The notes under the pieces were generated by a model, which saw nothing but the letters and a program-made list of their open reading frames with translations, was not told the origin of the DNA and searched no databases. From Stenotrophomonas acidaminiphila (GTDB taxonomy: Bacteria; Pseudomonadota; Gammaproteobacteria; Xanthomonadales; Xanthomonadaceae): 64,000 nucleotides of DNA. The stretch lies in assembly GCA_002951995.1 (NCBI GenBank), contig CP019797.1, positions 1,534,501 through 1,598,500 on the forward strand, read 5' to 3'. Below are positions 1 through 64,000 of the stretch, in pieces (position 1 is the first letter of the stretch; every line of letters begins with the position of its first letter). Made by a program: the position numbers and the translations under genes.

Positions 1-1623
1 GGTGCCGGCCAGGCCCTGGCCGCGCCCCGCGGTGCGCGGGTGATCGACGCCCGTGGCCAGGCGCTGCTGCCGGGGCTGTTCGACCTGCACACCCACTGGA
101 CGCCCAATGCGCGCCCGGCCGAGCTGCCGCAGATCGCCAACCTGTACATGGCCGCCGGCGTGACCACCGTCAGCGATTTCCACGAGCCGCCCGAGGCCTA
201 TGCGCCGCGCCGCGCCTGGCTGGCCGACATCGCCGCGCCTGACGTGAAATTCGCCGCGCGCATGAGCACGCCGCTCGGCCACGGTGCCGACTGGGGTGAC
301 GAGAACACCACCCGCTGGGTGAATTCGCCGGAGGCCGCGCGCGCCGGCGTGCGTGCGGTGGCGGCCTACAAGCCGGACTTCATTAAGGCCTTCACCGACG
401 GTTGGCGCTATTCCAACGCTGCCGACAACAGCAGCATGGACGAGGAGACCCTGGCCGCGCTGGTGGACGAGGCGCACCGGCACGGGCTGAAGGTGTTCTC
501 GCACACGGTGATGGTCAAGCGCGGCAAGGTCGCCGCGCGCGCCGGCGTGGACGTGATCGCGCACAGCGTGCAGGACATGCCCGTGGACGCCGAACTGGTG
601 CGGCTGATGCGTGAGCATGGCACCGCCTACGCGCCGTCGCTGGCGGTGTACCTGCCCGCGCGCGTGGATGGCAGCGGTGCCGCCGGTACCCGCCCGGAGG
701 TGCTGCGGCAGCGCGAGCGCAATTTCGCCGATGCCCTGCGCAACGTGAAGGCGCTGCACGATGCCGGCATCCCGGTGGTGGTCGGCACCGACGCCGGCAT
801 GACCGGCACGCCGCACGGGGCCTCGACCCTGCGTGAACTGGAGCTGCTGGTCGACGCCGGGCTGACCCCGGCCGAGGCGCTGGTCGCCGGCACCGCCAAC
901 AGCGCCCGCGCGCTGGGCGTGGACGACCGCGGCACCGTCGAGGTCGGCAAGCGTGCCGACCTGCTGCTGGTGAAGGGGCGGCCCTGGGAGCGCATCGCCG
1001 ATATCCGCAACACCCAGCGGGTCTACGTCGCCGGCCGCCAGGTGCACGGGCCGGGCACGGTGTTGCCGGCCGGCAACCGCGCGCTGGCGCTGCCGGCGCA
1101 GGCGGTGGCGCCGCTGGTCGACGACTTCGAGCGCGCCGACGGGCGCACCGCGCTGGATACGCTGCGCATCGACGAGGCCGATGGTGGCAACGACCGCACG
1201 CTGCAGGTCAGCGAGACCGTCGCCCGCGAGAGCGGCGGCCACGCGCTGTCGGTGCAGGCGCGGCTGTCCACCAAGCCCAACGCCTATGCCGCGGCGATCC
1301 TGCCGCTGAGCCGCGGTTCGGTCGCGCCGGTGGACCTGCGCGGCTACCGCGGCATCCGCTTCGACGTACGCGGCGGCACGCCGGCGCTGCGGCTGGAGGT
1401 GCGGGCACTGGGCGACCGCCGTTTCATCGCTCCGGTCCAGGCCGCGCCGCAGTGGCGCAGCGTGGAGATCCCGTTCTCCGCGCTGCAGGGACAGCCGCCC
1501 TACCGCGGCAAGGGCCCGGTGGCCGCATGGCAGGGCGACGACGTCCAGCAGCTGGTGTTCTCCGCCGGCGGCGAGGCCGGCGGCAAGGTGTGGTTCGAGA
1601 TCGACAACGTGGGCTTCTACTGA
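1..1623 (+). CDS. Metal-dependent amidohydrolase with C-terminal CIA30-like domain (5' partial)
   Basis: The reading frame is already open at base 1, so the N-terminus lies outside the window; the GTG at 40 is internal. Seen: an amidohydrolase-family TIM-barrel core with the metal-binding HxH in DLHTHW, a later His in FSHT, a second in DVIAHS, and the catalytic Asp in GTDAGMTGT. The usual C-terminal return to the small beta-sandwich follows (GKRADLLLVKG). After about residue 360 comes a separate beta-rich segment (DDFERADG, DLRGYRGIRFDVRGG, WRSVEIPFSAL) that resembles the CIA30/carbohydrate-binding fold. The family hydrolyses cyclic amides or peptides such as imidazolonepropionate-like substrates; the substrate here is unknown. 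It is followed 11 bp later by an M20 hydrolase, so a two-gene amide-degradation unit is likely. Confidence 0.82.
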   Translation, partial: GAGQALAAPRGARVIDARGQALLPGLFDLHTHWTPNARPAELPQIANLYMAAGVTTVSDFHEPPEAYAPRRAWLADIAAPDVKFAARMSTPLGHGADWGDENTTRWVNSPEAARAGVRAVAAYKPDFIKAFTDGWRYSNAADNSSMDEETLAALVDEAHRHGLKVFSHTVMVKRGKVAARAGVDVIAHSVQDMPVDAELVRLMREHGTAYAPSLAVYLPARVDGSGAAGTRPEVLRQRERNFADALRNVKALHDAGIPVVVGTDAGMTGTPHGASTLRELELLVDAGLTPAEALVAGTANSARALGVDDRGTVEVGKRADLLLVKGRPWERIADIRNTQRVYVAGRQVHGPGTVLPAGNRALALPAQAVAPLVDDFERADGRTALDTLRIDEADGGNDRTLQVSETVARESGGHALSVQARLSTKPNAYAAAILPLSRGSVAPVDLRGYRGIRFDVRGGTPALRLEVRALGDRRFIAPVQAAPQWRSVEIPFSALQGQPPYRGKGPVAAWQGDDVQQLVFSAGGEAGGKVWFEIDNVGFY

Positions 1624-1634
1624 GGGTGCGGGCG

Positions 1635-3095
1635 ATGGGCATGCGGCGGGCGCGGTTCGGGATCCGGCTGGGCGCCGGGCTGGTGGCCTGCGCGGCCGGC
1701 GTGGCCTGGGCGGCCGAGCCCGGGGTACTGGCGGCGTTGGACGCCTATGCACCACGCCAGGCGCAGGTCGCCCAGGCGCTGTGGCGGCAGCCCGAGCTGG
1801 GCTACCTGGAAGAGCGCTCCTCGCGCCTGTTGCAGCAGGAACTGCGCCAGGCCGGCTTCCGCATCGAAGCCGGCGTGGCCGGCATGCCGACCGCGTTCGT
1901 CGCCTCGTACGGCACGCGCGGCAGCGGACCGGTGATCGCGCTGCTGGCCGAGATGGACGCGCTGCCGGGCATGGCGCAGGCGGCCGGGCCGGTGCGCATG
2001 CCGATCGACGGCCAGGACGCGGGCCAGGCCTGTGGCCACAACCTGTTCGGCGCGGCGTCGGTGGGCGCCGCGCGCGCCATCGCGCAATGGCTGCAGGCCA
2101 GCGGCACGCCGGGCGAAGTACGCCTGTACGGCACGCCGGCCGAAGAGGGCGGCTCCGGCAAGGTCTACATGACCCGCGCCGGGCTGTTCGACGATGTGGA
2201 CGTGGTGCTGCACTGGCATCCGGCGGCCGAGAACTCGGCCGCGCAGGGCACCAGCCTGGCCAACATCAGCGGCAAGTTCCGCTTCCACGGCGTCGCCGCG
2301 CACGCGGCCATCGCGCCGGACCGCGGCCGCTCCGCGCTCGACGCGGTCGAGGCGTTCAACCACATGGCCAACCTGATGCGCGAACACGTGCCCGACGGCA
2401 CCCGCATCCACTATGTGATCAGCAACGGCGGCAGCGCGCCGAACGTGGTGCCGGATTTCGCCGAGGCCTACTACTACGTGCGCCATGTCGATCCGGCAGT
2501 GGTGCGCGAGGTGTTCGCGCGCCTGCGCAGGGCCGCCGACGGCGCGGCCATGGGCACCGGTACCACGGTCGAGTTCGAGCAGACCGGCGGGGTGTTCTCG
2601 CTGCTGCCCAACGACACCCTGGGCCAGGTGATGCAGGCGGCGCTGGAGCAGGTCGGCGGCGTGCGCTACGACGCCGCCGAGCAGGCCTTCGCCGAAGCGC
2701 TGCAACAGAGCCTGGAGCGGCGGCCGCCGCTGGCGGTGGCGATGCAGCTGCAGCCCTACCGCGCGGACCTGGCCGGCAGCGCATCGACCGATGTCGGCGA
2801 CGTCAGCTGGAACGTCCCGACCGCCGGCCTGGGCACCGCCACCTGGGTGCCGGGCACGCCGGCGCACAGCTGGCAGGCGGTGGCCGCGTCGGGTGCCCCG
2901 CTGGGCGCCAAGGGCGCGCTCAATGCAGCCAAGGCGCTGGCGCTGGCGGCGGTGCGGCTGTTCCAGTCGCCGGACATCGTCGGCAGGGCCAGGGAGGAAT
3001 TCGGCCGGCGCCGCGGCGCGGACTTCCGCTACGTGCCGCTGCTGCAGCGCGACGCGCCGCCGCTGGATTACCGGCGCGGGCCCGGCGCGCCATGA
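1635..3095 (+). CDS. M20 family amidohydrolase, AbgB-like (aminobenzoyl-glutamate hydrolase subunit B type)
   Basis: Zinc peptidase of the M20D group, about 486 residues. Seen: AEMDALPGM (metal/catalytic Asp), GHNLFGAASVGAA, the general-base pair in GTPAEEGGSGK, and the dimerisation-domain region ISGKFRFHGVAAHAAIAPDRG typical of AbgB, which cleaves p-aminobenzoyl-glutamate. A hydrophobic stretch just after the start, ending near AWAAEP, looks like a signal peptide, so the enzyme may be periplasmic, unlike E. coli AbgB. Start chosen at ATG 1635, 7 nt after GAGGG; ATG 1641 and GTG 1626 are alternatives. It follows the amidohydrolase closely and converges on the lipocalin gene with a 10-bp gap. 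The family assignment is firm; the exact substrate is inferred. Confidence 0.82.
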   Translation: MGMRRARFGIRLGAGLVACAAGVAWAAEPGVLAALDAYAPRQAQVAQALWRQPELGYLEERSSRLLQQELRQAGFRIEAGVAGMPTAFVASYGTRGSGPVIALLAEMDALPGMAQAAGPVRMPIDGQDAGQACGHNLFGAASVGAARAIAQWLQASGTPGEVRLYGTPAEEGGSGKVYMTRAGLFDDVDVVLHWHPAAENSAAQGTSLANISGKFRFHGVAAHAAIAPDRGRSALDAVEAFNHMANLMREHVPDGTRIHYVISNGGSAPNVVPDFAEAYYYVRHVDPAVVREVFARLRRAADGAAMGTGTTVEFEQTGGVFSLLPNDTLGQVMQAALEQVGGVRYDAAEQAFAEALQQSLERRPPLAVAMQLQPYRADLAGSASTDVGDVSWNVPTAGLGTATWVPGTPAHSWQAVAASGAPLGAKGALNAAKALALAAVRLFQSPDIVGRAREEFGRRRGADFRYVPLLQRDAPPLDYRRGPGAP

Positions 3096-3105
3096 GCGCG
3101 TGCGC

Positions 3106-3645
3106 TCAGTCGACCGGCGCCATCACCTTCAGTGGCGCCAGGTCGTAGCCCATGTCGGCGGCCTGGCGCTTGAGCCGCTCGAGCAGGGCGGCGTCCATCG
3201 ACGGCGTGCGCGACAGGATCCACAGGTATCTGCGCCCGGGTTCGCCGACCATCGCCCACTGGTAATCCGGATCCAGCGCGATCACCCAGTAGTCGGCCCA
3301 CGCCCAGGGCAACCACGACAGCCAGTCGGGGGCGAAGCGCACCTGCAGGCGCCCCGGGTGGCCGCTGACCGGGCGTGCGACCCCCTCGGCTTCGATCATG
3401 CCGCCATCGCCGGTGCGGCAGCGGTTGAGCACGCTGATCCGGCCATCGGCGCGCAGACGGTAGCTGGCGGTGATGTCGGCCACGCACTTCTTCTGGAACG
3501 ACACCGGCAGGTGCGCGATCTCGTGCCACTGGCCGGCGTAACGGTCCAGCTCGAAACGTCCGACCGATTCCACCGGCGCCGCCGCCTGTGCGGTGCAGGC
3601 GAGCAGCAACGACAGCGGCAACGACAACAGCAGGCGAGGGTGCAT
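3106..3645 (-). CDS. blc: Outer-membrane lipocalin lipoprotein (Blc type)
   Basis: A 179-residue lipocalin. The N-terminus carries a lipoprotein signal ending LLAC, with the lipidated Cys at about residue 17. The lipocalin first motif is clear in DRYAGQWHEIAHLP (the invariant G-x-W), followed by YWVIALDPDYQWAMVG and YLWILSRTP, the usual strand G-H region. Blc proteins are tethered to the inner face of the outer membrane and bind lysophospholipids or fatty acids. The gene ends 10 bp from the convergent M20 gene. Length and motifs are standard, and no defect was seen. Confidence 0.88.
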   Translation of the reverse strand: MHPRLLLSLPLSLLLACTAQAAAPVESVGRFELDRYAGQWHEIAHLPVSFQKKCVADITASYRLRADGRISVLNRCRTGDGGMIEAEGVARPVSGHPGRLQVRFAPDWLSWLPWAWADYWVIALDPDYQWAMVGEPGRRYLWILSRTPSMDAALLERLKRQAADMGYDLAPLKVMAPVD

Positions 3646-3819
3646 GGTTTCTGGCCTCCCGGGATGGAGTGCAGGCTATGCAAAGCCGGGCGCGGCGAAG
3701 TAAAGGTTTTGTTGGGGCGCATGCCGCGCGGCCGATGCGTGTCATGCCCGGGCATCGGCGGCGAACGCATGCGGCCATGCGCGGATGGCCGCGCTCGGTC
3801 CGCCGTGTTGCCGGCATCG

Positions 3820-3874
3820 AAAAAAAAAAAACTTGCCGATAACGCTTGCCGAAACAGCAAGACCTCCGTATCAT
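3820..3874 (+). promoter_or_regulatory. tRNA-Phe promoter with upstream A12 tract
   Basis: TTGCCG (3846-3851), exactly 17 bp, then TATCAT (3869-3874), followed by a GC-rich discriminator typical of stable-RNA promoters. A run of 12 A (3820-3831) falls at about -61 to -50 relative to the predicted start near 3881, where UP elements bind the RNA polymerase alpha subunit. Confidence 0.75.
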
Positions 3875-3912
3875 GCGCGTCCTCGCCGGCGGGAACGTCG
3901 CGAAAACAAAGT

Positions 3913-3988
3913 GGCCGGGTAGCTCAGTTGGTAGAGCAGGGGATTGAAAATCCCCGTGTCGGGGGTTCGATTCCCTCCCCGGCCACCA
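3913..3988 (+). tRNA. tRNA-Phe(GAA)
   Basis: A 76-nt cloverleaf. The acceptor stem ggccggg pairs with cccggcc, the anticodon loop is ttGAAaa, the T loop is ttcgatt, and CCA is encoded at 3986-3988. The anticodon GAA reads UUC/UUU. It has its own promoter and terminator, so it is a single-gene transcription unit. Confidence 0.97.
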
Positions 3989-3999
3989 CGAATACGAAA

Positions 4000-4030
4000 G
4001 GCCTGCAGTGATGCAGGTCTTTTTTTTTTG
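4000..4030 (+). terminator. Intrinsic terminator after tRNA-Phe
   Basis: An 8-bp stem (ggcctgca / tgcaggtc, one G-U pair) with a GTGA loop, followed by an uninterrupted run of 10 T. Confidence 0.9.
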
Positions 4031-4140
4031 TACGCATGGCCGCCGGTTGTGCGAAAGCGGCGGCATGCGGCGCCGGAGCCGTCACTGCAGGCGACGGTCC
4101 GGTGGATCGGGCATCCCGGCGCGGGAGGGCAACGACGGCG

Positions 4141-5691
4141 ATGGACCTGCGCAAGCTGATACTGGCCCTGGCCCTGCTGGGTGCTTTCCTGCCGTTCGCC
4201 AAGACGCTGCATGCCAGCTACCAGGTGCAGCGGCAGCAGCTGATCGACAGCACCCTTGAAAGCAACCTGGCGTACGCGACCAAGCTCGCCAAGAGCACCG
4301 ACGACTTCGTCCAGTCCGCGCAGCTGCAGCTGGACTACACCGCCCAGTTGCTGGCCGGGCAGATGGACGATGCCGACCGGCTCGACAAGGAAGCCGCCCG
4401 CCTGCGGCTGATGAGCAAGAGCTTCAATTCCATCGTCATCTTCGACGATGCCGGCAAGGTGCTGGCGACCTCGCCGGAAACGCTGCAGCTGCAGGGCAAG
4501 ACCCTCGCCAGCGCCGCGGTCCGTGAATCGATCCGGTCGCGTCAGCCGCTGATCAGCAAGCCGTATCTGTCGGCAGCCGGCAATTTCATCGTGCTCATGG
4601 TCAGCCCGATCCGCGACCCGCGCGGCGGCTTCCTCGGCGCGATCGGTGGCGCCATCCACCTGCAGAAGGAGAACATCCTGGACCGGCTGCTGGGCCGGCA
4701 CTTCTACCGCGATGGTTCCTACCTGTACGTGGTCGATGGCGAGCGGCGGATCATCTACCACCCCGACCCGGGCCGGGTCGGCAAGGTGGTGAACGGCAAC
4801 GCCGCGGTCGACGAGGTGACCCGTGGCGGCAGCGGCACGGCCACCCTCGTCAACAGCAAGGGCACGACCATGCTGGCCGGCTACGCGCCGGTCGCGGCGA
4901 CCGGCTGGGGCGTGATCGCACAGCGCCCGCGCGACGTCACCCTGGCGCCGCTGACCTCGCTGATGCGCACGGTGTTCGTCAAGACACTGCCGCTGGCCGT
5001 GGCCACCGTGCTGCTGCTGTGGTGGTGCGCGCGCATCATCGCCCACCCGCTGCGTATGCTGGCCGACGGCGCGCGCCACATGGACCAGCCCGGCACCCCG
5101 CAGCGCATCCGTTCGGTGCGCTCCTGGTATTTCGAATCGCGCGAGCTGAAAAAGGCCATGCTGCTGGGCATCGGCCTGTTTCAGAAGAGCATCAGCAAGC
5201 TGCGCGAGGACGTGAACACCGACCCGTTGACCGGGTTGGGCAACCGCCGCCATCTGCAGGCGCGGGTGCAGGAGCTGCAGGAGCGCGGCACGCCGTTCGC
5301 GGTGGTGTCGCTGGACATCGACCACTTCAAGCGGGTCAACGACACCTGGGGCCACGACGTCGGCGACCTGGTGCTGAAACAGCTGTCCATGCACATGCAG
5401 GACATCTCGCGGGTGGACGACACGCCCTGCCGCGTGGGCGGCGAGGAGTTCGTGCTGCTGCTGCCGGGCGCCTCGGTGGCCAGTGCCGCGCAGGTCGCCG
5501 AGCGGCTCCGGCTGCAGATCGAGCGGGCCAACATGGCGCCGGTCGACCGGGTCACGGTCTCGCTGGGCGTGGCCGCCTGGCCGGAGAGCAGCGCCGACGT
5601 CGGCACCGTGTTCAAGAACGCCGATGACATGCTCTACGCAGCCAAGCGCGGCGGCCGCAACCGGGTGGAGGTGTACGTGCCGGGGAACTGA
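4141..5691 (+). CDS. Membrane-bound diguanylate cyclase with extracytoplasmic sensor domain
   Basis: A protein of 516 residues that makes cyclic di-GMP from two GTP. An N-terminal membrane segment ([15 protein letters not shown]) is followed by a ~270-residue periplasmic sensor resembling dCache/PAS-like domains, a second membrane segment ([18 protein letters not shown]), a short linker, and a GGDEF domain from about residue 355. The active-site signature is GGEEF at residue 433. The product-inhibition I-site RxxD (RVDD, residue 424) lies five residues before it, so feedback inhibition by c-di-GMP is expected. ATG 4141 is preferred over the upstream open frame because it begins the membrane anchor and has GGGAGGG upstream. 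The ligand is unknown. It shares a bidirectional terminator with tRNA-Ala. Confidence 0.88.
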
Positions 5692-5730
5692 GCGGCACCG
5701 CCGCCGGGCCGCACCGGTCGCCAGGCAAGA

Positions 5731-5759
5731 AAAAACCCCGGGGGATACCCGGGGTTTTT
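5731..5759. terminator. Bidirectional intrinsic terminator
   Basis: A perfect 12-bp stem, aaaaaccccggg / cccggggttttt, with a GGATA loop. It ends in T5 on the plus strand (for the diguanylate cyclase) and in T5 on the minus strand (for tRNA-Ala), so one hairpin serves two converging transcripts. Confidence 0.9.
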
Positions 5760-5763
5760 GTTT

Positions 5764-5839
<76 letters not shown>

Positions 5840-5918
5840 GTACTTCCTGTGAATGCAGTGCGCTGGGTGGGGGCGGGACCCCGTCAGCCGTGTGACTGCC
5901 TCACATCGCCAGCGAATT

Positions 5919-7013
5919 CTAACGCGATGCCGGCGTCGTCGCCAAGAGGGGCTGCAGCAGTGCCTGCAACTGGTCGCGGCGCCAGCCGCCGAGCGCGGCG
6001 GGCCAGTCGCAGCTTTCCAGCAGCGCTTCCAGGTGGCGTCGCGAGGCCAGCAGGCCGTCGGGCAGGCCGAGCTCGGCGCTACGGCGGGCCACCGCGTCCT
6101 GCAGGCGCTTGAGCGCGGCCTTGTTGCCGTCGCTGGCGGCCAGCGCCTGCGGTGCCTGGTCCTCGTCGGCCAGCGGCGTCTGCAGCGCCTGCCACACGGC
6201 CTGGGCCAGCTTGCGCGGGGCCTTCGGGAAGCGCTCGAACAGGCGCAGCAGCGCGTCGTAGTCGGCCGGCGGCGTGCGTGCCAGCAACGTGGCCAGTTCG
6301 TTGTCCAGGATCCAGCTGCGCGGCCGGTCACTTTGCCGGGCCTGCTGGTCGCGCCAGCGCAACAGGCGCAGCAGGCGGCGCTGCGCGTCGGCCTCGAGGA
6401 ACTGCGCCGCGCGCATCGACAGGTGCGGCCAGCGCTCGCCTTCGTCGTGTTCGACCGACGCCAGCAGGCGCCGGGCGTCGTCCTGCAGCCACTCGCGGCG
6501 GCCGAGTTCGCGCAGCCGCGCGTCGATCGCGTCGTGCAGCGCGAACAGGTACTCCACGTCGTCAGCGGCGTACTCGAGCTGGGCATCGGACAGCGGCCGG
6601 CGCATCCAGTCAGAACGGGTCTCGCCCTTGGGCAGGACCACGCCGGTGACCTGCGCGACCAGCTTCTGGTAGCCCATGCCACCGCCGATGCCGGCCAGGG
6701 CGGCGCCGATCTGGGTATCGAACAGTGGCCGCGGCAGGGCGCCACAGGCGCACTTGAATGCCACCAGGTCCTCGCTGGCGCTGTGCATGATCTTGAGGAT
6801 GGAGTCGTCCTCCAGCCACGGACGCAGGGCCTGGGTCATGCCGGGTACCAGCGGGTCGATCAGCAGGATCTCGTCGCCCACCGCCATCTGCACCAGCGCC
6901 AGCTGCGGCCAGTAGGTGCGTTCGCGGATGAATTCGGTGTCCAAGCCGATGCGGTCGGGGCGCTGGCGAAGGCGTTCTTCAAGTTCGGCGGGGTGTCTGA
7001 TCCAGTGAGCCAC
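5919..7013 (-). CDS. rnd: Ribonuclease D
   Basis: A 364-residue 3'-5' exoribonuclease that trims the 3' ends of tRNA precursors and other small RNAs. All DEDDy exonuclease motifs are visible: Exo[14 protein letters not shown], ExoII around MHSASEDL, and ExoIII YAADD with the catalytic Tyr. An HRDC domain follows (roughly residues 200-290). Start chosen at GTG 7013 (VAHWIRHP); TTG 7019 two codons upstream is possible, and neither has a strong Shine-Dalgarno. The gene is divergent from the SUMF1-type lipoprotein gene. Confidence 0.92.
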
Positions 7014-7107
7014 GTTCAATCCATCAACTGCAGGGTTTGCCCAGGCAGGCGAGAATAGCCTAACGTCGCAGCGCACCCGAGCGCGCAGAGCCTGTATGGG
7101 AGGAAGT

Positions 7108-8964
7108 TTGCGTACAACCGGCCCGTTGGCCTGCCTGGCCCTGTCCATCGCGCTGGCGTGCGCCGCCTGCAGGCAGGAGCCGGCTGCGGCCACCGCGCCA
7201 CAGCCGGTCGAGGCCGAGCCGGTGCCCGCGGTCGCGGCGGAGGCGCTACCCCCGGCGGCCGCGCCGGATCCGGCCACGCTGCCGCTGCCGGTATGGACAC
7301 CGCCACCGGTGGAGCTGCAGCCGGAAGGGGTGCGCGACGCGCTCAAGCGCGCGGGCGCAGCATTGGCCGAGGGCCGGCTGTACCAGGAAGCGGACGATGC
7401 CATCCCCCTGTACCTGGCGGTGCTGGCGCTGCAGCCGCAGCAGCGCGAGGCGCGGCGCGGCCTGGACAAGGCCCGCGCGCGCCTGCTGGCTTCGGCCCGC
7501 GCGCTGCTGGAACAGCCGGACGACCAGCGCCGGGCGCTGGCCAGTGCGGCCACCCAGGCCGCGGTGCTCGCGCACCTGGCCCCGGAAGGCAAGACGGAGC
7601 GCGAACTGCAGCAGCGCGTGCAGGTGGCGCGGCGCCTGCTGGCATTGAACCGCTCGGGCGAAGAGGCGCTGCGCACGGGCAGCCCGGCGCTGGCCGCCGG
7701 CGCATTTGCCCAGGTACTGGAACTGGACCCCGGCAACCGCCGTGCCCGCCAGGGCCTGGCCGCGGTCGAGAGCGGGTTGATCCGCCAGGCGGAGGACGCC
7801 GCCGCGCATGCCGATTTCAATGAGGCGCTGGAGTGGCTGCAACGCGCTTCGCGCATCCGCGAGGACGCGCCCACCGTGGCCGATGCGCGGGTGCGGATCG
7901 AGGCGATGCGCATGGCCCAGCTGGCCGCACTGCGCGACGGCGGCCTGCGCGACCTGACCACGCCCAGCGGGCTGAAGGCGGCGCGCGAGAAGCTCGAACA
8001 GGCGCTGCGGATCGCCGCGCCCGGCGACGCGGCGGTGGCGGTGCTGCGGCAGCGCATCGACCTGGTCGCCCATTACGGCAGTTTCCGCCCCGGCCAGGTG
8101 TTCAGCGACGCTCTGCAGGACGGCGGGCGCGGCCCGCAGATGATCGTGGTGCCGCACGGCGGCTTCCAGATGGGCGCCGGCTATGCCGAGCCGGGCGCCA
8201 GCGATGCCGAACGCCCGCAGCATTACGTGCGCTTCGACCGTGGCTTCGCCATGTCCATTACCGAGGTTACCGTGGCCGAGTTCGGCCGCTTCGTGGCGGC
8301 GACCAAGGCGCGCCCGCGCGCGACCCGGCGCGGGCATTCGATCGTCTACGACGAGCGCAGCGGCAATTTCGTCCGCCGCAACGGCGCCGACTGGCAGGCC
8401 GGCTACAACGGCGCCAAGGCACCGCCGGACAACCCGGTCATGCATGTCAGCGTGCGCGACGCCGAGGCGTACGCGGCCTGGCTGTCGGCGCAGACCGGCC
8501 GCCACTACCGGCTGCCGAGCGAAGCCGAGTTCGAATACGCGCTGCGCGCCGGCACCACCGGCCGTTATCCCTGGGGCGACGCCGGGGTGCCGCCGGAGGG
8601 CAGTGGCAACTTCACGGGCAGCCTGGATGTGTCGCCCAGCGGCCGCCACTGGAAGAACGCGTTCCTCGGGTACGGCGACGGCTACTGGGGTGAGGCGCCG
8701 GCGGCCAGTTTCCGCGCCAACCCCTGGGGCCTGCACGACATGGCCGGCAACCTCAGCGAATGGGTCGCCGACTGCTGGCACGCCAGCTACCGGCGTGCGC
8801 CGCCGGATGGCGCCGCCTGGTACAACCCGGGCTGCCGCCAGCGCGTGGTCCGCGGCGGCAACTGGGCCAACGCGCCGGAGCAGACCCGCGCGGCGTGGCG
8901 GCTGTCGCAGGATTCGGACGTGACCAGCGCGCGCATCGGCTTTCGCCTGGTGCGCGGCATCTGA
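7108..8964 (+). CDS. SUMF1/PvdO-type (formylglycine-generating-enzyme-like) lipoprotein with helical repeat region
   Basis: About 618 residues. A signal sequence rich in Leu and Ala runs into Cys residues (LACAAC), so a lipoprotein is likely though the lipobox is not ideal. A Pro/Ala-rich linker and an Ala-rich helical region with TPR-like periodicity (about residues 60-320) follow. The C-terminal ~270 residues form a SUMF1/EgtB/PvdO domain: GGFQMGAG, DNPVMHVSVRDAEAYAAWLS, RLPSEAEFEYA, NPWGLHDMAGNLSEWVADCW, RGGNWA. Members either oxidise Cys to formylglycine or are binding or oxygenase variants; activity is not assured here. Start: GGGAGGAAG lies at 7098-7106, directly before TTG 7108. The ATG at 7096 precedes that ribosome site, so TTG 7108 is preferred. 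Confidence 0.78.
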   Translation: MRTTGPLACLALSIALACAACRQEPAAATAPQPVEAEPVPAVAAEALPPAAAPDPATLPLPVWTPPPVELQPEGVRDALKRAGAALAEGRLYQEADDAIPLYLAVLALQPQQREARRGLDKARARLLASARALLEQPDDQRRALASAATQAAVLAHLAPEGKTERELQQRVQVARRLLALNRSGEEALRTGSPALAAGAFAQVLELDPGNRRARQGLAAVESGLIRQAEDAAAHADFNEALEWLQRASRIREDAPTVADARVRIEAMRMAQLAALRDGGLRDLTTPSGLKAAREKLEQALRIAAPGDAAVAVLRQRIDLVAHYGSFRPGQVFSDALQDGGRGPQMIVVPHGGFQMGAGYAEPGASDAERPQHYVRFDRGFAMSITEVTVAEFGRFVAATKARPRATRRGHSIVYDERSGNFVRRNGADWQAGYNGAKAPPDNPVMHVSVRDAEAYAAWLSAQTGRHYRLPSEAEFEYALRAGTTGRYPWGDAGVPPEGSGNFTGSLDVSPSGRHWKNAFLGYGDGYWGEAPAASFRANPWGLHDMAGNLSEWVADCWHASYRRAPPDGAAWYNPGCRQRVVRGGNWANAPEQTRAAWRLSQDSDVTSARIGFRLVRGI

Positions 8965-9350
8965 AGCGGCGCACGCGGGACGGCGGGCGGTGCCACGTTG
9001 ATTCCCGGCGCGAAAGCCGCGGCTCGCGGGGCGGGGGGCTTCGCCCGGCGGCGGGTCGCCCCGGCGGTTTCCCGGCGTGGCGCGGGCCGCCTGTTGTTCG
9101 CGGCGGTGCTGGGTATGCGGGCACGTTGGGATGGCTGCCGGGTCGTGCCGCCCGGTGCCGCCGTTCTCCCGCAGCCCCGTGGCGTTGGCCGCCTGCAGCG
9201 ATTTCGCCTGCTCATCACCGTGACCAGTGCGATGGTCTTGTCCGGTTACCGTGGCGGCGTGTTTCAGGCATGCTGCGGTCGGCGCCGGGGTGTGCTGTCC
9301 GGGCCGGCCCGCTTTCGCGCTCGGCCCCTTCCAGACGATGGAGACATGCA
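8965..9350. other. Intergenic region without recognisable gene
   Basis: A 386-bp gap between the SUMF1-type gene and the M48 peptidase gene. It is GC-rich; short open frames cross it but none has a credible start with a ribosome site, and no clear hairpin with a T-run was seen. It presumably holds the M48 promoter. Confidence 0.5.
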
Positions 9351-10250
9351 ATGCGACAGGATCCGCTGGGCAACCAAGGCAACCCGCGCCGGCGCGGCAT
9401 CGGCGGCGGCCTGCGCTGGCTGATCCTGATCGGCTTCGCGGTCTATGGCGGCTGCTACTACTTCGGCAACCGCAGCGTGGACCCGTATACCGGCGAGAAG
9501 GTGCTGATCGACAAGACGCTCGACGCCGAGGGCGAGAAGGCACTGGGCCTGCAGGCCTACCAGCAGATCCTGGCGCAGGAGCGGCCGGTCGATCCCAATA
9601 CGCAGGTGGCGCGGCAGATCCGCGAGATCGCCCAGCGCCTGATCGCCAAGGTCGACGCGGTGGAGACCGCGCTGGCCACCGAGCACGGCCAGCCGCCGAA
9701 CCACTTCTCGCGGTCGTTCGACTGGGAAGTGAACGTGCTGCAGTCCGACCAGGCCAATGCGTTCTGCCTGCCGGGCGGCAAGATGGCGGTCTATACCGGG
9801 CTGGTGCCGGTGGCACGCAACGCCGACGCGATGGCGGTGGTGATGGGCCATGAGATCGCCCACGCGCTGCTGCGCCACGGTGCGCAGCGCATGGCCCAGC
9901 AGAAGCTGACCGAGATCGGGCAGATGGCCGGTGCCGCCGGTGGCATGGACGCGCAGCAGCAACAGATGCTGATGTCGGCGTTCGGCTACGGCTACCTGCT
10001 GCCGTACGCGCGCAGCCACGAAACCCAGGCCGACGAAGTCGGGCTGATGCTGGCCGCCGCGGCCTGCTTCAACCCGCAGGAAGCGGTGCCGCTGTGGGAG
10101 CGCATGGGCGCGGCCAGCGGCGGCCAGGCGCCGCCGGAGTTCGCCTCGACCCATCCCAATCCCGGCACCCGGATCCAGAACCTGCAGGCGTTGATGCCCA
10201 AGGCGATGGAATACCGCCAGCGGTTCTGCGAAAGCGCGCAGGCGCGCTGA
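9351..10250 (+). CDS. M48 family metallopeptidase
   Basis: A 299-residue zinc peptidase. After a short basic N-terminus comes one membrane segment (WLILIGFAVYGGCYYFG), then an Oma1/BepA-like M48 domain with HExxH in MGHEIAHALLRH, and a distal metal ligand region SHETQADEVGL. The tail contains the family motif STHPNPGTRIQNL. Such proteins are single-pass inner-membrane or periplasmic proteases acting in envelope quality control. ATG 9351 has GGAG 7 nt upstream. The gene ends just before the duplicated xseA-tail repeats. Confidence 0.88.
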   Translation: MRQDPLGNQGNPRRRGIGGGLRWLILIGFAVYGGCYYFGNRSVDPYTGEKVLIDKTLDAEGEKALGLQAYQQILAQERPVDPNTQVARQIREIAQRLIAKVDAVETALATEHGQPPNHFSRSFDWEVNVLQSDQANAFCLPGGKMAVYTGLVPVARNADAMAVVMGHEIAHALLRHGAQRMAQQKLTEIGQMAGAAGGMDAQQQQMLMSAFGYGYLLPYARSHETQADEVGLMLAAAACFNPQEAVPLWERMGAASGGQAPPEFASTHPNPGTRIQNLQALMPKAMEYRQRFCESAQAR

Positions 10251-10280
10251 GCGGCCCCTGCCTGTCCTGCGGCTTCACCG

Positions 10281-10690
10281 GTAAGGCCCATGCGGGGCGA
10301 GCCCCGCATCTACGGGGTCTGCTCGGCGGCAACGACCCGCACGTCCACCACGCCGTCGCCGACGCTCATGCGGGCATCTGCATGGTTGCGTCGGCTGTCT
10401 GCTCGTCGATGCCGGGCTTGCCCGGCACCGGGCTTCATCGGCAAGGCCCATGCGGGGCGAGCCCCGCATCTACCGGATCTGCTCGGTGGCAACGACCCGC
10501 ACGTCAAGCACGCCGTCGCCGACGCTCATGCGGGCATCTGCATGGTTGCGTCGGCTGCGTGTTCGTCGATGCCGTGCTTGCCCGGCACCGCGCTTAATCG
10601 GCAAGGCCCCTGCGGGGGCGAGCCCCGCATCTACGGGGTCTGCTCGGCGGCAACGACCCGTACGTCCACCACGCCGTCGCCCACGCGCGC
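10281..10690. repeat. Tandem 160-bp repeat: duplicated 3' end of xseA plus GTAG palindrome
   Basis: Units begin at 10281, 10441 and 10601, with an exact 160-bp period. Each starts with a palindrome (atgcggggcgagccccgcat followed by ctac), then a copy of the last ~16-18 codons of xseA read on the minus strand. The third unit is the true xseA end; the other two are downstream copies. Copy 1 still encodes [16 protein letters not shown], and copy 2 has drifted (VLDVRVVATEQ). About 70 bp in each extra unit are unrelated to xseA. The palindromes with GTAG at one end match the SMAG type of REP sequence. Confidence 0.88.
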
Positions 10691-11968
10691 GCGCAGCGCG
10701 TCGCCTTCACGCAGCTGTGCGGTGGAGCGGACCAGCGCGCCGTCGTCGGCGCGGGTGAGGATCGCGTAACCGCGCGCCACGGTGGCCAGTGGGCTCACTG
10801 CTTCCAGCGACCGGGCGATGCCGCGCAGGTGCAGGGCATCGCGCTGCAGGTGCCGGGCCATGGCCGCCTGCGCGCGCGGAGCGAGCGCGTCCAGGCGCCG
10901 CCGCAACAGCGCCAGCCGCTGCGCCGGCTGCACCGCGCGCAGTACCGAATGGCCATGCGCCAGCCGCGCGCGGCGCTGTTCCAGCTGCCGCTGCCACGCC
11001 GCGCGCAGCCGCGCATGCATCGCCTCCTGGCGCTGGCGCAGCAGCGCCAGCCGCGCCTGCGGGCCCTGTGCCTGCAGCCGCAGCGCGGCGCGGTCGGCGC
11101 GCTGCATTGCCTGGCCCAGCGCGTGCGCCTGCAGCTGTGCCAGCCGCCGCTGCAGGTTGCGCAGGCGCGCATCCAGGTCGCGCCGGTCCGGCACCAGCAG
11201 CTCGGCGGCCACCGACGGTGTCGGCGCGCGCAGGTCGGCGGCGAAATCGGACAGGCTGAAATCGGTCTCGTGGCCGACCGCGGAGACCACCGGCGTGGTG
11301 CTGGCGGCGATGGCCCGTGCCAGTTGTTCGTCGTTGAACGCCCACAGGTCTTCCAGCGAACCACCGCCGCGGGTCAGCAGGATCGCGTCGTAGCGGCCGC
11401 TGGCGTCGGCACGGCGCAGCAGCGCGGTGATCTGCGCGGCCGCGGCCTCGCCCTGCACCAGGGTCGGCAACAGTTCCACCTCGAGCAGCGGGAAGCGCCG
11501 CGCCAGCACGCTGAGCACGTCGCGCACCGCCGCGCCGCTGGGCGAGGTGATCACCGCCAGGCGGCGTACATGCGCCGGCAGCGGCCGCTTGCGTGCCGGG
11601 TCGAACAGGCCTTCGGCCTGCAGCCGCGCCCGCAGCGCCTCGAACGCCCGGCGCAGCGCGCCTTCGCCGGCTTCCTCCATGTGGTCCAGCACCAGCTGGT
11701 ACTCGCCGCGTGCCTCGTACAGGGTCAGGCGGCCGCACGCCAGCACGCGCAGGCCCTCGCGCGGGACGAACTTCAGCCACTGGCTCTTGGGCCTGAACAT
11801 CGCCGCGCGCACCTGCGCGCGTGCGTCCTTCAGGGTGAAGTACAGGTGCCCGGATGCGGGGCGGCTGACATTGCCGAGTTCGCCTTCCACCCACACCAGC
11901 GGGAACGCGCCCTCGAGCAGGTCGCGGGCGAGCGTGTTGAGCTGGCTGGGGCTGAGGACGTTGTCCAT
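10631..11968 (-). CDS. xseA: Exodeoxyribonuclease VII large subunit
   Basis: A 445-residue subunit of the single-strand exonuclease ExoVII (with XseB, not in this window). Seen: an N-terminal OB-fold ([36 protein letters not shown]), the nuclease core ([56 protein letters not shown] split across the window), then an Arg/Ala/Leu-rich coiled coil and a C-terminal beta segment ([13 protein letters not shown]). The stop codon TAG is part of the GTAG end of a SMAG-type palindrome, and the last codons are copied twice downstream. queG lies 80 bp upstream on the same strand. Confidence 0.95.
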
Positions 11969-12048
11969 GGCAGGCGCGGGGAACGGGACGCTATTGTTCC
12001 CGCGCGCGGGCGCTAAAGCCAATGTCGCCGAGGCCGGTGCCTGCGCCG

Positions 12049-13131
<1,083 letters not shown>

Positions 13132-13137
13132 GGCGCA

Positions 13138-13147
13138 AGTATAGAAT
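13138..13147. promoter_or_regulatory. Overlapping divergent -10 elements for queG and nnr
   Basis: One 10-bp stretch holds both -10 hexamers: TATACT on the minus strand (13143-13138), 6 nt from the queG ATG, and TAGAAT on the plus strand (13142-13147), 7 nt from the nnr ATG. Neither gene has room for a Shine-Dalgarno, so both mRNAs are predicted to be leaderless. No convincing -35 was found for either. Confidence 0.6.
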
Positions 13148-13154
13148 CGCGGGC

Positions 13155-14627
13155 ATGAGCCAGCCCGATGGACTGTTCGATACCGCCGCCGCGCGCCGCA
13201 TCGACGCGCAGGCCACCGCCGCGCTCGGTGGCGACGGCTACCTGTTGATGCAGCGCGCCGGCCAGGCCGCCTGGCAGTGCGCGCTGCAGTACTGGCCGCA
13301 GGCGCGGCGCATCGTGGTGGTGTGCGGCCCGGGCAACAACGGCGGCGACGGCTATGTGCTGGCGCGGCTGGCGCGCCAGTCCGGGCGCGCGGTGTGCGTG
13401 CTGCACCTGCCCGGGCACGCGCCACGCACCCCGCTGGCGCAGCGTGCCTGTACCGACTACCTGGCCGTTGGCGGCCAGGTGGAGCTTGCCGCCGATTGCC
13501 TGCGCGATGCCGACCTGGTGGTCGACGCGCTGTTCGGCATCGGCCTGGACCGCGCGCCCGATGCGGAGGCCGCGCGGCTGATCACCGCGGTCAACGCCGC
13601 CGCCGCGCCGGTGCTGGCGCTGGACGTGCCCAGCGGCGTCGACGCCGACAGCGGCGCGGTGCCGGGCGCGGCGATCCATGCCGCGCGCGTGCTGCAGTTC
13701 ATCGTGCCGCACCGTGGCCTGCACACCGGCGCCGCGCTGGAGTACGCCGGGCAGCGGCTGCTGGATGCGCTGGATGTTCCCGCGCAGGCGTTTGACGGCG
13801 TGGCGCCGGCCGCATCGCGCTGGAGCGCGGCGCGGCTGCCGGCGCAGTTGCCGCCGCGGCGCCTCAACACCCACAAGGGCGAGTCCGGCCACGTCCTGTG
13901 CGTCGGTGGCAACCATGGCAGCGGTGGCGCGCTGATGCTGTGCGCCGAGGCTGCGCTACGCAGCGGTGCGGGGCTGGCCAGCGCGGCCACCCGCGCGGCG
14001 CACGTGGCGCCGCTGCTGGCACGTTGCCCGGAAGCGATGGTGCATGCGGTGGAGGACGCATTCGACCTGGCGCCGCTGCTGGCGCGTGCCGGTGTCGTCG
14101 CACTCGGGCCCGGGCTCGGCCAGGACGAGTGGGGGCGCCGGCTGTGGCTGGCGGCGGTGGACGGCGGCAGGCCGCTGGTGGTGGATGCCGACGCGCTGAA
14201 CCTGCTGGCGCAGCAGCCGCGAGCGCTGCCCACAGCGGTGCTCACGCCGCACCCGGGAGAGGCGGCGCGCCTGCTTGGGGTCGACGCCGCCGCCATCCAG
14301 CGCGACCGTTTCGCCGCGGCACAGGCGCTGACGGAACGGTTTTCGGCGGTGGTTGTGCTCAAGGGCGCGGGCACCGTGGTTGCCGCGCCGGGGCAGCGGC
14401 CGCGGGTGATCGCGGCGGGCAATCCGGGCATGGCGGTGGGCGGCATGGGCGACCTGCTGACCGGGGTGATCGCCGCGCTGCTGGCGCAGGGCCTGTCGCC
14501 ATTGGACGCAGCCAGCACCGGCGCGCTGCTGCATGGCCTGGCCGGCGACGCGGCGGCCGCGGAGGGCCAGCGCGGGCTCCTGCCGCGTGACCTGCTGCCG
14601 CACCTGCGCGCCCGTGCCAATCCATAA
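13155..14627 (+). CDS. nnr: Bifunctional NAD(P)H-hydrate epimerase / ADP-dependent NAD(P)H-hydrate dehydratase
   Basis: A 490-residue two-domain repair enzyme for damaged NADH/NADPH hydrates. The N-terminal epimerase (YjeF_N, about 1-215) shows [17 protein letters not shown] and [13 protein letters not shown]. The C-terminal dehydratase (ribokinase-like, about 230-490) shows [45 protein letters not shown] and the catalytic [16 protein letters not shown]. The stop TAA overlaps the ATG of tsaE by one base, so the two are co-translated. ATG 13155 has no ribosome site and lies 7 nt from TAGAAT. Confidence 0.95.
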
Positions 14628-15115
14628 TGACGGCCATGATCGAACTGTTCCTTCCCGATGCCGCGGCCACCGACCAGCTGGGCGCGGCCCTGGCCGCGAC
14701 CCGGCCGACGCCGGCGGTGGTCCACCTGCACGGCGACCTGGGTGCCGGCAAATCGACCCTGGCGCGCGCGCTGCTGCGGGCGCTCGGCGTGCAGGGGGCG
14801 ATCCGCAGCCCCACCTATACCCTCGTCGAACGTTACCCGCTGCCGGCCGGCGAGGCCTGGCACCTGGACCTGTACCGGATCGGCGATGCCGGCGAACTGG
14901 ATTTCCTGGGCCTGGACGAGGCCGAGGCCGACCTGTGGCTGGTCGAATGGCCGGAGCGGGGCGGCGCGGCACTGCCGCCCCTGGACCTGCGGGTGGCGCT
15001 GGACATGCACGGTGCGGGCCGCCGGGCGCGGCTGCAGGCCTGCTCCCCGGCCGGCCAGGCATGGCTGTCGCGCCTGGGGCAATCGGGCCACTTGCAGGGG
15101 TTTCCTGCCGCCTGA
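14627..15115 (+). CDS. tsaE: tRNA threonylcarbamoyladenosine biosynthesis ATPase TsaE
   Basis: A 162-residue P-loop ATPase that works with TsaB and TsaD to make t6A37 on ANN-decoding tRNAs. The Walker A motif is HGDLGAGKSTLARALL; SPTYTLVERY and the HLDLYRI Walker B-like region with FLGLDE are standard for the family. The start ATG shares one base with the nnr stop (taATG). This nnr-tsaE-amidase-mutL order is the same as in E. coli. Confidence 0.95.
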   Translation: MTAMIELFLPDAAATDQLGAALAATRPTPAVVHLHGDLGAGKSTLARALLRALGVQGAIRSPTYTLVERYPLPAGEAWHLDLYRIGDAGELDFLGLDEAEADLWLVEWPERGGAALPPLDLRVALDMHGAGRRARLQACSPAGQAWLSRLGQSGHLQGFPAA

Positions 15116-15160
15116 TGGAAGGAAAGTGTGGCAGGTTGCGGATTATTAAGGGAAAAGGTG

Positions 15161-15189
15161 TTGCAATTACGCAATTCCGGTGATTGAAT
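15161..15189 (+). promoter_or_regulatory. Candidate amiC promoter
   Basis: TTGCAA (15161-15166), a 17-bp spacer and TTGAAT (15184-15189) in an AT-rich stretch that stands out from its surroundings. The hexamer ends 6 nt before ATG 15196, which predicts a leaderless amiC mRNA in addition to read-through from tsaE. Confidence 0.5.
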
Positions 15190-15195
15190 CCGCCC

Positions 15196-16740
15196 ATGCT
15201 CAAGGGAAGCCGCCTGATCGCCCTGTCTGCCTGTGTCGCCGGTCTCTGCCTGGCTGGCGCTTCGGCGTGGGCGGGTGAGATCCGCAGCGTCGCCGTGCAG
15301 GCCGGAAGCACCGGTACCCGTGCCGAGATCCAGCTGGCCGGCGGTGGCAGCTACAAGACCCTGTCGCTGGCCGGGCCGAACCGCCTGGTGGTGGATTTCC
15401 CGGATTCGACCGCCGTGCGCGGGCTCAAGTTGCCGCCCGCCGCCGGTGTCGTCACCGCCGTGCGCACCGGGACCCCGGCGCCGGGCACGTTCCGGGTGGT
15501 GTTCGACCTGGCCGAGTCGGTGGTGGCGTTCAAGCCGCAGCTGCAGGGGCAGGGCGCCGAGTCGCGGCTGCTGATCGAATGGCCCGGCGAGACCAGCGGC
15601 GCCAGTACCCGACCGGTGACGGTGAATGCGTCCGCGACCCCGCTGCCGGCGCAGCCCGGCAGCGCCGAGGCGCGCCGCGAGGCCGCCCGTGCCACGGCGG
15701 CACTGACCGCGGCGGTGGTGCAGCAGGCGTCCGCCGCGCCTGCCCCGCCGGCTGCCGTCGTCAACACCCCTGTGCCCACCACGACGGCGGTGGCCACCAC
15801 GAACACGCCTTCGCCGGCTGCCATCCTCAACGGACAGGCGAGCGTGCCGGCCGTGGTCGCCTCGGCGACTGCGCCGACCCCGGCACCCGCGCCTGCACCG
15901 GTACCGGCCGACGAACAGCCGGCCCCGCGTCCGGTCATGCCCAGCGATGCTTCGCGCATCCGCATGCAGCCGGGCATGCGCACGCTGGTGGTCGCCATCG
16001 ATCCCGGCCATGGCGGCCAGGACCCGGGGGCGATCGGCCCGACCGGCAAGCGCGAGAAGGACGTCACCCTGGCGGTGGCGCGCGAGCTGGCGCGGCAGGT
16101 CAATGCCACGCCCGGCCTGCGCGCCTACCTGACCCGCGACACCGACGTGTTCATCCCGCTGCCGCAGCGTGCCCAGCGCGCGCGCGCGGCCAAGGCCGAC
16201 ATTTTCATTTCGATCCATGCCGACGCGGCGGAGAACCGCGCCGCCACCGGCTCGTCGGTGTACGTGCTTTCCACCAAGGGCGCGTCCTCGCAGCGCGCGC
16301 GCTGGCTGGCGGACAAGGAAAACGCGGCCGACCTGATCGGCGGCGTCAGCCTGCAGCGGACCGAGGGCACCCTGGCCAACGTGCTGCTGGACCTGGCCCA
16401 GAGCGGCAACATGAAGGCCTCCGAAGATGCCGCCAGCCACGTGCTGGGTGGGCTGAAGCGGATCGGCAACAACCACAAGCCCAACCTGGAGCGGGCGAAC
16501 TTCGCGGTGCTGCGCACCTCGGACATGCCGGCGATGCTGGTGGAGACCGCCTTCATCTCCAACCCGGACGAGGAGCGCCGCCTTACCGACCCGGCCTACC
16601 AGCGCCGCGTCGCCGGTGCCGTGCTCGACGGCGTGCACACCTATTTCAGCCGGCAGCCGCCGCCGGGCACGCTGTTCGCCGCGCGCGCGCAGGCCGAGAT
16701 GGAAGCCGCCGCGGGCACCGTGGCCGGCGGCAGCAAGTAA
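15196..16740 (+). CDS. amiC: N-acetylmuramoyl-L-alanine amidase with AMIN domain
   Basis: A 514-residue periplasmic zinc amidase that cleaves septal peptidoglycan during daughter-cell separation. A signal peptide ends near AWA (residue 26). An AMIN domain follows (about 30-130: PNRLVVDFPDS, FRVVFDLAE), then a long Ala/Pro/Thr-rich linker (about 135-250), then the Amidase_3 domain with zinc ligands in DPGHGGQDPGAIG, the Glu in REKDVTLAVA, SIHADA, and the catalytic Glu in LVETAFISNPDEE. Start ATG 15196 is preferred over TTG 15184, which lies inside the predicted -10. Activation by an EnvC/NlpD-type protein is expected. Confidence 0.9.
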   Translation: MLKGSRLIALSACVAGLCLAGASAWAGEIRSVAVQAGSTGTRAEIQLAGGGSYKTLSLAGPNRLVVDFPDSTAVRGLKLPPAAGVVTAVRTGTPAPGTFRVVFDLAESVVAFKPQLQGQGAESRLLIEWPGETSGASTRPVTVNASATPLPAQPGSAEARREAARATAALTAAVVQQASAAPAPPAAVVNTPVPTTTAVATTNTPSPAAILNGQASVPAVVASATAPTPAPAPAPVPADEQPAPRPVMPSDASRIRMQPGMRTLVVAIDPGHGGQDPGAIGPTGKREKDVTLAVARELARQVNATPGLRAYLTRDTDVFIPLPQRAQRARAAKADIFISIHADAAENRAATGSSVYVLSTKGASSQRARWLADKENAADLIGGVSLQRTEGTLANVLLDLAQSGNMKASEDAASHVLGGLKRIGNNHKPNLERANFAVLRTSDMPAMLVETAFISNPDEERRLTDPAYQRRVAGAVLDGVHTYFSRQPPPGTLFAARAQAEMEAAAGTVAGGSK

Positions 16741-16892
16741 GCACGGCGCGCGCCAGCGCTGCGCATCCTGTCCGGCGGCTGCAGTCATTCGGATCGCATC
16801 CGTCATCGACCCGCCCCTCCCGTGCCCCGGGCGCAGTGCCGCCACTGGCGGGGTGAGGGGCGACTGGCTGCTACACGCGGTGGCGGGGCGGC

Positions 16893-16898
16893 TATCAT
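16893..16898 (+). promoter_or_regulatory. Candidate -10 element upstream of mutL
   Basis: TATCAT, ending 6 nt before the ATG of the 20-codon open frame at 16905. No good -35 was seen. It would give a leaderless start for that small frame and a promoter for mutL. Confidence 0.45.
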
Positions 16899-16904
16899 CT
16901 AGCG

Positions 16905-16963
16905 ATGCGAGATAGCGATTTCATTCCCCTGCTGCGCCCCGCTGGTTTCCCGGAACGCGCGGC

Positions 16964-16967
<4 letters not shown>
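16905..16967 (+). CDS. Putative 20-codon leader ORF translationally coupled to mutL
   Basis: ATG 16905 opens a 20-residue peptide, [20 protein letters not shown], whose TGA overlaps the mutL ATG as ATGA. mutL has no good Shine-Dalgarno of its own, so translation of this frame could deliver ribosomes to mutL. The ATG lies 6 nt after TATCAT, so the peptide itself may be read from a leaderless message. This is inference from arrangement; conservation in relatives would decide whether it is real. Confidence 0.4.
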
Positions 16968-18814
<1,847 letters not shown>

Positions 18815-18816
18815 CG

Positions 18817-19758
18817 ATGAAACGATGGGTGGGCATGGCGCTGCTGCTGGTGGCGATGGCCGGTTGCGGTGGCGGCGACCGGCCGGCGCCGGCTCCCGAC
18901 GCGCCGCGCTTCGATCCGGCGTTCCTGATGAACAACGACATCTGGCGCGAACAGCGCCAGGCCGAACTGCTGCAGCCCGATGGCTGGACCAGCCTGGTCG
19001 GCCTGCACTGGCTGGAGTTGAAGGCCCACTACATCGGCAGCGGCAGCACCAGCGGCATCCGCCTGGCGATGGGGCCGCCGCGGCTGGGCATGGTGACGCA
19101 CGCGGCGGGGCGCTACTGGTTCACGCCCGAGCGCGGCGTCGCGGTACAGGTCGACGGCAAGCCGGTGAAAGGCCGCATCCCGTTCCATGCCGATGACGCG
19201 CCCAGCCCCACCACGATCACCTTCGACGGTGGCAAGGGCACGCTGAGCCTGATCCATCGCGGGCCGCGCCACGCGTTGCGGGTGCGGCACGCCGACGCCC
19301 CGGCCCGCACCGGTTTCGGCCACCTGGAGTACTGGCCGGCCGATGCGTCCTGGCGCATCACCGCGCGCTTCGTGCCGCACGCCGCCGGCACGACCCTGCC
19401 GGTGGTCGACATCACCGGCCTGACCACCGAACAGCCCAATGCCGGCGCCATCGAGTTCGAGCGCGATGGCCGCACCTGGCGGCTGCAGGCGCTGGGCGAG
19501 CCGGGCGGGGCGCTGTTCGTGATCTTCGCCGACCGCACCAGCGGCCACGGCAGCTATGCCGCCGGCCGCTACATCGACCTGGACGCGCCCGACGGCGACA
19601 GCCAGGTGCTGATCGATTTCAACCGCGCCTACAACCCGCCGTGCGCGTTCACCCCGTTCGCCACCTGCCCGTTGCCGCCGCCGGAGAACCGGCTGGACCT
19701 GCCGGTCGAGGCCGGCGAGAAAACCTACGTCAAACCCGCACAGGAACACGCGACATGA
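18817..19758 (+). CDS. DUF1684 domain lipoprotein
   Basis: A 313-residue protein with a lipoprotein signal (VAMAGC) and a DUF1684 body: DGWTSLVGLHWLE near the front, and the conserved end region FNRAYNPPCAFTPFATCPLPPPENRL. The family is widespread but of unknown function; some members resemble FHA or beta-sandwich folds. The start lies 2 bp after the mutL stop, and the stop overlaps the next gene as ATGA, so mutL, this gene and the TraB/GumN gene appear to be one transcript. Confidence 0.85.
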   Translation: MKRWVGMALLLVAMAGCGGGDRPAPAPDAPRFDPAFLMNNDIWREQRQAELLQPDGWTSLVGLHWLELKAHYIGSGSTSGIRLAMGPPRLGMVTHAAGRYWFTPERGVAVQVDGKPVKGRIPFHADDAPSPTTITFDGGKGTLSLIHRGPRHALRVRHADAPARTGFGHLEYWPADASWRITARFVPHAAGTTLPVVDITGLTTEQPNAGAIEFERDGRTWRLQALGEPGGALFVIFADRTSGHGSYAAGRYIDLDAPDGDSQVLIDFNRAYNPPCAFTPFATCPLPPPENRLDLPVEAGEKTYVKPAQEHAT

Positions 19759-20762
19759 AATGGATGGCCCGCGCCGCGGCGCTGCTGCTGGGATCGGTGA
19801 TGCTGCTGGGCGCGCCGGCGCCGTCGCTGGCGCGGCAGGCGCCGGCGGCCGCCACCCCGGCCAAGGCACCGCCGGTGCCGCTGTTGTGGAAGGCGAGCGG
19901 CCCCAGGGGCGCCGAACTCTACCTGCTGGGCTCGTTCCACCTGCTCAGGGCCGACGATTACCCGCTGTCGGCGGACGTGGACGCGGCTTTCGACGCATCG
20001 AGCCAGCTGCTGTTTGAACTGGCGCCGGAAGAAATGAACTCGCCGGCGCTGGCCACGCAGATGGCGCAGGCCGCACTGCGCCGCGATGGCCGCCTGCTCA
20101 AGGACGAACTGGATGCCGATACCTGGCGGCGGCTGCAGGACTACGCCGCCGCCAACGGGCTGCCGATCGATCGCCTGGCCGGGCTCAAGCCCTGGTTCGT
20201 CGGGCTGACCATCAGCCTGGGGCAGATGGCACGGCAGGGGCTGGATGCGCAGGCGGGGCTGGACCGGCACCTGATGGCGCGCGCGGCCACCGCCGGCAAG
20301 CCGGCGCAGGGGCTGGAAAGCGCGGCGGCGCAGATCGCCATGCTCGACGGCATGAGTGGCGACGAGCAGCGGCAGCTGCTGCGCGAGGCGCTGGAGCAGG
20401 TGGACAAGGGCGACGAACAGAGCCGGCGCCTGCACGACGCCTGGCGGCGTGGCGATGACGTGACCCTGTGGCGCGACATGGCCGCGCAGATGAAACGCGA
20501 CTATCCGGCGCTGTACCGGCGCATCAACACCGAGCGCAACGATGCCTGGCTGGCGCCGCTGCAGGAGCGCCTGCAGGCCGGGCCGGGCGCGACCCTGGTG
20601 GTGGTCGGCGCGCTGCACCTGCTCGGCAGCGACGGCGTGGTCGAGAAGCTGCGCGCGCGCGGCTACAGGGTCGAGCGGATCTGTTCGGCCTGCACCCCGT
20701 CCACGCATCCGGCGCGGCGTGCTCCGGCGGCAACGGCGCCAGCGGCCCGCAGCCGCAACTGA
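19755..20762 (+). CDS. TraB/GumN family protein
   Basis: A 335-residue protein with a signal peptide (ending near SLARQ) and the TraB/PrgY/GumN fold: LYLLGSFHLLRADDYPLS at the front (the conserved GxxH), LKPWFVGLTISL in the middle, and the closing VVVGALHLLGSDGVVEKLRARGY. The family includes Tiki-like putative metalloproteases; the paired GSFH and GALH motifs are the expected metal ligands. GumN sits at the edge of the xanthan cluster in Xanthomonas, but this copy is elsewhere. It overlaps the DUF1684 gene by 4 bp. Confidence 0.85.
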   Translation: MKWMARAAALLLGSVMLLGAPAPSLARQAPAAATPAKAPPVPLLWKASGPRGAELYLLGSFHLLRADDYPLSADVDAAFDASSQLLFELAPEEMNSPALATQMAQAALRRDGRLLKDELDADTWRRLQDYAAANGLPIDRLAGLKPWFVGLTISLGQMARQGLDAQAGLDRHLMARAATAGKPAQGLESAAAQIAMLDGMSGDEQRQLLREALEQVDKGDEQSRRLHDAWRRGDDVTLWRDMAAQMKRDYPALYRRINTERNDAWLAPLQERLQAGPGATLVVVGALHLLGSDGVVEKLRARGYRVERICSACTPSTHPARRAPAATAPAARSRN

Positions 20763-20808
20763 GGCGCGCGCTGCCAGGCCGGGGGTGCGGCCGCGGCCAC
20801 CCAAATGC

Positions 20809-20834
20809 GAAGGCCGACGCTTGCGTCGGCCTTC
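20809..20834. terminator. Hairpin between convergent TraB/GumN gene and phaR
   Basis: A perfect 12-bp inverted repeat, gaaggccgacgc / gcgtcggccttc. There is no long T-run on either side, but the position between two converging genes supports a bidirectional terminator. Confidence 0.65.
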
Positions 20835-20840
20835 GTGCTT

Positions 20841-21362
20841 TCAGCGGTTGCCGCGGGTCTTGCCGGCCGGCGGTGGCGCGGGCGGCGGCTCGGGGGTCTT
20901 GCCGCCGGCAGCCGGCGGGCGGCCGAAGCCGGCGCCCATGCTGCGCTGGAATTCCTGCCACAGCTCCAGGTTGCGCTCGGTGAGCTGGTTCATCATCGCC
21001 CACGGCGTCTGCCCGAGCAGGTTGCCCATCTGCTGGCGGAACTGCTGCTGCTGGTCCAGGAATACCTGCATGCTGCGCTCCAGGTAGTTGCCCATGAAGC
21101 CCTGCAGCGAATCGCCGTAGAAACGGATCAACTGGCTCAGCAGCTGGGTGGACAGCATCGGCTCGCCGTCCTGCTCCTTGTCGGCAATGATCTGCAGCAG
21201 CACCGAGCGGGTCAGGTCCTCGCCGCTCTTGGCGTCGCGTACCTCGAAGTCCTCCCCGTCCAGGATCAGCTGGCGGACGTCCTCGATGGTGATGTAGCTG
21301 GAGATCTCGGTGTCGTAGAGCCGCCGGTTGGGATACTTCTTGATGATGCGGGTCGCAGCCAT
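20841..21362 (-). CDS. phaR: Polyhydroxyalkanoate synthesis repressor PhaR
   Basis: A 173-residue regulator that represses phasin and PHA genes and is released when it binds PHA granules. The N-terminal DNA-binding domain is textbook: RIIKKYPNRRLYDTEISSYI, followed by ILDGEDFEVRDAKSGEDLTR. A Gln-rich helical accumulation domain (VFLDQQQQFRQQMGNLLG) and a Pro/Gly-rich tail follow. A Shine-Dalgarno GAAGGAAGAG precedes ATG 21362. phaB lies upstream on the same strand. Confidence 0.93.
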   Translation of the reverse strand: MAATRIIKKYPNRRLYDTEISSYITIEDVRQLILDGEDFEVRDAKSGEDLTRSVLLQIIADKEQDGEPMLSTQLLSQLIRFYGDSLQGFMGNYLERSMQVFLDQQQQFRQQMGNLLGQTPWAMMNQLTERNLELWQEFQRSMGAGFGRPPAAGGKTPEPPPAPPPAGKTRGNR

Positions 21363-21537
21363 TAAGCAGTCACTCTTCCTTCACGGTAGGGGCGCAGCAT
21401 GGCGCAGTGCAACAGGCCTTGCAACCGCCAAAAGTACAGGGGGGCATGCCCCGGGGAAGGGGGCGCGGCGGCGTGCAGCATCGCTGCGATGCTGCGCAGC
21501 ATTGGCCGCCGGCCGGGCCGTGGCGGGCGCGGCGGGC

Positions 21538-22281
21538 TCACCAGCCCATGTGGTGGCCGCCGTTGATGTCCAGGTTGGAGCCGGTGATCCAGGCGGCTTC
21601 CTCGGCCACCAGGAAGGCCACCGCGTAGGCGATCTCCTCGGGCTTGCCGAGGCGCCCGGTGGGGATGTCGGCAATGATCTTGGCGCGTACTTCCTCCGGC
21701 ACCGCCATCACCATGTCGGTGGCCACGTAGCCCGGGGAAATGGTGTTGACGGTGATGCCGAAGCCGGCATTCTCGCGTGCCAGGGAGATGGTGAAACCGT
21801 GCATGCCGGCCTTGGCCGCGGCGTAGTTGGCCTGGCCGTACTGGCCCTTGAGGCCGTTGATCGAGCTGATCTGGATCACCCGGCCCCAGCCGCGCCGGCG
21901 CATGCCTTCGATGACCGGGCGGGTCACGTTGAACACCGAGTTGAGGTTGGTGTTGATCACCTCGTGCCACTGCTCCGCGCTCATGCGGTGGAAGGTGGTG
22001 TCGCGGGTGATGCCGGCGTTGTTGACCAGGATCTCCACCGGTCCCATGCCGGCCTCGACCGCCTGCACCAGTTCGCGGCCGCCGTCGGGGCTGGAGACGT
22101 CGCCGCGGAACAGGGCGATGTCGTAGCCGCGGGCGCGCATCCGCTCCTGCCACAGCGCGGCCTTGTCGGCGTTGCGGAAATTGGTGGCGACACGATGGCC
22201 CTGGTCGGCCAGGCGCTGGCAGATCGCGGTGCCGATACCGCCGGTGCCGCCGGTGACCAGTGCAATACGGGATGTCGTCAT
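21538..22281 (-). CDS. phaB: Acetoacetyl-CoA reductase (NADPH)
   Basis: A 247-residue short-chain dehydrogenase that reduces acetoacetyl-CoA to (R)-3-hydroxybutyryl-CoA for PHB synthesis. The cofactor motif is TGGTGGIG, the NNAG motif is VNNAGITRD, and the Ser-Tyr-Lys triad sits in ISSINGLKGQYGQANYAAAK. The sequence is much closer to PhaB than to FabG (GITRDTTFHRM, NLDINGGHHMGW end). Together with phaR it points to PHB metabolism, though no PHA synthase gene is in the window. Between it and phaR is a 175-bp gap with a small hairpin near 21475. Confidence 0.92.
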   Translation of the reverse strand: MTTSRIALVTGGTGGIGTAICQRLADQGHRVATNFRNADKAALWQERMRARGYDIALFRGDVSSPDGGRELVQAVEAGMGPVEILVNNAGITRDTTFHRMSAEQWHEVINTNLNSVFNVTRPVIEGMRRRGWGRVIQISSINGLKGQYGQANYAAAKAGMHGFTISLARENAGFGITVNTISPGYVATDMVMAVPEEVRAKIIADIPTGRLGKPEEIAYAVAFLVAEEAAWITGSNLDINGGHHMGW

Positions 22282-22340
22282 GGGGTGCGCTCCAGGCGCA
22301 GGCGCTGGGGAACCTTCGATTCTATGTGAACCGGGCGCGC

Positions 22341-23225
22341 TCACGGCAACGGCGGCGAGGCGGGGATGGGGGCGCGGCGCAGCCGGCCCGGCTGGAACGC
22401 GGCCGCCGCGCGCTGCAGCAATGCCGGCAGCGCGTCGATGCCCGCCAGCTCGGCGGGCTCCTGGCCGAGCGCGGCCCACAGCCAGCGCAGCGTCGGCACC
22501 GGGTCGGCGGCCTCCACCGGCCGCGCGGCCAGCGACTTGGACAGCTTGGCGCCGTGCGCGTCGAGCAGCAGCGGCAGGTGCAGGTAGCGCGGCGTGGGCA
22601 GGCTCAGCGCCCGCTGCAGCAGGATCTGGCGCGGTGTGGAGTCGAGCAGGTCGGCGCCGCGCACCACGTCGGTGATGCCCTGCGCGGCATCGTCCACCAC
22701 CACCGCCAGCTGGTAGGCCCAGCAACCGTCCGCACGCAGCAGCACGACATCGCCGACCGTGCGATCCACCCATTGTTCGAAGCGCCCCTGGAGCGCGTCA
22801 TCGAAGCCGACGAGGCTGTCGTCGGCCACCCGCAGGCGGATCGCCGGGTGCGGCCGCTGGCGGCCGGCGACACAGTGGCGATGGACGCCCTGCTGGCCGG
22901 CCAGGTCGCTGCGGCTGCAGTGGCAGGGGAAGGCTTTGCCATCGGCCAGCAGGCGTTCGAGGGCGGCGCGGTAAAGGCCGTGGCGGCGACTCTGGTACTG
23001 CACCGGCTCGTCCGGCTGCAGGCCGAACGCGGCCAGCGTCGCCAGCTGCGATGCGGCGGCGCCGGCCACCTCGCGTGGCGGGTCCACGTCCTCGATGCGC
23101 ACCAGCCAGCGGCCGCCGGCCTGCCGCGCCAGCAGCCAGCTGCCGAAGGCGGCCAGCAGCGACCCCAGGTGCAGGGGCCCGGTGGGCGAGGGGGCGAAGC
23201 GGCCGCGGTAGGGGGAGGTGTACAT
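22341..23225 (-). CDS. gluQ: Glutamyl-Q tRNA(Asp) synthetase
   Basis: A 294-residue paralogue of the catalytic half of glutamyl-tRNA synthetase; it attaches glutamate to the queuosine base of tRNA-Asp. Seen: the HIGH-like APSPTGPLHLGSL, a zinc site CHC with a distal HRHC, and KLSKS in place of KMSKS. No anticodon-binding domain is present, as expected. ATG 23225 (MYTSPYRG) is chosen; a TTG at 23264 is less likely. It links functionally to queG about 10 kb away. Confidence 0.92.
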   Translation of the reverse strand: MYTSPYRGRFAPSPTGPLHLGSLLAAFGSWLLARQAGGRWLVRIEDVDPPREVAGAAASQLATLAAFGLQPDEPVQYQSRRHGLYRAALERLLADGKAFPCHCSRSDLAGQQGVHRHCVAGRQRPHPAIRLRVADDSLVGFDDALQGRFEQWVDRTVGDVVLLRADGCWAYQLAVVVDDAAQGITDVVRGADLLDSTPRQILLQRALSLPTPRYLHLPLLLDAHGAKLSKSLAARPVEAADPVPTLRWLWAALGQEPAELAGIDALPALLQRAAAAFQPGRLRRAPIPASPPLP

Positions 23226-23319
23226 CGAAGCTGAATCGTCGGTCAGAATCGCGCTTGAATTCAACCTGTCCGCACCGCAGATTTAGCGCGTTCATCCAAC
23301 CCCAACCGGATCCTTCCGC

Positions 23320-24183
23320 ATGTTTACCCGTATTGGCCTGTTCCTGTTGACCAACCTTGCCGTGCTGGTCCTCGCAGGCATCGTGATGTCGGTGCTGCGC
23401 GTCAACCCGGCGCAGATGAGCGGCCTGCTGGTCATGGCCGCGATCTTCGGCTTCGGCGGCTCCATCATCTCCCTGCTGCTGTCCAAGTTCATGGCCAAGC
23501 GCGGCACCGGCGCGGTGGTGATCACCGAGCCGCGCAACGCGACCGAGCGCTGGCTGCTGGACACCGTGGCGCGGCAGGCCAAGGCGGCCGGCATCGGCAT
23601 GCCGGAAGTGGCGGTGTACGACGGCCCCGAGATCAACGCCTTCGCTACCGGCGCCAACCGCAACAACGCGCTGGTGGCGGTGTCCACCGGCCTGCTGCAC
23701 AACATGAGCGAGGACGAGGCCGAAGCGGTGCTGGGGCATGAGATCGCGCACGTCGCCAACGGCGACATGATCACCATGGCGCTGCTTCAGGGCGTGCTCA
23801 ACACCTTCGTGATCGTGCTGGCACGCGTGGTCGGCGGCATCATCGACAGCGCGCTGTCGGGCAACCGCGACGGCGGGCGTGGTTTCGCCTACTACATCAT
23901 CGTGTTCGTGCTGGAGATGGTGTTCGGCCTGTTCGCGACGATGATCGCGATGTGGTTCTCGCGCCGACGCGAGTTCCGCGCCGACGCCGGTGGCGCCAGC
24001 CTGGCTGGTCGCCAGAAGATGATCGCCGCGCTGGAGCGGTTGAAGCTCAATCACGGCCAGAGCACGCTGCCGACCCAGATCGCGGCGTTCGGCATCGCCG
24101 GGTCGACGGCGAAGAAGCTGTTCCTGAGCCATCCGCCGCTGGAGGAGCGCATCGCCGCGCTGCGTTCTTCGACGGTGGCGTAA
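23320..24183 (+). CDS. htpX: Membrane protease HtpX
   Basis: A 287-residue inner-membrane zinc protease that degrades misfolded membrane proteins with FtsH. Two N-terminal membrane segments ([34 protein letters not shown]), the active site HEIAH in [13 protein letters not shown], two further hydrophobic segments, and the zinc-ligand Glu in [11 protein letters not shown] are visible. Length is close to the E. coli protein. A strong terminator follows. Confidence 0.95.
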
Positions 24184-24211
24184 CCGGTTCGACAACCCGC
24201 GGTAGCCCAAA

Positions 24212-24239
24212 GACGCCCGGCAAGTGCCGGGCGTTTTTC
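24212..24239 (+). terminator. Intrinsic terminator after htpX
   Basis: Stem acgcccggc / gccgggcgt with an AAGT loop and a T5 run. Confidence 0.88.
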
Positions 24240-24302
24240 ATTGGAGCAGTGTTTCCGCTCTCGCTCTTGCTTGTGCCTTGGCTCCTGCGCTTTTGACTTC
24301 AG

Positions 24303-24512
24303 ATCCCCTTCCGCAGCGACGGAGCCGACGGGAAAAACCCGAAGGGCGACGCGCATGGACGCGCGTCGTTTTTCTACGCGACAGGGATGTCGCGTAGAAA
24401 AATCCCGGCGGCGGAGTGGACCCGGAGTGCCGCAGGCACGGAGGGCGCGGAGGCAGGGGCGTGCTTTCTCTTGGTTACTTCTCTTTGCACGAGCAAAGAG
24501 AAGTAACTCGCT
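24303..24512 (+). repeat. Structured non-coding element, left arm
   Basis: A ~210-nt unit with a fixed layout. A box starts ccccttccgcagcgacgg and ends in T5. Hairpin A (24369-24402) has a 15-bp stem. A link aatcccggcgg...gtggaccc leads to hairpin B (gtgcc gca ggcac). A link ending gtgctttct leads to hairpin C (24474-24507), a perfect 15-bp stem with an ACGA loop. No credible coding frame. It matches the right arm in inverted orientation. Confidence 0.8.
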
Positions 24513-24690
24513 CCTGCGAAGCAGGGGCGAAAGCTCTGCTTTCAAGCTTCCGCTTTCATGCTTGGCCTCTGGCTTGGCCCCTTTGACTATCGCGTTGGTA
24601 CAGACGTCCAGGGAAAGCCAGAGCAAGGGCGGGAACAGGATCAAAGGCTTTCGCTCCCCTTCGGGGCGCGAGCCACCTTGACCAGCCATT

Positions 24691-24902
24691 CGGCTGTTGA
24701 AGAGCTCTTCTTTGCTCGTGCAAAGAAACGTGGCCCAAAGAAAGCACGCCCTGCCTACGCGCCCAGCCCGCTGCGCGGGCTGGGTCCACTGCGCCGGCGG
24801 GATTTTTCGACGAGACATCCATGTCTCGTCGAAAAACGACGCGCGTCCATGCGCGCCGCCCTTCGGGTTTTTCCCACCGGCTCCGTCGCTGCGGAAGGGG
24901 AC
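24691..24902 (-). repeat. Structured non-coding element, right arm (inverted copy)
   Basis: Read on the minus strand it repeats the left arm box by box: same opening box, hairpin A at 24803-24836, same link, hairpin B (here a longer ccagcccgc stem), same gtgctttct link, and a shorter hairpin C around 24708-24727. Hairpin A differs from the left arm at two stem positions, and both differences are compensated on the other strand of the stem. About 180 bp of non-repeated sequence separates the arms. Confidence 0.8.
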
Positions 24903-24933
24903 CCGTAAGTCAAAAGCAAAAGCACCAGCAACA

Positions 24934-24990
24934 GCCAAAGCCAAAGCCAAAGCCAAAGCCAAAGCCAAAGCCAAAGCCAAAGCCAAAGCC
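24934..24990. repeat. Hexanucleotide microsatellite (GCCAAA)9
   Basis: Nine perfect tandem GCCAAA units plus a final GCC, between the right arm of the structured element and suhB. The flank (caaaagcaaaagcaccagcaacagc) looks like decayed units. A change of one unit would not shift a frame. Confidence 0.95.
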
Positions 24991-25063
24991 TTCATCTGGT
25001 GACATTGAATGGGGGCGCAGCCGCGGGCCGCCGGTTCGCGGCTGCCGCGGCGGACGGCATGCC

Positions 25064-25095
25064 AGAAACGGAAACGGCGCCCTCGCAGGCGCCGT
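25064..25095 (-). terminator. Probable terminator after suhB
   Basis: On the minus strand the stem acggcgcc / ggcgccgt is followed by TTCCGTTTCT, a broken T-rich tract, 24 bp after the suhB stop. Confidence 0.65.
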
Positions 25096-25118
25096 CCGGG
25101 ATCGCGGGAAAGGCCGGA

Positions 25119-25946
25119 TCAGAACTTCGGATCGAACTCGGCGGCGTGGCCGGTGTTGACGATCACCTTCTGCAGCGCCTCGCACACCTTCAGGTTGCCG
25201 GCCACCACCTGCTGGGTTTCCGGGCCCTTGTCGTCCATGCGCGCCAGGGTGGCGCCGCGGTAATTGCAGACCTTGCCGCCGGCCTCGCGCACCAGCAGCA
25301 CGCCGGCGGCGATGTCCCATGCCTTCACCCCGGCCTCGAAGTAGGCGTCGGCGCGGCCGCAGGCCACGTAGGCCAGGTCCAGCGCCGCCGAACCGGTACG
25401 GCGGATGTCCTCGGCCTGCACCAGCAGGGTATCCACGGTCTTGAGCTGGCTGCCGGCACGGGTGCGCTCGCGCGGGGCGAAGCCGGTGTGGATCATGGTG
25501 CCGTCGAGGTCCTTGCGCTCGGCCACGCGGATGCGGCGGTCGTTGAGCACCGCGCCGGCGCCCTTGGAGGCGGTGAACAGTTCGTTGCGCAGCGGGTCGA
25601 AGATCACCGCGTCGGTGGGTTCGCCATTCTCGACCAGGGCGATCGACACGCAGTAGTGGGGGAAGCCGCGCAGGTAGTTGCTGGTGCCGTCCAGCGGGTC
25701 GATGACCCACATCTGCCGGCCGTTGCCCTGCAGGCCGCCTTCCTCGCCATAGATGCCGTAGTCCGGGTAGGCGCGCTTGAGTTCCTTGACGATCACCTTC
25801 TCGGCGTCACCATCGACTTCGCTGGCGTAGTCCATCCGGCCCTTCTGCACCACGTTCAGCGCTTCGAGCTTGTTGATGTTGCGCAACAGGACGTTGCCGG
25901 CGAGGCGTGCGGCCTTGACCATGACGGTGACGGCGGGTTTCTGCAT
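25119..25946 (-). CDS. suhB: Inositol-1-monophosphatase family protein SuhB
   Basis: A 275-residue Mg-dependent phosphatase of the inositol monophosphatase family, which in bacteria also acts as an rRNA transcription antitermination factor. Metal-binding motifs are seen: [20 protein letters not shown] and the distal [17 protein letters not shown]. Length is close to E. coli SuhB. It is divergent from trmJ, with about 120 bp between the starts; a GGGAG ribosome site precedes ATG 25946. Confidence 0.93.
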
Positions 25947-26066
25947 GGCGAAGGGCTCCCGTGAAGGCGAATGGGTCGGACTGGCGGAGGAAAAGAGCGG
26001 TCCCGGCGCACGGGCCGGCCGCGCAGTTTACCATCTGCGGCTGTCCCGCTCCTGACTTTTTTCGCC

Positions 26067-26822
26067 ATGTCCGCTTCCGCCCGTATCCGTTTCGTCCTCG
26101 TCGGCACCCAGCATCCCGGCAACATCGGCGCGGCGGCGCGGGCGATGAAGACCATGGGGCTGTCGCGGCTGGTGCTGGTGGCCCCGGAGCAGCCGCTGGA
26201 CGAGGTCGCTTTCCGCCGCTCGGCCGGCGCCGAGGACGTACTGGGCGATGCCCCGGTGTTCGCCACCCTGGCCGACGCGGTGGCCGATTGCCGGCTGGTG
26301 CTGGGCTGCACCGCGCGCGCGCGCCGGGTGCAGTTGGAGGAGCTGCTGCCGGAGGTGGCCGGCCAGCGCGCCGTGGCGCGGGCGGCCGAACCGGCGGAGG
26401 TGGCATTCGTGTTCGGGCGCGAGCGTACCGGCCTGAGCAACGACGAACTGCAGCTGTGCCACGCCGCCGTGCACATCCCCTCCGATCCGGAGTTCAGCTC
26501 CTTGAACCTGGCCGCGGCGGTCCAGGTACTGGCCTACGAGGTGCGCATGGCGCAGCTGGAAGGGCAGGCCGCCCCGCCGCCGGAGCCGGGGTACGGCGAG
26601 GCACCGGCCAGCCACGCCCAGCTGGAGGGGTTGTTCGGGCAGCTGGGCGATACCCTGGACCAGATCGATTTCCACAAGGGCCGTGCCCCGGAATCGGCCA
26701 TGCGCAAGCTGCGCCGCCTGTTCATGAAGGCCGACCTGTCCGAGCAGGAGGTCCGGCTGCTGCGCGGCATATTGTCCGACGCCCAGCGCATGGCGCGGCT
26801 GGCCAGCGCGCGCCAGAACTGA
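26067..26822 (+). CDS. trmJ: tRNA (cytidine/uridine-2'-O-)-methyltransferase TrmJ
   Basis: A 251-residue SPOUT methyltransferase that 2'-O-methylates position 32 of certain tRNAs. Seen: the N-terminal LVGTQHPGNIGAAARAMKTM, FGRERTGLSNDEL, and the knot region IPSDPEFSSLNLAAAVQVLAYE, all typical of TrmJ. The C-terminal helical extension (DQIDFHKGRAPESAMRKLRR) is present. ATG 26067 is the first good start. Confidence 0.94.
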   Translation: MSASARIRFVLVGTQHPGNIGAAARAMKTMGLSRLVLVAPEQPLDEVAFRRSAGAEDVLGDAPVFATLADAVADCRLVLGCTARARRVQLEELLPEVAGQRAVARAAEPAEVAFVFGRERTGLSNDELQLCHAAVHIPSDPEFSSLNLAAAVQVLAYEVRMAQLEGQAAPPPEPGYGEAPASHAQLEGLFGQLGDTLDQIDFHKGRAPESAMRKLRRLFMKADLSEQEVRLLRGILSDAQRMARLASARQN

Positions 26823-26884
26823 GACATCCGTCATTCGGGTTTTTTTCGGATAGTCTGTGCGCACACTCTTGGGGGAGCGCCGGT

Positions 26885-27802
26885 TTGCGTGTTTCAAGAT
26901 GGCTCTGGGGAGCCGCGCTGGTGTTGTCCGTGGCGGTGCCCGCCATGGCCGCGGCAGCCGAGCGTTCGGTGCTGGTGCTGGGGCGTCTGAGCGATGATCC
27001 GAAGTCGCATTACGAACAGCTCAAGCCCCTGCTGGACTACGTGATTCCAAGGATGCGCGACGTGGGGATCGTCGAGGGCCGCATCCTGATGGCCAAGGAC
27101 ATGCAGCAGATGGCCAGTTACCTGCGGCGGGGGCGGGTGGACTGGGTGACGGAGACTTCCGGGACCGCCATGGCGCTGCGCCAGCGCAGCGGCGCCGAGC
27201 CGCTGCTGCTGACCGAGCGCGGCGGCGTGGCCGCCTACCATAGTGTGTTCTTCGTCCGCCGCGACAGCCCGATCAACACCCTGGACGAACTGAAGGGGCG
27301 CTCGCTGGCGATGCAGAGCGCGTGGTCCACCAGTTCCTACCTGGTGCCGGTGATGGAGCTGCTGGCCCACGGGGTGCGCCCGGAAATCCTGCTGACCCCG
27401 CAGGACACCCCCACCGCCGACACCGTGGGCTACGTGTTCGCGCGGTCGGAGCTCAACATCTCCACCTTCGTGCACAAGCGCGTGGTCGATGCCGGGGTGG
27501 TCAGCAATATCGACTGGCTCGACGAGCGCCGGGTGCCGGCGGTGTTCCGGCGCGACATGCGCGTGCTGTACGAGACCCAGGACGTGCCGCGCGCGGTGGA
27601 AATGGTGCGGCCGGGCATGGATCCGGCGGTGCGCAGGCGGTTGCAGGAAGTGCTGCTGGAGGCCAGCAGCGACCCGGCGGCCGGCCCGGCGCTGCGCAAG
27701 TTCTTCGGTACCTCGGCGTTCCACCGCCTGGACCCGGCCAGCCAGCGCGCGCTCGACCGCTTGCGCGCCGGCCTGGCGCGGGTACGCATGGAGGTCGAAT
27801 GA
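26885..27802 (+). CDS. PhnD-like periplasmic binding protein paired with c-di-GMP enzyme
   Basis: About 305 residues, with a signal peptide ending near AMAAAA and a type 2 periplasmic-binding fold related to phosphate/phosphonate-binding PhnD proteins: LLDYVIPRMRD, VDWVTETSGTA, FFVRRDSPINTLDELKGRSLAMQS, SAWSTSSYLVP. No ABC permease or ATPase is nearby. Instead the gene overlaps a GGDEF-EAL gene by 4 bp (ATGA), so it is probably a ligand sensor for that enzyme rather than a transporter part. Start: TTG 26885, about 8 nt after GGGGGAG; no ATG or GTG gives an intact signal peptide. Confidence 0.78.
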   Translation: MRVSRWLWGAALVLSVAVPAMAAAAERSVLVLGRLSDDPKSHYEQLKPLLDYVIPRMRDVGIVEGRILMAKDMQQMASYLRRGRVDWVTETSGTAMALRQRSGAEPLLLTERGGVAAYHSVFFVRRDSPINTLDELKGRSLAMQSAWSTSSYLVPVMELLAHGVRPEILLTPQDTPTADTVGYVFARSELNISTFVHKRVVDAGVVSNIDWLDERRVPAVFRRDMRVLYETQDVPRAVEMVRPGMDPAVRRRLQEVLLEASSDPAAGPALRKFFGTSAFHRLDPASQRALDRLRAGLARVRMEVE

Positions 27803-29943
27803 AGCGGCCGCGCTTCGGGCTGCAGGCCCGCTTCCTGTGCGTGGCCGCCGCTGCGGTGCTGGTGGTGATCGCGATCGTCGCGGTGCTGCTGGCGCGGCAG
27901 GCGGCGGCCCAGCGCGAACTGCTGCAGGCCAGCAGCAGCGTGGTCAGCCAGGTGTTCGACGACAGCGTGCGCGAGCAGGGGACGTCGCTGGCGACCTCGC
28001 TGGCCGACGCGCTGGTCAACCCGCTGTACTTCTCCGACCTGGACGCGATCGGCGCGCTGGTGCGCAGTACCGCCAGCCAGAAGTCGGTCAGCTACGTGCT
28101 GGTGCATGACGCCGAGGGCCGGCTGATCCACGACGGCTCGGTCGAGGTCGCCGGCTACGGCCGGCAGATGCAGGACCCGCTGGCGCAGGGCGCGATCAAC
28201 GCCCAGCAGCTGCGGATGCAGGAGTCGCCGATGGTGCTGGAGGTGGACCTGCCGCTGCGCATCGGCGAGCAGCGCATCGGCGGGCTGCGGCTGGGCATGG
28301 ACCTGGCGCCGGTACGGGCGCAGGAGGCCGAGGCCAAGGCCGCGCTGGAGCAGCGCATGGGGCTGGCCAACCGCCGCCAGCTGGCCTGGGTGGTGCTGAT
28401 GATGGTGGCGCTGGTCGGGCTGGCGTGCCTGGTGGCGCTGTACGTGCAGCGCACCCTGGTGCAGCCGGTGCGCTGGCTCGGCGCGACCGCGCGCCGGATC
28501 GAGGCGGGCGACTACCAGATCGAGCAGCAGGACACCCGCCGCGGCGACGAGATCGGCGAACTGCTGCGCACCTTCGGGCGGATGGGCCAGAGCATCGCCC
28601 GCCACGACCGCGAAGTGCGGCAGATGGCCTATACCGACTCGCTCACCGGCCTGACCAACCGCCTGGCGTTCCGCGAGGCGCTGGACCACCGGTTGCTGGG
28701 CGCGCGGGCCTCGGGCCAGGGGCTGGCGCTGCTGTTCATCGACATCGACGAGTTCAAGCGGGTCAACGACACCCTCGGCCACGAGGCGGGCGACGAGGCG
28801 CTGCTGCAGTTCGCCCAGCGCATCGCCGCGGCGGTGCAGCAGGATGGTGGCGACGATGCGCTGCTGGCGCGATTCGGCGGCGACGAGTTCGTGATCCTGA
28901 TCGGCAACGAGGCGGGCCGGGTGGAGAACATGGCCACGTCCCTGGCCAAGCGGTTGGTGGCCGACCTGGGCTCGCCGCTGCAGGTGCAGGGGCGGGAGAT
29001 ATTCCTGGGCAGCTCCATCGGCATCACCCTGTTCCCGGAGGACGCCACCGACGCCACCGGGCTGCTCAAGAACGGCGACATCGCCATGTACCAGGCCAAG
29101 CTGGCCGGCAAGAGCTGCTTCCGCTACTACAGCCGCGCGCTGGACCATGCGGTCGAGCGGCGCCTGCACCTGGAGCAGGAGCTGCGCGGCGCCTGGGAGC
29201 GGGGCGAACTGCACCTGGTCTACCAGCCGATCTTCCGCACCGCCGACCGCATGCTGATCGGCGTGGAGGCGCTGCTGCGCTGGCAGCACCCGGTGCTGGG
29301 CGCGATCCCGCCGTCGATGTTCATCGACATCGCCGAGCAGAGCGGGCTGATCCAGACGCTGGGGCCCAAGGTGCTGCATGCCGCGTGCCTGCGGGCGCGG
29401 CAGTGGCCGTGCAACGGCGCCGGCGAGGAGTTGTTCGTCTCGGTCAACGTATCGCCGCGGCAACTGCGCAGCGGCGACCTGGCCGCGGCGGTGGAGCAGT
29501 GCCTGCATGTCTCCGGGCTGGCCGCCTCGCGCCTGCACCTGGAGCTGACCGAAACCGCGGTGATCGGCGACGAGATGCTGGCCGCCTCGCTGCTGGAGAA
29601 GCTGCACCGCACCGGGGTCAAGGTGTGGCTGGACGACTTCGGTACCGGCTTCTCCGGGCTGAGCCACCTGCGCCAGGTGCCGGTGGACGGGGTCAAGATC
29701 GACAAGAGCTTCGTCGCCGACCTGCAGCGCGACCCGGACGACCTGGCCCTGACCAGCGCGATCATCGCCATGGCCCACGCGCTGGGCATCACCGTGGTCG
29801 CCGAAGGCATCGAGCACCAGGCCCAGTTCGAGCTGCTCAACGAGCGCGGATGCGACCTGGTACAGGGCTACTGGCTGGCGCGCCCGCTGGACTCGGACGA
29901 CCTGGTGCGGCTGCTGGACGCCGCGCCGAGCCCGGCGGCCTGA
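27799..29943 (+). CDS. Membrane GGDEF-EAL protein (c-di-GMP turnover)
   Basis: A 714-residue protein. Membrane segment 1 (FLCVAAAAVLVVIAIVAVLLA), a ~150-residue periplasmic region, membrane segment 2 (LAWVVLMMVALVGLACLVALYV), HAMP, a GGDEF domain (GGDEF at residue 360) and an EAL domain (EAL at residue 490). The cyclase signature is intact but the I-site RxxD is absent (GDDA at that place). The EAL side has the expected ELTET, DDFGTGFSGLSHL, KIDKSFV and VAEGIE motifs, so phosphodiesterase activity is likely. Which activity dominates cannot be told. It is co-translated with the PhnD-like gene upstream. Confidence 0.92.
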   Translation: MKRPRFGLQARFLCVAAAAVLVVIAIVAVLLARQAAAQRELLQASSSVVSQVFDDSVREQGTSLATSLADALVNPLYFSDLDAIGALVRSTASQKSVSYVLVHDAEGRLIHDGSVEVAGYGRQMQDPLAQGAINAQQLRMQESPMVLEVDLPLRIGEQRIGGLRLGMDLAPVRAQEAEAKAALEQRMGLANRRQLAWVVLMMVALVGLACLVALYVQRTLVQPVRWLGATARRIEAGDYQIEQQDTRRGDEIGELLRTFGRMGQSIARHDREVRQMAYTDSLTGLTNRLAFREALDHRLLGARASGQGLALLFIDIDEFKRVNDTLGHEAGDEALLQFAQRIAAAVQQDGGDDALLARFGGDEFVILIGNEAGRVENMATSLAKRLVADLGSPLQVQGREIFLGSSIGITLFPEDATDATGLLKNGDIAMYQAKLAGKSCFRYYSRALDHAVERRLHLEQELRGAWERGELHLVYQPIFRTADRMLIGVEALLRWQHPVLGAIPPSMFIDIAEQSGLIQTLGPKVLHAACLRARQWPCNGAGEELFVSVNVSPRQLRSGDLAAAVEQCLHVSGLAASRLHLELTETAVIGDEMLAASLLEKLHRTGVKVWLDDFGTGFSGLSHLRQVPVDGVKIDKSFVADLQRDPDDLALTSAIIAMAHALGITVVAEGIEHQAQFELLNERGCDLVQGYWLARPLDSDDLVRLLDAAPSPAA

Positions 29944-29959
29944 TACATCGGCCGTCGCG

Positions 29960-30468
29960 CCACACGCAGGTGCGCGGCTACCCCACACCGGGACATACCG
30001 ATAAAGCCCCGGGCGGGGCGAGCCCCGCCCCCCACGACGTAGGTGGCGGCTTCATGCGTATTGCCGGTGATCCACCCACGTAGGTGTGGGGCTTGCCCCA
30101 CACGCGGACGTACCGATAAAACCCCGGGCGGGGCGAGCCCGCCCCCACGGGTGGCGGCTTCATGCGTATTGCCGGCGATCTACCCACGTAGGTGTGGGGC
30201 TTGCCCCACACGCGGACGTACCGATAAAACCCCGGGCGGGGCGAGCCCGCCCCCACGGGTGGCGGCTTCATGCGTATTGCCGGCGACCCACCCACGTAGG
30301 TGTGGGGCTTGCCCCACACGGGGACGTACCGGTAAAGCCCCGGGCGGGGCGAGCCCGCCCCCACGGGTGGCGGCTTCATGCGTATTGCCGGCGATTTACC
30401 CACGTAGGTGTGGGGCTTGCCCCACACGCGGACGTACCGGCAAAGCCCCGGCGGGGGCGAACCCCGCC
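29960..30468. repeat. 108-bp satellite array of inverted GTAG (SMAG-type) palindromes
   Basis: taggtgtggggcttgccccacac recurs at 30081, 30189, 30297 and 30405, an exact 108-bp period, with a degenerate first unit from about 29960. Each unit has two palindromes in opposite orientation: a GTAG-headed tgtggggcttgccccaca and a cggggcgagcccg type. These are joined by gtaccgataaaaccc and by a ggtggcggcttcatgcgtattgccggcga spacer. The array fills the gap between the GGDEF-EAL and epmB genes. Because 108 is divisible by 3, long open frames cross it on both strands; they are not genes. Confidence 0.92.
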
Positions 30469-30469
30469 G

Positions 30470-31506
<1,037 letters not shown>

Positions 31507-31607
31507 GGGCGACCAGAAAAACAGATGCCCGCCTTCGATGGCGGGCGTTCCATTCTAATCCGGCCGCCAGGCGCGCGCCGGTTTTGCCACTTATCAGGAG
31601 TTCCAGC

Positions 31608-32174
31608 ATGGCCAGCTACGGCATGAACGACGTGAAGAACGGGATGAAAATCCTGGTCAACAACCAACCGGCTGTCATCATCGACACCGAGTACGTCAAG
31701 CCGGGCAAGGGCCAGGCGTTCACCCGCGTGAAGTACCGCCTGATCAAGGACGGCCGTACCCAGGAAATCACCATGAAGTCGACCGACTCGCTGGATGCGG
31801 CCGACGTCGTCGACACCGACATGAACTACATGTACAGCGACGGCGAGTACTGGCATTTCATGGACCCGGAAACCTTCGAGCAGGTGCAGGCGACCAAGGC
31901 CGGCATGGGCGGCGCCGAGAAGTGGCTCAAGGGCGAGGAATCCTGCGTGGTGACCCTGTGGAACGGCGAGCCGATCGCGGTGCAGCCGCCGAACTTCGTC
32001 GAACTGAAGATCACCGAGACCGACCCGGGCGTGCGCGGCGATACCTCCGGCGGCGGCGGCAAGCCGGCCACCCTGGAGACCGGTGCGGTGGTGCGCGTGC
32101 CGCTGTTCGTCGGCCAGGACGAGGTGATCCGCGTCGATACCCGCTCCGGCGAATACTCCGCGCGCGTCAAGTAA
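31608..32174 (+). CDS. efp: Translation elongation factor P
   Basis: A 188-residue factor that rescues ribosomes stalled at polyproline. The three-domain EF-P pattern is clear: the modification loop KPGKGQ with Lys34 as the beta-lysylated residue, an internal OB domain ([19 protein letters not shown]), and the closing [19 protein letters not shown] ribosome site lies 7 nt before ATG 31608. The epmB gene on the opposite strand supports the EpmA/EpmB type of modification. The TMEM175-like gene starts 4 bp after the stop. Confidence 0.98.
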
Positions 32175-32178
32175 GCCC

Positions 32179-32817
32179 ATGCGCGAACCCGCCGGCGTCG
32201 AGCAGGCTGTCGAGGAACCGGTCCGCGAGGACCGGTTTCCGCATGAGCGGGTGGTGAACTTCTGCGATGCGGTGTTCGCCATCGTCATCACCCTGCTGGC
32301 GATCGAACTGCGCCTGCCGGGCAGCGAACTGATCGAACGGGTGGGCGCCGACCAGGCCTGGGGCGAGACCTTCAGCGTGCTGCTGGCCTATGTCATCAGC
32401 TTCTTCGTGACCGGGCTGTTCTGGGTCGGGCACATGCTCACCTGGAAACACGTGCGACGGGTCAATGCCAGGCTGGTGTGGCTGGCCCTGCTGCAGCTGT
32501 TCTTCGTCGTGCTGATGCCGTTCGCGACCCGCCAGGTGTCCGAACATTTCGTGGTCTACGCGCTGGTGCTCACCGGCATTTCGCTGTTTTCCTGGCTGCT
32601 GCGGCGCACGGTGGTGGCACAGGAGAACCTGCATGCCCGGCTCGGCCCGGCGCAGGCCCGCCTGCTGCTGGTGCGCGGGCTGATCCCGCTGCTTGTGTTT
32701 TCCTGCGCCATCCCGCTGGGCGTGTTCGTCCCGGGGAAATGGGCGGCGCTGGTGTTCGCGCTGATTTTCCCGCTGTCCATGCTCGCCCGCCGGCGCATCC
32801 TCGCCCGTGGCGATTGA
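32179..32817 (+). CDS. TMEM175-family (DUF1211) membrane protein, putative potassium channel
   Basis: A 212-residue protein with about six hydrophobic segments. The first carries the family signature RVVNFCDAVFAIVITLLAIEL (FCDAVFAI; FSDxxFAI is usual). Bacterial TMEM175 proteins form tetrameric K+-permeable channels. It begins 4 bp after efp and may be co-transcribed with it. Confidence 0.85.
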   Translation: MREPAGVEQAVEEPVREDRFPHERVVNFCDAVFAIVITLLAIELRLPGSELIERVGADQAWGETFSVLLAYVISFFVTGLFWVGHMLTWKHVRRVNARLVWLALLQLFFVVLMPFATRQVSEHFVVYALVLTGISLFSWLLRRTVVAQENLHARLGPAQARLLLVRGLIPLLVFSCAIPLGVFVPGKWAALVFALIFPLSMLARRRILARGD

Positions 32818-32856
32818 GCGCGCGCCGCAGGCCCGGTCCCGGAAGGAAGCTTTGCA

Positions 32857-34199
32857 ATGACAATCCATGAAACCGCGGCGTCCCGCTGCGACCTCCTGAT
32901 CGAAGCCGGCTACGTGGTACCGGTCGAGCCGCATGCGGTGGTGCTGGAAGACCATGCGGTGGCGGTGAGCGGGGGCCGGATCGTGGCGGTGCTGCCGCGC
33001 GCCGAGGCACGCGCGCGCTTCCAGCCCGCCGAGGTGGTGTCGCGGCCGCAGGCGGCGCTGATCCCGGGGCTGGTCAACGCCCACACCCACAACCCGATGA
33101 CCCTGCTGCGCGGGATCGCCGACGACCTGCCGCTGATGACCTGGCTGCGCGAGCACATCTGGCCGGTGGAGGCCGCGGTGATCGGCCCGGAGTTCGTCGC
33201 CGACGGCACCACCTTGGCCATCGCCGAGATGCTGCGCGGCGGCACCACCTGCGCCAACGAGAACTATTTTTTCGCCGACGTGCAGGCCGCCGTGTACAAG
33301 AAGCACGGCTTCCGCGCGCTGGTCGGCGCGGTGATCATCGATTTCCCCAGCGCCTGGGCGAAGAGCGACGACGAATACTTCGCCCGCGCCGGCGAACTGC
33401 ACGACCAGTGGCGCGGTGATCCGCTGATCGGCACCGCGTTCGCGCCGCACGCGCCGTACACGGTCAACGACGCCAACTTCGAGCGGGTGCGGATGCTGTC
33501 CGACCAGCTCGACATCCCGGTGCACCTGCATACCCACGAGACCGCGCAGGAAATCAGCGATTCGCTGAAACTGCACGGCCAGCGCCCGCTGGCACGGCTG
33601 GACCGGCTGGGGCTGGTCAACGACCGCCTGATCGCGGTGCACATGACCCAGCTCACCGACGCCGAGATCCACCTGTGCGCCGAACGCGGCGTGCACGTGG
33701 TGCATTGCCCGGAATCGAACCTGAAGCTGGCCTCGGGCTTCTGCCCGGCCTGCGCGCTGGTGCGCGCGGGGTGAACCTGGCCATCGGCACCGACGGCTGC
33801 GCCAGCAACAACGACCTGGACATGTTCAGCGAGAACCGCACCGCGGCGATCCTGGCCAAGGCCGTGGCCAACGACGCCACCGCGCTGGACGCGGCCACCA
33901 CGCTGCGCGCGGCCACCCTGGGCGGCGCGCGCGCGCTGGGGTTCGGTGACAGGATCGGCTCGATCGAGGTCGGCAAGCAGGCCGACCTGGCGTGCGTGGA
34001 CCTGTCGGCGCTGGAGACCCAGCCGCTGCACCACGTGCTGTCGCAGCTGGTCTACGCCGCTGGCCGCCACCAGGTCAGCGACGTGTGGATCGCCGGCCAG
34101 CCCAAGCTGGTGCAGCGCGAACTGGTCGGCATGGACGTGGCGGCGATCACCGCCAATGCCCGCCAGTGGCGCGACCGCATCCGTTCCAGCCGCGCCTGA
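32857..34199 (+). pseudogene. mtaD: TRZ/ATZ family hydrolase, 5-methylthioadenosine/S-adenosylhomocysteine deaminase type (frameshifted in this sequence)
   Basis: An amidohydrolase of about 447 residues if restored. The first part has NAHTHNPMTLLRG, HLHTHET and HMTQLTD and runs to a TGA at 33772-33774 after ALVRAG. The remainder continues in another frame as VNLAIGTDGCASNNDLDM, with the catalytic Asp, through to ARQWRDRIRSS. Adding one G to the G4 run at about 33767-33772 restores RAG-VNLAIGTDG exactly as in the family. The break is therefore a one-base loss, probably a homopolymer error. The neighbours ubiG and gph follow closely on the same strand. Confidence 0.88.
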
Positions 34200-34226
34200 G
34201 CGCGGCGGCTTCACGAGGATTCCGAC

Positions 34227-34949
34227 ATGACCGCAGCACCGACGTCCAACAATTTCGATCAGGCCGAGCTGGACAAGTTCGCCGCACTGGCCAACCGCTG
34301 GTGGGACGCCGACGGCCCGCAGAAGCCGCTGCACGCGCTCAACCCGGTGCGGCTGCGGTACGTGGCCGAGCGCGCCACGCTGCGCGGCGCGCGGGTGCTC
34401 GACATCGGCTGCGGCGGCGGCCTGCTCAGCGAAGCGCTGGCGAAGGAGGGCGCGCAGGTCACCGCCATCGACCTGGCGCCGGAGCTGGTGAAGGTCGCGC
34501 GCCTGCACGGGCTGGAATCCGGGGTGCAGGTCGATTACCGGGTGCAGGCGGCCGAGGACCTGGCCGCCGAGCAGGCCGGAGCGTTCGACGTGGTGACCTG
34601 CATGGAGATGCTCGAGCACGTGCCGGACCCGGGCGCGATCATCGCCGCCTGCCAGCGCCTGCTGCGTCCCGGCGGCAAGCTGTTCCTGTCCACGATCAAC
34701 CGCACCCCGGCCGCGTTCGCGGTGGCGGTGGTCGGCGCCGAGTACATCGCCCGGCTGCTGCCGCGCGGCACCCACCACTACCAGGAATTCATCAAGCCGG
34801 CCGAGCTGGGCGCCTGGCTGCGCCAGTCCGGGTTGCAGCTGCAGGACGTCAGCGGCATGGCCTACGAGCCGTGGCGCAACCGCGCGCGCCTGAGCCGGCG
34901 CACCGACATCAACTACCTGGCCTTCGCGGTCAAGCCCGAGCAGGCCTGA
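34227..34949 (+). CDS. ubiG: Ubiquinone biosynthesis O-methyltransferase UbiG
   Basis: A 240-residue SAM-dependent enzyme performing both O-methylations in ubiquinone synthesis. Seen: the family N-terminus [19 protein letters not shown], motif [30 protein letters not shown], and the late [17 protein letters not shown] and DINYLAF. GAGGATT lies before ATG 34227. gph starts 3 bp after its stop. Confidence 0.96.
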
Positions 34950-34951
34950 CC

Positions 34952-35632
34952 GTGCCCGCGTTCCCGCCGGTGGTGCTGTTCGACCTGGACGGCACCCTGC
35001 TCGACACCGCGCCGGATTTCGTGGTCACCGCCAATGCCATGCGCCAGGCGCGCGGCATGCAGGCGCTGGTCGCCGAGTGCCTGCGCCCGGTGGTGTCCAA
35101 GGGCTCGCGGGCGATGCTGGCGGTGGCCTTCCCGCAGATGGCCGAAAGCGAACGACAGGCGCTGGTGCCCGAGTTCCTGGACGTCTACCAGTCCCTGATC
35201 GGCCGCCACGCGCGGCTGTTCGACGGCGTCGCCAGCATGTTGCATGCGCTGGAGCAGGCGGGCAGCCGCTGGGGCATCGTCACCAACAAGCCCGAATACC
35301 TGGCGCGGCTGATCCTGCCGCAGCTGGGCTGGGAACAGCGCTGCGCGGTACTCATCGGTGGCGACACCCTGGCCGAACGCAAGCCGCACCCGCTGCCGCT
35401 GCAGGTGGCGGCGCAGCGGATCGGGTGGGCGCCGCAGCACTGCGTCTACGTCGGCGACGACGCGCGCGACATCCAGGCCGCATCGGCGGCCGCGATGCCC
35501 TCGGTCGCCGCGCTGTGGGGCTACCGCCCGGACGGCGACGACCCGGCGCTGTGGCAGGCCGACGTGATGGCGGCGACCCCGGCCGCGCTGCTGGAGCCGG
35601 CCGCCTGGCCGTGGCCGCGCGGCCTGCGCTGA
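34952..35632 (+). CDS. gph: HAD-superfamily phosphoglycolate phosphatase
   Basis: A 226-residue HAD hydrolase. Motif I is VLFDLDGTLLDTAPDF, motif II around IVTNKPEYLA, motif III Lys in ERKPHPLPL, and motif IV VYVGDDARDIQAA. The class 1 cap domain matches Gph, which recycles 2-phosphoglycolate formed during repair of oxidised DNA ends. It starts with GTG 34952, 3 bp after ubiG, so the two are co-transcribed. Confidence 0.88.
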   Translation: MPAFPPVVLFDLDGTLLDTAPDFVVTANAMRQARGMQALVAECLRPVVSKGSRAMLAVAFPQMAESERQALVPEFLDVYQSLIGRHARLFDGVASMLHALEQAGSRWGIVTNKPEYLARLILPQLGWEQRCAVLIGGDTLAERKPHPLPLQVAAQRIGWAPQHCVYVGDDARDIQAASAAAMPSVAALWGYRPDGDDPALWQADVMAATPAALLEPAAWPWPRGLR

Positions 35633-35651
35633 AGCCGCGGCGCCTGGCGCC

Positions 35652-36103
35652 TCAACCGCCGCAGCGGCGGTACGCGAACGGGATTTCCAGCCTCTTGCCG
35701 TCTGGCCCCGGTCCGGAGATGGAGGCCTGCAACCCGGTGCCGTCGCGCCGGTACTCGATGCGCTGGGGAAGTCGTGTCCGGGGTTCGCGAACACCACCCA
35801 GCCCTCGCCGTGGCCGGCGATGGCGAACACCGTGGGCGCCACGCCATTGGGCTGGACATGGAAACCCGCATCGCTGCCGGCAGGCACCAGGCGCATGAAT
35901 TCGAACGATTCGGTGGCGCCGCCGCGCAGCGTGCGCGACATGCCCAGCAGTGCACCGCCGGCTTCCGGCAGCCAGGCCTCCTCGATCTTCCGTTCCGCGC
36001 TGCCGCCGCACCATTGGCCCGCGAGCCAGTCGAACTCGCCGGCCACGGCGGTCCCGCCCGCCAATGCCATGCCCACCCCCAGCACGATTGCCGCCTTTGC
36101 CAT
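35652..36103 (-). pseudogene. DUF6265-like secreted protein (frameshifted in this sequence)
   Basis: About 150 residues if restored. A signal peptide is followed by FDWLAGQWCG and EEAWLPEAGGALLGMSRT, the usual opening of this family, then FVVFANPGHDFP-type sequence. There the frame breaks; QRIEYRRDGTGLQASISGPG continues in another frame to the TGA at 35652. One extra base in the G4 run at 35765-35768 restores it. Function is unknown. It is divergent from an AraC-type regulator gene, with 88 bp between starts, so the regulator may control it. Confidence 0.7.
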
Positions 36104-36191
36104 GTTCCCGCCTCCTCGATGGATGGCCGCAGGCTAGCCGGGCCGCGGCGGCCACGCTTGTAAAAACGCGCAGCACCGGGTTCGATGGCGC

Positions 36192-37091
36192 ATGGACTAC
36201 CGCGAGTACCCGCCGCCGCCCGACCTGCAGCGCCACGTGCGCTGCCTGTGGGTGTTGCGCGACGACGCCCCGGACGGCGAGGTGCAGGTGATCTACCCGG
36301 ACGGCTGCTGCGAACTGCTGGCCGAACTGGGCGTGCCGCTGCGTTTCCACGGCGCGGACGGGCAGGTCCGCGCCGACCAGCCGTTCTGTTTTGCCGCCCA
36401 GCAGCGCGGCCCGGTGCGGCTGCAGGCGGCCGGTGCGGTGTTCTGCATCGGCGTGCGGCTGACGCCGGCGAGCAGTGCGCTGGTGGCCGGCGCGCGCCTG
36501 CCCGGGTTGCGTGACCAGGCCCCCGACCTGTTCACCCTCGATCCCGCGTTCGCCGCGCGCTTCGCCGGGGCCGCGCGCGGCTACGTCGCCGCGCAGTCGC
36601 CGCAACCGTTGTGGCGGCTGCTGCGGGAACGGGCGGCCGGGTTCGTGCCCGATGCGCTCATCGTGCGCGCCGTTGCCCTGCTCGACGCGGCCGACGGCGA
36701 CCTGCGCATCGCCGAACTGGCGCAGCGGCTGGGAGTCGGCCTGCGGACCCTGCAGCCGCGGTTTCTCGCCGCGGTCGGCATGACGCCGAAGGAATACGCG
36801 CGCGTGCGCCGGCTGCAGGCCCTGCTGCGCACGCTGGATGCCGCGGACGCGGACATTGCCGCGGCGGCCGCGCGCCACGGTTACAGCGACCAGGCGCACG
36901 CCACCCGCGAGCTGGTCGGCTGGACCGGGGCCACACCGGCCCGGTTGATGCGTGCCCTGCGCGGCAACCGGGAAGGCGACGATGCGCTGCGGCTGGCGGC
37001 GGCCTTCGTGCGTGGCACCAGCGCCACGCCCGCGGTGCCGGCGCGTGGCGCGCGTTCGCCGGGAACACGCCGGCGGCCGGCCACGGCCTGA
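36192..37091 (+). CDS. AraC/XylS family transcriptional regulator
   Basis: A 299-residue regulator. The N-terminal half (YREYPPPPDLQRHVRCLWVL, IYPDGCCELL) matches the DUF6597-type ligand-binding region of AraC proteins. The C-terminal AraC helix-turn-helix pair lies at about 170-265: LAQRLGVGLRTLQPRFLAAV, GMTPKEYARVRRLQALL, ARHGYSDQAHATREL. An Arg/Ala-rich tail follows. It is divergent from the DUF6265-like gene. Confidence 0.88.
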   Translation: MDYREYPPPPDLQRHVRCLWVLRDDAPDGEVQVIYPDGCCELLAELGVPLRFHGADGQVRADQPFCFAAQQRGPVRLQAAGAVFCIGVRLTPASSALVAGARLPGLRDQAPDLFTLDPAFAARFAGAARGYVAAQSPQPLWRLLRERAAGFVPDALIVRAVALLDAADGDLRIAELAQRLGVGLRTLQPRFLAAVGMTPKEYARVRRLQALLRTLDAADADIAAAAARHGYSDQAHATRELVGWTGATPARLMRALRGNREGDDALRLAAAFVRGTSATPAVPARGARSPGTRRRPATA

Positions 37092-37149
37092 TGCGCAGCC
37101 TGCCGCGCGGCGCCCGCGCAAAGCCGCAGACGGCGCCCGGACAGGTTCT

Positions 37150-37155
37150 TACAAT
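37150..37155 (+). promoter_or_regulatory. Candidate -10 giving a leaderless start
   Basis: TACAAT ends 6 nt before ATG 37162 (intervening aggcgc), leaving no space for a ribosome binding site. No clear -35. Confidence 0.5.
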
Positions 37156-37161
37156 AGGCGC

Positions 37162-37851
37162 ATGACTGGATCTGATTCCCTGGACGGTTTCCTGGACAAG
37201 TGGCGCGAGCGCTGGCCCGAATGGTCGCTGGTCGACCGTTTCGTCGCACCGGAGCTGCATCGCCGCACGCTGGCGTGGTTCGCGCTGCTGCAGGAATTCG
37301 ACGACATGCTCAACATCGCCGGCGATCCGTTGCCGGCCAATGCCAAGCTCGGCTGGTGGGGCGAGGAACTGCGCAGTTGGGCCGGGCAGCGCTCGCGGCA
37401 TCCGCTGGGGCGGGTGCTGGAACCGGTGCGGGCGCCCTGGGCGCAACTGGCCGAGGCCTTGCCGGACCTGGTCGAGGCGCGTGAATGCATGGCCGACCCG
37501 GCGCAGGCGCGGGGTGCGCTGCAGCGCTTCGCCGCTGCGGTGGCGGCGGTGGAGGCGGCGGTGTTCGATGCGCCGCTGCAGCCCGCCGCCGGCGATGCGG
37601 TGCTGACCCAACTGCTGGCGCAGCGGGTGCAGGACCTGGGCGCGGCCGCGGTGCCCGCTGCCGCGGGCGGCGAGGCCGTCTGGCAGCAGGCGTTGCTGGC
37701 GCGCTGGCCGGCGCGGGTCGCCGGGCCGCGACCGCGCCGGCTGTATGCCGCGCTGGCGCGCGGGCGCCTGCAGGCCCGCATCCGTGGCGGCGCCTACCAG
37801 CCGCGCCCGGCGGCGCTGCTGTGGCGTGGCTGGTGGGCGGCGCGCGGCTGA
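37162..37851 (+). CDS. Squalene/phytoene synthase-like family protein
   Basis: A 229-residue helical protein. The front part (FALLQEFDDMLNIAG, AKLGWWGEEL, HPLGRVLEP) resembles the all-alpha isoprenoid synthase fold, with FDDML where the first Asp-rich motif would be. The second Asp-rich motif is not visible, and the protein is shorter than true phytoene synthases (about 280-350). So it is probably a non-catalytic or diverged relative, like the NDUFAF6 group, rather than a carotenoid enzyme. Predicted leaderless start at ATG 37162. Confidence 0.65.
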   Translation: MTGSDSLDGFLDKWRERWPEWSLVDRFVAPELHRRTLAWFALLQEFDDMLNIAGDPLPANAKLGWWGEELRSWAGQRSRHPLGRVLEPVRAPWAQLAEALPDLVEARECMADPAQARGALQRFAAAVAAVEAAVFDAPLQPAAGDAVLTQLLAQRVQDLGAAAVPAAAGGEAVWQQALLARWPARVAGPRPRRLYAALARGRLQARIRGGAYQPRPAALLWRGWWAARG

Positions 37852-37934
37852 CCTGCCGGGGCGTCCGGGGGCGATGCGCGTCGATTGCACGGCGCCTGCT
37901 CGCGGGCCGACAACCCTCGCCGGAAGCGGCGCTC

Positions 37935-38483
37935 TCAGGCCGGCGGCGCCGCAAGTGGCGCCGGTGCCCGGGTCGGATAGGTGAGCAGGTAGAGCAGCAC
38001 CAGGATGCCGGCCACCGGCGCCAGGCTGATCAGCTGCCACCAGGGATTGAGGCCGGCGTCGCGCAGCCGCCGCGTACAGGCCGCCAGCCACGGCAACAGC
38101 ACCAGCAGCGCAGCCAGCTGCAGCGGCAGCGGGCCAACAGCCTCGGCAAGTAGTCGGGCGAAGGCCAGCAGCATGGCCACGGCCAGTGCGAACCACCAGA
38201 AATCCGCGCGGGGCGTGGTGCCGTTGAACTCCAGCCCACGCAGGACGCCTTCGCGCATCGCCTGCAGTGCCGGCTGGCTGGGCGCGGGCTCGCCGAGCAG
38301 CAGGCTCGCCGGCGCTACTTCGAACACCGCGGCCAGGGCCCGCAGCGATTCGGTGGAGATCTTCGCGCCCGATTCCAGGCGCTGGATGGTGCGTAGGTTC
38401 AGGCCACTCAGCGCGGCCAGTTGTTCCTGCGACCACTGGCGGGCGATGCGCAGTTCGCGAAGTCGGGGGCCGTTGGCGTGCAT
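37935..38483 (-). CDS. XRE-type helix-turn-helix protein with DUF805 membrane domain
   Basis: A 182-residue fusion. Residues 1-65 form a Cro/CI-type helix-turn-helix (LRELRIARQWSQEQLAALSGLNLRTIQRLE). The rest is a DUF805-like membrane domain with RADFWWFALAVAMLLAFARLL, several hydrophobic helices and the signature TRRLRDAGLNPWWQL. A membrane-anchored regulator that senses something in the membrane is a fair inference. GAGGAA lies 6 nt before ATG 38483. Confidence 0.85.
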   Translation of the reverse strand: MHANGPRLRELRIARQWSQEQLAALSGLNLRTIQRLESGAKISTESLRALAAVFEVAPASLLLGEPAPSQPALQAMREGVLRGLEFNGTTPRADFWWFALAVAMLLAFARLLAEAVGPLPLQLAALLVLLPWLAACTRRLRDAGLNPWWQLISLAPVAGILVLLYLLTYPTRAPAPLAAPPA

Positions 38484-38747
38484 GCAGATTCCTCGGGGCA
38501 GTGGGCTCGGGTTGCCGCCATCATCCTGCCAGGCGCCCAGCCGTGGTGAGGACACGGCCCCGACATGGACCCGACACGGCCCCGACGGCGCGGCCGCACG
38601 GGGCCCGGACCTACCGGCAGCGCGGTCCCGGGCCCGGACCCGGGAGTAACGCGGCGGCTGTTCGCCACGCCTGGGCACCGCTTCGGGTGACGGGAATGGC
38701 GGGGTACGAAAAACCGGGCGCCCCGCGCGCGTGCCGGGCGCGGACGG

Positions 38748-39599
38748 CTACTTGCCGCGCTCGAGCACCAGCAGCGGGTCGATGCGGGTGTCGAACCAGT
38801 TCATTCCCCAATGCAGGTGCGGCCCGGTCGCGCGCCCGGTGGCGCCGACCGCGGCGATCACCTGGCCCTGCACGATGCGCTCGCCGACCTTCACGTCGAT
38901 GCGCGACAGGTGCAGGAAGTTGGAGCTGATGCCGAACCCGTGGTCCAGCACCAGGGTGCCGCCGGTCAGGTACAGGTCCGGGTCGGCGAAGGTGACGATG
39001 CCCGCGGCCGGTGCCTTCACCGGAGTGCCGGTCGGCGCGGCGATATCCATGCCCGAGTGCCCGGCGCCGGGCTGGCCGTTGTAGATGCGGGCGTTGCCGA
39101 AGCGGCCGCTGATGCGCCCCTGCAGCGGCCACTGGAAGGTCTGGGTGAAATCGGTGCGGTCGTCGTCGCGCTGGCGCGCCTCGGTGACCCGGGCCTGTTC
39201 GCGGGCAATGCGCTCGGCGATGGCCGGCGGCGGGTTCACCGTCTTCGGCGGCACGCCGTTGACCCGTTCCAGCGGCCAGTCGCGCGGCGTCACCCTGATC
39301 GAGGCGGTTTCGCTGCCCCCATCCGGGCGCTGCACCTGCACCTGCAGTGGCCCCTTCTCGTCGCGGCCGATGCCGAACACCACGCTGCCGTAGCCGCTGA
39401 CCCGCAGGTCGCGGCCGGCATGCCGCACGCGGCTGCCGGCAGGCACCTTGCCGATCACCATCGCGCCCTGCGAGGCGCTGGCCGGGAACACCACGCGGTT
39501 GTCGACCAGGTCGGCGATGCCGTCCTGGGCCAGCGCGGGCGGGGCAGGGGACAGCGGCGCGGCGAGCAGCAGCGCGCCCCACAGGAGCGAGCGACGCAT
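38748..39599 (-). CDS. M23 family metallopeptidase (LytM domain)
   Basis: A 283-residue secreted protein with a signal peptide ending near ALAQ. A beta-rich middle domain precedes the LytM/M23 domain: FGNARIYNGQPGAGHSGMDIA with the HxxxD zinc ligands, and GPHLHWGMNWF with the HxH. All metal ligands are present, so it should be an active peptidoglycan endopeptidase. Its ATG overlaps the pyrC stop (TGATG), so it is translated from the same message as pyrC and yidD. Confidence 0.9.
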   Translation of the reverse strand: MRRSLLWGALLLAAPLSPAPPALAQDGIADLVDNRVVFPASASQGAMVIGKVPAGSRVRHAGRDLRVSGYGSVVFGIGRDEKGPLQVQVQRPDGGSETASIRVTPRDWPLERVNGVPPKTVNPPPAIAERIAREQARVTEARQRDDDRTDFTQTFQWPLQGRISGRFGNARIYNGQPGAGHSGMDIAAPTGTPVKAPAAGIVTFADPDLYLTGGTLVLDHGFGISSNFLHLSRIDVKVGERIVQGQVIAAVGATGRATGPHLHWGMNWFDTRIDPLLVLERGK

Positions 39600-40945
39600 C
39601 AGCGGGCGTAGGTCATGCGCTGGCCGGCGGGCTGGCCCACCAGCCTGCGGCCATCCCACACGCGTTGGCCATTGACCCAGGTGGAGGCGATGCGCGAACG
39701 GAAAGTGGTGCCTTCGAATGGCGACCAACCGCACTTGGACAGCACGTCCTCGCGCCTGACCGTGAACGGCACGTCCTCCACCAGCACCAGGTCGGCGAAA
39801 TAGCCCTCACGCAGGAAGCCGCGTTCTTCCACGTCGAACAACTGCGCCGGGGCATGGGCGAATTTCTGCACCACCTGCTCGCGGGTCAGTTTGCCTTCGT
39901 GCACCCGCTCCAGCGCGGCGACCAGCGCGTACTGCACCAGCGGCAGGCCCGACGGCGCCTGCGCATAGGGCTTCTGCTTCTCTTCCCAGGTGTGCGGGGC
40001 GTGGTCGGTGGCCAGCACGTCGAGTACATCGTCGGCCAGCGCGGCGATGATCGCCTCGCGGTCGGCCACGTCCTTGATCGCCGGGTTGCACTTGATCAGG
40101 TTGCCCTTGGTCGCGTAATCCGGGCGGGCGAAATGCAGGAAGTGCACGCAGGTCTCGGCGGTGATCTGCTTGCGGCTGCCGTCGGCGCGGACCAGCGGGC
40201 CCTTCTCGAACAGCGCCAGCTCGTCGGCGGTGGAAATGTGCAGCACGTGCAGGCGGGTACCGTGCCTGCGCGCCAGCGACATCGCCAGCCGGGTCGACTT
40301 GATGCAAGCCTCGCGCGAGCGGATGTCCGGGTGCATCTCCGCGGTCAGTGCCTCGCCGTACTTTTCCTGGAACGCCTTCATGTTGGCGTCGATCATCGGC
40401 GTGTCTTCGCAGTGCGTGATGATCGGCGTGGGGCAGTCGCGGAAGATCGCGTCCAGCGTGTCCGGGTCGTCGACCAGCATGTTGCCGGTGGACGCACCCA
40501 TGAACACCTTCACCCCGGGGGCCTTCTTCGGGTCGAGCGCGCGGATCGCTTCGAGGTTGTCGTTGCTGGCGCCGTGGTAGAAGCCGTAGTTGGCCCAGGC
40601 GCGGCCGCGCGCGAGCTCGTACTTGGCTTCCAGGATGGTCGAGTCCAGCGTCGGCGGGTTGGTGTTGGGCATGTCCATGAAGCTGGTCAGGCCACCGGCC
40701 ACCGCCGCCGCCGATTCACTGGCGATGTCGCCCTTGTGGGTCAGGCCCGGTTCGCGGAAATGCACCTGGTCGTCGATCATGCCCGGCAGCAGCCAGCGGC
40801 CGCCGGCATCGACCACTTCCTCGCCGGCGCGTGGCGCCAGCCCGCTGCCGATCCGGGCGATGCGGCCGTCCTCGATGCGCAGGTCGCCGTCGAAGGTGCG
40901 GCCTTCGTTGACCATGCGGGCATTGGTGATGAGCGTGGAGGACAT
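39599..40945 (-). CDS. pyrC: Dihydroorotase (pyrC/RNP-type amidohydrolase)
   Basis: A 448-residue class I dihydroorotase. Seen: DDQVHFREPGLTHKGD (metal HxH; the family has DxHxHxR), FMDMPNTNPPT (the loop MPNT), the second His pair (HCED, HVLHIST), and the catalytic Asp in DVLATDHAPHTWEEK. Closes carbamoyl-aspartate to dihydroorotate in pyrimidine synthesis. It follows yidD by one base and overlaps the M23 gene. A hydantoinase-like relative is the alternative, but the DHAPHTWEEK motif favours dihydroorotase. Confidence 0.88.
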   Translation of the reverse strand: MSSTLITNARMVNEGRTFDGDLRIEDGRIARIGSGLAPRAGEEVVDAGGRWLLPGMIDDQVHFREPGLTHKGDIASESAAAVAGGLTSFMDMPNTNPPTLDSTILEAKYELARGRAWANYGFYHGASNDNLEAIRALDPKKAPGVKVFMGASTGNMLVDDPDTLDAIFRDCPTPIITHCEDTPMIDANMKAFQEKYGEALTAEMHPDIRSREACIKSTRLAMSLARRHGTRLHVLHISTADELALFEKGPLVRADGSRKQITAETCVHFLHFARPDYATKGNLIKCNPAIKDVADREAIIAALADDVLDVLATDHAPHTWEEKQKPYAQAPSGLPLVQYALVAALERVHEGKLTREQVVQKFAHAPAQLFDVEERGFLREGYFADLVLVEDVPFTVRREDVLSKCGWSPFEGTTFRSRIASTWVNGQRVWDGRRLVGQPAGQRMTYAR

Positions 40946-40946
40946 G

Positions 40947-41201
40947 TCAGTGTTTTCCTGTGCAGCGGCAAGAGGGGGGAGGGGCCTTGTCCGGGACCGG
41001 GTCGAAGCCGCCCGGGTGCAGCGGATGGCAGCGGCCCAGCCGGCGCAGCGTAAGCCAGCAGCCCCGCAGCGGGCCGTGCAGGCGGATCGCGTCCATCGAA
41101 TATTCGGAGCAGCTGGGGACAAAGCGGCAGCGCGGCCCCAGCAGGGGGCTGATGAAGCGCTTGTAGAAGCGCAGCAGGGCAATGAGAAGTCGGCCGATCA
41201 C
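40947..41201 (-). CDS. yidD: Membrane protein insertion efficiency factor YidD
   Basis: An 84-residue protein assisting YidC-dependent insertion. The signature is complete: [31 protein letters not shown] and [17 protein letters not shown] 41201 is preferred because it gives the usual length; it lies 6 nt after TATCAT on the minus strand, so a leaderless start is predicted. In most bacteria yidD sits between rnpA and yidC; here it leads a unit with pyrC and an M23 peptidase. Confidence 0.92.
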
Positions 41202-41207
41202 CCCGCG

Positions 41208-41213
41208 ATGATA
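41208..41213 (-). promoter_or_regulatory. Candidate -10 for yidD
   Basis: TATCAT on the minus strand, then cgcggg, then the GTG start at 41201: the same 6-nt spacing as at queG, amiC and the gene at 37162. Confidence 0.5.
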
Positions 41214-41406
41214 AGCCAGCTGGCATTGCCCAAGGATTTGTCGCACGATGCCGGACAGGTGGCAGGCAGGCTCCAGCACCTGGCGCCCACCGGGTACGCC
41301 GCTCGTGCCCGGTCACGTTCCGAACCGCGCGGGAGGGTCCGGCGATGCCGCCGGTGGCGCTCCGGGGCGGCTCGGGCATCCGTTCATGTCGGGGCGGTCG
41401 GCGCGG

Positions 41407-41435
41407 TTGCCGCTGCTGGTCGGGTAGGCTATAAA
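41407..41435 (+). promoter_or_regulatory. dksA promoter
   Basis: TTGCCG (41407-41412), a 17-bp spacer and TATAAA (41430-41435); a near-consensus sigma-70 promoter 44 bp before the GTG start. Confidence 0.75.
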
Positions 41436-41478
41436 GGCCCGCTTTCCCGGGCCCCGGGGAAACAAGGAAGAGCGTTTC

Positions 41479-42630
41479 GTGGCTGCTAAAAAACCTGCAA
41501 AAAAGGCCGTCAAGGTCGCCAAGAAAACCGCCAAACCTGCAGTCAAGAAGGCGGCGTCCAAGCCGGTAGTCAAGAAACCGGCCGCCAAGACCGCCAAGCC
41601 GGCTGCGAAGAAGGCGCCTGCCAAGAAGGTGGTGGCCAAGAAGGCCCCGGCCAAGCAGGCAGCGCCCGCCAAGAAGGTCGCGGTCAAGAAGGCCGCGGTC
41701 AAGAAAGCCCCCGCCAAGAAGGTGGCCGCCAGCAAGAAGGTGGCCGCCAGCAAGGCCCCGGCGAAGAAGGTGGCTGCCAGCAAGGCTCCGGCCAGGAAGG
41801 CGGCAGCCCCGCTGGCCAAGGCCGCCCAGCCCGCCAAGCCGGCACCCGGCAAGACCCCCGCCAAGACCGCGGCCAAGGCCTCCAAGTCCCCGGTCAGCAA
41901 ACCCATCGTGAAGTCCGTACCGAAGCCGGCTGCCAAGCCGGTGCCGGCCAAGCCTGTCCCGGCCGCAGTCGCCAAGACGGTACCCGCCCCGGCCCCCGCG
42001 CCGGTGGCCAAGGCACCGGCTCCGGCAGCCAAGGCCCCGCAATCCAAGAATCCCGTGCCTGTTTCGAAATCCCCCGCAAAGACCGCCGTCAAATCCGCCG
42101 CACCCGCCGCCGTCCGTCCGGTCGGCAAGGTCGCCGTTGCCGTCACCGCACGCTCGGCCGCCCCGGCCCCGCGCAGCAAGCACAAAGTGGTCGAGTACAA
42201 GACCGACGAGGCGACCGGCCGGCCGATCCTGCCGGCAGGCTACAAGCCCTCGGCGGACGAGGAATACATGAGCCCGCTGCAGCAGGAGTACTTCCGCCAG
42301 CGCCTGCAGGACTGGCGCGCCGACCTGGTGGAGGAATCCAAGCAGACCATCGAGAACCTGCGCGAGGAAGTGCGCGACATCGGCGACGAGGCCGAACGGG
42401 CCACCCGCGAGACCGAGAATTCGCTGGAACTGCGTACCCGCGACCGCTACCGCAAGCTGATCGGCAAAATCGACAGCACGCTCAAGCGGCTGGAGTCGGG
42501 CGACTACGGTTACTGCGTGGACACCGGCGAGGAAATCGGCCTGGAGCGCCTGGAAGCACGTCTCACCGCCGAGCGCACCATCGATGCCCAGGAGCGCTGG
42601 GAGCACATGCAGAAGCAGCAGGGCGACTGA
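41479..42630 (+). CDS. dksA: DksA-family regulator with long Lys/Ala/Pro-rich N-terminal extension
   Basis: A protein of 383 residues, against about 150 for E. coli DksA. Residues 1-235 are a low-complexity basic tail of PAKKVAASK-like repeats resembling histone H1 or AlgP/Hc1-like tails, probably DNA-binding. The C-terminal DksA domain keeps the coiled coil and NSLELRTRDRYRKLIGKIDSTLKRLESGDYGYC-type core (positions 320-360). The tip motif is DEAERA, with E for the second Asp. The zinc finger is reduced to one Cys (CVDT; then TIDA), so zinc binding is doubtful. GTG start with AAGGAAGAG upstream. It binds RNA polymerase with ppGpp in the known family; the tail's role is inferred. Confidence 0.9.
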   Translation: MAAKKPAKKAVKVAKKTAKPAVKKAASKPVVKKPAAKTAKPAAKKAPAKKVVAKKAPAKQAAPAKKVAVKKAAVKKAPAKKVAASKKVAASKAPAKKVAASKAPARKAAAPLAKAAQPAKPAPGKTPAKTAAKASKSPVSKPIVKSVPKPAAKPVPAKPVPAAVAKTVPAPAPAPVAKAPAPAAKAPQSKNPVPVSKSPAKTAVKSAAPAAVRPVGKVAVAVTARSAAPAPRSKHKVVEYKTDEATGRPILPAGYKPSADEEYMSPLQQEYFRQRLQDWRADLVEESKQTIENLREEVRDIGDEAERATRETENSLELRTRDRYRKLIGKIDSTLKRLESGDYGYCVDTGEEIGLERLEARLTAERTIDAQERWEHMQKQQGD

Positions 42631-42653
42631 TTCCCGGTCCCCCCGCCGTCAAC

Positions 42654-42684
42654 AAAAAGCCCCGCCGCGTGCGGGGCTTTTTGT
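42654..42684 (+). terminator. Intrinsic terminator after dksA
   Basis: A perfect 12-bp stem aaaaagccccgc / gcggggcttttt with a CGCGT loop; A-tract and T-tract make it usable from both sides. Confidence 0.92.
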
Positions 42685-42778
42685 TTGCCCTGTCCGCGCG
42701 CGCCGCAGGTGGGCGGTTGCCGGCGCGTACGCCGCGGCGGCGCGCGGCAGTCGCGCGTGCTCACGTCGCCGCCCCGGG

Positions 42779-44023
42779 CTATTGCAGGTCGCGCAGGTTC
42801 AACCGCCGCAGCGTCGGGTTCTTCCAGGCGGTGAGGCCCGCCACGCCCAACACCGCGCAGCCACCCACCACCACCGCCGGCACCAGTCCCAGCAGCCGCG
42901 CCATGGTGCCGGCGTAGAACGCGCCCAGTTCATTGGACGAGCTGATGAAGATGCCGTTGATCGACGATACCCGCCCGCGCATCTCATCCGGCGTGGCCAG
43001 CTGCAGGATGGTCGAGCGCACCACCACCGACACGCCGTCGAACGCACCGTAGAACAGCAGGATCGCCGCCGACAGCCAGAAGCTGCGCGACAGGCCGAAG
43101 CCGATCACGCACAGGCCGAAGCCGGCCACCGCGTACAGCAGCACGCGGCCGGCGTTGCGGTGCAGCGGATGCCGGGCCAGCCACAGGCCCACGCAGACCG
43201 ATCCCAGCGCCGGCGCCGCGCGCAGGATGCCGAGCCCTTCCGGCCCGTAGTGCAGGATTTCCTGGATGAAGGCCGGCAGCATCGCCACCACGCCGCCCAG
43301 CAGCACCGAGAACATGTCCAGCGCCATCGCGCCGAGCATCACCGGGGTGGACAGCACGAAGCGTGCGCCTTCGGCGATGCTGGCGAAGATCGGCGCGCGG
43401 GTGGCCGGCGGCGGCGCTTCCTGCACCCGCAGCAGGGCCAATGCGGCCACGGCCAGCACGGCCATTGCCGCGGCCACGGCGTAGGCCAGCCCTTTGCCGC
43501 CCCAGCCGACCAGCACGCCGCCCAGCGCCGGGCCGAGCACCATGCCGGCCTGGAACACCACGCTGCCGAAGCCGGCGCCACGCGCGTACTGATCGCGCGC
43601 CAAGACGCGCGCGAACAGCGCGTTGTAGACCGGCGACAGGAAGGCGCGGACCATGCCGGTCAGGGCGATGGCCAGGTAGATCGGCCACGTGCCCTGGAAT
43701 GGCACTGCGCCCAGCGCGACCGCGCAGAGGATGGCCGCGGTGGCCACCAGCCCGAGACTGGCCACCATGCCCAGGCGGCGCCGTGGCAGATGGTCCACCA
43801 GGTAGCCGGCGAACGGCGCCACGCAGAAATAGGGCAGCACTTCGGCCAGCCCGACCAGGCCCAGCGAGAACGGATTGCGGGTGATCTCGTAGATATGCCA
43901 GCCCACCGTGACCGCGACGATCTGGTAGGACAGCATCGCGGTGATGCGGTAGGCCAGCAGGTGCACGAAGCCGGCCTGGCGCAGCAGCGCGCCCAGGCCG
44001 GCATCGGAACTGCCGGTGGTCAC
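42779..44023 (-). CDS. MFS transporter (enterobactin-exporter/EntS-like)
   Basis: A 414-residue major facilitator with about 12 hydrophobic segments: GFVHLLAYRITAMLSYQIVAVTVGWHIYEIT opens it (first helices, positions 12-42), and AGYLVDHLPRRRLG is the loop 2-3 motif A. The pattern (FARVLARDQYARGAGFGSVVFQ, SSNELGAFYAG) fits the DHA3/EntS-like group of exporters. The substrate is unknown. Its GTG start overlaps the sufE stop (GTGA), so the two are co-translated. Confidence 0.88.
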   Translation of the reverse strand: MTTGSSDAGLGALLRQAGFVHLLAYRITAMLSYQIVAVTVGWHIYEITRNPFSLGLVGLAEVLPYFCVAPFAGYLVDHLPRRRLGMVASLGLVATAAILCAVALGAVPFQGTWPIYLAIALTGMVRAFLSPVYNALFARVLARDQYARGAGFGSVVFQAGMVLGPALGGVLVGWGGKGLAYAVAAAMAVLAVAALALLRVQEAPPPATRAPIFASIAEGARFVLSTPVMLGAMALDMFSVLLGGVVAMLPAFIQEILHYGPEGLGILRAAPALGSVCVGLWLARHPLHRNAGRVLLYAVAGFGLCVIGFGLSRSFWLSAAILLFYGAFDGVSVVVRSTILQLATPDEMRGRVSSINGIFISSSNELGAFYAGTMARLLGLVPAVVVGGCAVLGVAGLTAWKNPTLRRLNLRDLQ

Positions 44024-44460
44024 TGCGCTTGCGACCGCGCGGTGTCGCGGATGAAGGAGAGCATCGCCGCCAGCCCATTGCTGCGGGTCGGCGACAGGTG
44101 CCGGGCCAAGCCGATGGCGGCCACGTAGTCCGGCTCGGTGGCCAGGATCTCGGCCGCCGGGCGGCCGGAGTAGACGCGCAGCGCCAGATAGATCAACCCG
44201 GAAACGATGGCCGAGTCGCTGACCGCGTGGAACACCAGCCGGTCGGCGTTGCCTTCGGGCACGATCCACACCATCGACTGGCAGCCGTGCAGCCGGTATT
44301 CCTCGGTCTTCCACGCCTCCGGGAAGGGGGGCAGCTTGCGGCCGAGGTCGATCAGGTACTGGTAGCGCTCGGACCAGTCAGCGAAGAAGGAGAATTCGTC
44401 GGCGATCGCGGCCTGGGCTTCGGCGGCGGTGGCTTCGAGCGGGAAGGGGGAGTCGGTCAT
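44020..44460 (-). CDS. sufE: Sulfur acceptor protein SufE
   Basis: A 146-residue protein that accepts persulfide sulfur from SufS and passes it to Fe-S assembly. The active Cys60 is in LHGCQSMVWI, and AVSDSAIVSGLIYL and LSPTRSNGLAAML are standard. No sufS is adjacent; it is instead coupled to an exporter gene. ATG 44460 gives the normal length. Confidence 0.93.
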   Translation of the reverse strand: MTDSPFPLEATAAEAQAAIADEFSFFADWSERYQYLIDLGRKLPPFPEAWKTEEYRLHGCQSMVWIVPEGNADRLVFHAVSDSAIVSGLIYLALRVYSGRPAAEILATEPDYVAAIGLARHLSPTRSNGLAAMLSFIRDTARSQAQ

Positions 44461-44581
44461 CAGGGTTCCTGCCATGGGCCCTTTCCACGGCGGGAGGAAG
44501 GGGAGGACGAGGGGGAAGAAGGACGCGGGCCAGGGCAGGGGGCGGTGCGCGCCTGTCCCGGCCACGGCTCACGGCAATGGC

Positions 44582-45949
44582 TCAGCCACGTTTCCAGCGC
44601 ACGCCCTGCGGCGTGTCCTCCAGGACGATGTTCTCGGCGGCCAGCTGGTCGCGGATGGCATCGGCGCGGGCGAAATCGCGCGCCTGCTTGGCGGCGATGC
44701 GTGCGTCGATCAGGGCCTGGATGCGGGCATCGTCGCCGGCGTCCGCGCCACGCCCGAACCATGCCGCCGGCGCCTGCTGCAGCAGCCCCAGCGCCAGCCC
44801 GGCACCGAGCAGTTCGCCCTTCAGGCGCGCCTTCTCGATCGCGCCTTCCGCCTTGCGTGCCTCGCTGGCGATGCGTGCCACCTCGGCCAGTGCCAGCGGC
44901 GTGTTGAGGTCGTCGTCCAGCGCCGCCTCGACCGCGGCCGGAATCACGGCGGTGGCGTCGACATCGGCCAGGTCGCGCAGGGTGCCGTACAGCCGGTCCA
45001 GGGTGCGCACGGACTGCTCGATCAGCGCGTCGGACCAGTCCAGCGGCTGCCGGTAGTGGGCCGACAGCAGCGCATAGCGCAGCGCCTCGGGCGGATGCTG
45101 GCGCACCAGGTCGTGCACCCGCTCGATGTTGCCCAGCGACTTGCTCATCTTGGCGCCGCCGAAGTTGAGCATGCCGTTGTGCAGCCAGAAGCGGGCGAAG
45201 GTGCGGCCGCCGTGGGCGCATTCGCTCTGCGCGATCTCGTTTTCGTGGTGCGGGAACTGCAGGTCCACGCCGCCGGCGTGGATGTCGATGGTGTCGCCCA
45301 GGTGGGCGGCGGCCATCGCCGAGCATTCGATGTGCCAGCCCGGGCGGCCGCGGCCCCATGGCGATTCCCAGCCGGGCAGGTCGTCGCTGGACGGCTTCCA
45401 CAGCACGAAGTCGCCGGCGTCGCGCTTGTACGGGGCCACTTCGACGCGGGCGCCGGCCAGCATTTCGTCCGGGTCGCGCCGCGACAGTTTGCCGTAGCCG
45501 TCGAAGGTGGCGACCGCGAACAGCACGTGGCCCTCGGCGGCATAGGCGTGCCCGGCTTCGATCAGCCGCTCGATCATGGCGATGATCTGCGGGATGTGGG
45601 CGGTGGCTTCCGGCTCGATGTCCGGCGGCGCCACGCCCAGGGCGGCCATGTCCTCGCGGTAGGCGGCGGCGAAGCGGTCGGTGATGGCCGCGATCTGCAC
45701 GCCCTGGTCGCGCGCCGCGGCGTTGATCTTGTCGTCGACGTCGGTGATGTTGCGGGCGTAGCGCAGGCCGCCGAAACTGCGCCGCAGCAGGGCCGCGAGC
45801 ACCCCGAACACCACCGGGCCGCGGGCGTTGCCGATGTGCACGTAGTTGTAGACGGTCGGGCCGCACACGTACATGGTCGGGGCGGCCGGGTCCAGCGGGG
45901 CGAACCGCTCCAGCTGCCGGGTCAGGGTGTTGTACAGATGCAGGGCCAT
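44582..45949 (-). CDS. cysS: Cysteinyl-tRNA synthetase
   Basis: A 455-residue class I synthetase. HIGH motif as HIGNARGPV, zinc ligands in [17 protein letters not shown] and FPHHENE, and KMSKSLGN are all present; the C-terminal anticodon domain is complete. A TAGAAT at 45983-45988 on the minus strand is a possible -10, 27 bp or so from ATG 45949. Confidence 0.97.
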
Positions 45950-46119
45950 GGGCGTGCCGTGGGAGCGAAAACAGAGCCGGCAATTCTAGCGGGCCGGGGC
46001 CGGGCGGGCACGCCCGGGCTGGGCAGCGGCGCGATGGACGGGTAATGTTCAGCCTCCATCCCCTGCCGCGCCTACACTATATCGGTGGTCATCCCTCATC
46101 CATCCCCGTTGACGTGTCG

Positions 46120-46677
46120 ATGAAGCGCGCTCCCGTGTCGCTGTCCATGGCCTGCCTGCTGGCCGCGTCCGCCATGCCGGCCGCGGCCCAGAACACCGAC
46201 CTGCGCAATCGCGTGGTGATCGTCGAGAACGTGCGCTACGACTATGCGCAGGTATTGAACGTCGAGCCGGTGTTCCAGACCCTGCGTGCCACCCGCACCG
46301 AGGAACACTGCGAGCCGGTGTCCACGCTGACGCTGGCGCCGGTGGAGGTCAAGGGCGAGGAGCAGAAGGGCGGCTTCCGTCGCTTCTGGGATTCGGTCAA
46401 GGGCATTTTCAGCCACCAGGACGGCGAGGACGAGGCCGAAAGGGAAGTGCGTACCGTGGGCGCCGGCAACAATGGCGCGCTGCTCACCCCCGAATGCCGG
46501 ATCATCGAGGTCGGCCGCGAGTTCCGCCGGCCCATCGCCTATGACGTGGATTACGTCTACAAGGGCGTCAAGTTCCGCTCGCGCCTGCCCGAGGATCCGG
46601 GCAACCGCCTGAAGCTGCGGGTGTCGATCACCCCCGAGCTGGGCGAGGGCCTGGAGCAGGGGCCGGCGAATCCCTGA
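46120..46677 (+). CDS. Conserved secreted protein of unknown function
   Basis: A 185-residue protein with a signal peptide ending AAAQ. The mature part starts VVIVENVRYDYAQVLNVEPVF and has a pair of Cys (EEHCEPV, TPECRII) and a charged middle (HQDGEDEAERE). The first stretch resembles the region in front of glycine-zipper 2TM proteins, but no glycine zipper follows. The last third (PIAYDVDYVYKGVKFRSRLP) is also known from that group. ATG 46120 fits the signal peptide; GTG 46114 is possible. Role unknown. Confidence 0.6.
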   Translation: MKRAPVSLSMACLLAASAMPAAAQNTDLRNRVVIVENVRYDYAQVLNVEPVFQTLRATRTEEHCEPVSTLTLAPVEVKGEEQKGGFRRFWDSVKGIFSHQDGEDEAEREVRTVGAGNNGALLTPECRIIEVGREFRRPIAYDVDYVYKGVKFRSRLPEDPGNRLKLRVSITPELGEGLEQGPANP

Positions 46678-46984
46678 TTGTTGCATCGCGGCACTTGCGT
46701 GGTGCCGGAACGCGTGCGACCATGCGCGACGATGAAGGCGAACAGCTTCCAGCACGAAACCAGCACCGCCCGGATGGCCTCCGGCATGACCTCGCGTGCC
46801 CGCCGACCGGAACCCCACATATTCGCTGGGTAAACCGGAGCCTTGTGCTGTCTGTTCGGAAAACCCAGCCCCCGGCTGGGTTTTTTCGTTTCTGCTCCAC
46901 GAAAGTTTCAACTGCAATGAGCCGCGCGTCCGCGCATCCTGCCGCCGGCAACGGTGGTCCCCCGCACCAGCAAAGGATGGATCG
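46678..46984 (+). promoter_or_regulatory. Leader region of the arginine cluster
   Basis: A 307-bp gap. It contains the hairpin at 46860-46887 and, after it, a weak promoter candidate (TTCTGC 46890-46895, 17 bp, TGCAAT 46913-46918). A frame from 46695 stays open to 46994 but has no ribosome site. The hairpin may end the upstream gene's message or act as an attenuator for argF'. No ARG-box palindrome was recognised with confidence. Confidence 0.4.
46860..46887 (+). terminator. Intrinsic terminator or attenuator upstream of argF'
   Basis: An 11-bp stem aaaacccagcc / ggctgggtttt with a CCC loop and six T in total. It is 183 bp after one gene and 97 bp before the next, so either a late terminator or a leader attenuator. 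Confidence 0.8.
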
Positions 46985-47992
46985 ATGTCTGTGAAGCACT
47001 TCTTGAACACCCAGGACTGGAGCCGCGCCGAACTCGACGCGCTGCTGACCCAGGCGGCCCTGTTCAAGCGCAACAAGCTGGGCGACGACCTGAAGGGCAG
47101 GTCCATCGCGCTGGTGTTCTTCAATCCGTCCATGCGTACCCGCACCAGCTTCGAGCTGGGCGCGTTCCAGCTCGGCGGCCATGCCATCGTGCTGCAGCCG
47201 GGCAAGGACGCGTGGCCGATCGAGTTCGACCTGGGCACGGTGATGGATGGCGACACCGAAGAGCACATCGCCGAAGTGGCGAAGGTGCTGGGGCGCTACG
47301 TCGACCTCATCGGCGTGCGCGCCTTCCCGAAGTTCGTGGACTGGCAGTACGACCGCCAGGACATCGTGCTCAAGGCGTTCGCGAAGTACTCGCCGGTGCC
47401 GGTGATCAACATGGAGACCATCACCCATCCCTGCCAGGAACTGGCGCATGCGCTGGCGCTGCAGGAGCACTTCGGCACCAGCGACCTGCGCGGCAAGAAG
47501 TACGTGCTGACCTGGACCTACCATCCCAAGCCGCTGAACACCGCGGTGGCCAACTCGGCGTTGACCATCGCCACCCGCCTGGGCATGGACGTGACCCTGC
47601 TGTGCCCCAACGAGCAGTACATCCTCGACGAGCGTTACATGGGCTGGGCCGCGCAGAACGTGGCCGAGAGCGGCGGCTCGCTGCGCGTCAGCCATGACAT
47701 CGAAAGCGCCTACCGCGGTGCCGACGTGGTCTATGCCAAGAGCTGGGGCGCACTGCCGTACTTCGGCAACTGGGCGCCGGAAAAGCCCATCCGCGACCAG
47801 TACAGGCACTTCATCGTCGACGAGGCCAAGATGGCGCTCACCAACAACGGCGTGTTCAGCCATTGCCTGCCGCTGCGCCGCAACGTCAAGGCCACCGACG
47901 CGGTGATGGATTCGCCGCAGTGCATCGCCATCGACGAGGCCGAGAACCGCCTGCACGTGCAGAAGGCGATCATGGCCGCGCTGGTCCGCTGA
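46985..47992 (+). CDS. argF': N-acetylornithine carbamoyltransferase
   Basis: A 335-residue transcarbamylase. Carbamoyl-phosphate binding motif as SMRTRTSFE, then [12 protein letters not shown] and HCLPLRRNV. The sequence is of the acetylornithine-specific type (AOTCase) described from Xanthomonas, not ordinary OTCase: [20 protein letters not shown] and [10 protein letters not shown] are typical. It makes N-acetylcitrulline, which fits the acetylcitrulline deacetylase 1.8 kb downstream. AAAGGA lies before ATG 46985. It heads a run of seven or more same-strand genes. Confidence 0.94.
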
Positions 47993-48062
47993 TCCGTCCC
48001 GCCGCTTTCCCTTCCCCCGATTCAACAACGGCGGCCCACGCGCCGCCCCACGAGATCCGCAC

Positions 48063-49271
48063 ATGACTACTCCCAACGAATCCCGCGACATCGTCCTGGC
48101 CTTCTCCGGCGGCCTGGACACCAGCTTCTGCGTGCCCTACCTGAAGGAGCGCGGCTGGAACGTGCACACCGTGTTCGCCGACACCGGCGGCGTGGACGCC
48201 GAAGAGCGCGAGACGATCGAGAAGCGCGCCGCCGAACTGGGCGTGGCCAGCCACGTCACCGTCGATGGTGGCCCGGCGATCTGGGCAGGCTTCGTCAAGC
48301 CGTTCGTGTGGGCCGGCGAGGGCTACCAGGGCCAGTACCCGCTGCTGGTGTCCGACCGTTACCTGATCGTCGATGCCGCCCTCGCGCGCGCCGCCGAGCT
48401 GGGCACCAACGCCATCGCCCACGGCTGCACCGGCATGGGCAACGACCAGGTGCGCTTCGACCTGGCGGTCAAGGCGCAGGGCGATTACCGCATCCTCGCC
48501 CCGATCCGCGAGATCCAGAAGGAGCACACCCAGACCCGTGCCTACGAGCAGGCCTACCTGGAAGAGCGTGGCTTCGGCGTGCGTGCCAAGCAGAAGGCCT
48601 ACACCATCAACGAGAACCTGCTGGGCGTGACCATGTCCGGCGGCGAGATCGACAAGTGGGAGGCGCCGGGCGAGGGCGCGCGCGGCTGGTGCGCGCCGCG
48701 CAGCGCGTGGCCGATCGAGCCGCTGACCGTGACCCTGAAGTTCGTCCATGGCGAAGCGGTGGAACTGGACGGCAAGGCGCTGCCGGGCGAGCAGATCCTG
48801 GCCCGGCTCAACAGGCTGTTCGCCCCGTACGGCGTCGGTCGCGGCGTGTACACCGGCGACACCGTGATCGGGCTGAAGGGCCGGATCGTGTTCGAGGCGC
48901 CGGGCCTGACCGCGCTGCTGGCCGCGCACCGCGCGCTGGAAGACGCGGTGCTGACCAAGCAGCAGAACCGCTTCAAGCCGGACGTGGCGCGCAAGTGGGT
49001 GGAGCTGGTCTACGAAGGCTTCTACCACGACCCGCTGAAGACCGACCTGGAGGCGTTCCTGCGGTCCTCGCAGGGCAAGGTCAACGGCGAAGTGGTGCTG
49101 GAGACCCGTGGCGCCCGCGTCGATGCGGTGGCGGTGCGCTCGCCGCACATCCTCAACGCCAAGGGCGCGACGTACGCGCAGTCGGCCGACTGGGGCGTGG
49201 AGGAGGCCGAGGGTTTCATCAAGCTGTTCGGCATGAGCTCCACGCTGTACGCACAGGTCAACCACGGCTGA
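48063..49271 (+). CDS. argG: Argininosuccinate synthase
   Basis: A 402-residue enzyme joining citrulline and aspartate with ATP. P-loop [33 protein letters not shown] (ligand loop), and the long C-terminal tail are standard. ATG 48063. The gap to argF' is 70 bp. Confidence 0.97.
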
Positions 49272-49281
49272 GCGCGACGGC

Positions 49282-49701
49282 ATGGGTGGGCTGCGCATCA
49301 GCACCGACAAGGGGGAACTCGACGTTCCCCTGATCCACCGCTTCCTCTCGACCGGGGCCTACTGGAGCCCCGGCGTTGCGAGGGAAACGGTGGAGCGTGC
49401 GATCGCCGGCTCGCTGTGCTTCGGCGGCTACCTTGATGGTGCCGGGCAGGTGGCGTTCGCGCGGGTCATCACCGACGCGGCCACGTTCGCCTACCTGGCC
49501 GACGTGTTCGTCCTGCCGGCGCATCGCGGGCGCGGGCATGCCGTGCAGCTGATGGACGCGGTCGTGGCCCATCCGCAGCTGCAGGGACTGCGCCGCTTCA
49601 TGCTGGCGACGCTCGACGCGCATGGCCTGTACGCGCGCTACGGCTTCGTCGCGCCGGCCCGGCCAGAACGGCTGATGGAAATCGTCAGCGCCGCCACCTG
49701 A
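49282..49701 (+). CDS. GNAT family N-acetyltransferase
   Basis: A 139-residue acetyltransferase of the GNAT fold. The acetyl-CoA loop is VLPAHRGRGHAVQLMDAVV; the terminal YARYGFVAPARPERLME is typical of small GNATs. Substrate unknown. It lies 10 bp after argG inside the arginine cluster; the NAG synthase function is already covered by the argB fusion, so this is probably something else. Confidence 0.85.
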   Translation: MGGLRISTDKGELDVPLIHRFLSTGAYWSPGVARETVERAIAGSLCFGGYLDGAGQVAFARVITDAATFAYLADVFVLPAHRGRGHAVQLMDAVVAHPQLQGLRRFMLATLDAHGLYARYGFVAPARPERLMEIVSAAT

Positions 49702-49743
49702 CCGGTGGGCACACCACCGGCTCCCACCTCTACTTCCATTCCG

Positions 49744-50841
49744 ATGACCGACCTGCTCGACAACACCCTGGCGCACCTGGAAAAGCTGGTGGCCTTCGAC
49801 ACCCGCAACCCGCCGCGCGCGATCACCACCGGCGGCATTTTCGATTACCTGCGCGCGAACCTGCCCGGGTTCCAGGTGGAGGTGACCGACCACGGCGCGG
49901 GCGCGGTCAGCCTGTACGCGGTGCGTGGCACGCCCAGATACCTGTTCAACGTGCACCTGGACACGGTGCCGGATTCGCCGCACTGGAGTGCCGATCCGCA
50001 CGTGATGCGGCGCCTGGACGACCGCGTGGTCGGCCTCGGCGTATGCGACATCAAGGGCGCCGCGGCCGCGCTGGTGGCGGCCGCCAACCTCAGCGACGGC
50101 GATGCGGCCTTCCTGTTCTCCTCGGACGAAGAAGCCAACGACCCGCGCTGCATCGCGGCCTTCCTGGCCCGCGGCATCCCGTATGAGGCGGTGCTGGTGG
50201 CCGAGCCGACCCTGGGCGAGGCGGTGCTGGCGCACCGTGGCATCAGTTCGGTGCTGATGAAGTTCAGCGGCCGCGCCGGCCATGCCTCCGGGCAGCAGGA
50301 CGCCGCGGCCAGCGCGCTGCACCAGGCCATGCGCTGGGGCGGCCGCGCGCTGGACCATGTGCAGTCGCTGGCGCATGCCCGCTTCGGCGGGCTGACCGGG
50401 CTGCGCTTCAACATCGGCCGCGTCGAAGGCGGCATCAAGGCCAACATGATCGCGCCCGAGGCCGAGCTGCGCTTCGGCTTCCGCCCGCTGCCGTCGATGG
50501 ATATCGACCAGCTGCTGGCCACCTTTGCCGCTTTCGCCGAGCCGGCGGCCGCGCACTTCGAGGAGACCTTCCGCGGTCCGAGCCTGCCGTCCGGCGACAT
50601 CGCCCGCGCCGAGGAACGCCGCCTGGCCGCGCGCGACATCGCCGAGGAGCTGGGCCTGCCGATCGGCAACGCGGTCGATTTCTGGACCGAGGCCTCGCTG
50701 TTCTCGGCCGCCGGCTACACCACGATGGTCTACGGCCCCGGCGACATCGCCCAGGCCCACACGGCCGACGAGTTCGTGACGCTGGAGCAGCTGCAGCGCT
50801 ACGCCGGTTCGGTCCTCACCATCCTGCAGCGCGGCGCCTGA
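49744..50841 (+). CDS. argE': N-acetyl-L-citrulline deacetylase
   Basis: A 365-residue M20 metal peptidase, the ArgE relative that removes acetate from acetylcitrulline in the Xanthomonas pathway. Seen: NVHLDTVPDSPHW (first metal His and Asp), CDIKGAAAAL, SSDEEANDPRC (catalytic Glu pair), VAEPT, and the late AQAHTADEFV. Context next to argF' decides between acetylcitrulline and acetylornithine as substrate. ATG 49744. Confidence 0.93.
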   Translation: MTDLLDNTLAHLEKLVAFDTRNPPRAITTGGIFDYLRANLPGFQVEVTDHGAGAVSLYAVRGTPRYLFNVHLDTVPDSPHWSADPHVMRRLDDRVVGLGVCDIKGAAAALVAAANLSDGDAAFLFSSDEEANDPRCIAAFLARGIPYEAVLVAEPTLGEAVLAHRGISSVLMKFSGRAGHASGQQDAAASALHQAMRWGGRALDHVQSLAHARFGGLTGLRFNIGRVEGGIKANMIAPEAELRFGFRPLPSMDIDQLLATFAAFAEPAAAHFEETFRGPSLPSGDIARAEERRLAARDIAEELGLPIGNAVDFWTEASLFSAAGYTTMVYGPGDIAQAHTADEFVTLEQLQRYAGSVLTILQRGA

Positions 50842-50880
50842 TCGCCGCGTTCCACCCCCAAGACAGACGAACTGCCCACC

Positions 50881-52197
50881 ATGCAACCCCACCGCCAGAC
50901 CCGCCAGACCATCGTGCGCCTGCTCTCGAGCATGGCCAGCGCGAAGGAGATCAGCCAGTACCTCAAGCGCTTCTCGCAGCTGGACGCCAAGCGCTTCGCC
51001 GTGGTCAAGGTCGGCGGCGCGGTGCTGCGCGACGACCTGGAGGCGCTGACGTCCTCGCTGTCGTTCCTGCAGGAAGTCGGGCTGACCCCGATCGTGCTGC
51101 ACGGCGCCGGCCCGCAGCTCGATGCCGAGCTGGCGGCCGCCGGCATCGAGAAGCACACCGTCAACGGCCTGCGCGTGACCACCCCCGAAGCGCTGGCGAT
51201 CGTGCGCAAGGTGTTCCAGCAGTCCAACCTGCAGCTGGTCGAGGCACTGCAGCAGAACGGCGCCCGCGCCACCTCCATCACCGGCGGCGTGTTCGAGGCC
51301 GAGTACCTGGACCGTGACACCTACGGGCTGGTCGGCGAGGTGAAGCGGGTCAACCTGGCGCCGATCGAGGCCAGCCTGCGCGCCGGCTCGATCCCGGTCA
51401 TCACCTCGCTGGGCGAGACCCCGAGCGGGCAGATCCTCAACGTCAACGCCGACTTCGCCGCCAACGAACTGGTGCAGGAGCTGCAGCCGTACAAGATCAT
51501 CTTCCTCACCGGCACCGGCGGCCTGCTCGATGCCGACGGCAGGCTGATCGATTCGATCAACCTGTCCACCGAGTACGAGCACCTGATCCAGCAGCCGTGG
51601 CTGCACGGTGGCATGAAGGTCAAGATCGAACAGATCAAGGACCTGCTGGACAGGCTGCCGGAGGAATCCTCGGTCTCGATCACGCGCCCGGCCGACCTGG
51701 CCAAGGAGCTGTTCACCCACAAGGGCTCCGGCACCCTGGTCCGGCGCGGCGAGAAGGTGCTCAAGGCCACGTCCTGGGAGCAGCTGGACACCGCGCGGCT
51801 GAAGGCACTGATCGAATCCAGCTTCGGCCGCAGGCTCGTACCCGACTATTTCGAGAAGACCCGGCTGCTGCGCGCCTATGTCAGCGAGAACTACCGTACC
51901 GCGGTGATCCTCACCGACGAGGCCGAGGGCGTGTACCTGGACAAGTTCGCCGTGCTCGACGACGCGCAGGGCGAAGGCCTGGGTCGCGCGGTATGGAACG
52001 TGATGCTGGAGGAAACCCCGCAGCTGTTCTGGCGCTCGCGCAACGGCAACCCGGTCAACCACTTCTACTACGCCGAGTCCGACGGCTGCTACAAGCTGGA
52101 CCACTGGAAGGTGTTCTGGTTCGGCGCCAGCGACTTCGACCGCATCCGCGGCTTCGTCGAGCACTGCGGCCGGCGCAAGGCCAGCCTGCAGGGATGA
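50881..52197 (+). CDS. argB: Bifunctional N-acetylglutamate synthase/kinase
   Basis: A 438-residue fusion. The amino-acid-kinase domain (about 25-285) shows [34 protein letters not shown] and [10 protein letters not shown]. The C-terminal GNAT domain (about 290-438) has [20 protein letters not shown] and [22 protein letters not shown]. This arrangement, NAGS-K of xanthomonads, performs the first two steps of arginine synthesis. ATG 50881. Confidence 0.95.
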
Positions 52198-52201
52198 CGC
52201 C

Positions 52202-52808
52202 ATGACCGGGGCCACGGCCAATGCCTGCTGGAACACCGTGCCGGAGCTGCGCGGCGCGCATGTGCCGCTGGAACCGCTGCGCATTGAACACGTGCCCGCG
52301 CTGCGGCAGGCGCTGGGCGGGGGCGAGCTGTCGCGCCTGTGGTACGCCAACGTGCCGGCGCCGGAGGCGGTGGAGCACTACGTCGCGGCGGCGCTGGACG
52401 CGCAGGCACGGGGCGAGGCGCTGCCGTTCGCGGTCCGCGACAGCCGCGGCGAAGTGGTCGGCTGCACCCGCTGTTACGCACTGGACGCCGGGGTGCCGCG
52501 GCTGAACATCGGCTTCACCTGGTACCACCCCGGGTGCAGCGCACCGGCGTGAACACCGAAGCCAAGCTGCTGTTGCTGCGCCATGCCTTCGAGGCGCTGG
52601 GCTGCATCGGCGTCGGCTTCGAGACCAGCTGGTTCAACCATGCCTCGCGTAGCGCCATTGCCCGGCTCGGCGCGAGGCAGGACGGCGTGCTGCGCAACCA
52701 CAAGCGCCACGCCGACGGCACGCCGCGCGACACCGTGGTGTTCTCCATCCTCGACAGCGAATGGCCGGCGGTACGCCGCCATCTGCGGTCCCTACTGGAT
52801 TCGCATTC

Positions 52809-52812
<4 letters not shown>
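52202..52812 (+). pseudogene. RimJ/RimL-type GNAT acetyltransferase (frameshifted in this sequence)
   Basis: About 203 residues if restored. The first part (VPLEPLRIEHVPALRQAL, FAVRDSRGEVVGCTRCYAL, LNIGFTWYHP) runs to a TGA near 52552. The second part continues in another frame as [38 protein letters not shown], the typical RimJ/RimL acetyl-CoA loop. One extra C in the C4 run at 52528-52531 restores WYHP-RVQRTGVN exactly. Homopolymer error or recent loss. The ATG of argC overlaps its stop (ATGA). A gene of this kind at this place in the arginine cluster is also known in Xanthomonas; its substrate is unclear. Confidence 0.85.
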
Positions 52813-53762
<950 letters not shown>

Positions 53763-53793
53763 CCCATCCCACGCCCATTCCGAGAGATTTCCG

Positions 53794-55092
53794 ATGACCA
53801 ACCTGTTGTGGCAGAAACCCGGCGTCGCGGTGGACGCGAAGATCCAGGCCTTCCTCGCCGGCGACGACGTGATCCTGGACCGCGAGTTCTTCCTGCACGA
53901 CATCCAGGCAAGCACCGCGCATGCCGAAGGCCTGCAGCATATCGGCATCCTGTCGGCCGACGAGCTGGCCGCGCTCAAGCGCGAACTGGTGCTGCTGGCC
54001 GAGGATTTCCGCAGTGGTGCGTTCGTGCTGGATGAGCAGTACGAGGACTGCCATTCGGCGATCGAGGCGCGCCTGACCGAGCGCCTGGGCGATGCCGGGC
54101 GCAAGATCCACACCGGCCGCAGCCGCAACGACCAGATCCTGGTCGCCACCCGGCTGTGGCTCAAGGAAAAGCTGGCACGGGTGGCGGAGATCAGCCGCGA
54201 GGTGGCGAAAGTGGCGCTGGACCGCGCCGTCGCCGAACAGCAGCAGCCGCTGCCCGGTTACACCCACATCCAGCGCGCCGTGGTGTCCTCGGCCGGCATG
54301 TGGTGGGCGGGCTGGGCCGAGGCCTTCATCGACAACGCGGTGCGCGCGGCCGATACGCGCCGGTTGCTCGACTGCAATCCGCTGGGCACGGCGGCCGGTT
54401 ACGGCGTCAACCTGCCGCTGGACCGCGAGCACACCACGCGTGCACTGGGGTTCGCGCGCATGCAGGTCAGCCCGATCTACGCGCAGCTGTCGCGCGGCAA
54501 GTTCGAGCTGGCCGCGCTGGAGGCGCTGGGCGGGGCGACCCTGGACCTGCGCCGCATCGCCTGGGACCTGTCGCTGTTCACCACCGGCGAGTTCGCCTTC
54601 GTGGCGCTGCCGGCGCAGTACACCACCGGCAGTTCGATCATGCCCAACAAGCGCAACCCGGACGTGATCGAGCTGATGCGCGCCACCCACGCCAGCGTCG
54701 CCGCCGCGCGTACCGAGATCGAGCAGCTGCTGTCGCTGCCGTCGGGCTACCACCGCGACCTGCAGGCGTCCAAGGGCGCGATCTTCCATGGCTTCGGCCG
54801 CGGGCTGTCGGCGCTGGAGCTGCTGCCGGCACTGTTGTCCAACCTGGACTGGCGCGACGACAACATCCGCGCCGCCATCGATTCGGGCATGTATGCCACC
54901 GACGTGGCGGTCGAGGCGGCACTGGCCGGCGTACCGTTCCGTGACGCCTACAAGGCCGCGGCCGCGGCGGCGGACACGGCCGGACAGGGGCGCACGCCCG
55001 AAGGCAGCCTTGCCGCGCGGGTGTCGCCGGGCGCGGCCGCCGACCTGCGGCTGGACGAACTGCAGGCGCGCTGGGCGGCATTGCAACCGTAG
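53794..55092 (+). CDS. argH: Argininosuccinate lyase
   Basis: A 432-residue lyase releasing arginine and fumarate. The fumarase/aspartase signature is [12 protein letters not shown], with HTGRSRNDQ and [14 protein letters not shown] also as expected. The stop TAG at 55090-55092 is formed by the GTAG head of a SMAG-type palindrome. Confidence 0.97.
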
Positions 55093-55232
55093 GTGCCGGG
55101 CTCGCCCGGCACGGGGTTTGGCCGTGAAGACCGCATGCGGGGCAAGCCCCGCATCTACGTTGCCGTGTAGGTGCCGGGCTTGCCCGGCACGGGGTTTGGC
55201 CGGAAAGGCATGCGGGGCAGACCCGCATCCAC
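55089..55232. repeat. Four SMAG-type (GTAG) REP palindromes in two inverted pairs
   Basis: 55089-55112: GTAG then gtgccgggctcgcccggcac. 55135-55158: atgcggggcaagccccgcat then CTAC (minus orientation). 55167-55190: a second gtgccgggcttgcccggcac with GTAG. 55210-55232: a degenerate atgcggggcagacccgcat with CCAC. The two head-to-head pairs share the link ggggtttggccg, so they look like one duplicated dimer. Confidence 0.9.
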
Positions 55233-55316
55233 GTGCGATTGCCGGTTGGTTGGAAACGAAAGCATCCCCCACATCTGCCGCGCGGCAGTGCAACATCCGC
55301 GACGGGACTTCGTGTC

Positions 55317-55586
55317 ATGGAGAACAACGTGAAGCTGTACCTGGTGATGGCCCTGCGCAAGCCGACGTTTGACGCGGGCGTGATCGAACCGCACAAGGCG
55401 TTCCTCGATGCGCTGCGCGCGCAGGGGCGGCTGCACCTGACCGGCGGCTTCGGCGACGGCAGCGGCGGCGCCTACGTGTTGTGCAACGTCGACGACCTGG
55501 CGCAGGCACGTGCCATCGTCGCCACCGATCCGCTGGTCCTGCAGGACTGCTCGGACCTGACCGTCCATGAATGGAACACGCGTTGA
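55317..55586 (+). CDS. YCII-related (YciI-like) protein
   Basis: An 89-residue protein with the small ferredoxin-like YCII fold: VKLYLVMALRKP, LDALRAQGRLHLTGGFGDGSGGAYVL, and ARAIVATDPLVLQD, where the conserved DP follows. The function of the family is not established. proB begins 4 bp after its stop, so it may be co-transcribed with proline genes. Confidence 0.8.
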   Translation: MENNVKLYLVMALRKPTFDAGVIEPHKAFLDALRAQGRLHLTGGFGDGSGGAYVLCNVDDLAQARAIVATDPLVLQDCSDLTVHEWNTR

Positions 55587-55590
55587 GCCC

Positions 55591-56742
55591 ATGAACGACA
55601 CCGCGCCTTCGCCGTTCGCCGAGCAGCCGCTGCCGCCGTGGCGGCGCGCGGTGCTCAAGGTCGGCAGCAGTCTGCTGGCCGCCGATGGCGGCGGCCTGAC
55701 CCCGCGCTTCGCGCTGGGGCTGGCGCAGTTCGTCTCGGCCAACCTGGTGGCCGGCCGCGAGGTGGTGATCGTCTCCTCGGGCGCGGTCGCCGCCGGCCGC
55801 GCGATCGTGCCGAAGGTGGCCGAGGCCGGCGCGACCATGGCCGCGCGGCAGGCGCTTGCCGCGCTCGGCCAGGCGCAGCTGATCGCCCTGTGGCAACGCT
55901 TCTTCGAGCGCCCGGTGGCGCAGGTGCTGCTCACCCACGACGACCTGCGCAACCGCCGCCGCTACCTCAACGCGCGCGCCACCCTCAACGAGCTGCTGGC
56001 GCTGGGCGCGTTGCCGGTGGTCAACGAGAACGACACCGTTTCGGTGGACGAGCTGAAGCTGGGCGACAACGACAACCTGGCGGCCATCGTCGCCGCGCTG
56101 GTCGATGCCGACGCGCTGTTCATCGCCACCGATATCGACGGGCTGTACACCGCCGATCCGCGCCGCGACCCGCAGGCGCGGCCAATCGACGAGGTCGTCG
56201 AACTGAACGCCGCGGTGATGGCGATGGCCGGCGGCAGCGGCAGCGCGGTCGGCACCGGCGGCATGTTGACCAAGCTGCAGGCCGCGGCCAAGGCCGGCGC
56301 CGCCGGCATCGATACCTTCCTGTTCAACGGCCGCAGTGGCGAGGTGGTACGCGGCCTCGCGCAGGGCCGGCTGCGCGGCACCCGGCTGCACGCGGGGCGC
56401 TCGCGCATCGCCGCGCGCAAGTACTGGCTGCGGCATGCGCCGGTCGAGCCGGGGGCGATCCTGGTCGACGCGGGTGCGGCGCGTGCGCTGCGCGAGAACG
56501 GCGCCTCGCTGCTGCCCGGCGGCGTGGTCGATGCGCTGGGCGAGTTCCGCCGCGGCGACATGATCGAAGTACGGGTGGACGGCGAGGGCGGTGCGTCCTG
56601 CGTGGCGCGTGGCATCAGCCAGTACTCGGCACTGGACCTGCGCCGCATCGGCCGCCGCCACACCCGCGAGATCGAGGCCATCCTCGGCTACACCTATGGC
56701 GACAACGTGATCCACCGCGACGACCTGGTGCTGCTGCCATGA
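55591..56742 (+). CDS. proB: Glutamate 5-kinase
   Basis: A 383-residue enzyme, first step of proline synthesis. Amino-acid-kinase core: [62 protein letters not shown] and [13 protein letters not shown]-terminal PUA domain is present ([20 protein letters not shown]). ATG 55591 is preferred over 55567, which overlaps the gene upstream. Arginine and proline genes are adjacent, both drawing on glutamate. Confidence 0.96.
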
Positions 56743-56803
56743 CTGCGCCGGCCTACGCCCGCGGCAGCTGGCACCGGTCCGCATCCTCCCGGGAGCAGTA
56801 CGC

Positions 56804-58050
56804 ATGACCGACATCAAGACCCTCGCCGAGCAGTGCCGCGACGCCTCGCAGGTGCTGGCGCGCCTTTCCAGCGATGCACGGTGCGCACTGCTGGCGTCGA
56901 TGGCCGATGCGCTCGATGCCGATGCCGGCGCCATCCTCGCCGCCAATGCGCGCGACCTGCAGGCCGCGCGCGACAAGGGCGTGGGCACGGCGATGCTCGA
57001 CCGGCTCGCCCTGGACCGGCAGCGCCTGGCCGGCGTGGCCAACGCCCTGCGCGAGGTTGCCGCGCTGCCGGATCCGGTCGGCCAGGTGACCCGCGACGAC
57101 ACGCGGCCCAACGGCATCCGCGTGCAGAAGGTGCGCGTGCCGCTGGGGTGATCGCGATGATCTACGAGGCGCGCCCGAACGTGACCGCCGACGCCGCGGC
57201 GCTGTGCATCAAGGCCGGCAACGGCGTGATCCTGCGCGGCGGCTCGGAGGCGATCCATTCCAATACCGCGATCGCCGCCGCGCTCAAGCGTGCGCTGCGC
57301 GGGGCCGGGGTACCCGATGCCGCGCTGACCCTGGTGGAGGACCTGCGCCGCGAGACCATGCTGGAACTGCTGCAGCTCAACGACATCGTCGACCTGGCGA
57401 TCCCGCGCGGTGGCGAGGGCCTGATCCGCTTCGTCGCCGAACATGCGCGGGTACCGGTGATCAAGCACTACAAGGGCGTGTGCCACCTGTACGTGGACGA
57501 CAGCGCCGACCTGCAACTGGCGCTGGGCCTGCTGGTCGACGGCAAGGTGTCGCGTCCGGCGGCGTGCAATTCGCTGGAGACCCTGCTGGTGCATGCCGAC
57601 ATCGCGCCGCGCTTCCTGCCGCTGGCGGCCGACGCGCTGCGCGCACGCGGGGTCGAACTGCGCGGCGATGCCGCCACCCGCGCGCTGGTCGCCGGCGTGG
57701 CGCCGGCGGACGAGGCCGACTACGCGGCCGAGTACCTGGACCTGATCCTGGCGATACGGGTGGTCGATTCGCTGGATGCGGCGATCGCCCATGTCCGCCG
57801 GCATACTTCCGACCACACCGAAGTCATCGCCACCGGCGACCCGGCCCACGCCGACGCCTTCGTGCACGCGCTGCGCTCGGCGGTGGTGATGGTCAACGCC
57901 TCGTCGCGCTTCTCCGACGGCGGCGAACTGGGGCTGGGCGCGGAAATCGGCATCTCCACCACGCGCCTGCACGCCTACGGCCCGATGGGCCTGGAGGCAC
58001 TTACCGTGGAGCGTTTCGTGGTGCGTGGCGACGGCCAGGTCAGGGGATGA
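56804..58050 (+). pseudogene. proA: Gamma-glutamyl phosphate reductase (frameshifted in this sequence)
   Basis: About 415 residues if restored, the second enzyme of proline synthesis. The first frame runs to RVPLG and stops at a TGA at 57149; the rest follows in another frame as [22 protein letters not shown], then [13 protein letters not shown], the catalytic Cys in [12 protein letters not shown], and [18 protein letters not shown]. One extra G in the G4 run at 57145-57148 gives [16 protein letters not shown], as in all ProA proteins. The gene is needed for proline prototrophy, so a base-calling error is more likely than a true loss. Confidence 0.9.
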
Positions 58051-58140
58051 AAGCCAGGAACCCGTGAGGCGCAGCCAGGAACGAGGCAGGGTCCATCCCT
58101 GCTTCTGCGTCCTCTCGTTCCCCGTTCCCCCAACGGCTTC

Positions 58141-59355
58141 CTAGCTCCAATGGTCCTCGAGCTGCTGTGGCTTGCACGCGAACCATGCCGCGACCAGCAG
58201 CACCAGTGAACACAGCATCAGGAAGGCGAACGACCCGGCCCAGCCGCCGCTGAGGCCATGCAGCCAGCCGAACAGCAGTGGCCCGAGGCAGGCCAGGCTG
58301 TAGCCCACGCCCTGCATGAAGCCCGACAACGCGGCCGAGCCGGCGGGGGTGCGCGTGCGCAGGTTGATCAGGGTCAGCCCCAGCGGGAACGTCGACGGGC
58401 CCAGCCCGGCGATCACCACCCACAGCCACGGCGCCTGCATTGGTGCCCACAGCAGGCCGGCGAAGGCGACGGCATTGAGGCCGACCACCAGCATCGCGAT
58501 CGGGAACGGATTGCGCATGCGCACCGCCAGCGCCGGCACCAGCAGCGACGGCAGCAGGCCGATGGCCGAATACAGCGCGACCATGACCCCGCCAAAGGCC
58601 TCGCTCGCGCCGGCCTCGACCATCACCTTGGGCAGCCAGGTGAACAGCGAATAGGTACCCAGCGACGTCATGCCGAACATCAGCGCCATGCCCCAGCCCA
58701 GCGGGGTCTTCCACACCCGTCCCGGCGCGTGCGCCACGGCGGCGTCCGCGGTGTGCCGGGGCCGCGGCGTGCGCCGCGCCAGCAACACCCAGGGCAACAG
58801 CGCGGCCAGCGACAGCAGCGACCACATGCCCAGCGAGACGCGCCAGTCGAAACGGTCGGCCACCGGCACAGCGAGCAGTGCGGGGACCATCGTGCCGGCC
58901 TGCAGCACGGTGATGTAGAGCGTGCTCAACGTGCCGACGCGGTCGGCGAAGTAACGCTTGACCAGCGGCGGCACCACCACGTTGCCGATGCCCATGCCGG
59001 CCAGTGCCACCGCCGAGCCGGCCAGCAACATGCCGACGCCGCCGGCGCTGGCGCGCAGCAGCAGGCCGGCGGTGGCCAGCAGCATGGTCAGTACCGCGGT
59101 GCGTTCCAGTCCGACCCGGCGGATCAGGCGCGGCGTGCCCAGGGCGAATGCGGCGAACGCGGCCGTGGGCATCATGCCGAGCACCCCGGTCATGGTGCTG
59201 CCGAAATCGAACAGGTGGCCCAGGCGGTCCAGCAGTGGCGTCAGCGAAGTGACCGCGCTGCGCAGGTTGGCCGCCACCAGGATGATGGCGGCGAAGGCGA
59301 GCAGGCGGCCCTTGAACAGCGAAGGCCGTGGTGCCGTGGACGCGGGATTGGACAT
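58141..59355 (-). CDS. MFS transporter, CynX/NimT family
   Basis: A 404-residue transporter with about 12 hydrophobic segments. The front LVAANLRSAVTSLTPLLD and MLGMMPTAAFAAFALGTP match the cyanate-permease/NimT group; GSAALSGFMQGVGYSLACLGP is the corresponding late motif. The substrate is unknown. It lies downstream of the tRNA-Pro genes on the same strand but after a terminator. Confidence 0.9.
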   Translation of the reverse strand: MSNPASTAPRPSLFKGRLLAFAAIILVAANLRSAVTSLTPLLDRLGHLFDFGSTMTGVLGMMPTAAFAAFALGTPRLIRRVGLERTAVLTMLLATAGLLLRASAGGVGMLLAGSAVALAGMGIGNVVVPPLVKRYFADRVGTLSTLYITVLQAGTMVPALLAVPVADRFDWRVSLGMWSLLSLAALLPWVLLARRTPRPRHTADAAVAHAPGRVWKTPLGWGMALMFGMTSLGTYSLFTWLPKVMVEAGASEAFGGVMVALYSAIGLLPSLLVPALAVRMRNPFPIAMLVVGLNAVAFAGLLWAPMQAPWLWVVIAGLGPSTFPLGLTLINLRTRTPAGSAALSGFMQGVGYSLACLGPLLFGWLHGLSGGWAGSFAFLMLCSLVLLVAAWFACKPQQLEDHWS

Positions 59356-59479
59356 TGCGTGGCTCCGGCGCGGACAGGACGCGACCGCGCGGTCCGCGGA
59401 ATGACGAAAGGAACCGCCGGGAGTGGTTCCCGGCGTCGCCGCGCGATGGCGCGGCGGGTTCGCAAGGGCGAAAAGACAA

Positions 59480-59500
59480 AAGCCGGCACAAGGCCGGCTT
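59480..59500 (-). terminator. Terminator after first tRNA-Pro
   Basis: On the minus strand, stem aagccggc / gccggctt followed by TTGTCTTTTC; 10 bp downstream of the tRNA. Confidence 0.8.
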
Positions 59501-59509
59501 CTGTCGAAC

Positions 59510-59586
<77 letters not shown>

Positions 59587-59598
59587 AAGGAGCCGCCT

Positions 59599-59627
59599 AT
59601 GATAGCGGCGAGGCAGGGTGCGTGCAA
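59599..59627 (-). promoter_or_regulatory. Promoter of tRNA-Pro copy 1
   Basis: On the minus strand TTGCAC (59627-59622), a 17-bp spacer, TATCAT (59604-59599). Confidence 0.8.
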
Positions 59628-59699
59628 CTGTTTTCATCGCCGCCGCGGGGCTGTCGCCAGGCGTCCGGCACCGTGCCCGGCGGCGGCGCTTGGCCCACG

Positions 59700-59733
59700 A
59701 AAAAGCCCGGCCGACGTTGCCGTCGGCCGGGCT
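59700..59733 (-). terminator. Terminator after second tRNA-Pro
   Basis: A 13-bp GC-rich stem aagcccggccgac / gtcggccgggctt on the plus strand, with AAAAA on its left side that becomes T5 on the minus strand. Confidence 0.9.
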
Positions 59734-59749
59734 TGCGTGTTTCGACCTT

Positions 59750-59826
<77 letters not shown>

Positions 59827-59839
59827 CGAAGGAGGCGGA

Positions 59840-59868
59840 AAGATACTCCCCGGCACGCATTCTTGCAA
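59840..59868 (-). promoter_or_regulatory. Promoter of tRNA-Pro copy 2
   Basis: On the minus strand TTGCAA (59868-59863), 17 bp, TATCTT (59845-59840). Confidence 0.75.
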
Positions 59869-59886
59869 TACCGCGGGCGTGTTTTC

Positions 59887-59997
59887 CTATCGCTTTTCTT
59901 CGATCCTGCGCTGTTCGCGGGCTTCGAACCACATGCCGTTGAGGATGGCGGCGGTGGAGGCCAGGCCGACGCCGAGAATCCAGGCGAAATACCACAT
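59887..59997 (-). CDS. cydX: Cytochrome bd oxidase small subunit CydX
   Basis: A 36-residue single-pass membrane protein: MWYFAWILGVGLASTAAILN then a short polar tail ending EEKR. CydX stabilises the haem groups of cytochrome bd-I. An AGGAG site lies 7 nt before ATG 59997, and the gene begins 25 bp after the cydB stop, in the usual cydABX order. The length (E. coli 37) and the WYFAWILG opening are diagnostic. Confidence 0.93.
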   Translation of the reverse strand: MWYFAWILGVGLASTAAILNGMWFEAREQRRIEEKR

Positions 59998-60022
59998 GGG
60001 GGAACTCCTTGGTGTGTCGTTG

Positions 60023-61174
60023 TCAGTAGGCGTTGGGGTTGTCGCCCATTTCCTGCAGCGTGGTCTTGCCCTTGAGCACGCGGTACACCCAGATGGTGTA
60101 GGCGATGACGATGGGCAGCAGCAGCACCGTGGCCAGCAGCATGATCCACAGGGTCAGGTGGCTGGACGAGGCATCCCAGGCAACCAGGCTGGAGCCGGGC
60201 TGGCTGGAGGACGGCAGCAGGAACGGGAAGGCCGCGAAGCCCACGGTGAGGATGATGCCGGCGATCGACGTACCCGAGGCGATGAACGCAAGTCCACCGC
60301 GGCGCCTGCGCAGCAACACCGCCGCGGCGAGCGCGCCGAGCAGGCCGGCCGCCGGCGCCAGCAGCGTGGCCGGCATGCTGGAGTAATTGTGCAGCCAGCC
60401 ACCGGCGGCGGTGATCTCCACGCTCTTGAGCAGCGGGTTGCTGGCGCCGTCGGTGACCAGCGGCGAGGTGATCGCATAGCCGGGCAGGCCCAGCGCCACC
60501 CACGCGCCGCCGGCGGCGAACAGCACGAAGCTGACCAACGCGGCGATGCTGCCCAGGCGAGCGGAGCGTTCGGCCACCGGGCCGTCGGTCTTGAGCACCA
60601 GCATCGACGCGCCGTGGGCGACCAGCATGGCCACGCTGAGCAGGCCGGCCAGCAGGGCGAACGGGGTCAGCAGGCCGAAGAAGCTGCCGGTGTAGAACAC
60701 GCGCTGGCTGTCGTCGAAGTGGAACGGCACGCCGAGCAGCACGTTGCCCACGGCCACGCCCATGATCAGCGCCGGCACGAAGCCGCCGATGAACAGCGCG
60801 CGGTCCCAGTTGTCGCGCCATGCCTGGCTCTGCAGCTTGCCGCGGTACTTGAAGCCGACCGGGCGCAGGATCAGCGCGAACAGGATCACGAACATCGCCA
60901 GGTAGAAGCCGGAGAAGCTGACCGCGTACAGCGGCGGCCACGCGGCGAAGATCGCGCCGCCGCCCAGGATCAGCCACACCTGGTTGCCTTCCCATACCGG
61001 GCCCACCGTGTTGATCACCAGCCGGCGTTCCTCGTCGGTCCTGGCCACGAACGGCAGCAGCGTGCCCACGCCCAGGTCGAAACCGTCCATCACCGCGAAA
61101 CCGACCAGCAGCACGCCCAGCAGCAGCCACCAGATCACGCGCAGCGTGGTGTAGTCCAGAAGAATGAAATCCAT
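60023..61174 (-). CDS. cydB: Cytochrome bd ubiquinol oxidase subunit II
   Basis: A 383-residue membrane protein with about nine hydrophobic segments. The family start LRVIWWLLLGVLLVGFAVMDGFDLGVGTLLPF is clear (positions 10-41), and GNQVWLILGGGAIFAAWPPLYA follows. Pairs with CydA in the low-oxygen quinol oxidase. It starts 15 bp after cydA. Confidence 0.96.
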   Translation of the reverse strand: MDFILLDYTTLRVIWWLLLGVLLVGFAVMDGFDLGVGTLLPFVARTDEERRLVINTVGPVWEGNQVWLILGGGAIFAAWPPLYAVSFSGFYLAMFVILFALILRPVGFKYRGKLQSQAWRDNWDRALFIGGFVPALIMGVAVGNVLLGVPFHFDDSQRVFYTGSFFGLLTPFALLAGLLSVAMLVAHGASMLVLKTDGPVAERSARLGSIAALVSFVLFAAGGAWVALGLPGYAITSPLVTDGASNPLLKSVEITAAGGWLHNYSSMPATLLAPAAGLLGALAAAVLLRRRRGGLAFIASGTSIAGIILTVGFAAFPFLLPSSSQPGSSLVAWDASSSHLTLWIMLLATVLLLPIVIAYTIWVYRVLKGKTTLQEMGDNPNAY

Positions 61175-61189
61175 GAGTGTGCTCCTGCC

Positions 61190-62758
61190 TCAGGCCTGGC
61201 CGGCGGCATGGTGGGAAACGGACGGCTGCGGCGCGGGCAGGGCGTCGCCCGGGCCCTTGTGGATGGCCTTCAGCATCAGCTTGATCTCGATGATCATCAG
61301 TACCGTGTACAGGGCCACGAACCCGGCCAGGGTCAGCACGATCTGGTGCAGGGCCAGGCCCGAGGCGGCGTAGAAGGTGGGCAGCACGCCTTCCACCGCC
61401 CACGGCTGGCGCCCGTACTCGGCGATGAACCAGCCGCATTCGATCGCGATCCACGGCGCCGGCAACGTCCACAGCGCGATCTTCAGGAAGGTGCGCTTGT
61501 CCTGGAAGTTGTGGCGGCAGGAGTAGTAGAACGCCACCGCGAAGAAGGCGATCAGGTAGAAGCCAAGGCCTGCCATCACCCGGAACGTCCAGAACAGCGG
61601 CAGGACCCGCGGCACGGTATCCATGGCCGCCTGCGAGATTTCCTGCGGCGTGGCGTTGAGGATGTCGTCGCGGTAGCGCTTGAGCAGCAGGCCATGGCCC
61701 AGGTCCTGCCAGTGCCGGTCGAACATTTCCCGCGCCTCGCGGTCGTTCTTGTTGGCGCGGATGCGTTCCAGCGCGCCGTAGGCCAGCTGGCCGCCGCGGA
61801 TGCGGTGTTCGGCGCGCTCGACCAGCTCCAGGATGCCGGGGATCGGCTGGTCCAGCGAGCGGGTGGCGATCAGCCCCATCAGGTAGGGAATCTTGATCGC
61901 GTAGTCGTTCTGGTGGGTCTGCTGGTTGGGAATGCCGAAGGCGGTGAAGTCGGCCGGGGCGCGCTCGGTCTCCCACATCGCCTCGATGGCGGCCAGTTTC
62001 ATCTTCTGGTGCTCGTTGGCGGCATAGCCGCTCTCGTCGCCGAGCACCACCACCGACAGCGAGGACAGCAGGCCGAACGCGGCGGCCACCGCGAACGAGC
62101 GGCGGGCGACGTCATGGTGGCGGTTGCGCAGTAGGTAGAAGGCGCTGATCGACATGACGAACACCGCGCCGGTGACGTAGCCGGCCGACACCGTGTGCAC
62201 GAACTTGGCCTGCGCCACCGGGTTGAACAGCACCGCCATGAAGTCCACGACTTCCATGCGCATGGTTTCGGGGTTGAACACCGCCCCGACCGGGTTCTGC
62301 ATCCAGCCGTTGGCGATCAGGATCCACAGCGCCGACAGGTTGGTGCCCAGTGCCATCAGCCAGGTCACGGTCAGGTGCTGGACCCTGCTCAGGCGGCCCC
62401 AGCCGAAGAAGAACAGGCCGATGAAGGTGGCTTCCAGGAAGAACGCCATCAACCCTTCGATGGCCAGCGGCGCACCGAAGATGTCGCCCACGTAATGGCT
62501 GTAGTAGGACCAGTTCATGCCGAACTGGAACTCCATCACGATGCCGGTACCCACGCCCATGGCGAAGTTGATGCCGAACAGCACACCCCAGAACAGCGTC
62601 ATCCGGCGCCAGACGTCCTTGCCGGTCATGACATAGACGCTTTCCATGATCGCGATCAGGAACGAAAGCCCCAGCGTGAGCGGGACGAAGAGGAAGTGGT
62701 ACATCGCGGTGAGCGCGAACTGCAGCCGCGACAGTTCTACGACGGTCGTATCGATCAT
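61190..62758 (-). CDS. cydA: Cytochrome bd ubiquinol oxidase subunit I
   Basis: A 522-residue haem- and quinol-binding subunit. The opening LSRLQFALTAMYHFLFVPLTLG carries the haem b595 ligand His, and GWFIAEYGRQPW is the conserved motif after the Q-loop region. The Q-loop (about 255-330) is of the longer type. Upstream, an FNR-type box (62847-62860) suggests induction when oxygen is low. Divergent from cydD. Confidence 0.97.
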   Translation of the reverse strand: MIDTTVVELSRLQFALTAMYHFLFVPLTLGLSFLIAIMESVYVMTGKDVWRRMTLFWGVLFGINFAMGVGTGIVMEFQFGMNWSYYSHYVGDIFGAPLAIEGLMAFFLEATFIGLFFFGWGRLSRVQHLTVTWLMALGTNLSALWILIANGWMQNPVGAVFNPETMRMEVVDFMAVLFNPVAQAKFVHTVSAGYVTGAVFVMSISAFYLLRNRHHDVARRSFAVAAAFGLLSSLSVVVLGDESGYAANEHQKMKLAAIEAMWETERAPADFTAFGIPNQQTHQNDYAIKIPYLMGLIATRSLDQPIPGILELVERAEHRIRGGQLAYGALERIRANKNDREAREMFDRHWQDLGHGLLLKRYRDDILNATPQEISQAAMDTVPRVLPLFWTFRVMAGLGFYLIAFFAVAFYYSCRHNFQDKRTFLKIALWTLPAPWIAIECGWFIAEYGRQPWAVEGVLPTFYAASGLALHQIVLTLAGFVALYTVLMIIEIKLMLKAIHKGPGDALPAPQPSVSHHAAGQA

Positions 62759-62846
62759 GGCCTGGCTACCTTGCGGATTGCGTGCATCATGGGGGAGTGA
62801 AGGGGGAGTGGTCGTGAATTTTCAATAATGAATGGTGATCCCGCCC

Positions 62847-62860
62847 TTGACCTGGATCAA
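62847..62860. promoter_or_regulatory. FNR/Anr-type binding site in the cydA-cydD divergent region
   Basis: TTGAC-CTGG-ATCAA, one mismatch from the FNR consensus TTGAT-N4-ATCAA. It lies 89 bp upstream of the cydA ATG. An AT-rich stretch between (62815-62830) holds possible -10 hexamers (CATTAT, TATTGA), placing the box near -36 to -40, close to class II activation. Confidence 0.7.
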
Positions 62861-62953
62861 TGCGACATGGCGTCGCAGCGGTGAACGTGCCGCGCGCGCG
62901 GATGCGATCATGCACGTTCCGGCGAATCGATTCCCTCCTGCAGGTTGCCCGTC

Positions 62954-64000
62954 TTGAGTGAAGTTTCCCCCCGGCCGACGCCGCCCGCCAACGGCGCCGC
63001 CGGCACCAGCAATGGCTGACCGCGCTGGCCGGCGCGGCGCGCGGGCAGCAGCGGGTCGCGGCGCTGGCCGCCTGCCTGTCCGGCGCCCTGCTGGTGGCGC
63101 AGGCCGGGGCGATAGCCTGGCTGATCCAGGCCGTGCTGGTCGAACACCGTCCGCTGGCATCGCTTGCGCAGGTGTTCGCCGCGCTGGCGCTGGTCCTGCT
63201 GCTGCGCAGCGCGCTGGGCGGGCTGGCGCAGAAAGCGGCCGGCGAAGTGGCCGACGCCGCGCGGCTGGCGTTGCGCGAGCAGGTCTACCGGCGCCTGCTC
63301 GGCCGCGGGCCGCTGTGGCTGCGGCGCCAGCGCAGCGGCGAGCTGGGCGAGCTGCTGCTCGCCCATGGCGATGCCATCGAGGGCTACTACGCCGGGTTCC
63401 AGCCGGTCCGGGCCGAAGTGATGGTGGTGCCGCTGCTGATCGTGGCGGCCGTGGCCTGGGTCGACTGGACGGTGGCGCTGATCCTGCTGTGCACCGGGCC
63501 GTTGGTGCCGGTGTTCATGATGCTGGTGGGGCTGGGCGCCGAAGCCGCCGGCCGCGAGCAGCTGCAGGAGCTGGCGCGCATGGGCGGGCACTTCGCCGAC
63601 CGCATCAAGGGGCTTGGCCTGTTGCGCCTGTATGGGCGCGGCGAGGACGAGCTGGCCGGCATCGCCACCGCGGCCGAGGGCGTGCGCGTGCGCACGATGA
63701 AGGTGCTGCGCATCGCCTTCCTGTCATCCACCGTGCTCGAGTTCTTCGCCTCGGTGAGCGTGGCGATGGTGGCGCTGTACCTGGGGCTGAGCTACCTGGG
63801 GATGCTGTCGCTGCATGCCACGGTGCCGACGCTGGGCGCGGGCGTGTTCTGCCTGCTGCTGGCGCCGGAGTTCTATGCGCCGCTGCGGCGGTTGGCCGCG
63901 CATTACCATGACCGTGCCAACGCGCTGGCGGCCGCTACCGAGGTCGAGCGCCTGCTCGACGGCGGCGACCCGACGGCGGCGGATGCCACCGCGCCCGCGC
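62954..64000 (+). CDS. cydD: Cysteine/glutathione ABC transporter permease/ATPase CydD (3' partial; frameshift near start)
   Basis: The transmembrane half of CydD: QQWLTALAGAARGQQRVAAL, LVAQAGAIAWLIQAVLVEHRP, EVADAARLALREQVYRRLL, RQRSGELGELLLAHGDAIEGYYAGFQPV and LAPEFYAPLRRLAAHYHDR. The ATPase domain lies beyond the window. CydDC exports reduced thiols and is needed for cytochrome bd assembly. The main frame has no start codon. TTG 62954 (LSEVSP) joins it only if the C6 run at 62967-62972 had one more C, giving MSEVSPPADAARQRRRRHQQW. So another one-base loss is probable. Confidence 0.85.

Follow-up and report, generated by a model that had tools for sequence, protein, structure and literature searches.

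A dispersed inverted-pair repeat related to TwoAYGGAY RNA in Stenotrophomonas acidaminiphila

The gap between two convergent genes of Stenotrophomonas acidaminiphila, encoding an htpX-like M48 peptidase on the left (23320-24183, + strand) and a suhB-like inositol monophosphatase on the right (25119-25946, - strand), is home to an inverted pair of structured units of about 210 nt each (24303-24902). Positions refer to the window, the whole 64,000-nt stretch of contig CP019797.1 that we analyzed. We found it to be a dispersed variant, in inverted-pair form, of a known, functionally unexplained kind of RNA. In our view it is best explained as a non-autonomous, dispersed inverted repeat that consists of diverged TwoAYGGAY-kind units and may act as an RsmA decoy or as an RsmA-responsive 3' element; we give this reading a probability of about 0.5. 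A literature search among open-licence papers found no description of the repeat.

Architecture, copies and occupancy of the site

The outer arms of the element (24304-24423 and 24782-24901) are 92% complementary over 120 nt, and the inner arms (24457-24499 and 24709-24751) are 86% complementary over 43 nt. This confirms the original prediction that two copies of one layout face each other. Sequence, self-complementarity, and comparison of copies delimit a left unit (24303-24512, + strand) and a right unit (24691-24902, - strand), each of which carries hairpins D, A, B, and C in this order when read 5' to 3' on its own strand. Hairpin D (24348-24367 on the left and, on the - strand, 24838-24857 on the right), identified from sequence and alignment, had been missed in the prediction. 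It covaries and, as in hairpin A, its loop contains GGA, reading ATGGAC in both units. Hairpin A, detected by inverted-repeat search on both sides and supported by covariation (left) and alignment (right), lies at 24369-24402 with the loop AGGGAT and at 24803-24836 with the loop ATGGAT on the - strand. Its stems, CTACGCGACA/TGTCGCGTAG and CGACGAGACA/TGTCTCGTCG, come with T5/A5, and the two predicted stem changes between them, each compensated, are correct in both the stems and the changed pairs. The cores holding the two GGA hairpins, a TwoAYGGAY-like one at 24337-24402 (+ strand) and its counterpart at 24803-24868 (- strand), score 90.3 and 89.9 bits with our covariance model R1, to whose training set both units belonged.

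Hairpin B, seen in the sequence and by comparison of copies, is variable and GC-rich on the left (24421-24445, + strand) and has its counterpart at 24762-24784 (- strand). Hairpin C was found by inverted-repeat search as the palindrome GTTACTTCTCTTTGC/GCAAAGAGAAGTAAC on the left (24474-24507, + strand) and by the same search and the sequence itself on the right (24708-24727, - strand). Beside the right hairpin C lies an extra 26-nt module (24680-24705), known from sequence and copy comparison and missing in S. acidaminiphila JCM 13310, and outside the right arm the tandem-repeat listing gives a hexamer array of 9.7 AGCCAA units (24933-24990). The open reading frames that overlap the element are probably mechanical. 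Folded as a single RNA strand, 24290-24915 reaches -439 kcal/mol compared to -256 (SD 5.5) for 20 shuffles, and as a DNA strand -271 compared to -128 (SD 4.1), energies that are no proof of function because every long inverted repeat folds in this way.

The element is a dispersed bacterial repeat. Querying the host genome with 24290-24915 returned 65 matches, which by our grouping fall at about 16 places, with full-length pairs of about 600 to 630 bp at several. The copies vary in a modular fashion, with one arm swapped for a different half in some and insertions inside hairpin A in others, and single arms occur in both orientations. Both hairpin A types of the window recur at other copies. 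Thus, although the compensation itself holds, the two window arms do not represent two independent compensations, and the evidence for it rests on the family-wide alignments described below, not on these two arms alone. Hexamer arrays of the pattern GTTGCY flank the copies; we grouped its 39 perfect genomic matches into 12 clusters, 11 of them no more than 200 bp from the end of a matched element and one about 370 bp away, apparently in coding sequence. The control with the reversed pattern is not independent, since that pattern is a rotation of the original. Inspected by eye, the element ends run into the hexamer arrays, a target-site duplication is not evident, and empty sites are highly diverged.

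We compared the same site in relatives across 80 htpX loci, in 43 of which suhB lies convergent within 3 kb. One of these 43, that of JCM 13310, has the same element at the same site. The outer right arms of the two genomes agree at 118/120 positions on the same side and at 99/113 crosswise, and the outer left arms at 107/113 compared to 102/112; hairpin B is too short to tell the sides apart. The core between the B hairpins (24458-24750) is reverse-complemented between the two genomes, with 260/262 positions matching when flipped and 201/237 when not, an inversion explained by recombination between the arms. The check for empty sites at orthologous loci, proposed with the original prediction, found no match to the element in the htpX-suhB gap of Stenotrophomonas sp. 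SY1, S. pictorum, and S. humi. The copies and these differences in occupancy demonstrate that the element has spread.

Any BLAST match to the element was seen at 12 of the 80 htpX loci, all of which, except JCM 13310, belong to S. maltophilia-group genomes. The gap in this group contains a relative that has hairpin C and, judged by eye, a similar scaffold around a different central domain that lacks the GGA hairpins. One locus (L033) has only a solo hairpin C palindrome, and at four others (L044, L046, L047, and L048) hairpin C accommodates an additional module that bears one GGA hairpin, both again judged by eye.

Several separate observations were made along the way. The same gap in Stenotrophomonas sp. 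Iso1 contains a different inverted repeat (a CCCTCTCCCG palindrome) with GTTGCT/AGCAAC arrays on its flanks. A record titled Bacillus subtilis SK7B5 has an htpX gene 90% identical to that of the window and is probably contaminated or mislabelled. Elsewhere in the window, units of 108 bp and 160 bp with GTAG/CTAC-tagged palindromes form tandem arrays (29963-30464 and 10271-10686) that are probably REP clusters; two tRNA-Pro (CGG) genes lie close together on the - strand (59510-59586 and 59750-59826); and short tandem repeats of AAGAAGGCGCCGGCC at 41608-41802 would, read in that frame, encode a stretch rich in Lys and Ala.

Covariation, conserved loops and distribution across genera

We aligned 41 units over hairpins D and A (19 from the host, 2 from JCM 13310, 13 from other Stenotrophomonas, and 7 contributed by three genomes of other genera), leaving out host arms with an interrupted hairpin A and half-type arms. 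In this set, 95.9% of the cells pair, and changes on both sides were found in 16 of the 21 pairs. The number of cells changed on both sides, 103, was reached in none of 500 shuffles (mean, 22.4), and the number of further pair types was unexceptional (95 of 500 shuffles reach the observed value). All 41 units have GGA in both loops. The 110 matches obtained outside the genus reduced to 97 distinct rows, of which three were also training units. Here, 93.1% of the cells pair, all 21 pairs show both-side changes (3/500 shuffles reach that), 630 cells are changed on both sides compared to 174 after shuffling (0/500), and GGA stands in both loops of 88/97 rows. In an overlapping mixed set, made of the best 112 of 149 rows (103 of them distinct), both loops have GGA in 97/103; the 37 rows left out scored lower and were in many cases antisense. 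Pairing and loop counts lean upward in both of these alignments because they were fitted by the model.

We also examined a stem that encloses the hairpins and lies outside the model. Among 103 distant arms whose flanks were complete, both anchors of this stem, located with regular expressions made post hoc, were present in 41 distinct arms; a helix score of at least 7 was reached by 30/41 arms with their own partner and by 236/1603 mispaired combinations. Together, covariation and conserved loops across genera support the view, already put forward in the original prediction, that the units are under selection on structure. Many copies whose stems lack covariation would have spoken against it; instead, covariation was seen within the 41-unit set and again in every pair outside the genus.

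A covariance-model search, as proposed with the original prediction, was run with R1, a model of these units, and returned matches in 109/198 genomes of the host family, representing 45/54 genera. In Gammaproteobacteria, R1 matched 50/369 genomes from 42/271 genera at E<=0.001 and, by our count, 32/369 genomes at E<=1e-6; four of the matched class genomes had supplied training units. In a sample of the phylum, 29/398 genomes were matched, 22 of them within the class, and the seven outside it were weak (best, 1.8e-6). The host itself has 21 matches and several family genomes have at least 26, these high counts being lower bounds because 26 is the number of candidates scored. Among the genomes listed for the host genus, some have R1 matches and some do not. 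R1 was run without negative-control genomes, and matches near 30 bits are uncertain since the complementary strand of true units reaches about 21 to 32 bits. The csrA gene is present in 313/369 class genomes, including, by our reading, 41 of the 50 R1-positive ones, and showed no significant association with R1 matches (39/40 compared to 241/274 when genomes had a completeness of 90% or more, p=0.098), so that its occurrence is not informative.

Kinship with TwoAYGGAY RNA and a putative RsmA-responsive role

TwoAYGGAY is listed as probably RNA by Weinberg 2010 (PMC2864571), and PMC4333381 makes the computational proposal that it sequesters CsrA and names tandem G-A pairs in the stem as one of its traits. 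In the window, AYGGAY loops sit on two adjacent hairpins of the right unit (ATGGAC and ATGGAT) and, with one deviation, of the left unit (ATGGAC and AGGGAT). The right unit scores 32.6 bits against the family (RF01731) over 24786-24888, below the curated cut-off of 43. In a scan of 37 genomes with RF01731, the host had no match at E<=0.001, and two genomes, G039 and G042, were above the cut-off. When 38 loci found by R1 were scanned, only L257, L316, L319, and L322 exceeded it, with 47.8 to 61.1 bits; these represent three genomes of one distant genus and three places, L319 repeating an arm of L257. Arms above the cut-off in that genus provide intermediates that connect the scaffold to the family. 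Thus, judged by sequence and through these intermediates, the window units are kin to TwoAYGGAY, yet they are not members at the curated threshold. No known Rfam family reached its cut-off over the element in a scan of the window that included sponge families, and none did so at 17 loci with copies or relatives except one tRNA.

Three further RNA-related observations stand apart from the element. The window contains the Xanthomonadaceae sRNA Xoo5 (RF02242) at 46730-46854 (+ strand; 124.3 bits, above the cut-off of 50). Four loci of the S. maltophilia group of Stenotrophomonas (L234, L237, L238, and L239) carry another dispersed repeat of TwoAYGGAY-like type that lacks hairpin C, scores below the RF01731 cut-off, and has an outer stem with GCAGGAC..GTCCTGC. 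At locus L232 of G042 (789-1135 and 1501-1607), the RNase P RNA gene is followed, about 370 nt downstream, by a TwoAYGGAY match above the cut-off.

CsrA/RsmA binds the consensus ACARGGAUGU (CANGGANG). CsrA-sequestering sRNAs carry GGA in hairpin loops, as in the loop repeats of CsrB, and one CsrA dimer can grip two hairpin sites. We found that the loop GGA fits the consensus CANGGANG in both hairpins of both window units. On its own strand, each unit would present the neighbouring hairpins D and A, with ANGGAN loops, within a stem-closed domain, followed by B and the palindromic C. Read-through from a flanking gene would be the simplest way to transcribe a copy in the GGA direction; each of its units would then offer two putative CsrA/RsmA-type hairpins, as many as one CsrA dimer can grip, and the repeat could act as an RsmA decoy or as an RsmA-responsive 3' element.

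The distribution of G-T and A-C cells in the stems fits an RNA of this strand. In GGA-strand stems outside the genus, we counted 24 G-T and 4 A-C cells (p=0.0002); the overlapping mixed set gave 27 and 12 (p=0.024), and the genus part alone 8 and 5. Because RNA tolerates G-U pairs and DNA hairpins would show no preference, the excess points to RNA of the GGA strand, as support rather than proof, since covariance models favor G-U in the alignments fitted to them. Against this reading, a promoter scan found no sigma-70-like promoter in 24100-25150, and a terminator-like hairpin, seen by eye and absent from the promoter-scan listing, lies between htpX and the element (24209-24238). Single arms in both orientations, the S. 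maltophilia-group relative without GGA hairpins, the window units' RF01731 score below the cut-off, and the lack of a significant csrA association also speak against it. The RsmZ family (RF00166) had no match in the host genome, and a 2020 study of the related genus Xanthomonas that searched for known RsmA-sequestering sRNA families reports no homologue of those (PMC7694677).

A wider proposal, which we regard as rather unlikely, is that a mobile repeat present in many copies across the class Gammaproteobacteria is itself an RsmA/CsrA decoy. Each insertion would add two CsrA sites per unit to the transcriptome, and the copies together would form a genome-wide dispersed sponge, selfish or domesticated, beneath the global regulator. 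If true, dispersed repeats would titrate a global regulator. The window ties TwoAYGGAY, a predicted RNA without explained function since 2010 (PMC2864571), to many-copy inverted repeats, and because these supply many natural variants, the proposed sequestration of CsrA becomes directly testable.

Alternative explanations and known systems

The original prediction had named either an RNA or a folded DNA substrate of a transposase acting in trans. A purely DNA-level, non-autonomous element of the MITE, REP, or TIR type, whose single-stranded hairpins such an enzyme would recognize and whose loop conservation would reflect that enzyme, is a less likely alternative. It would account for copies that are dispersed, inverted, and modular and for a site occupancy that differs between species, and long-TIR transposase repeats have been reported in S. 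maltophilia (PMC3733652). On the other hand, the preference for G-T over A-C on the GGA strand and the kinship with an RNA family argue against it. We searched 13 genomes, 11 of which have a Y1-transposase gene, and none of the 27 Y1_Tnp loci (RAYT/TIRYT) had arms within 1.5 kb; the only matches, at some of these loci, were to a short REP located within the spacer of the element found in S. maltophilia. The evidence leans toward the RNA alternative of the prediction, given the TwoAYGGAY intermediates, the CsrA-like loops, and the G-T excess, and a partnership with Y1 transposases was rejected; the repeat may still spread at the DNA level. Membership among GTAG/CGTC REPs, short palindromes in which one end carries an unpaired tag, GTAG or CGTC (PMC3733652), was likewise rejected, as these letters occur only inside the paired stem of hairpin A.

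The remaining explanations are improbable to differing degrees. Compensated stems might arise without selection if imperfect palindromes were corrected by template switching and copies underwent gene conversion. Active recombination is indeed evident from swaps of whole hairpins, hybrid arms, and the inverted core, but the loops rather than the stems are most constant across genera, and own-partner pairing extends to a long-range stem outside the hairpins, which makes this account improbable. A bidirectional terminator or mRNA 3'-end stabilizer between convergent genes, for which only foldedness would matter, appears just as improbable. Distant clusters do lie more often between convergent (19/41) than divergent (4/41) genes, but 18/41 lie between tandem genes, such tallies being weak hints because the crude gene caller misread the window's own neighbours; by our reading, 4/15 host regions have convergent neighbours. 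Moreover, the terminator-like hairpin already follows htpX, and this role needs no conserved loop sequence. Least probable by far is an invertible switch in which core orientation matters; the core that matches JCM 13310 only when flipped, between outer right arms that stay in place, would fit it, but no promoter-like site was found in the region, homologous recombination between near-identical arms suffices, and the inversion was seen at one locus only.

Under the preferred reading, with TwoAYGGAY-kind units of a possible RsmA-related role, the element shares traits with several known systems. It resembles TIRtron TIR repeats, which are associated with Y1 transposases in S. maltophilia (PMC3733652), in its long, partly self-complementary inverted repeats and dimers, but has no Y1_Tnp gene beside its arms at the 27 loci. 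With BIME/REP mosaics it shares modularity, intergenic location, and units of alternating orientation; in contrast to them, its units are much longer, the tag letters are stem-paired, and the scaffold is common across the class. The GGA-bearing hairpin loops of the window units recall the sponges CsrB and RsmX/Y/Z, from which the element differs by two sites per unit, many dispersed copies, and no promoter found. Like TwoAYGGAY RNA (RF01731), it has two neighbouring hairpins with loops of the A-Y/N-GGA-Y type; unlike it, the window units score below the cut-off, continue into hairpins B and C, and are set as dispersed inverted pairs.
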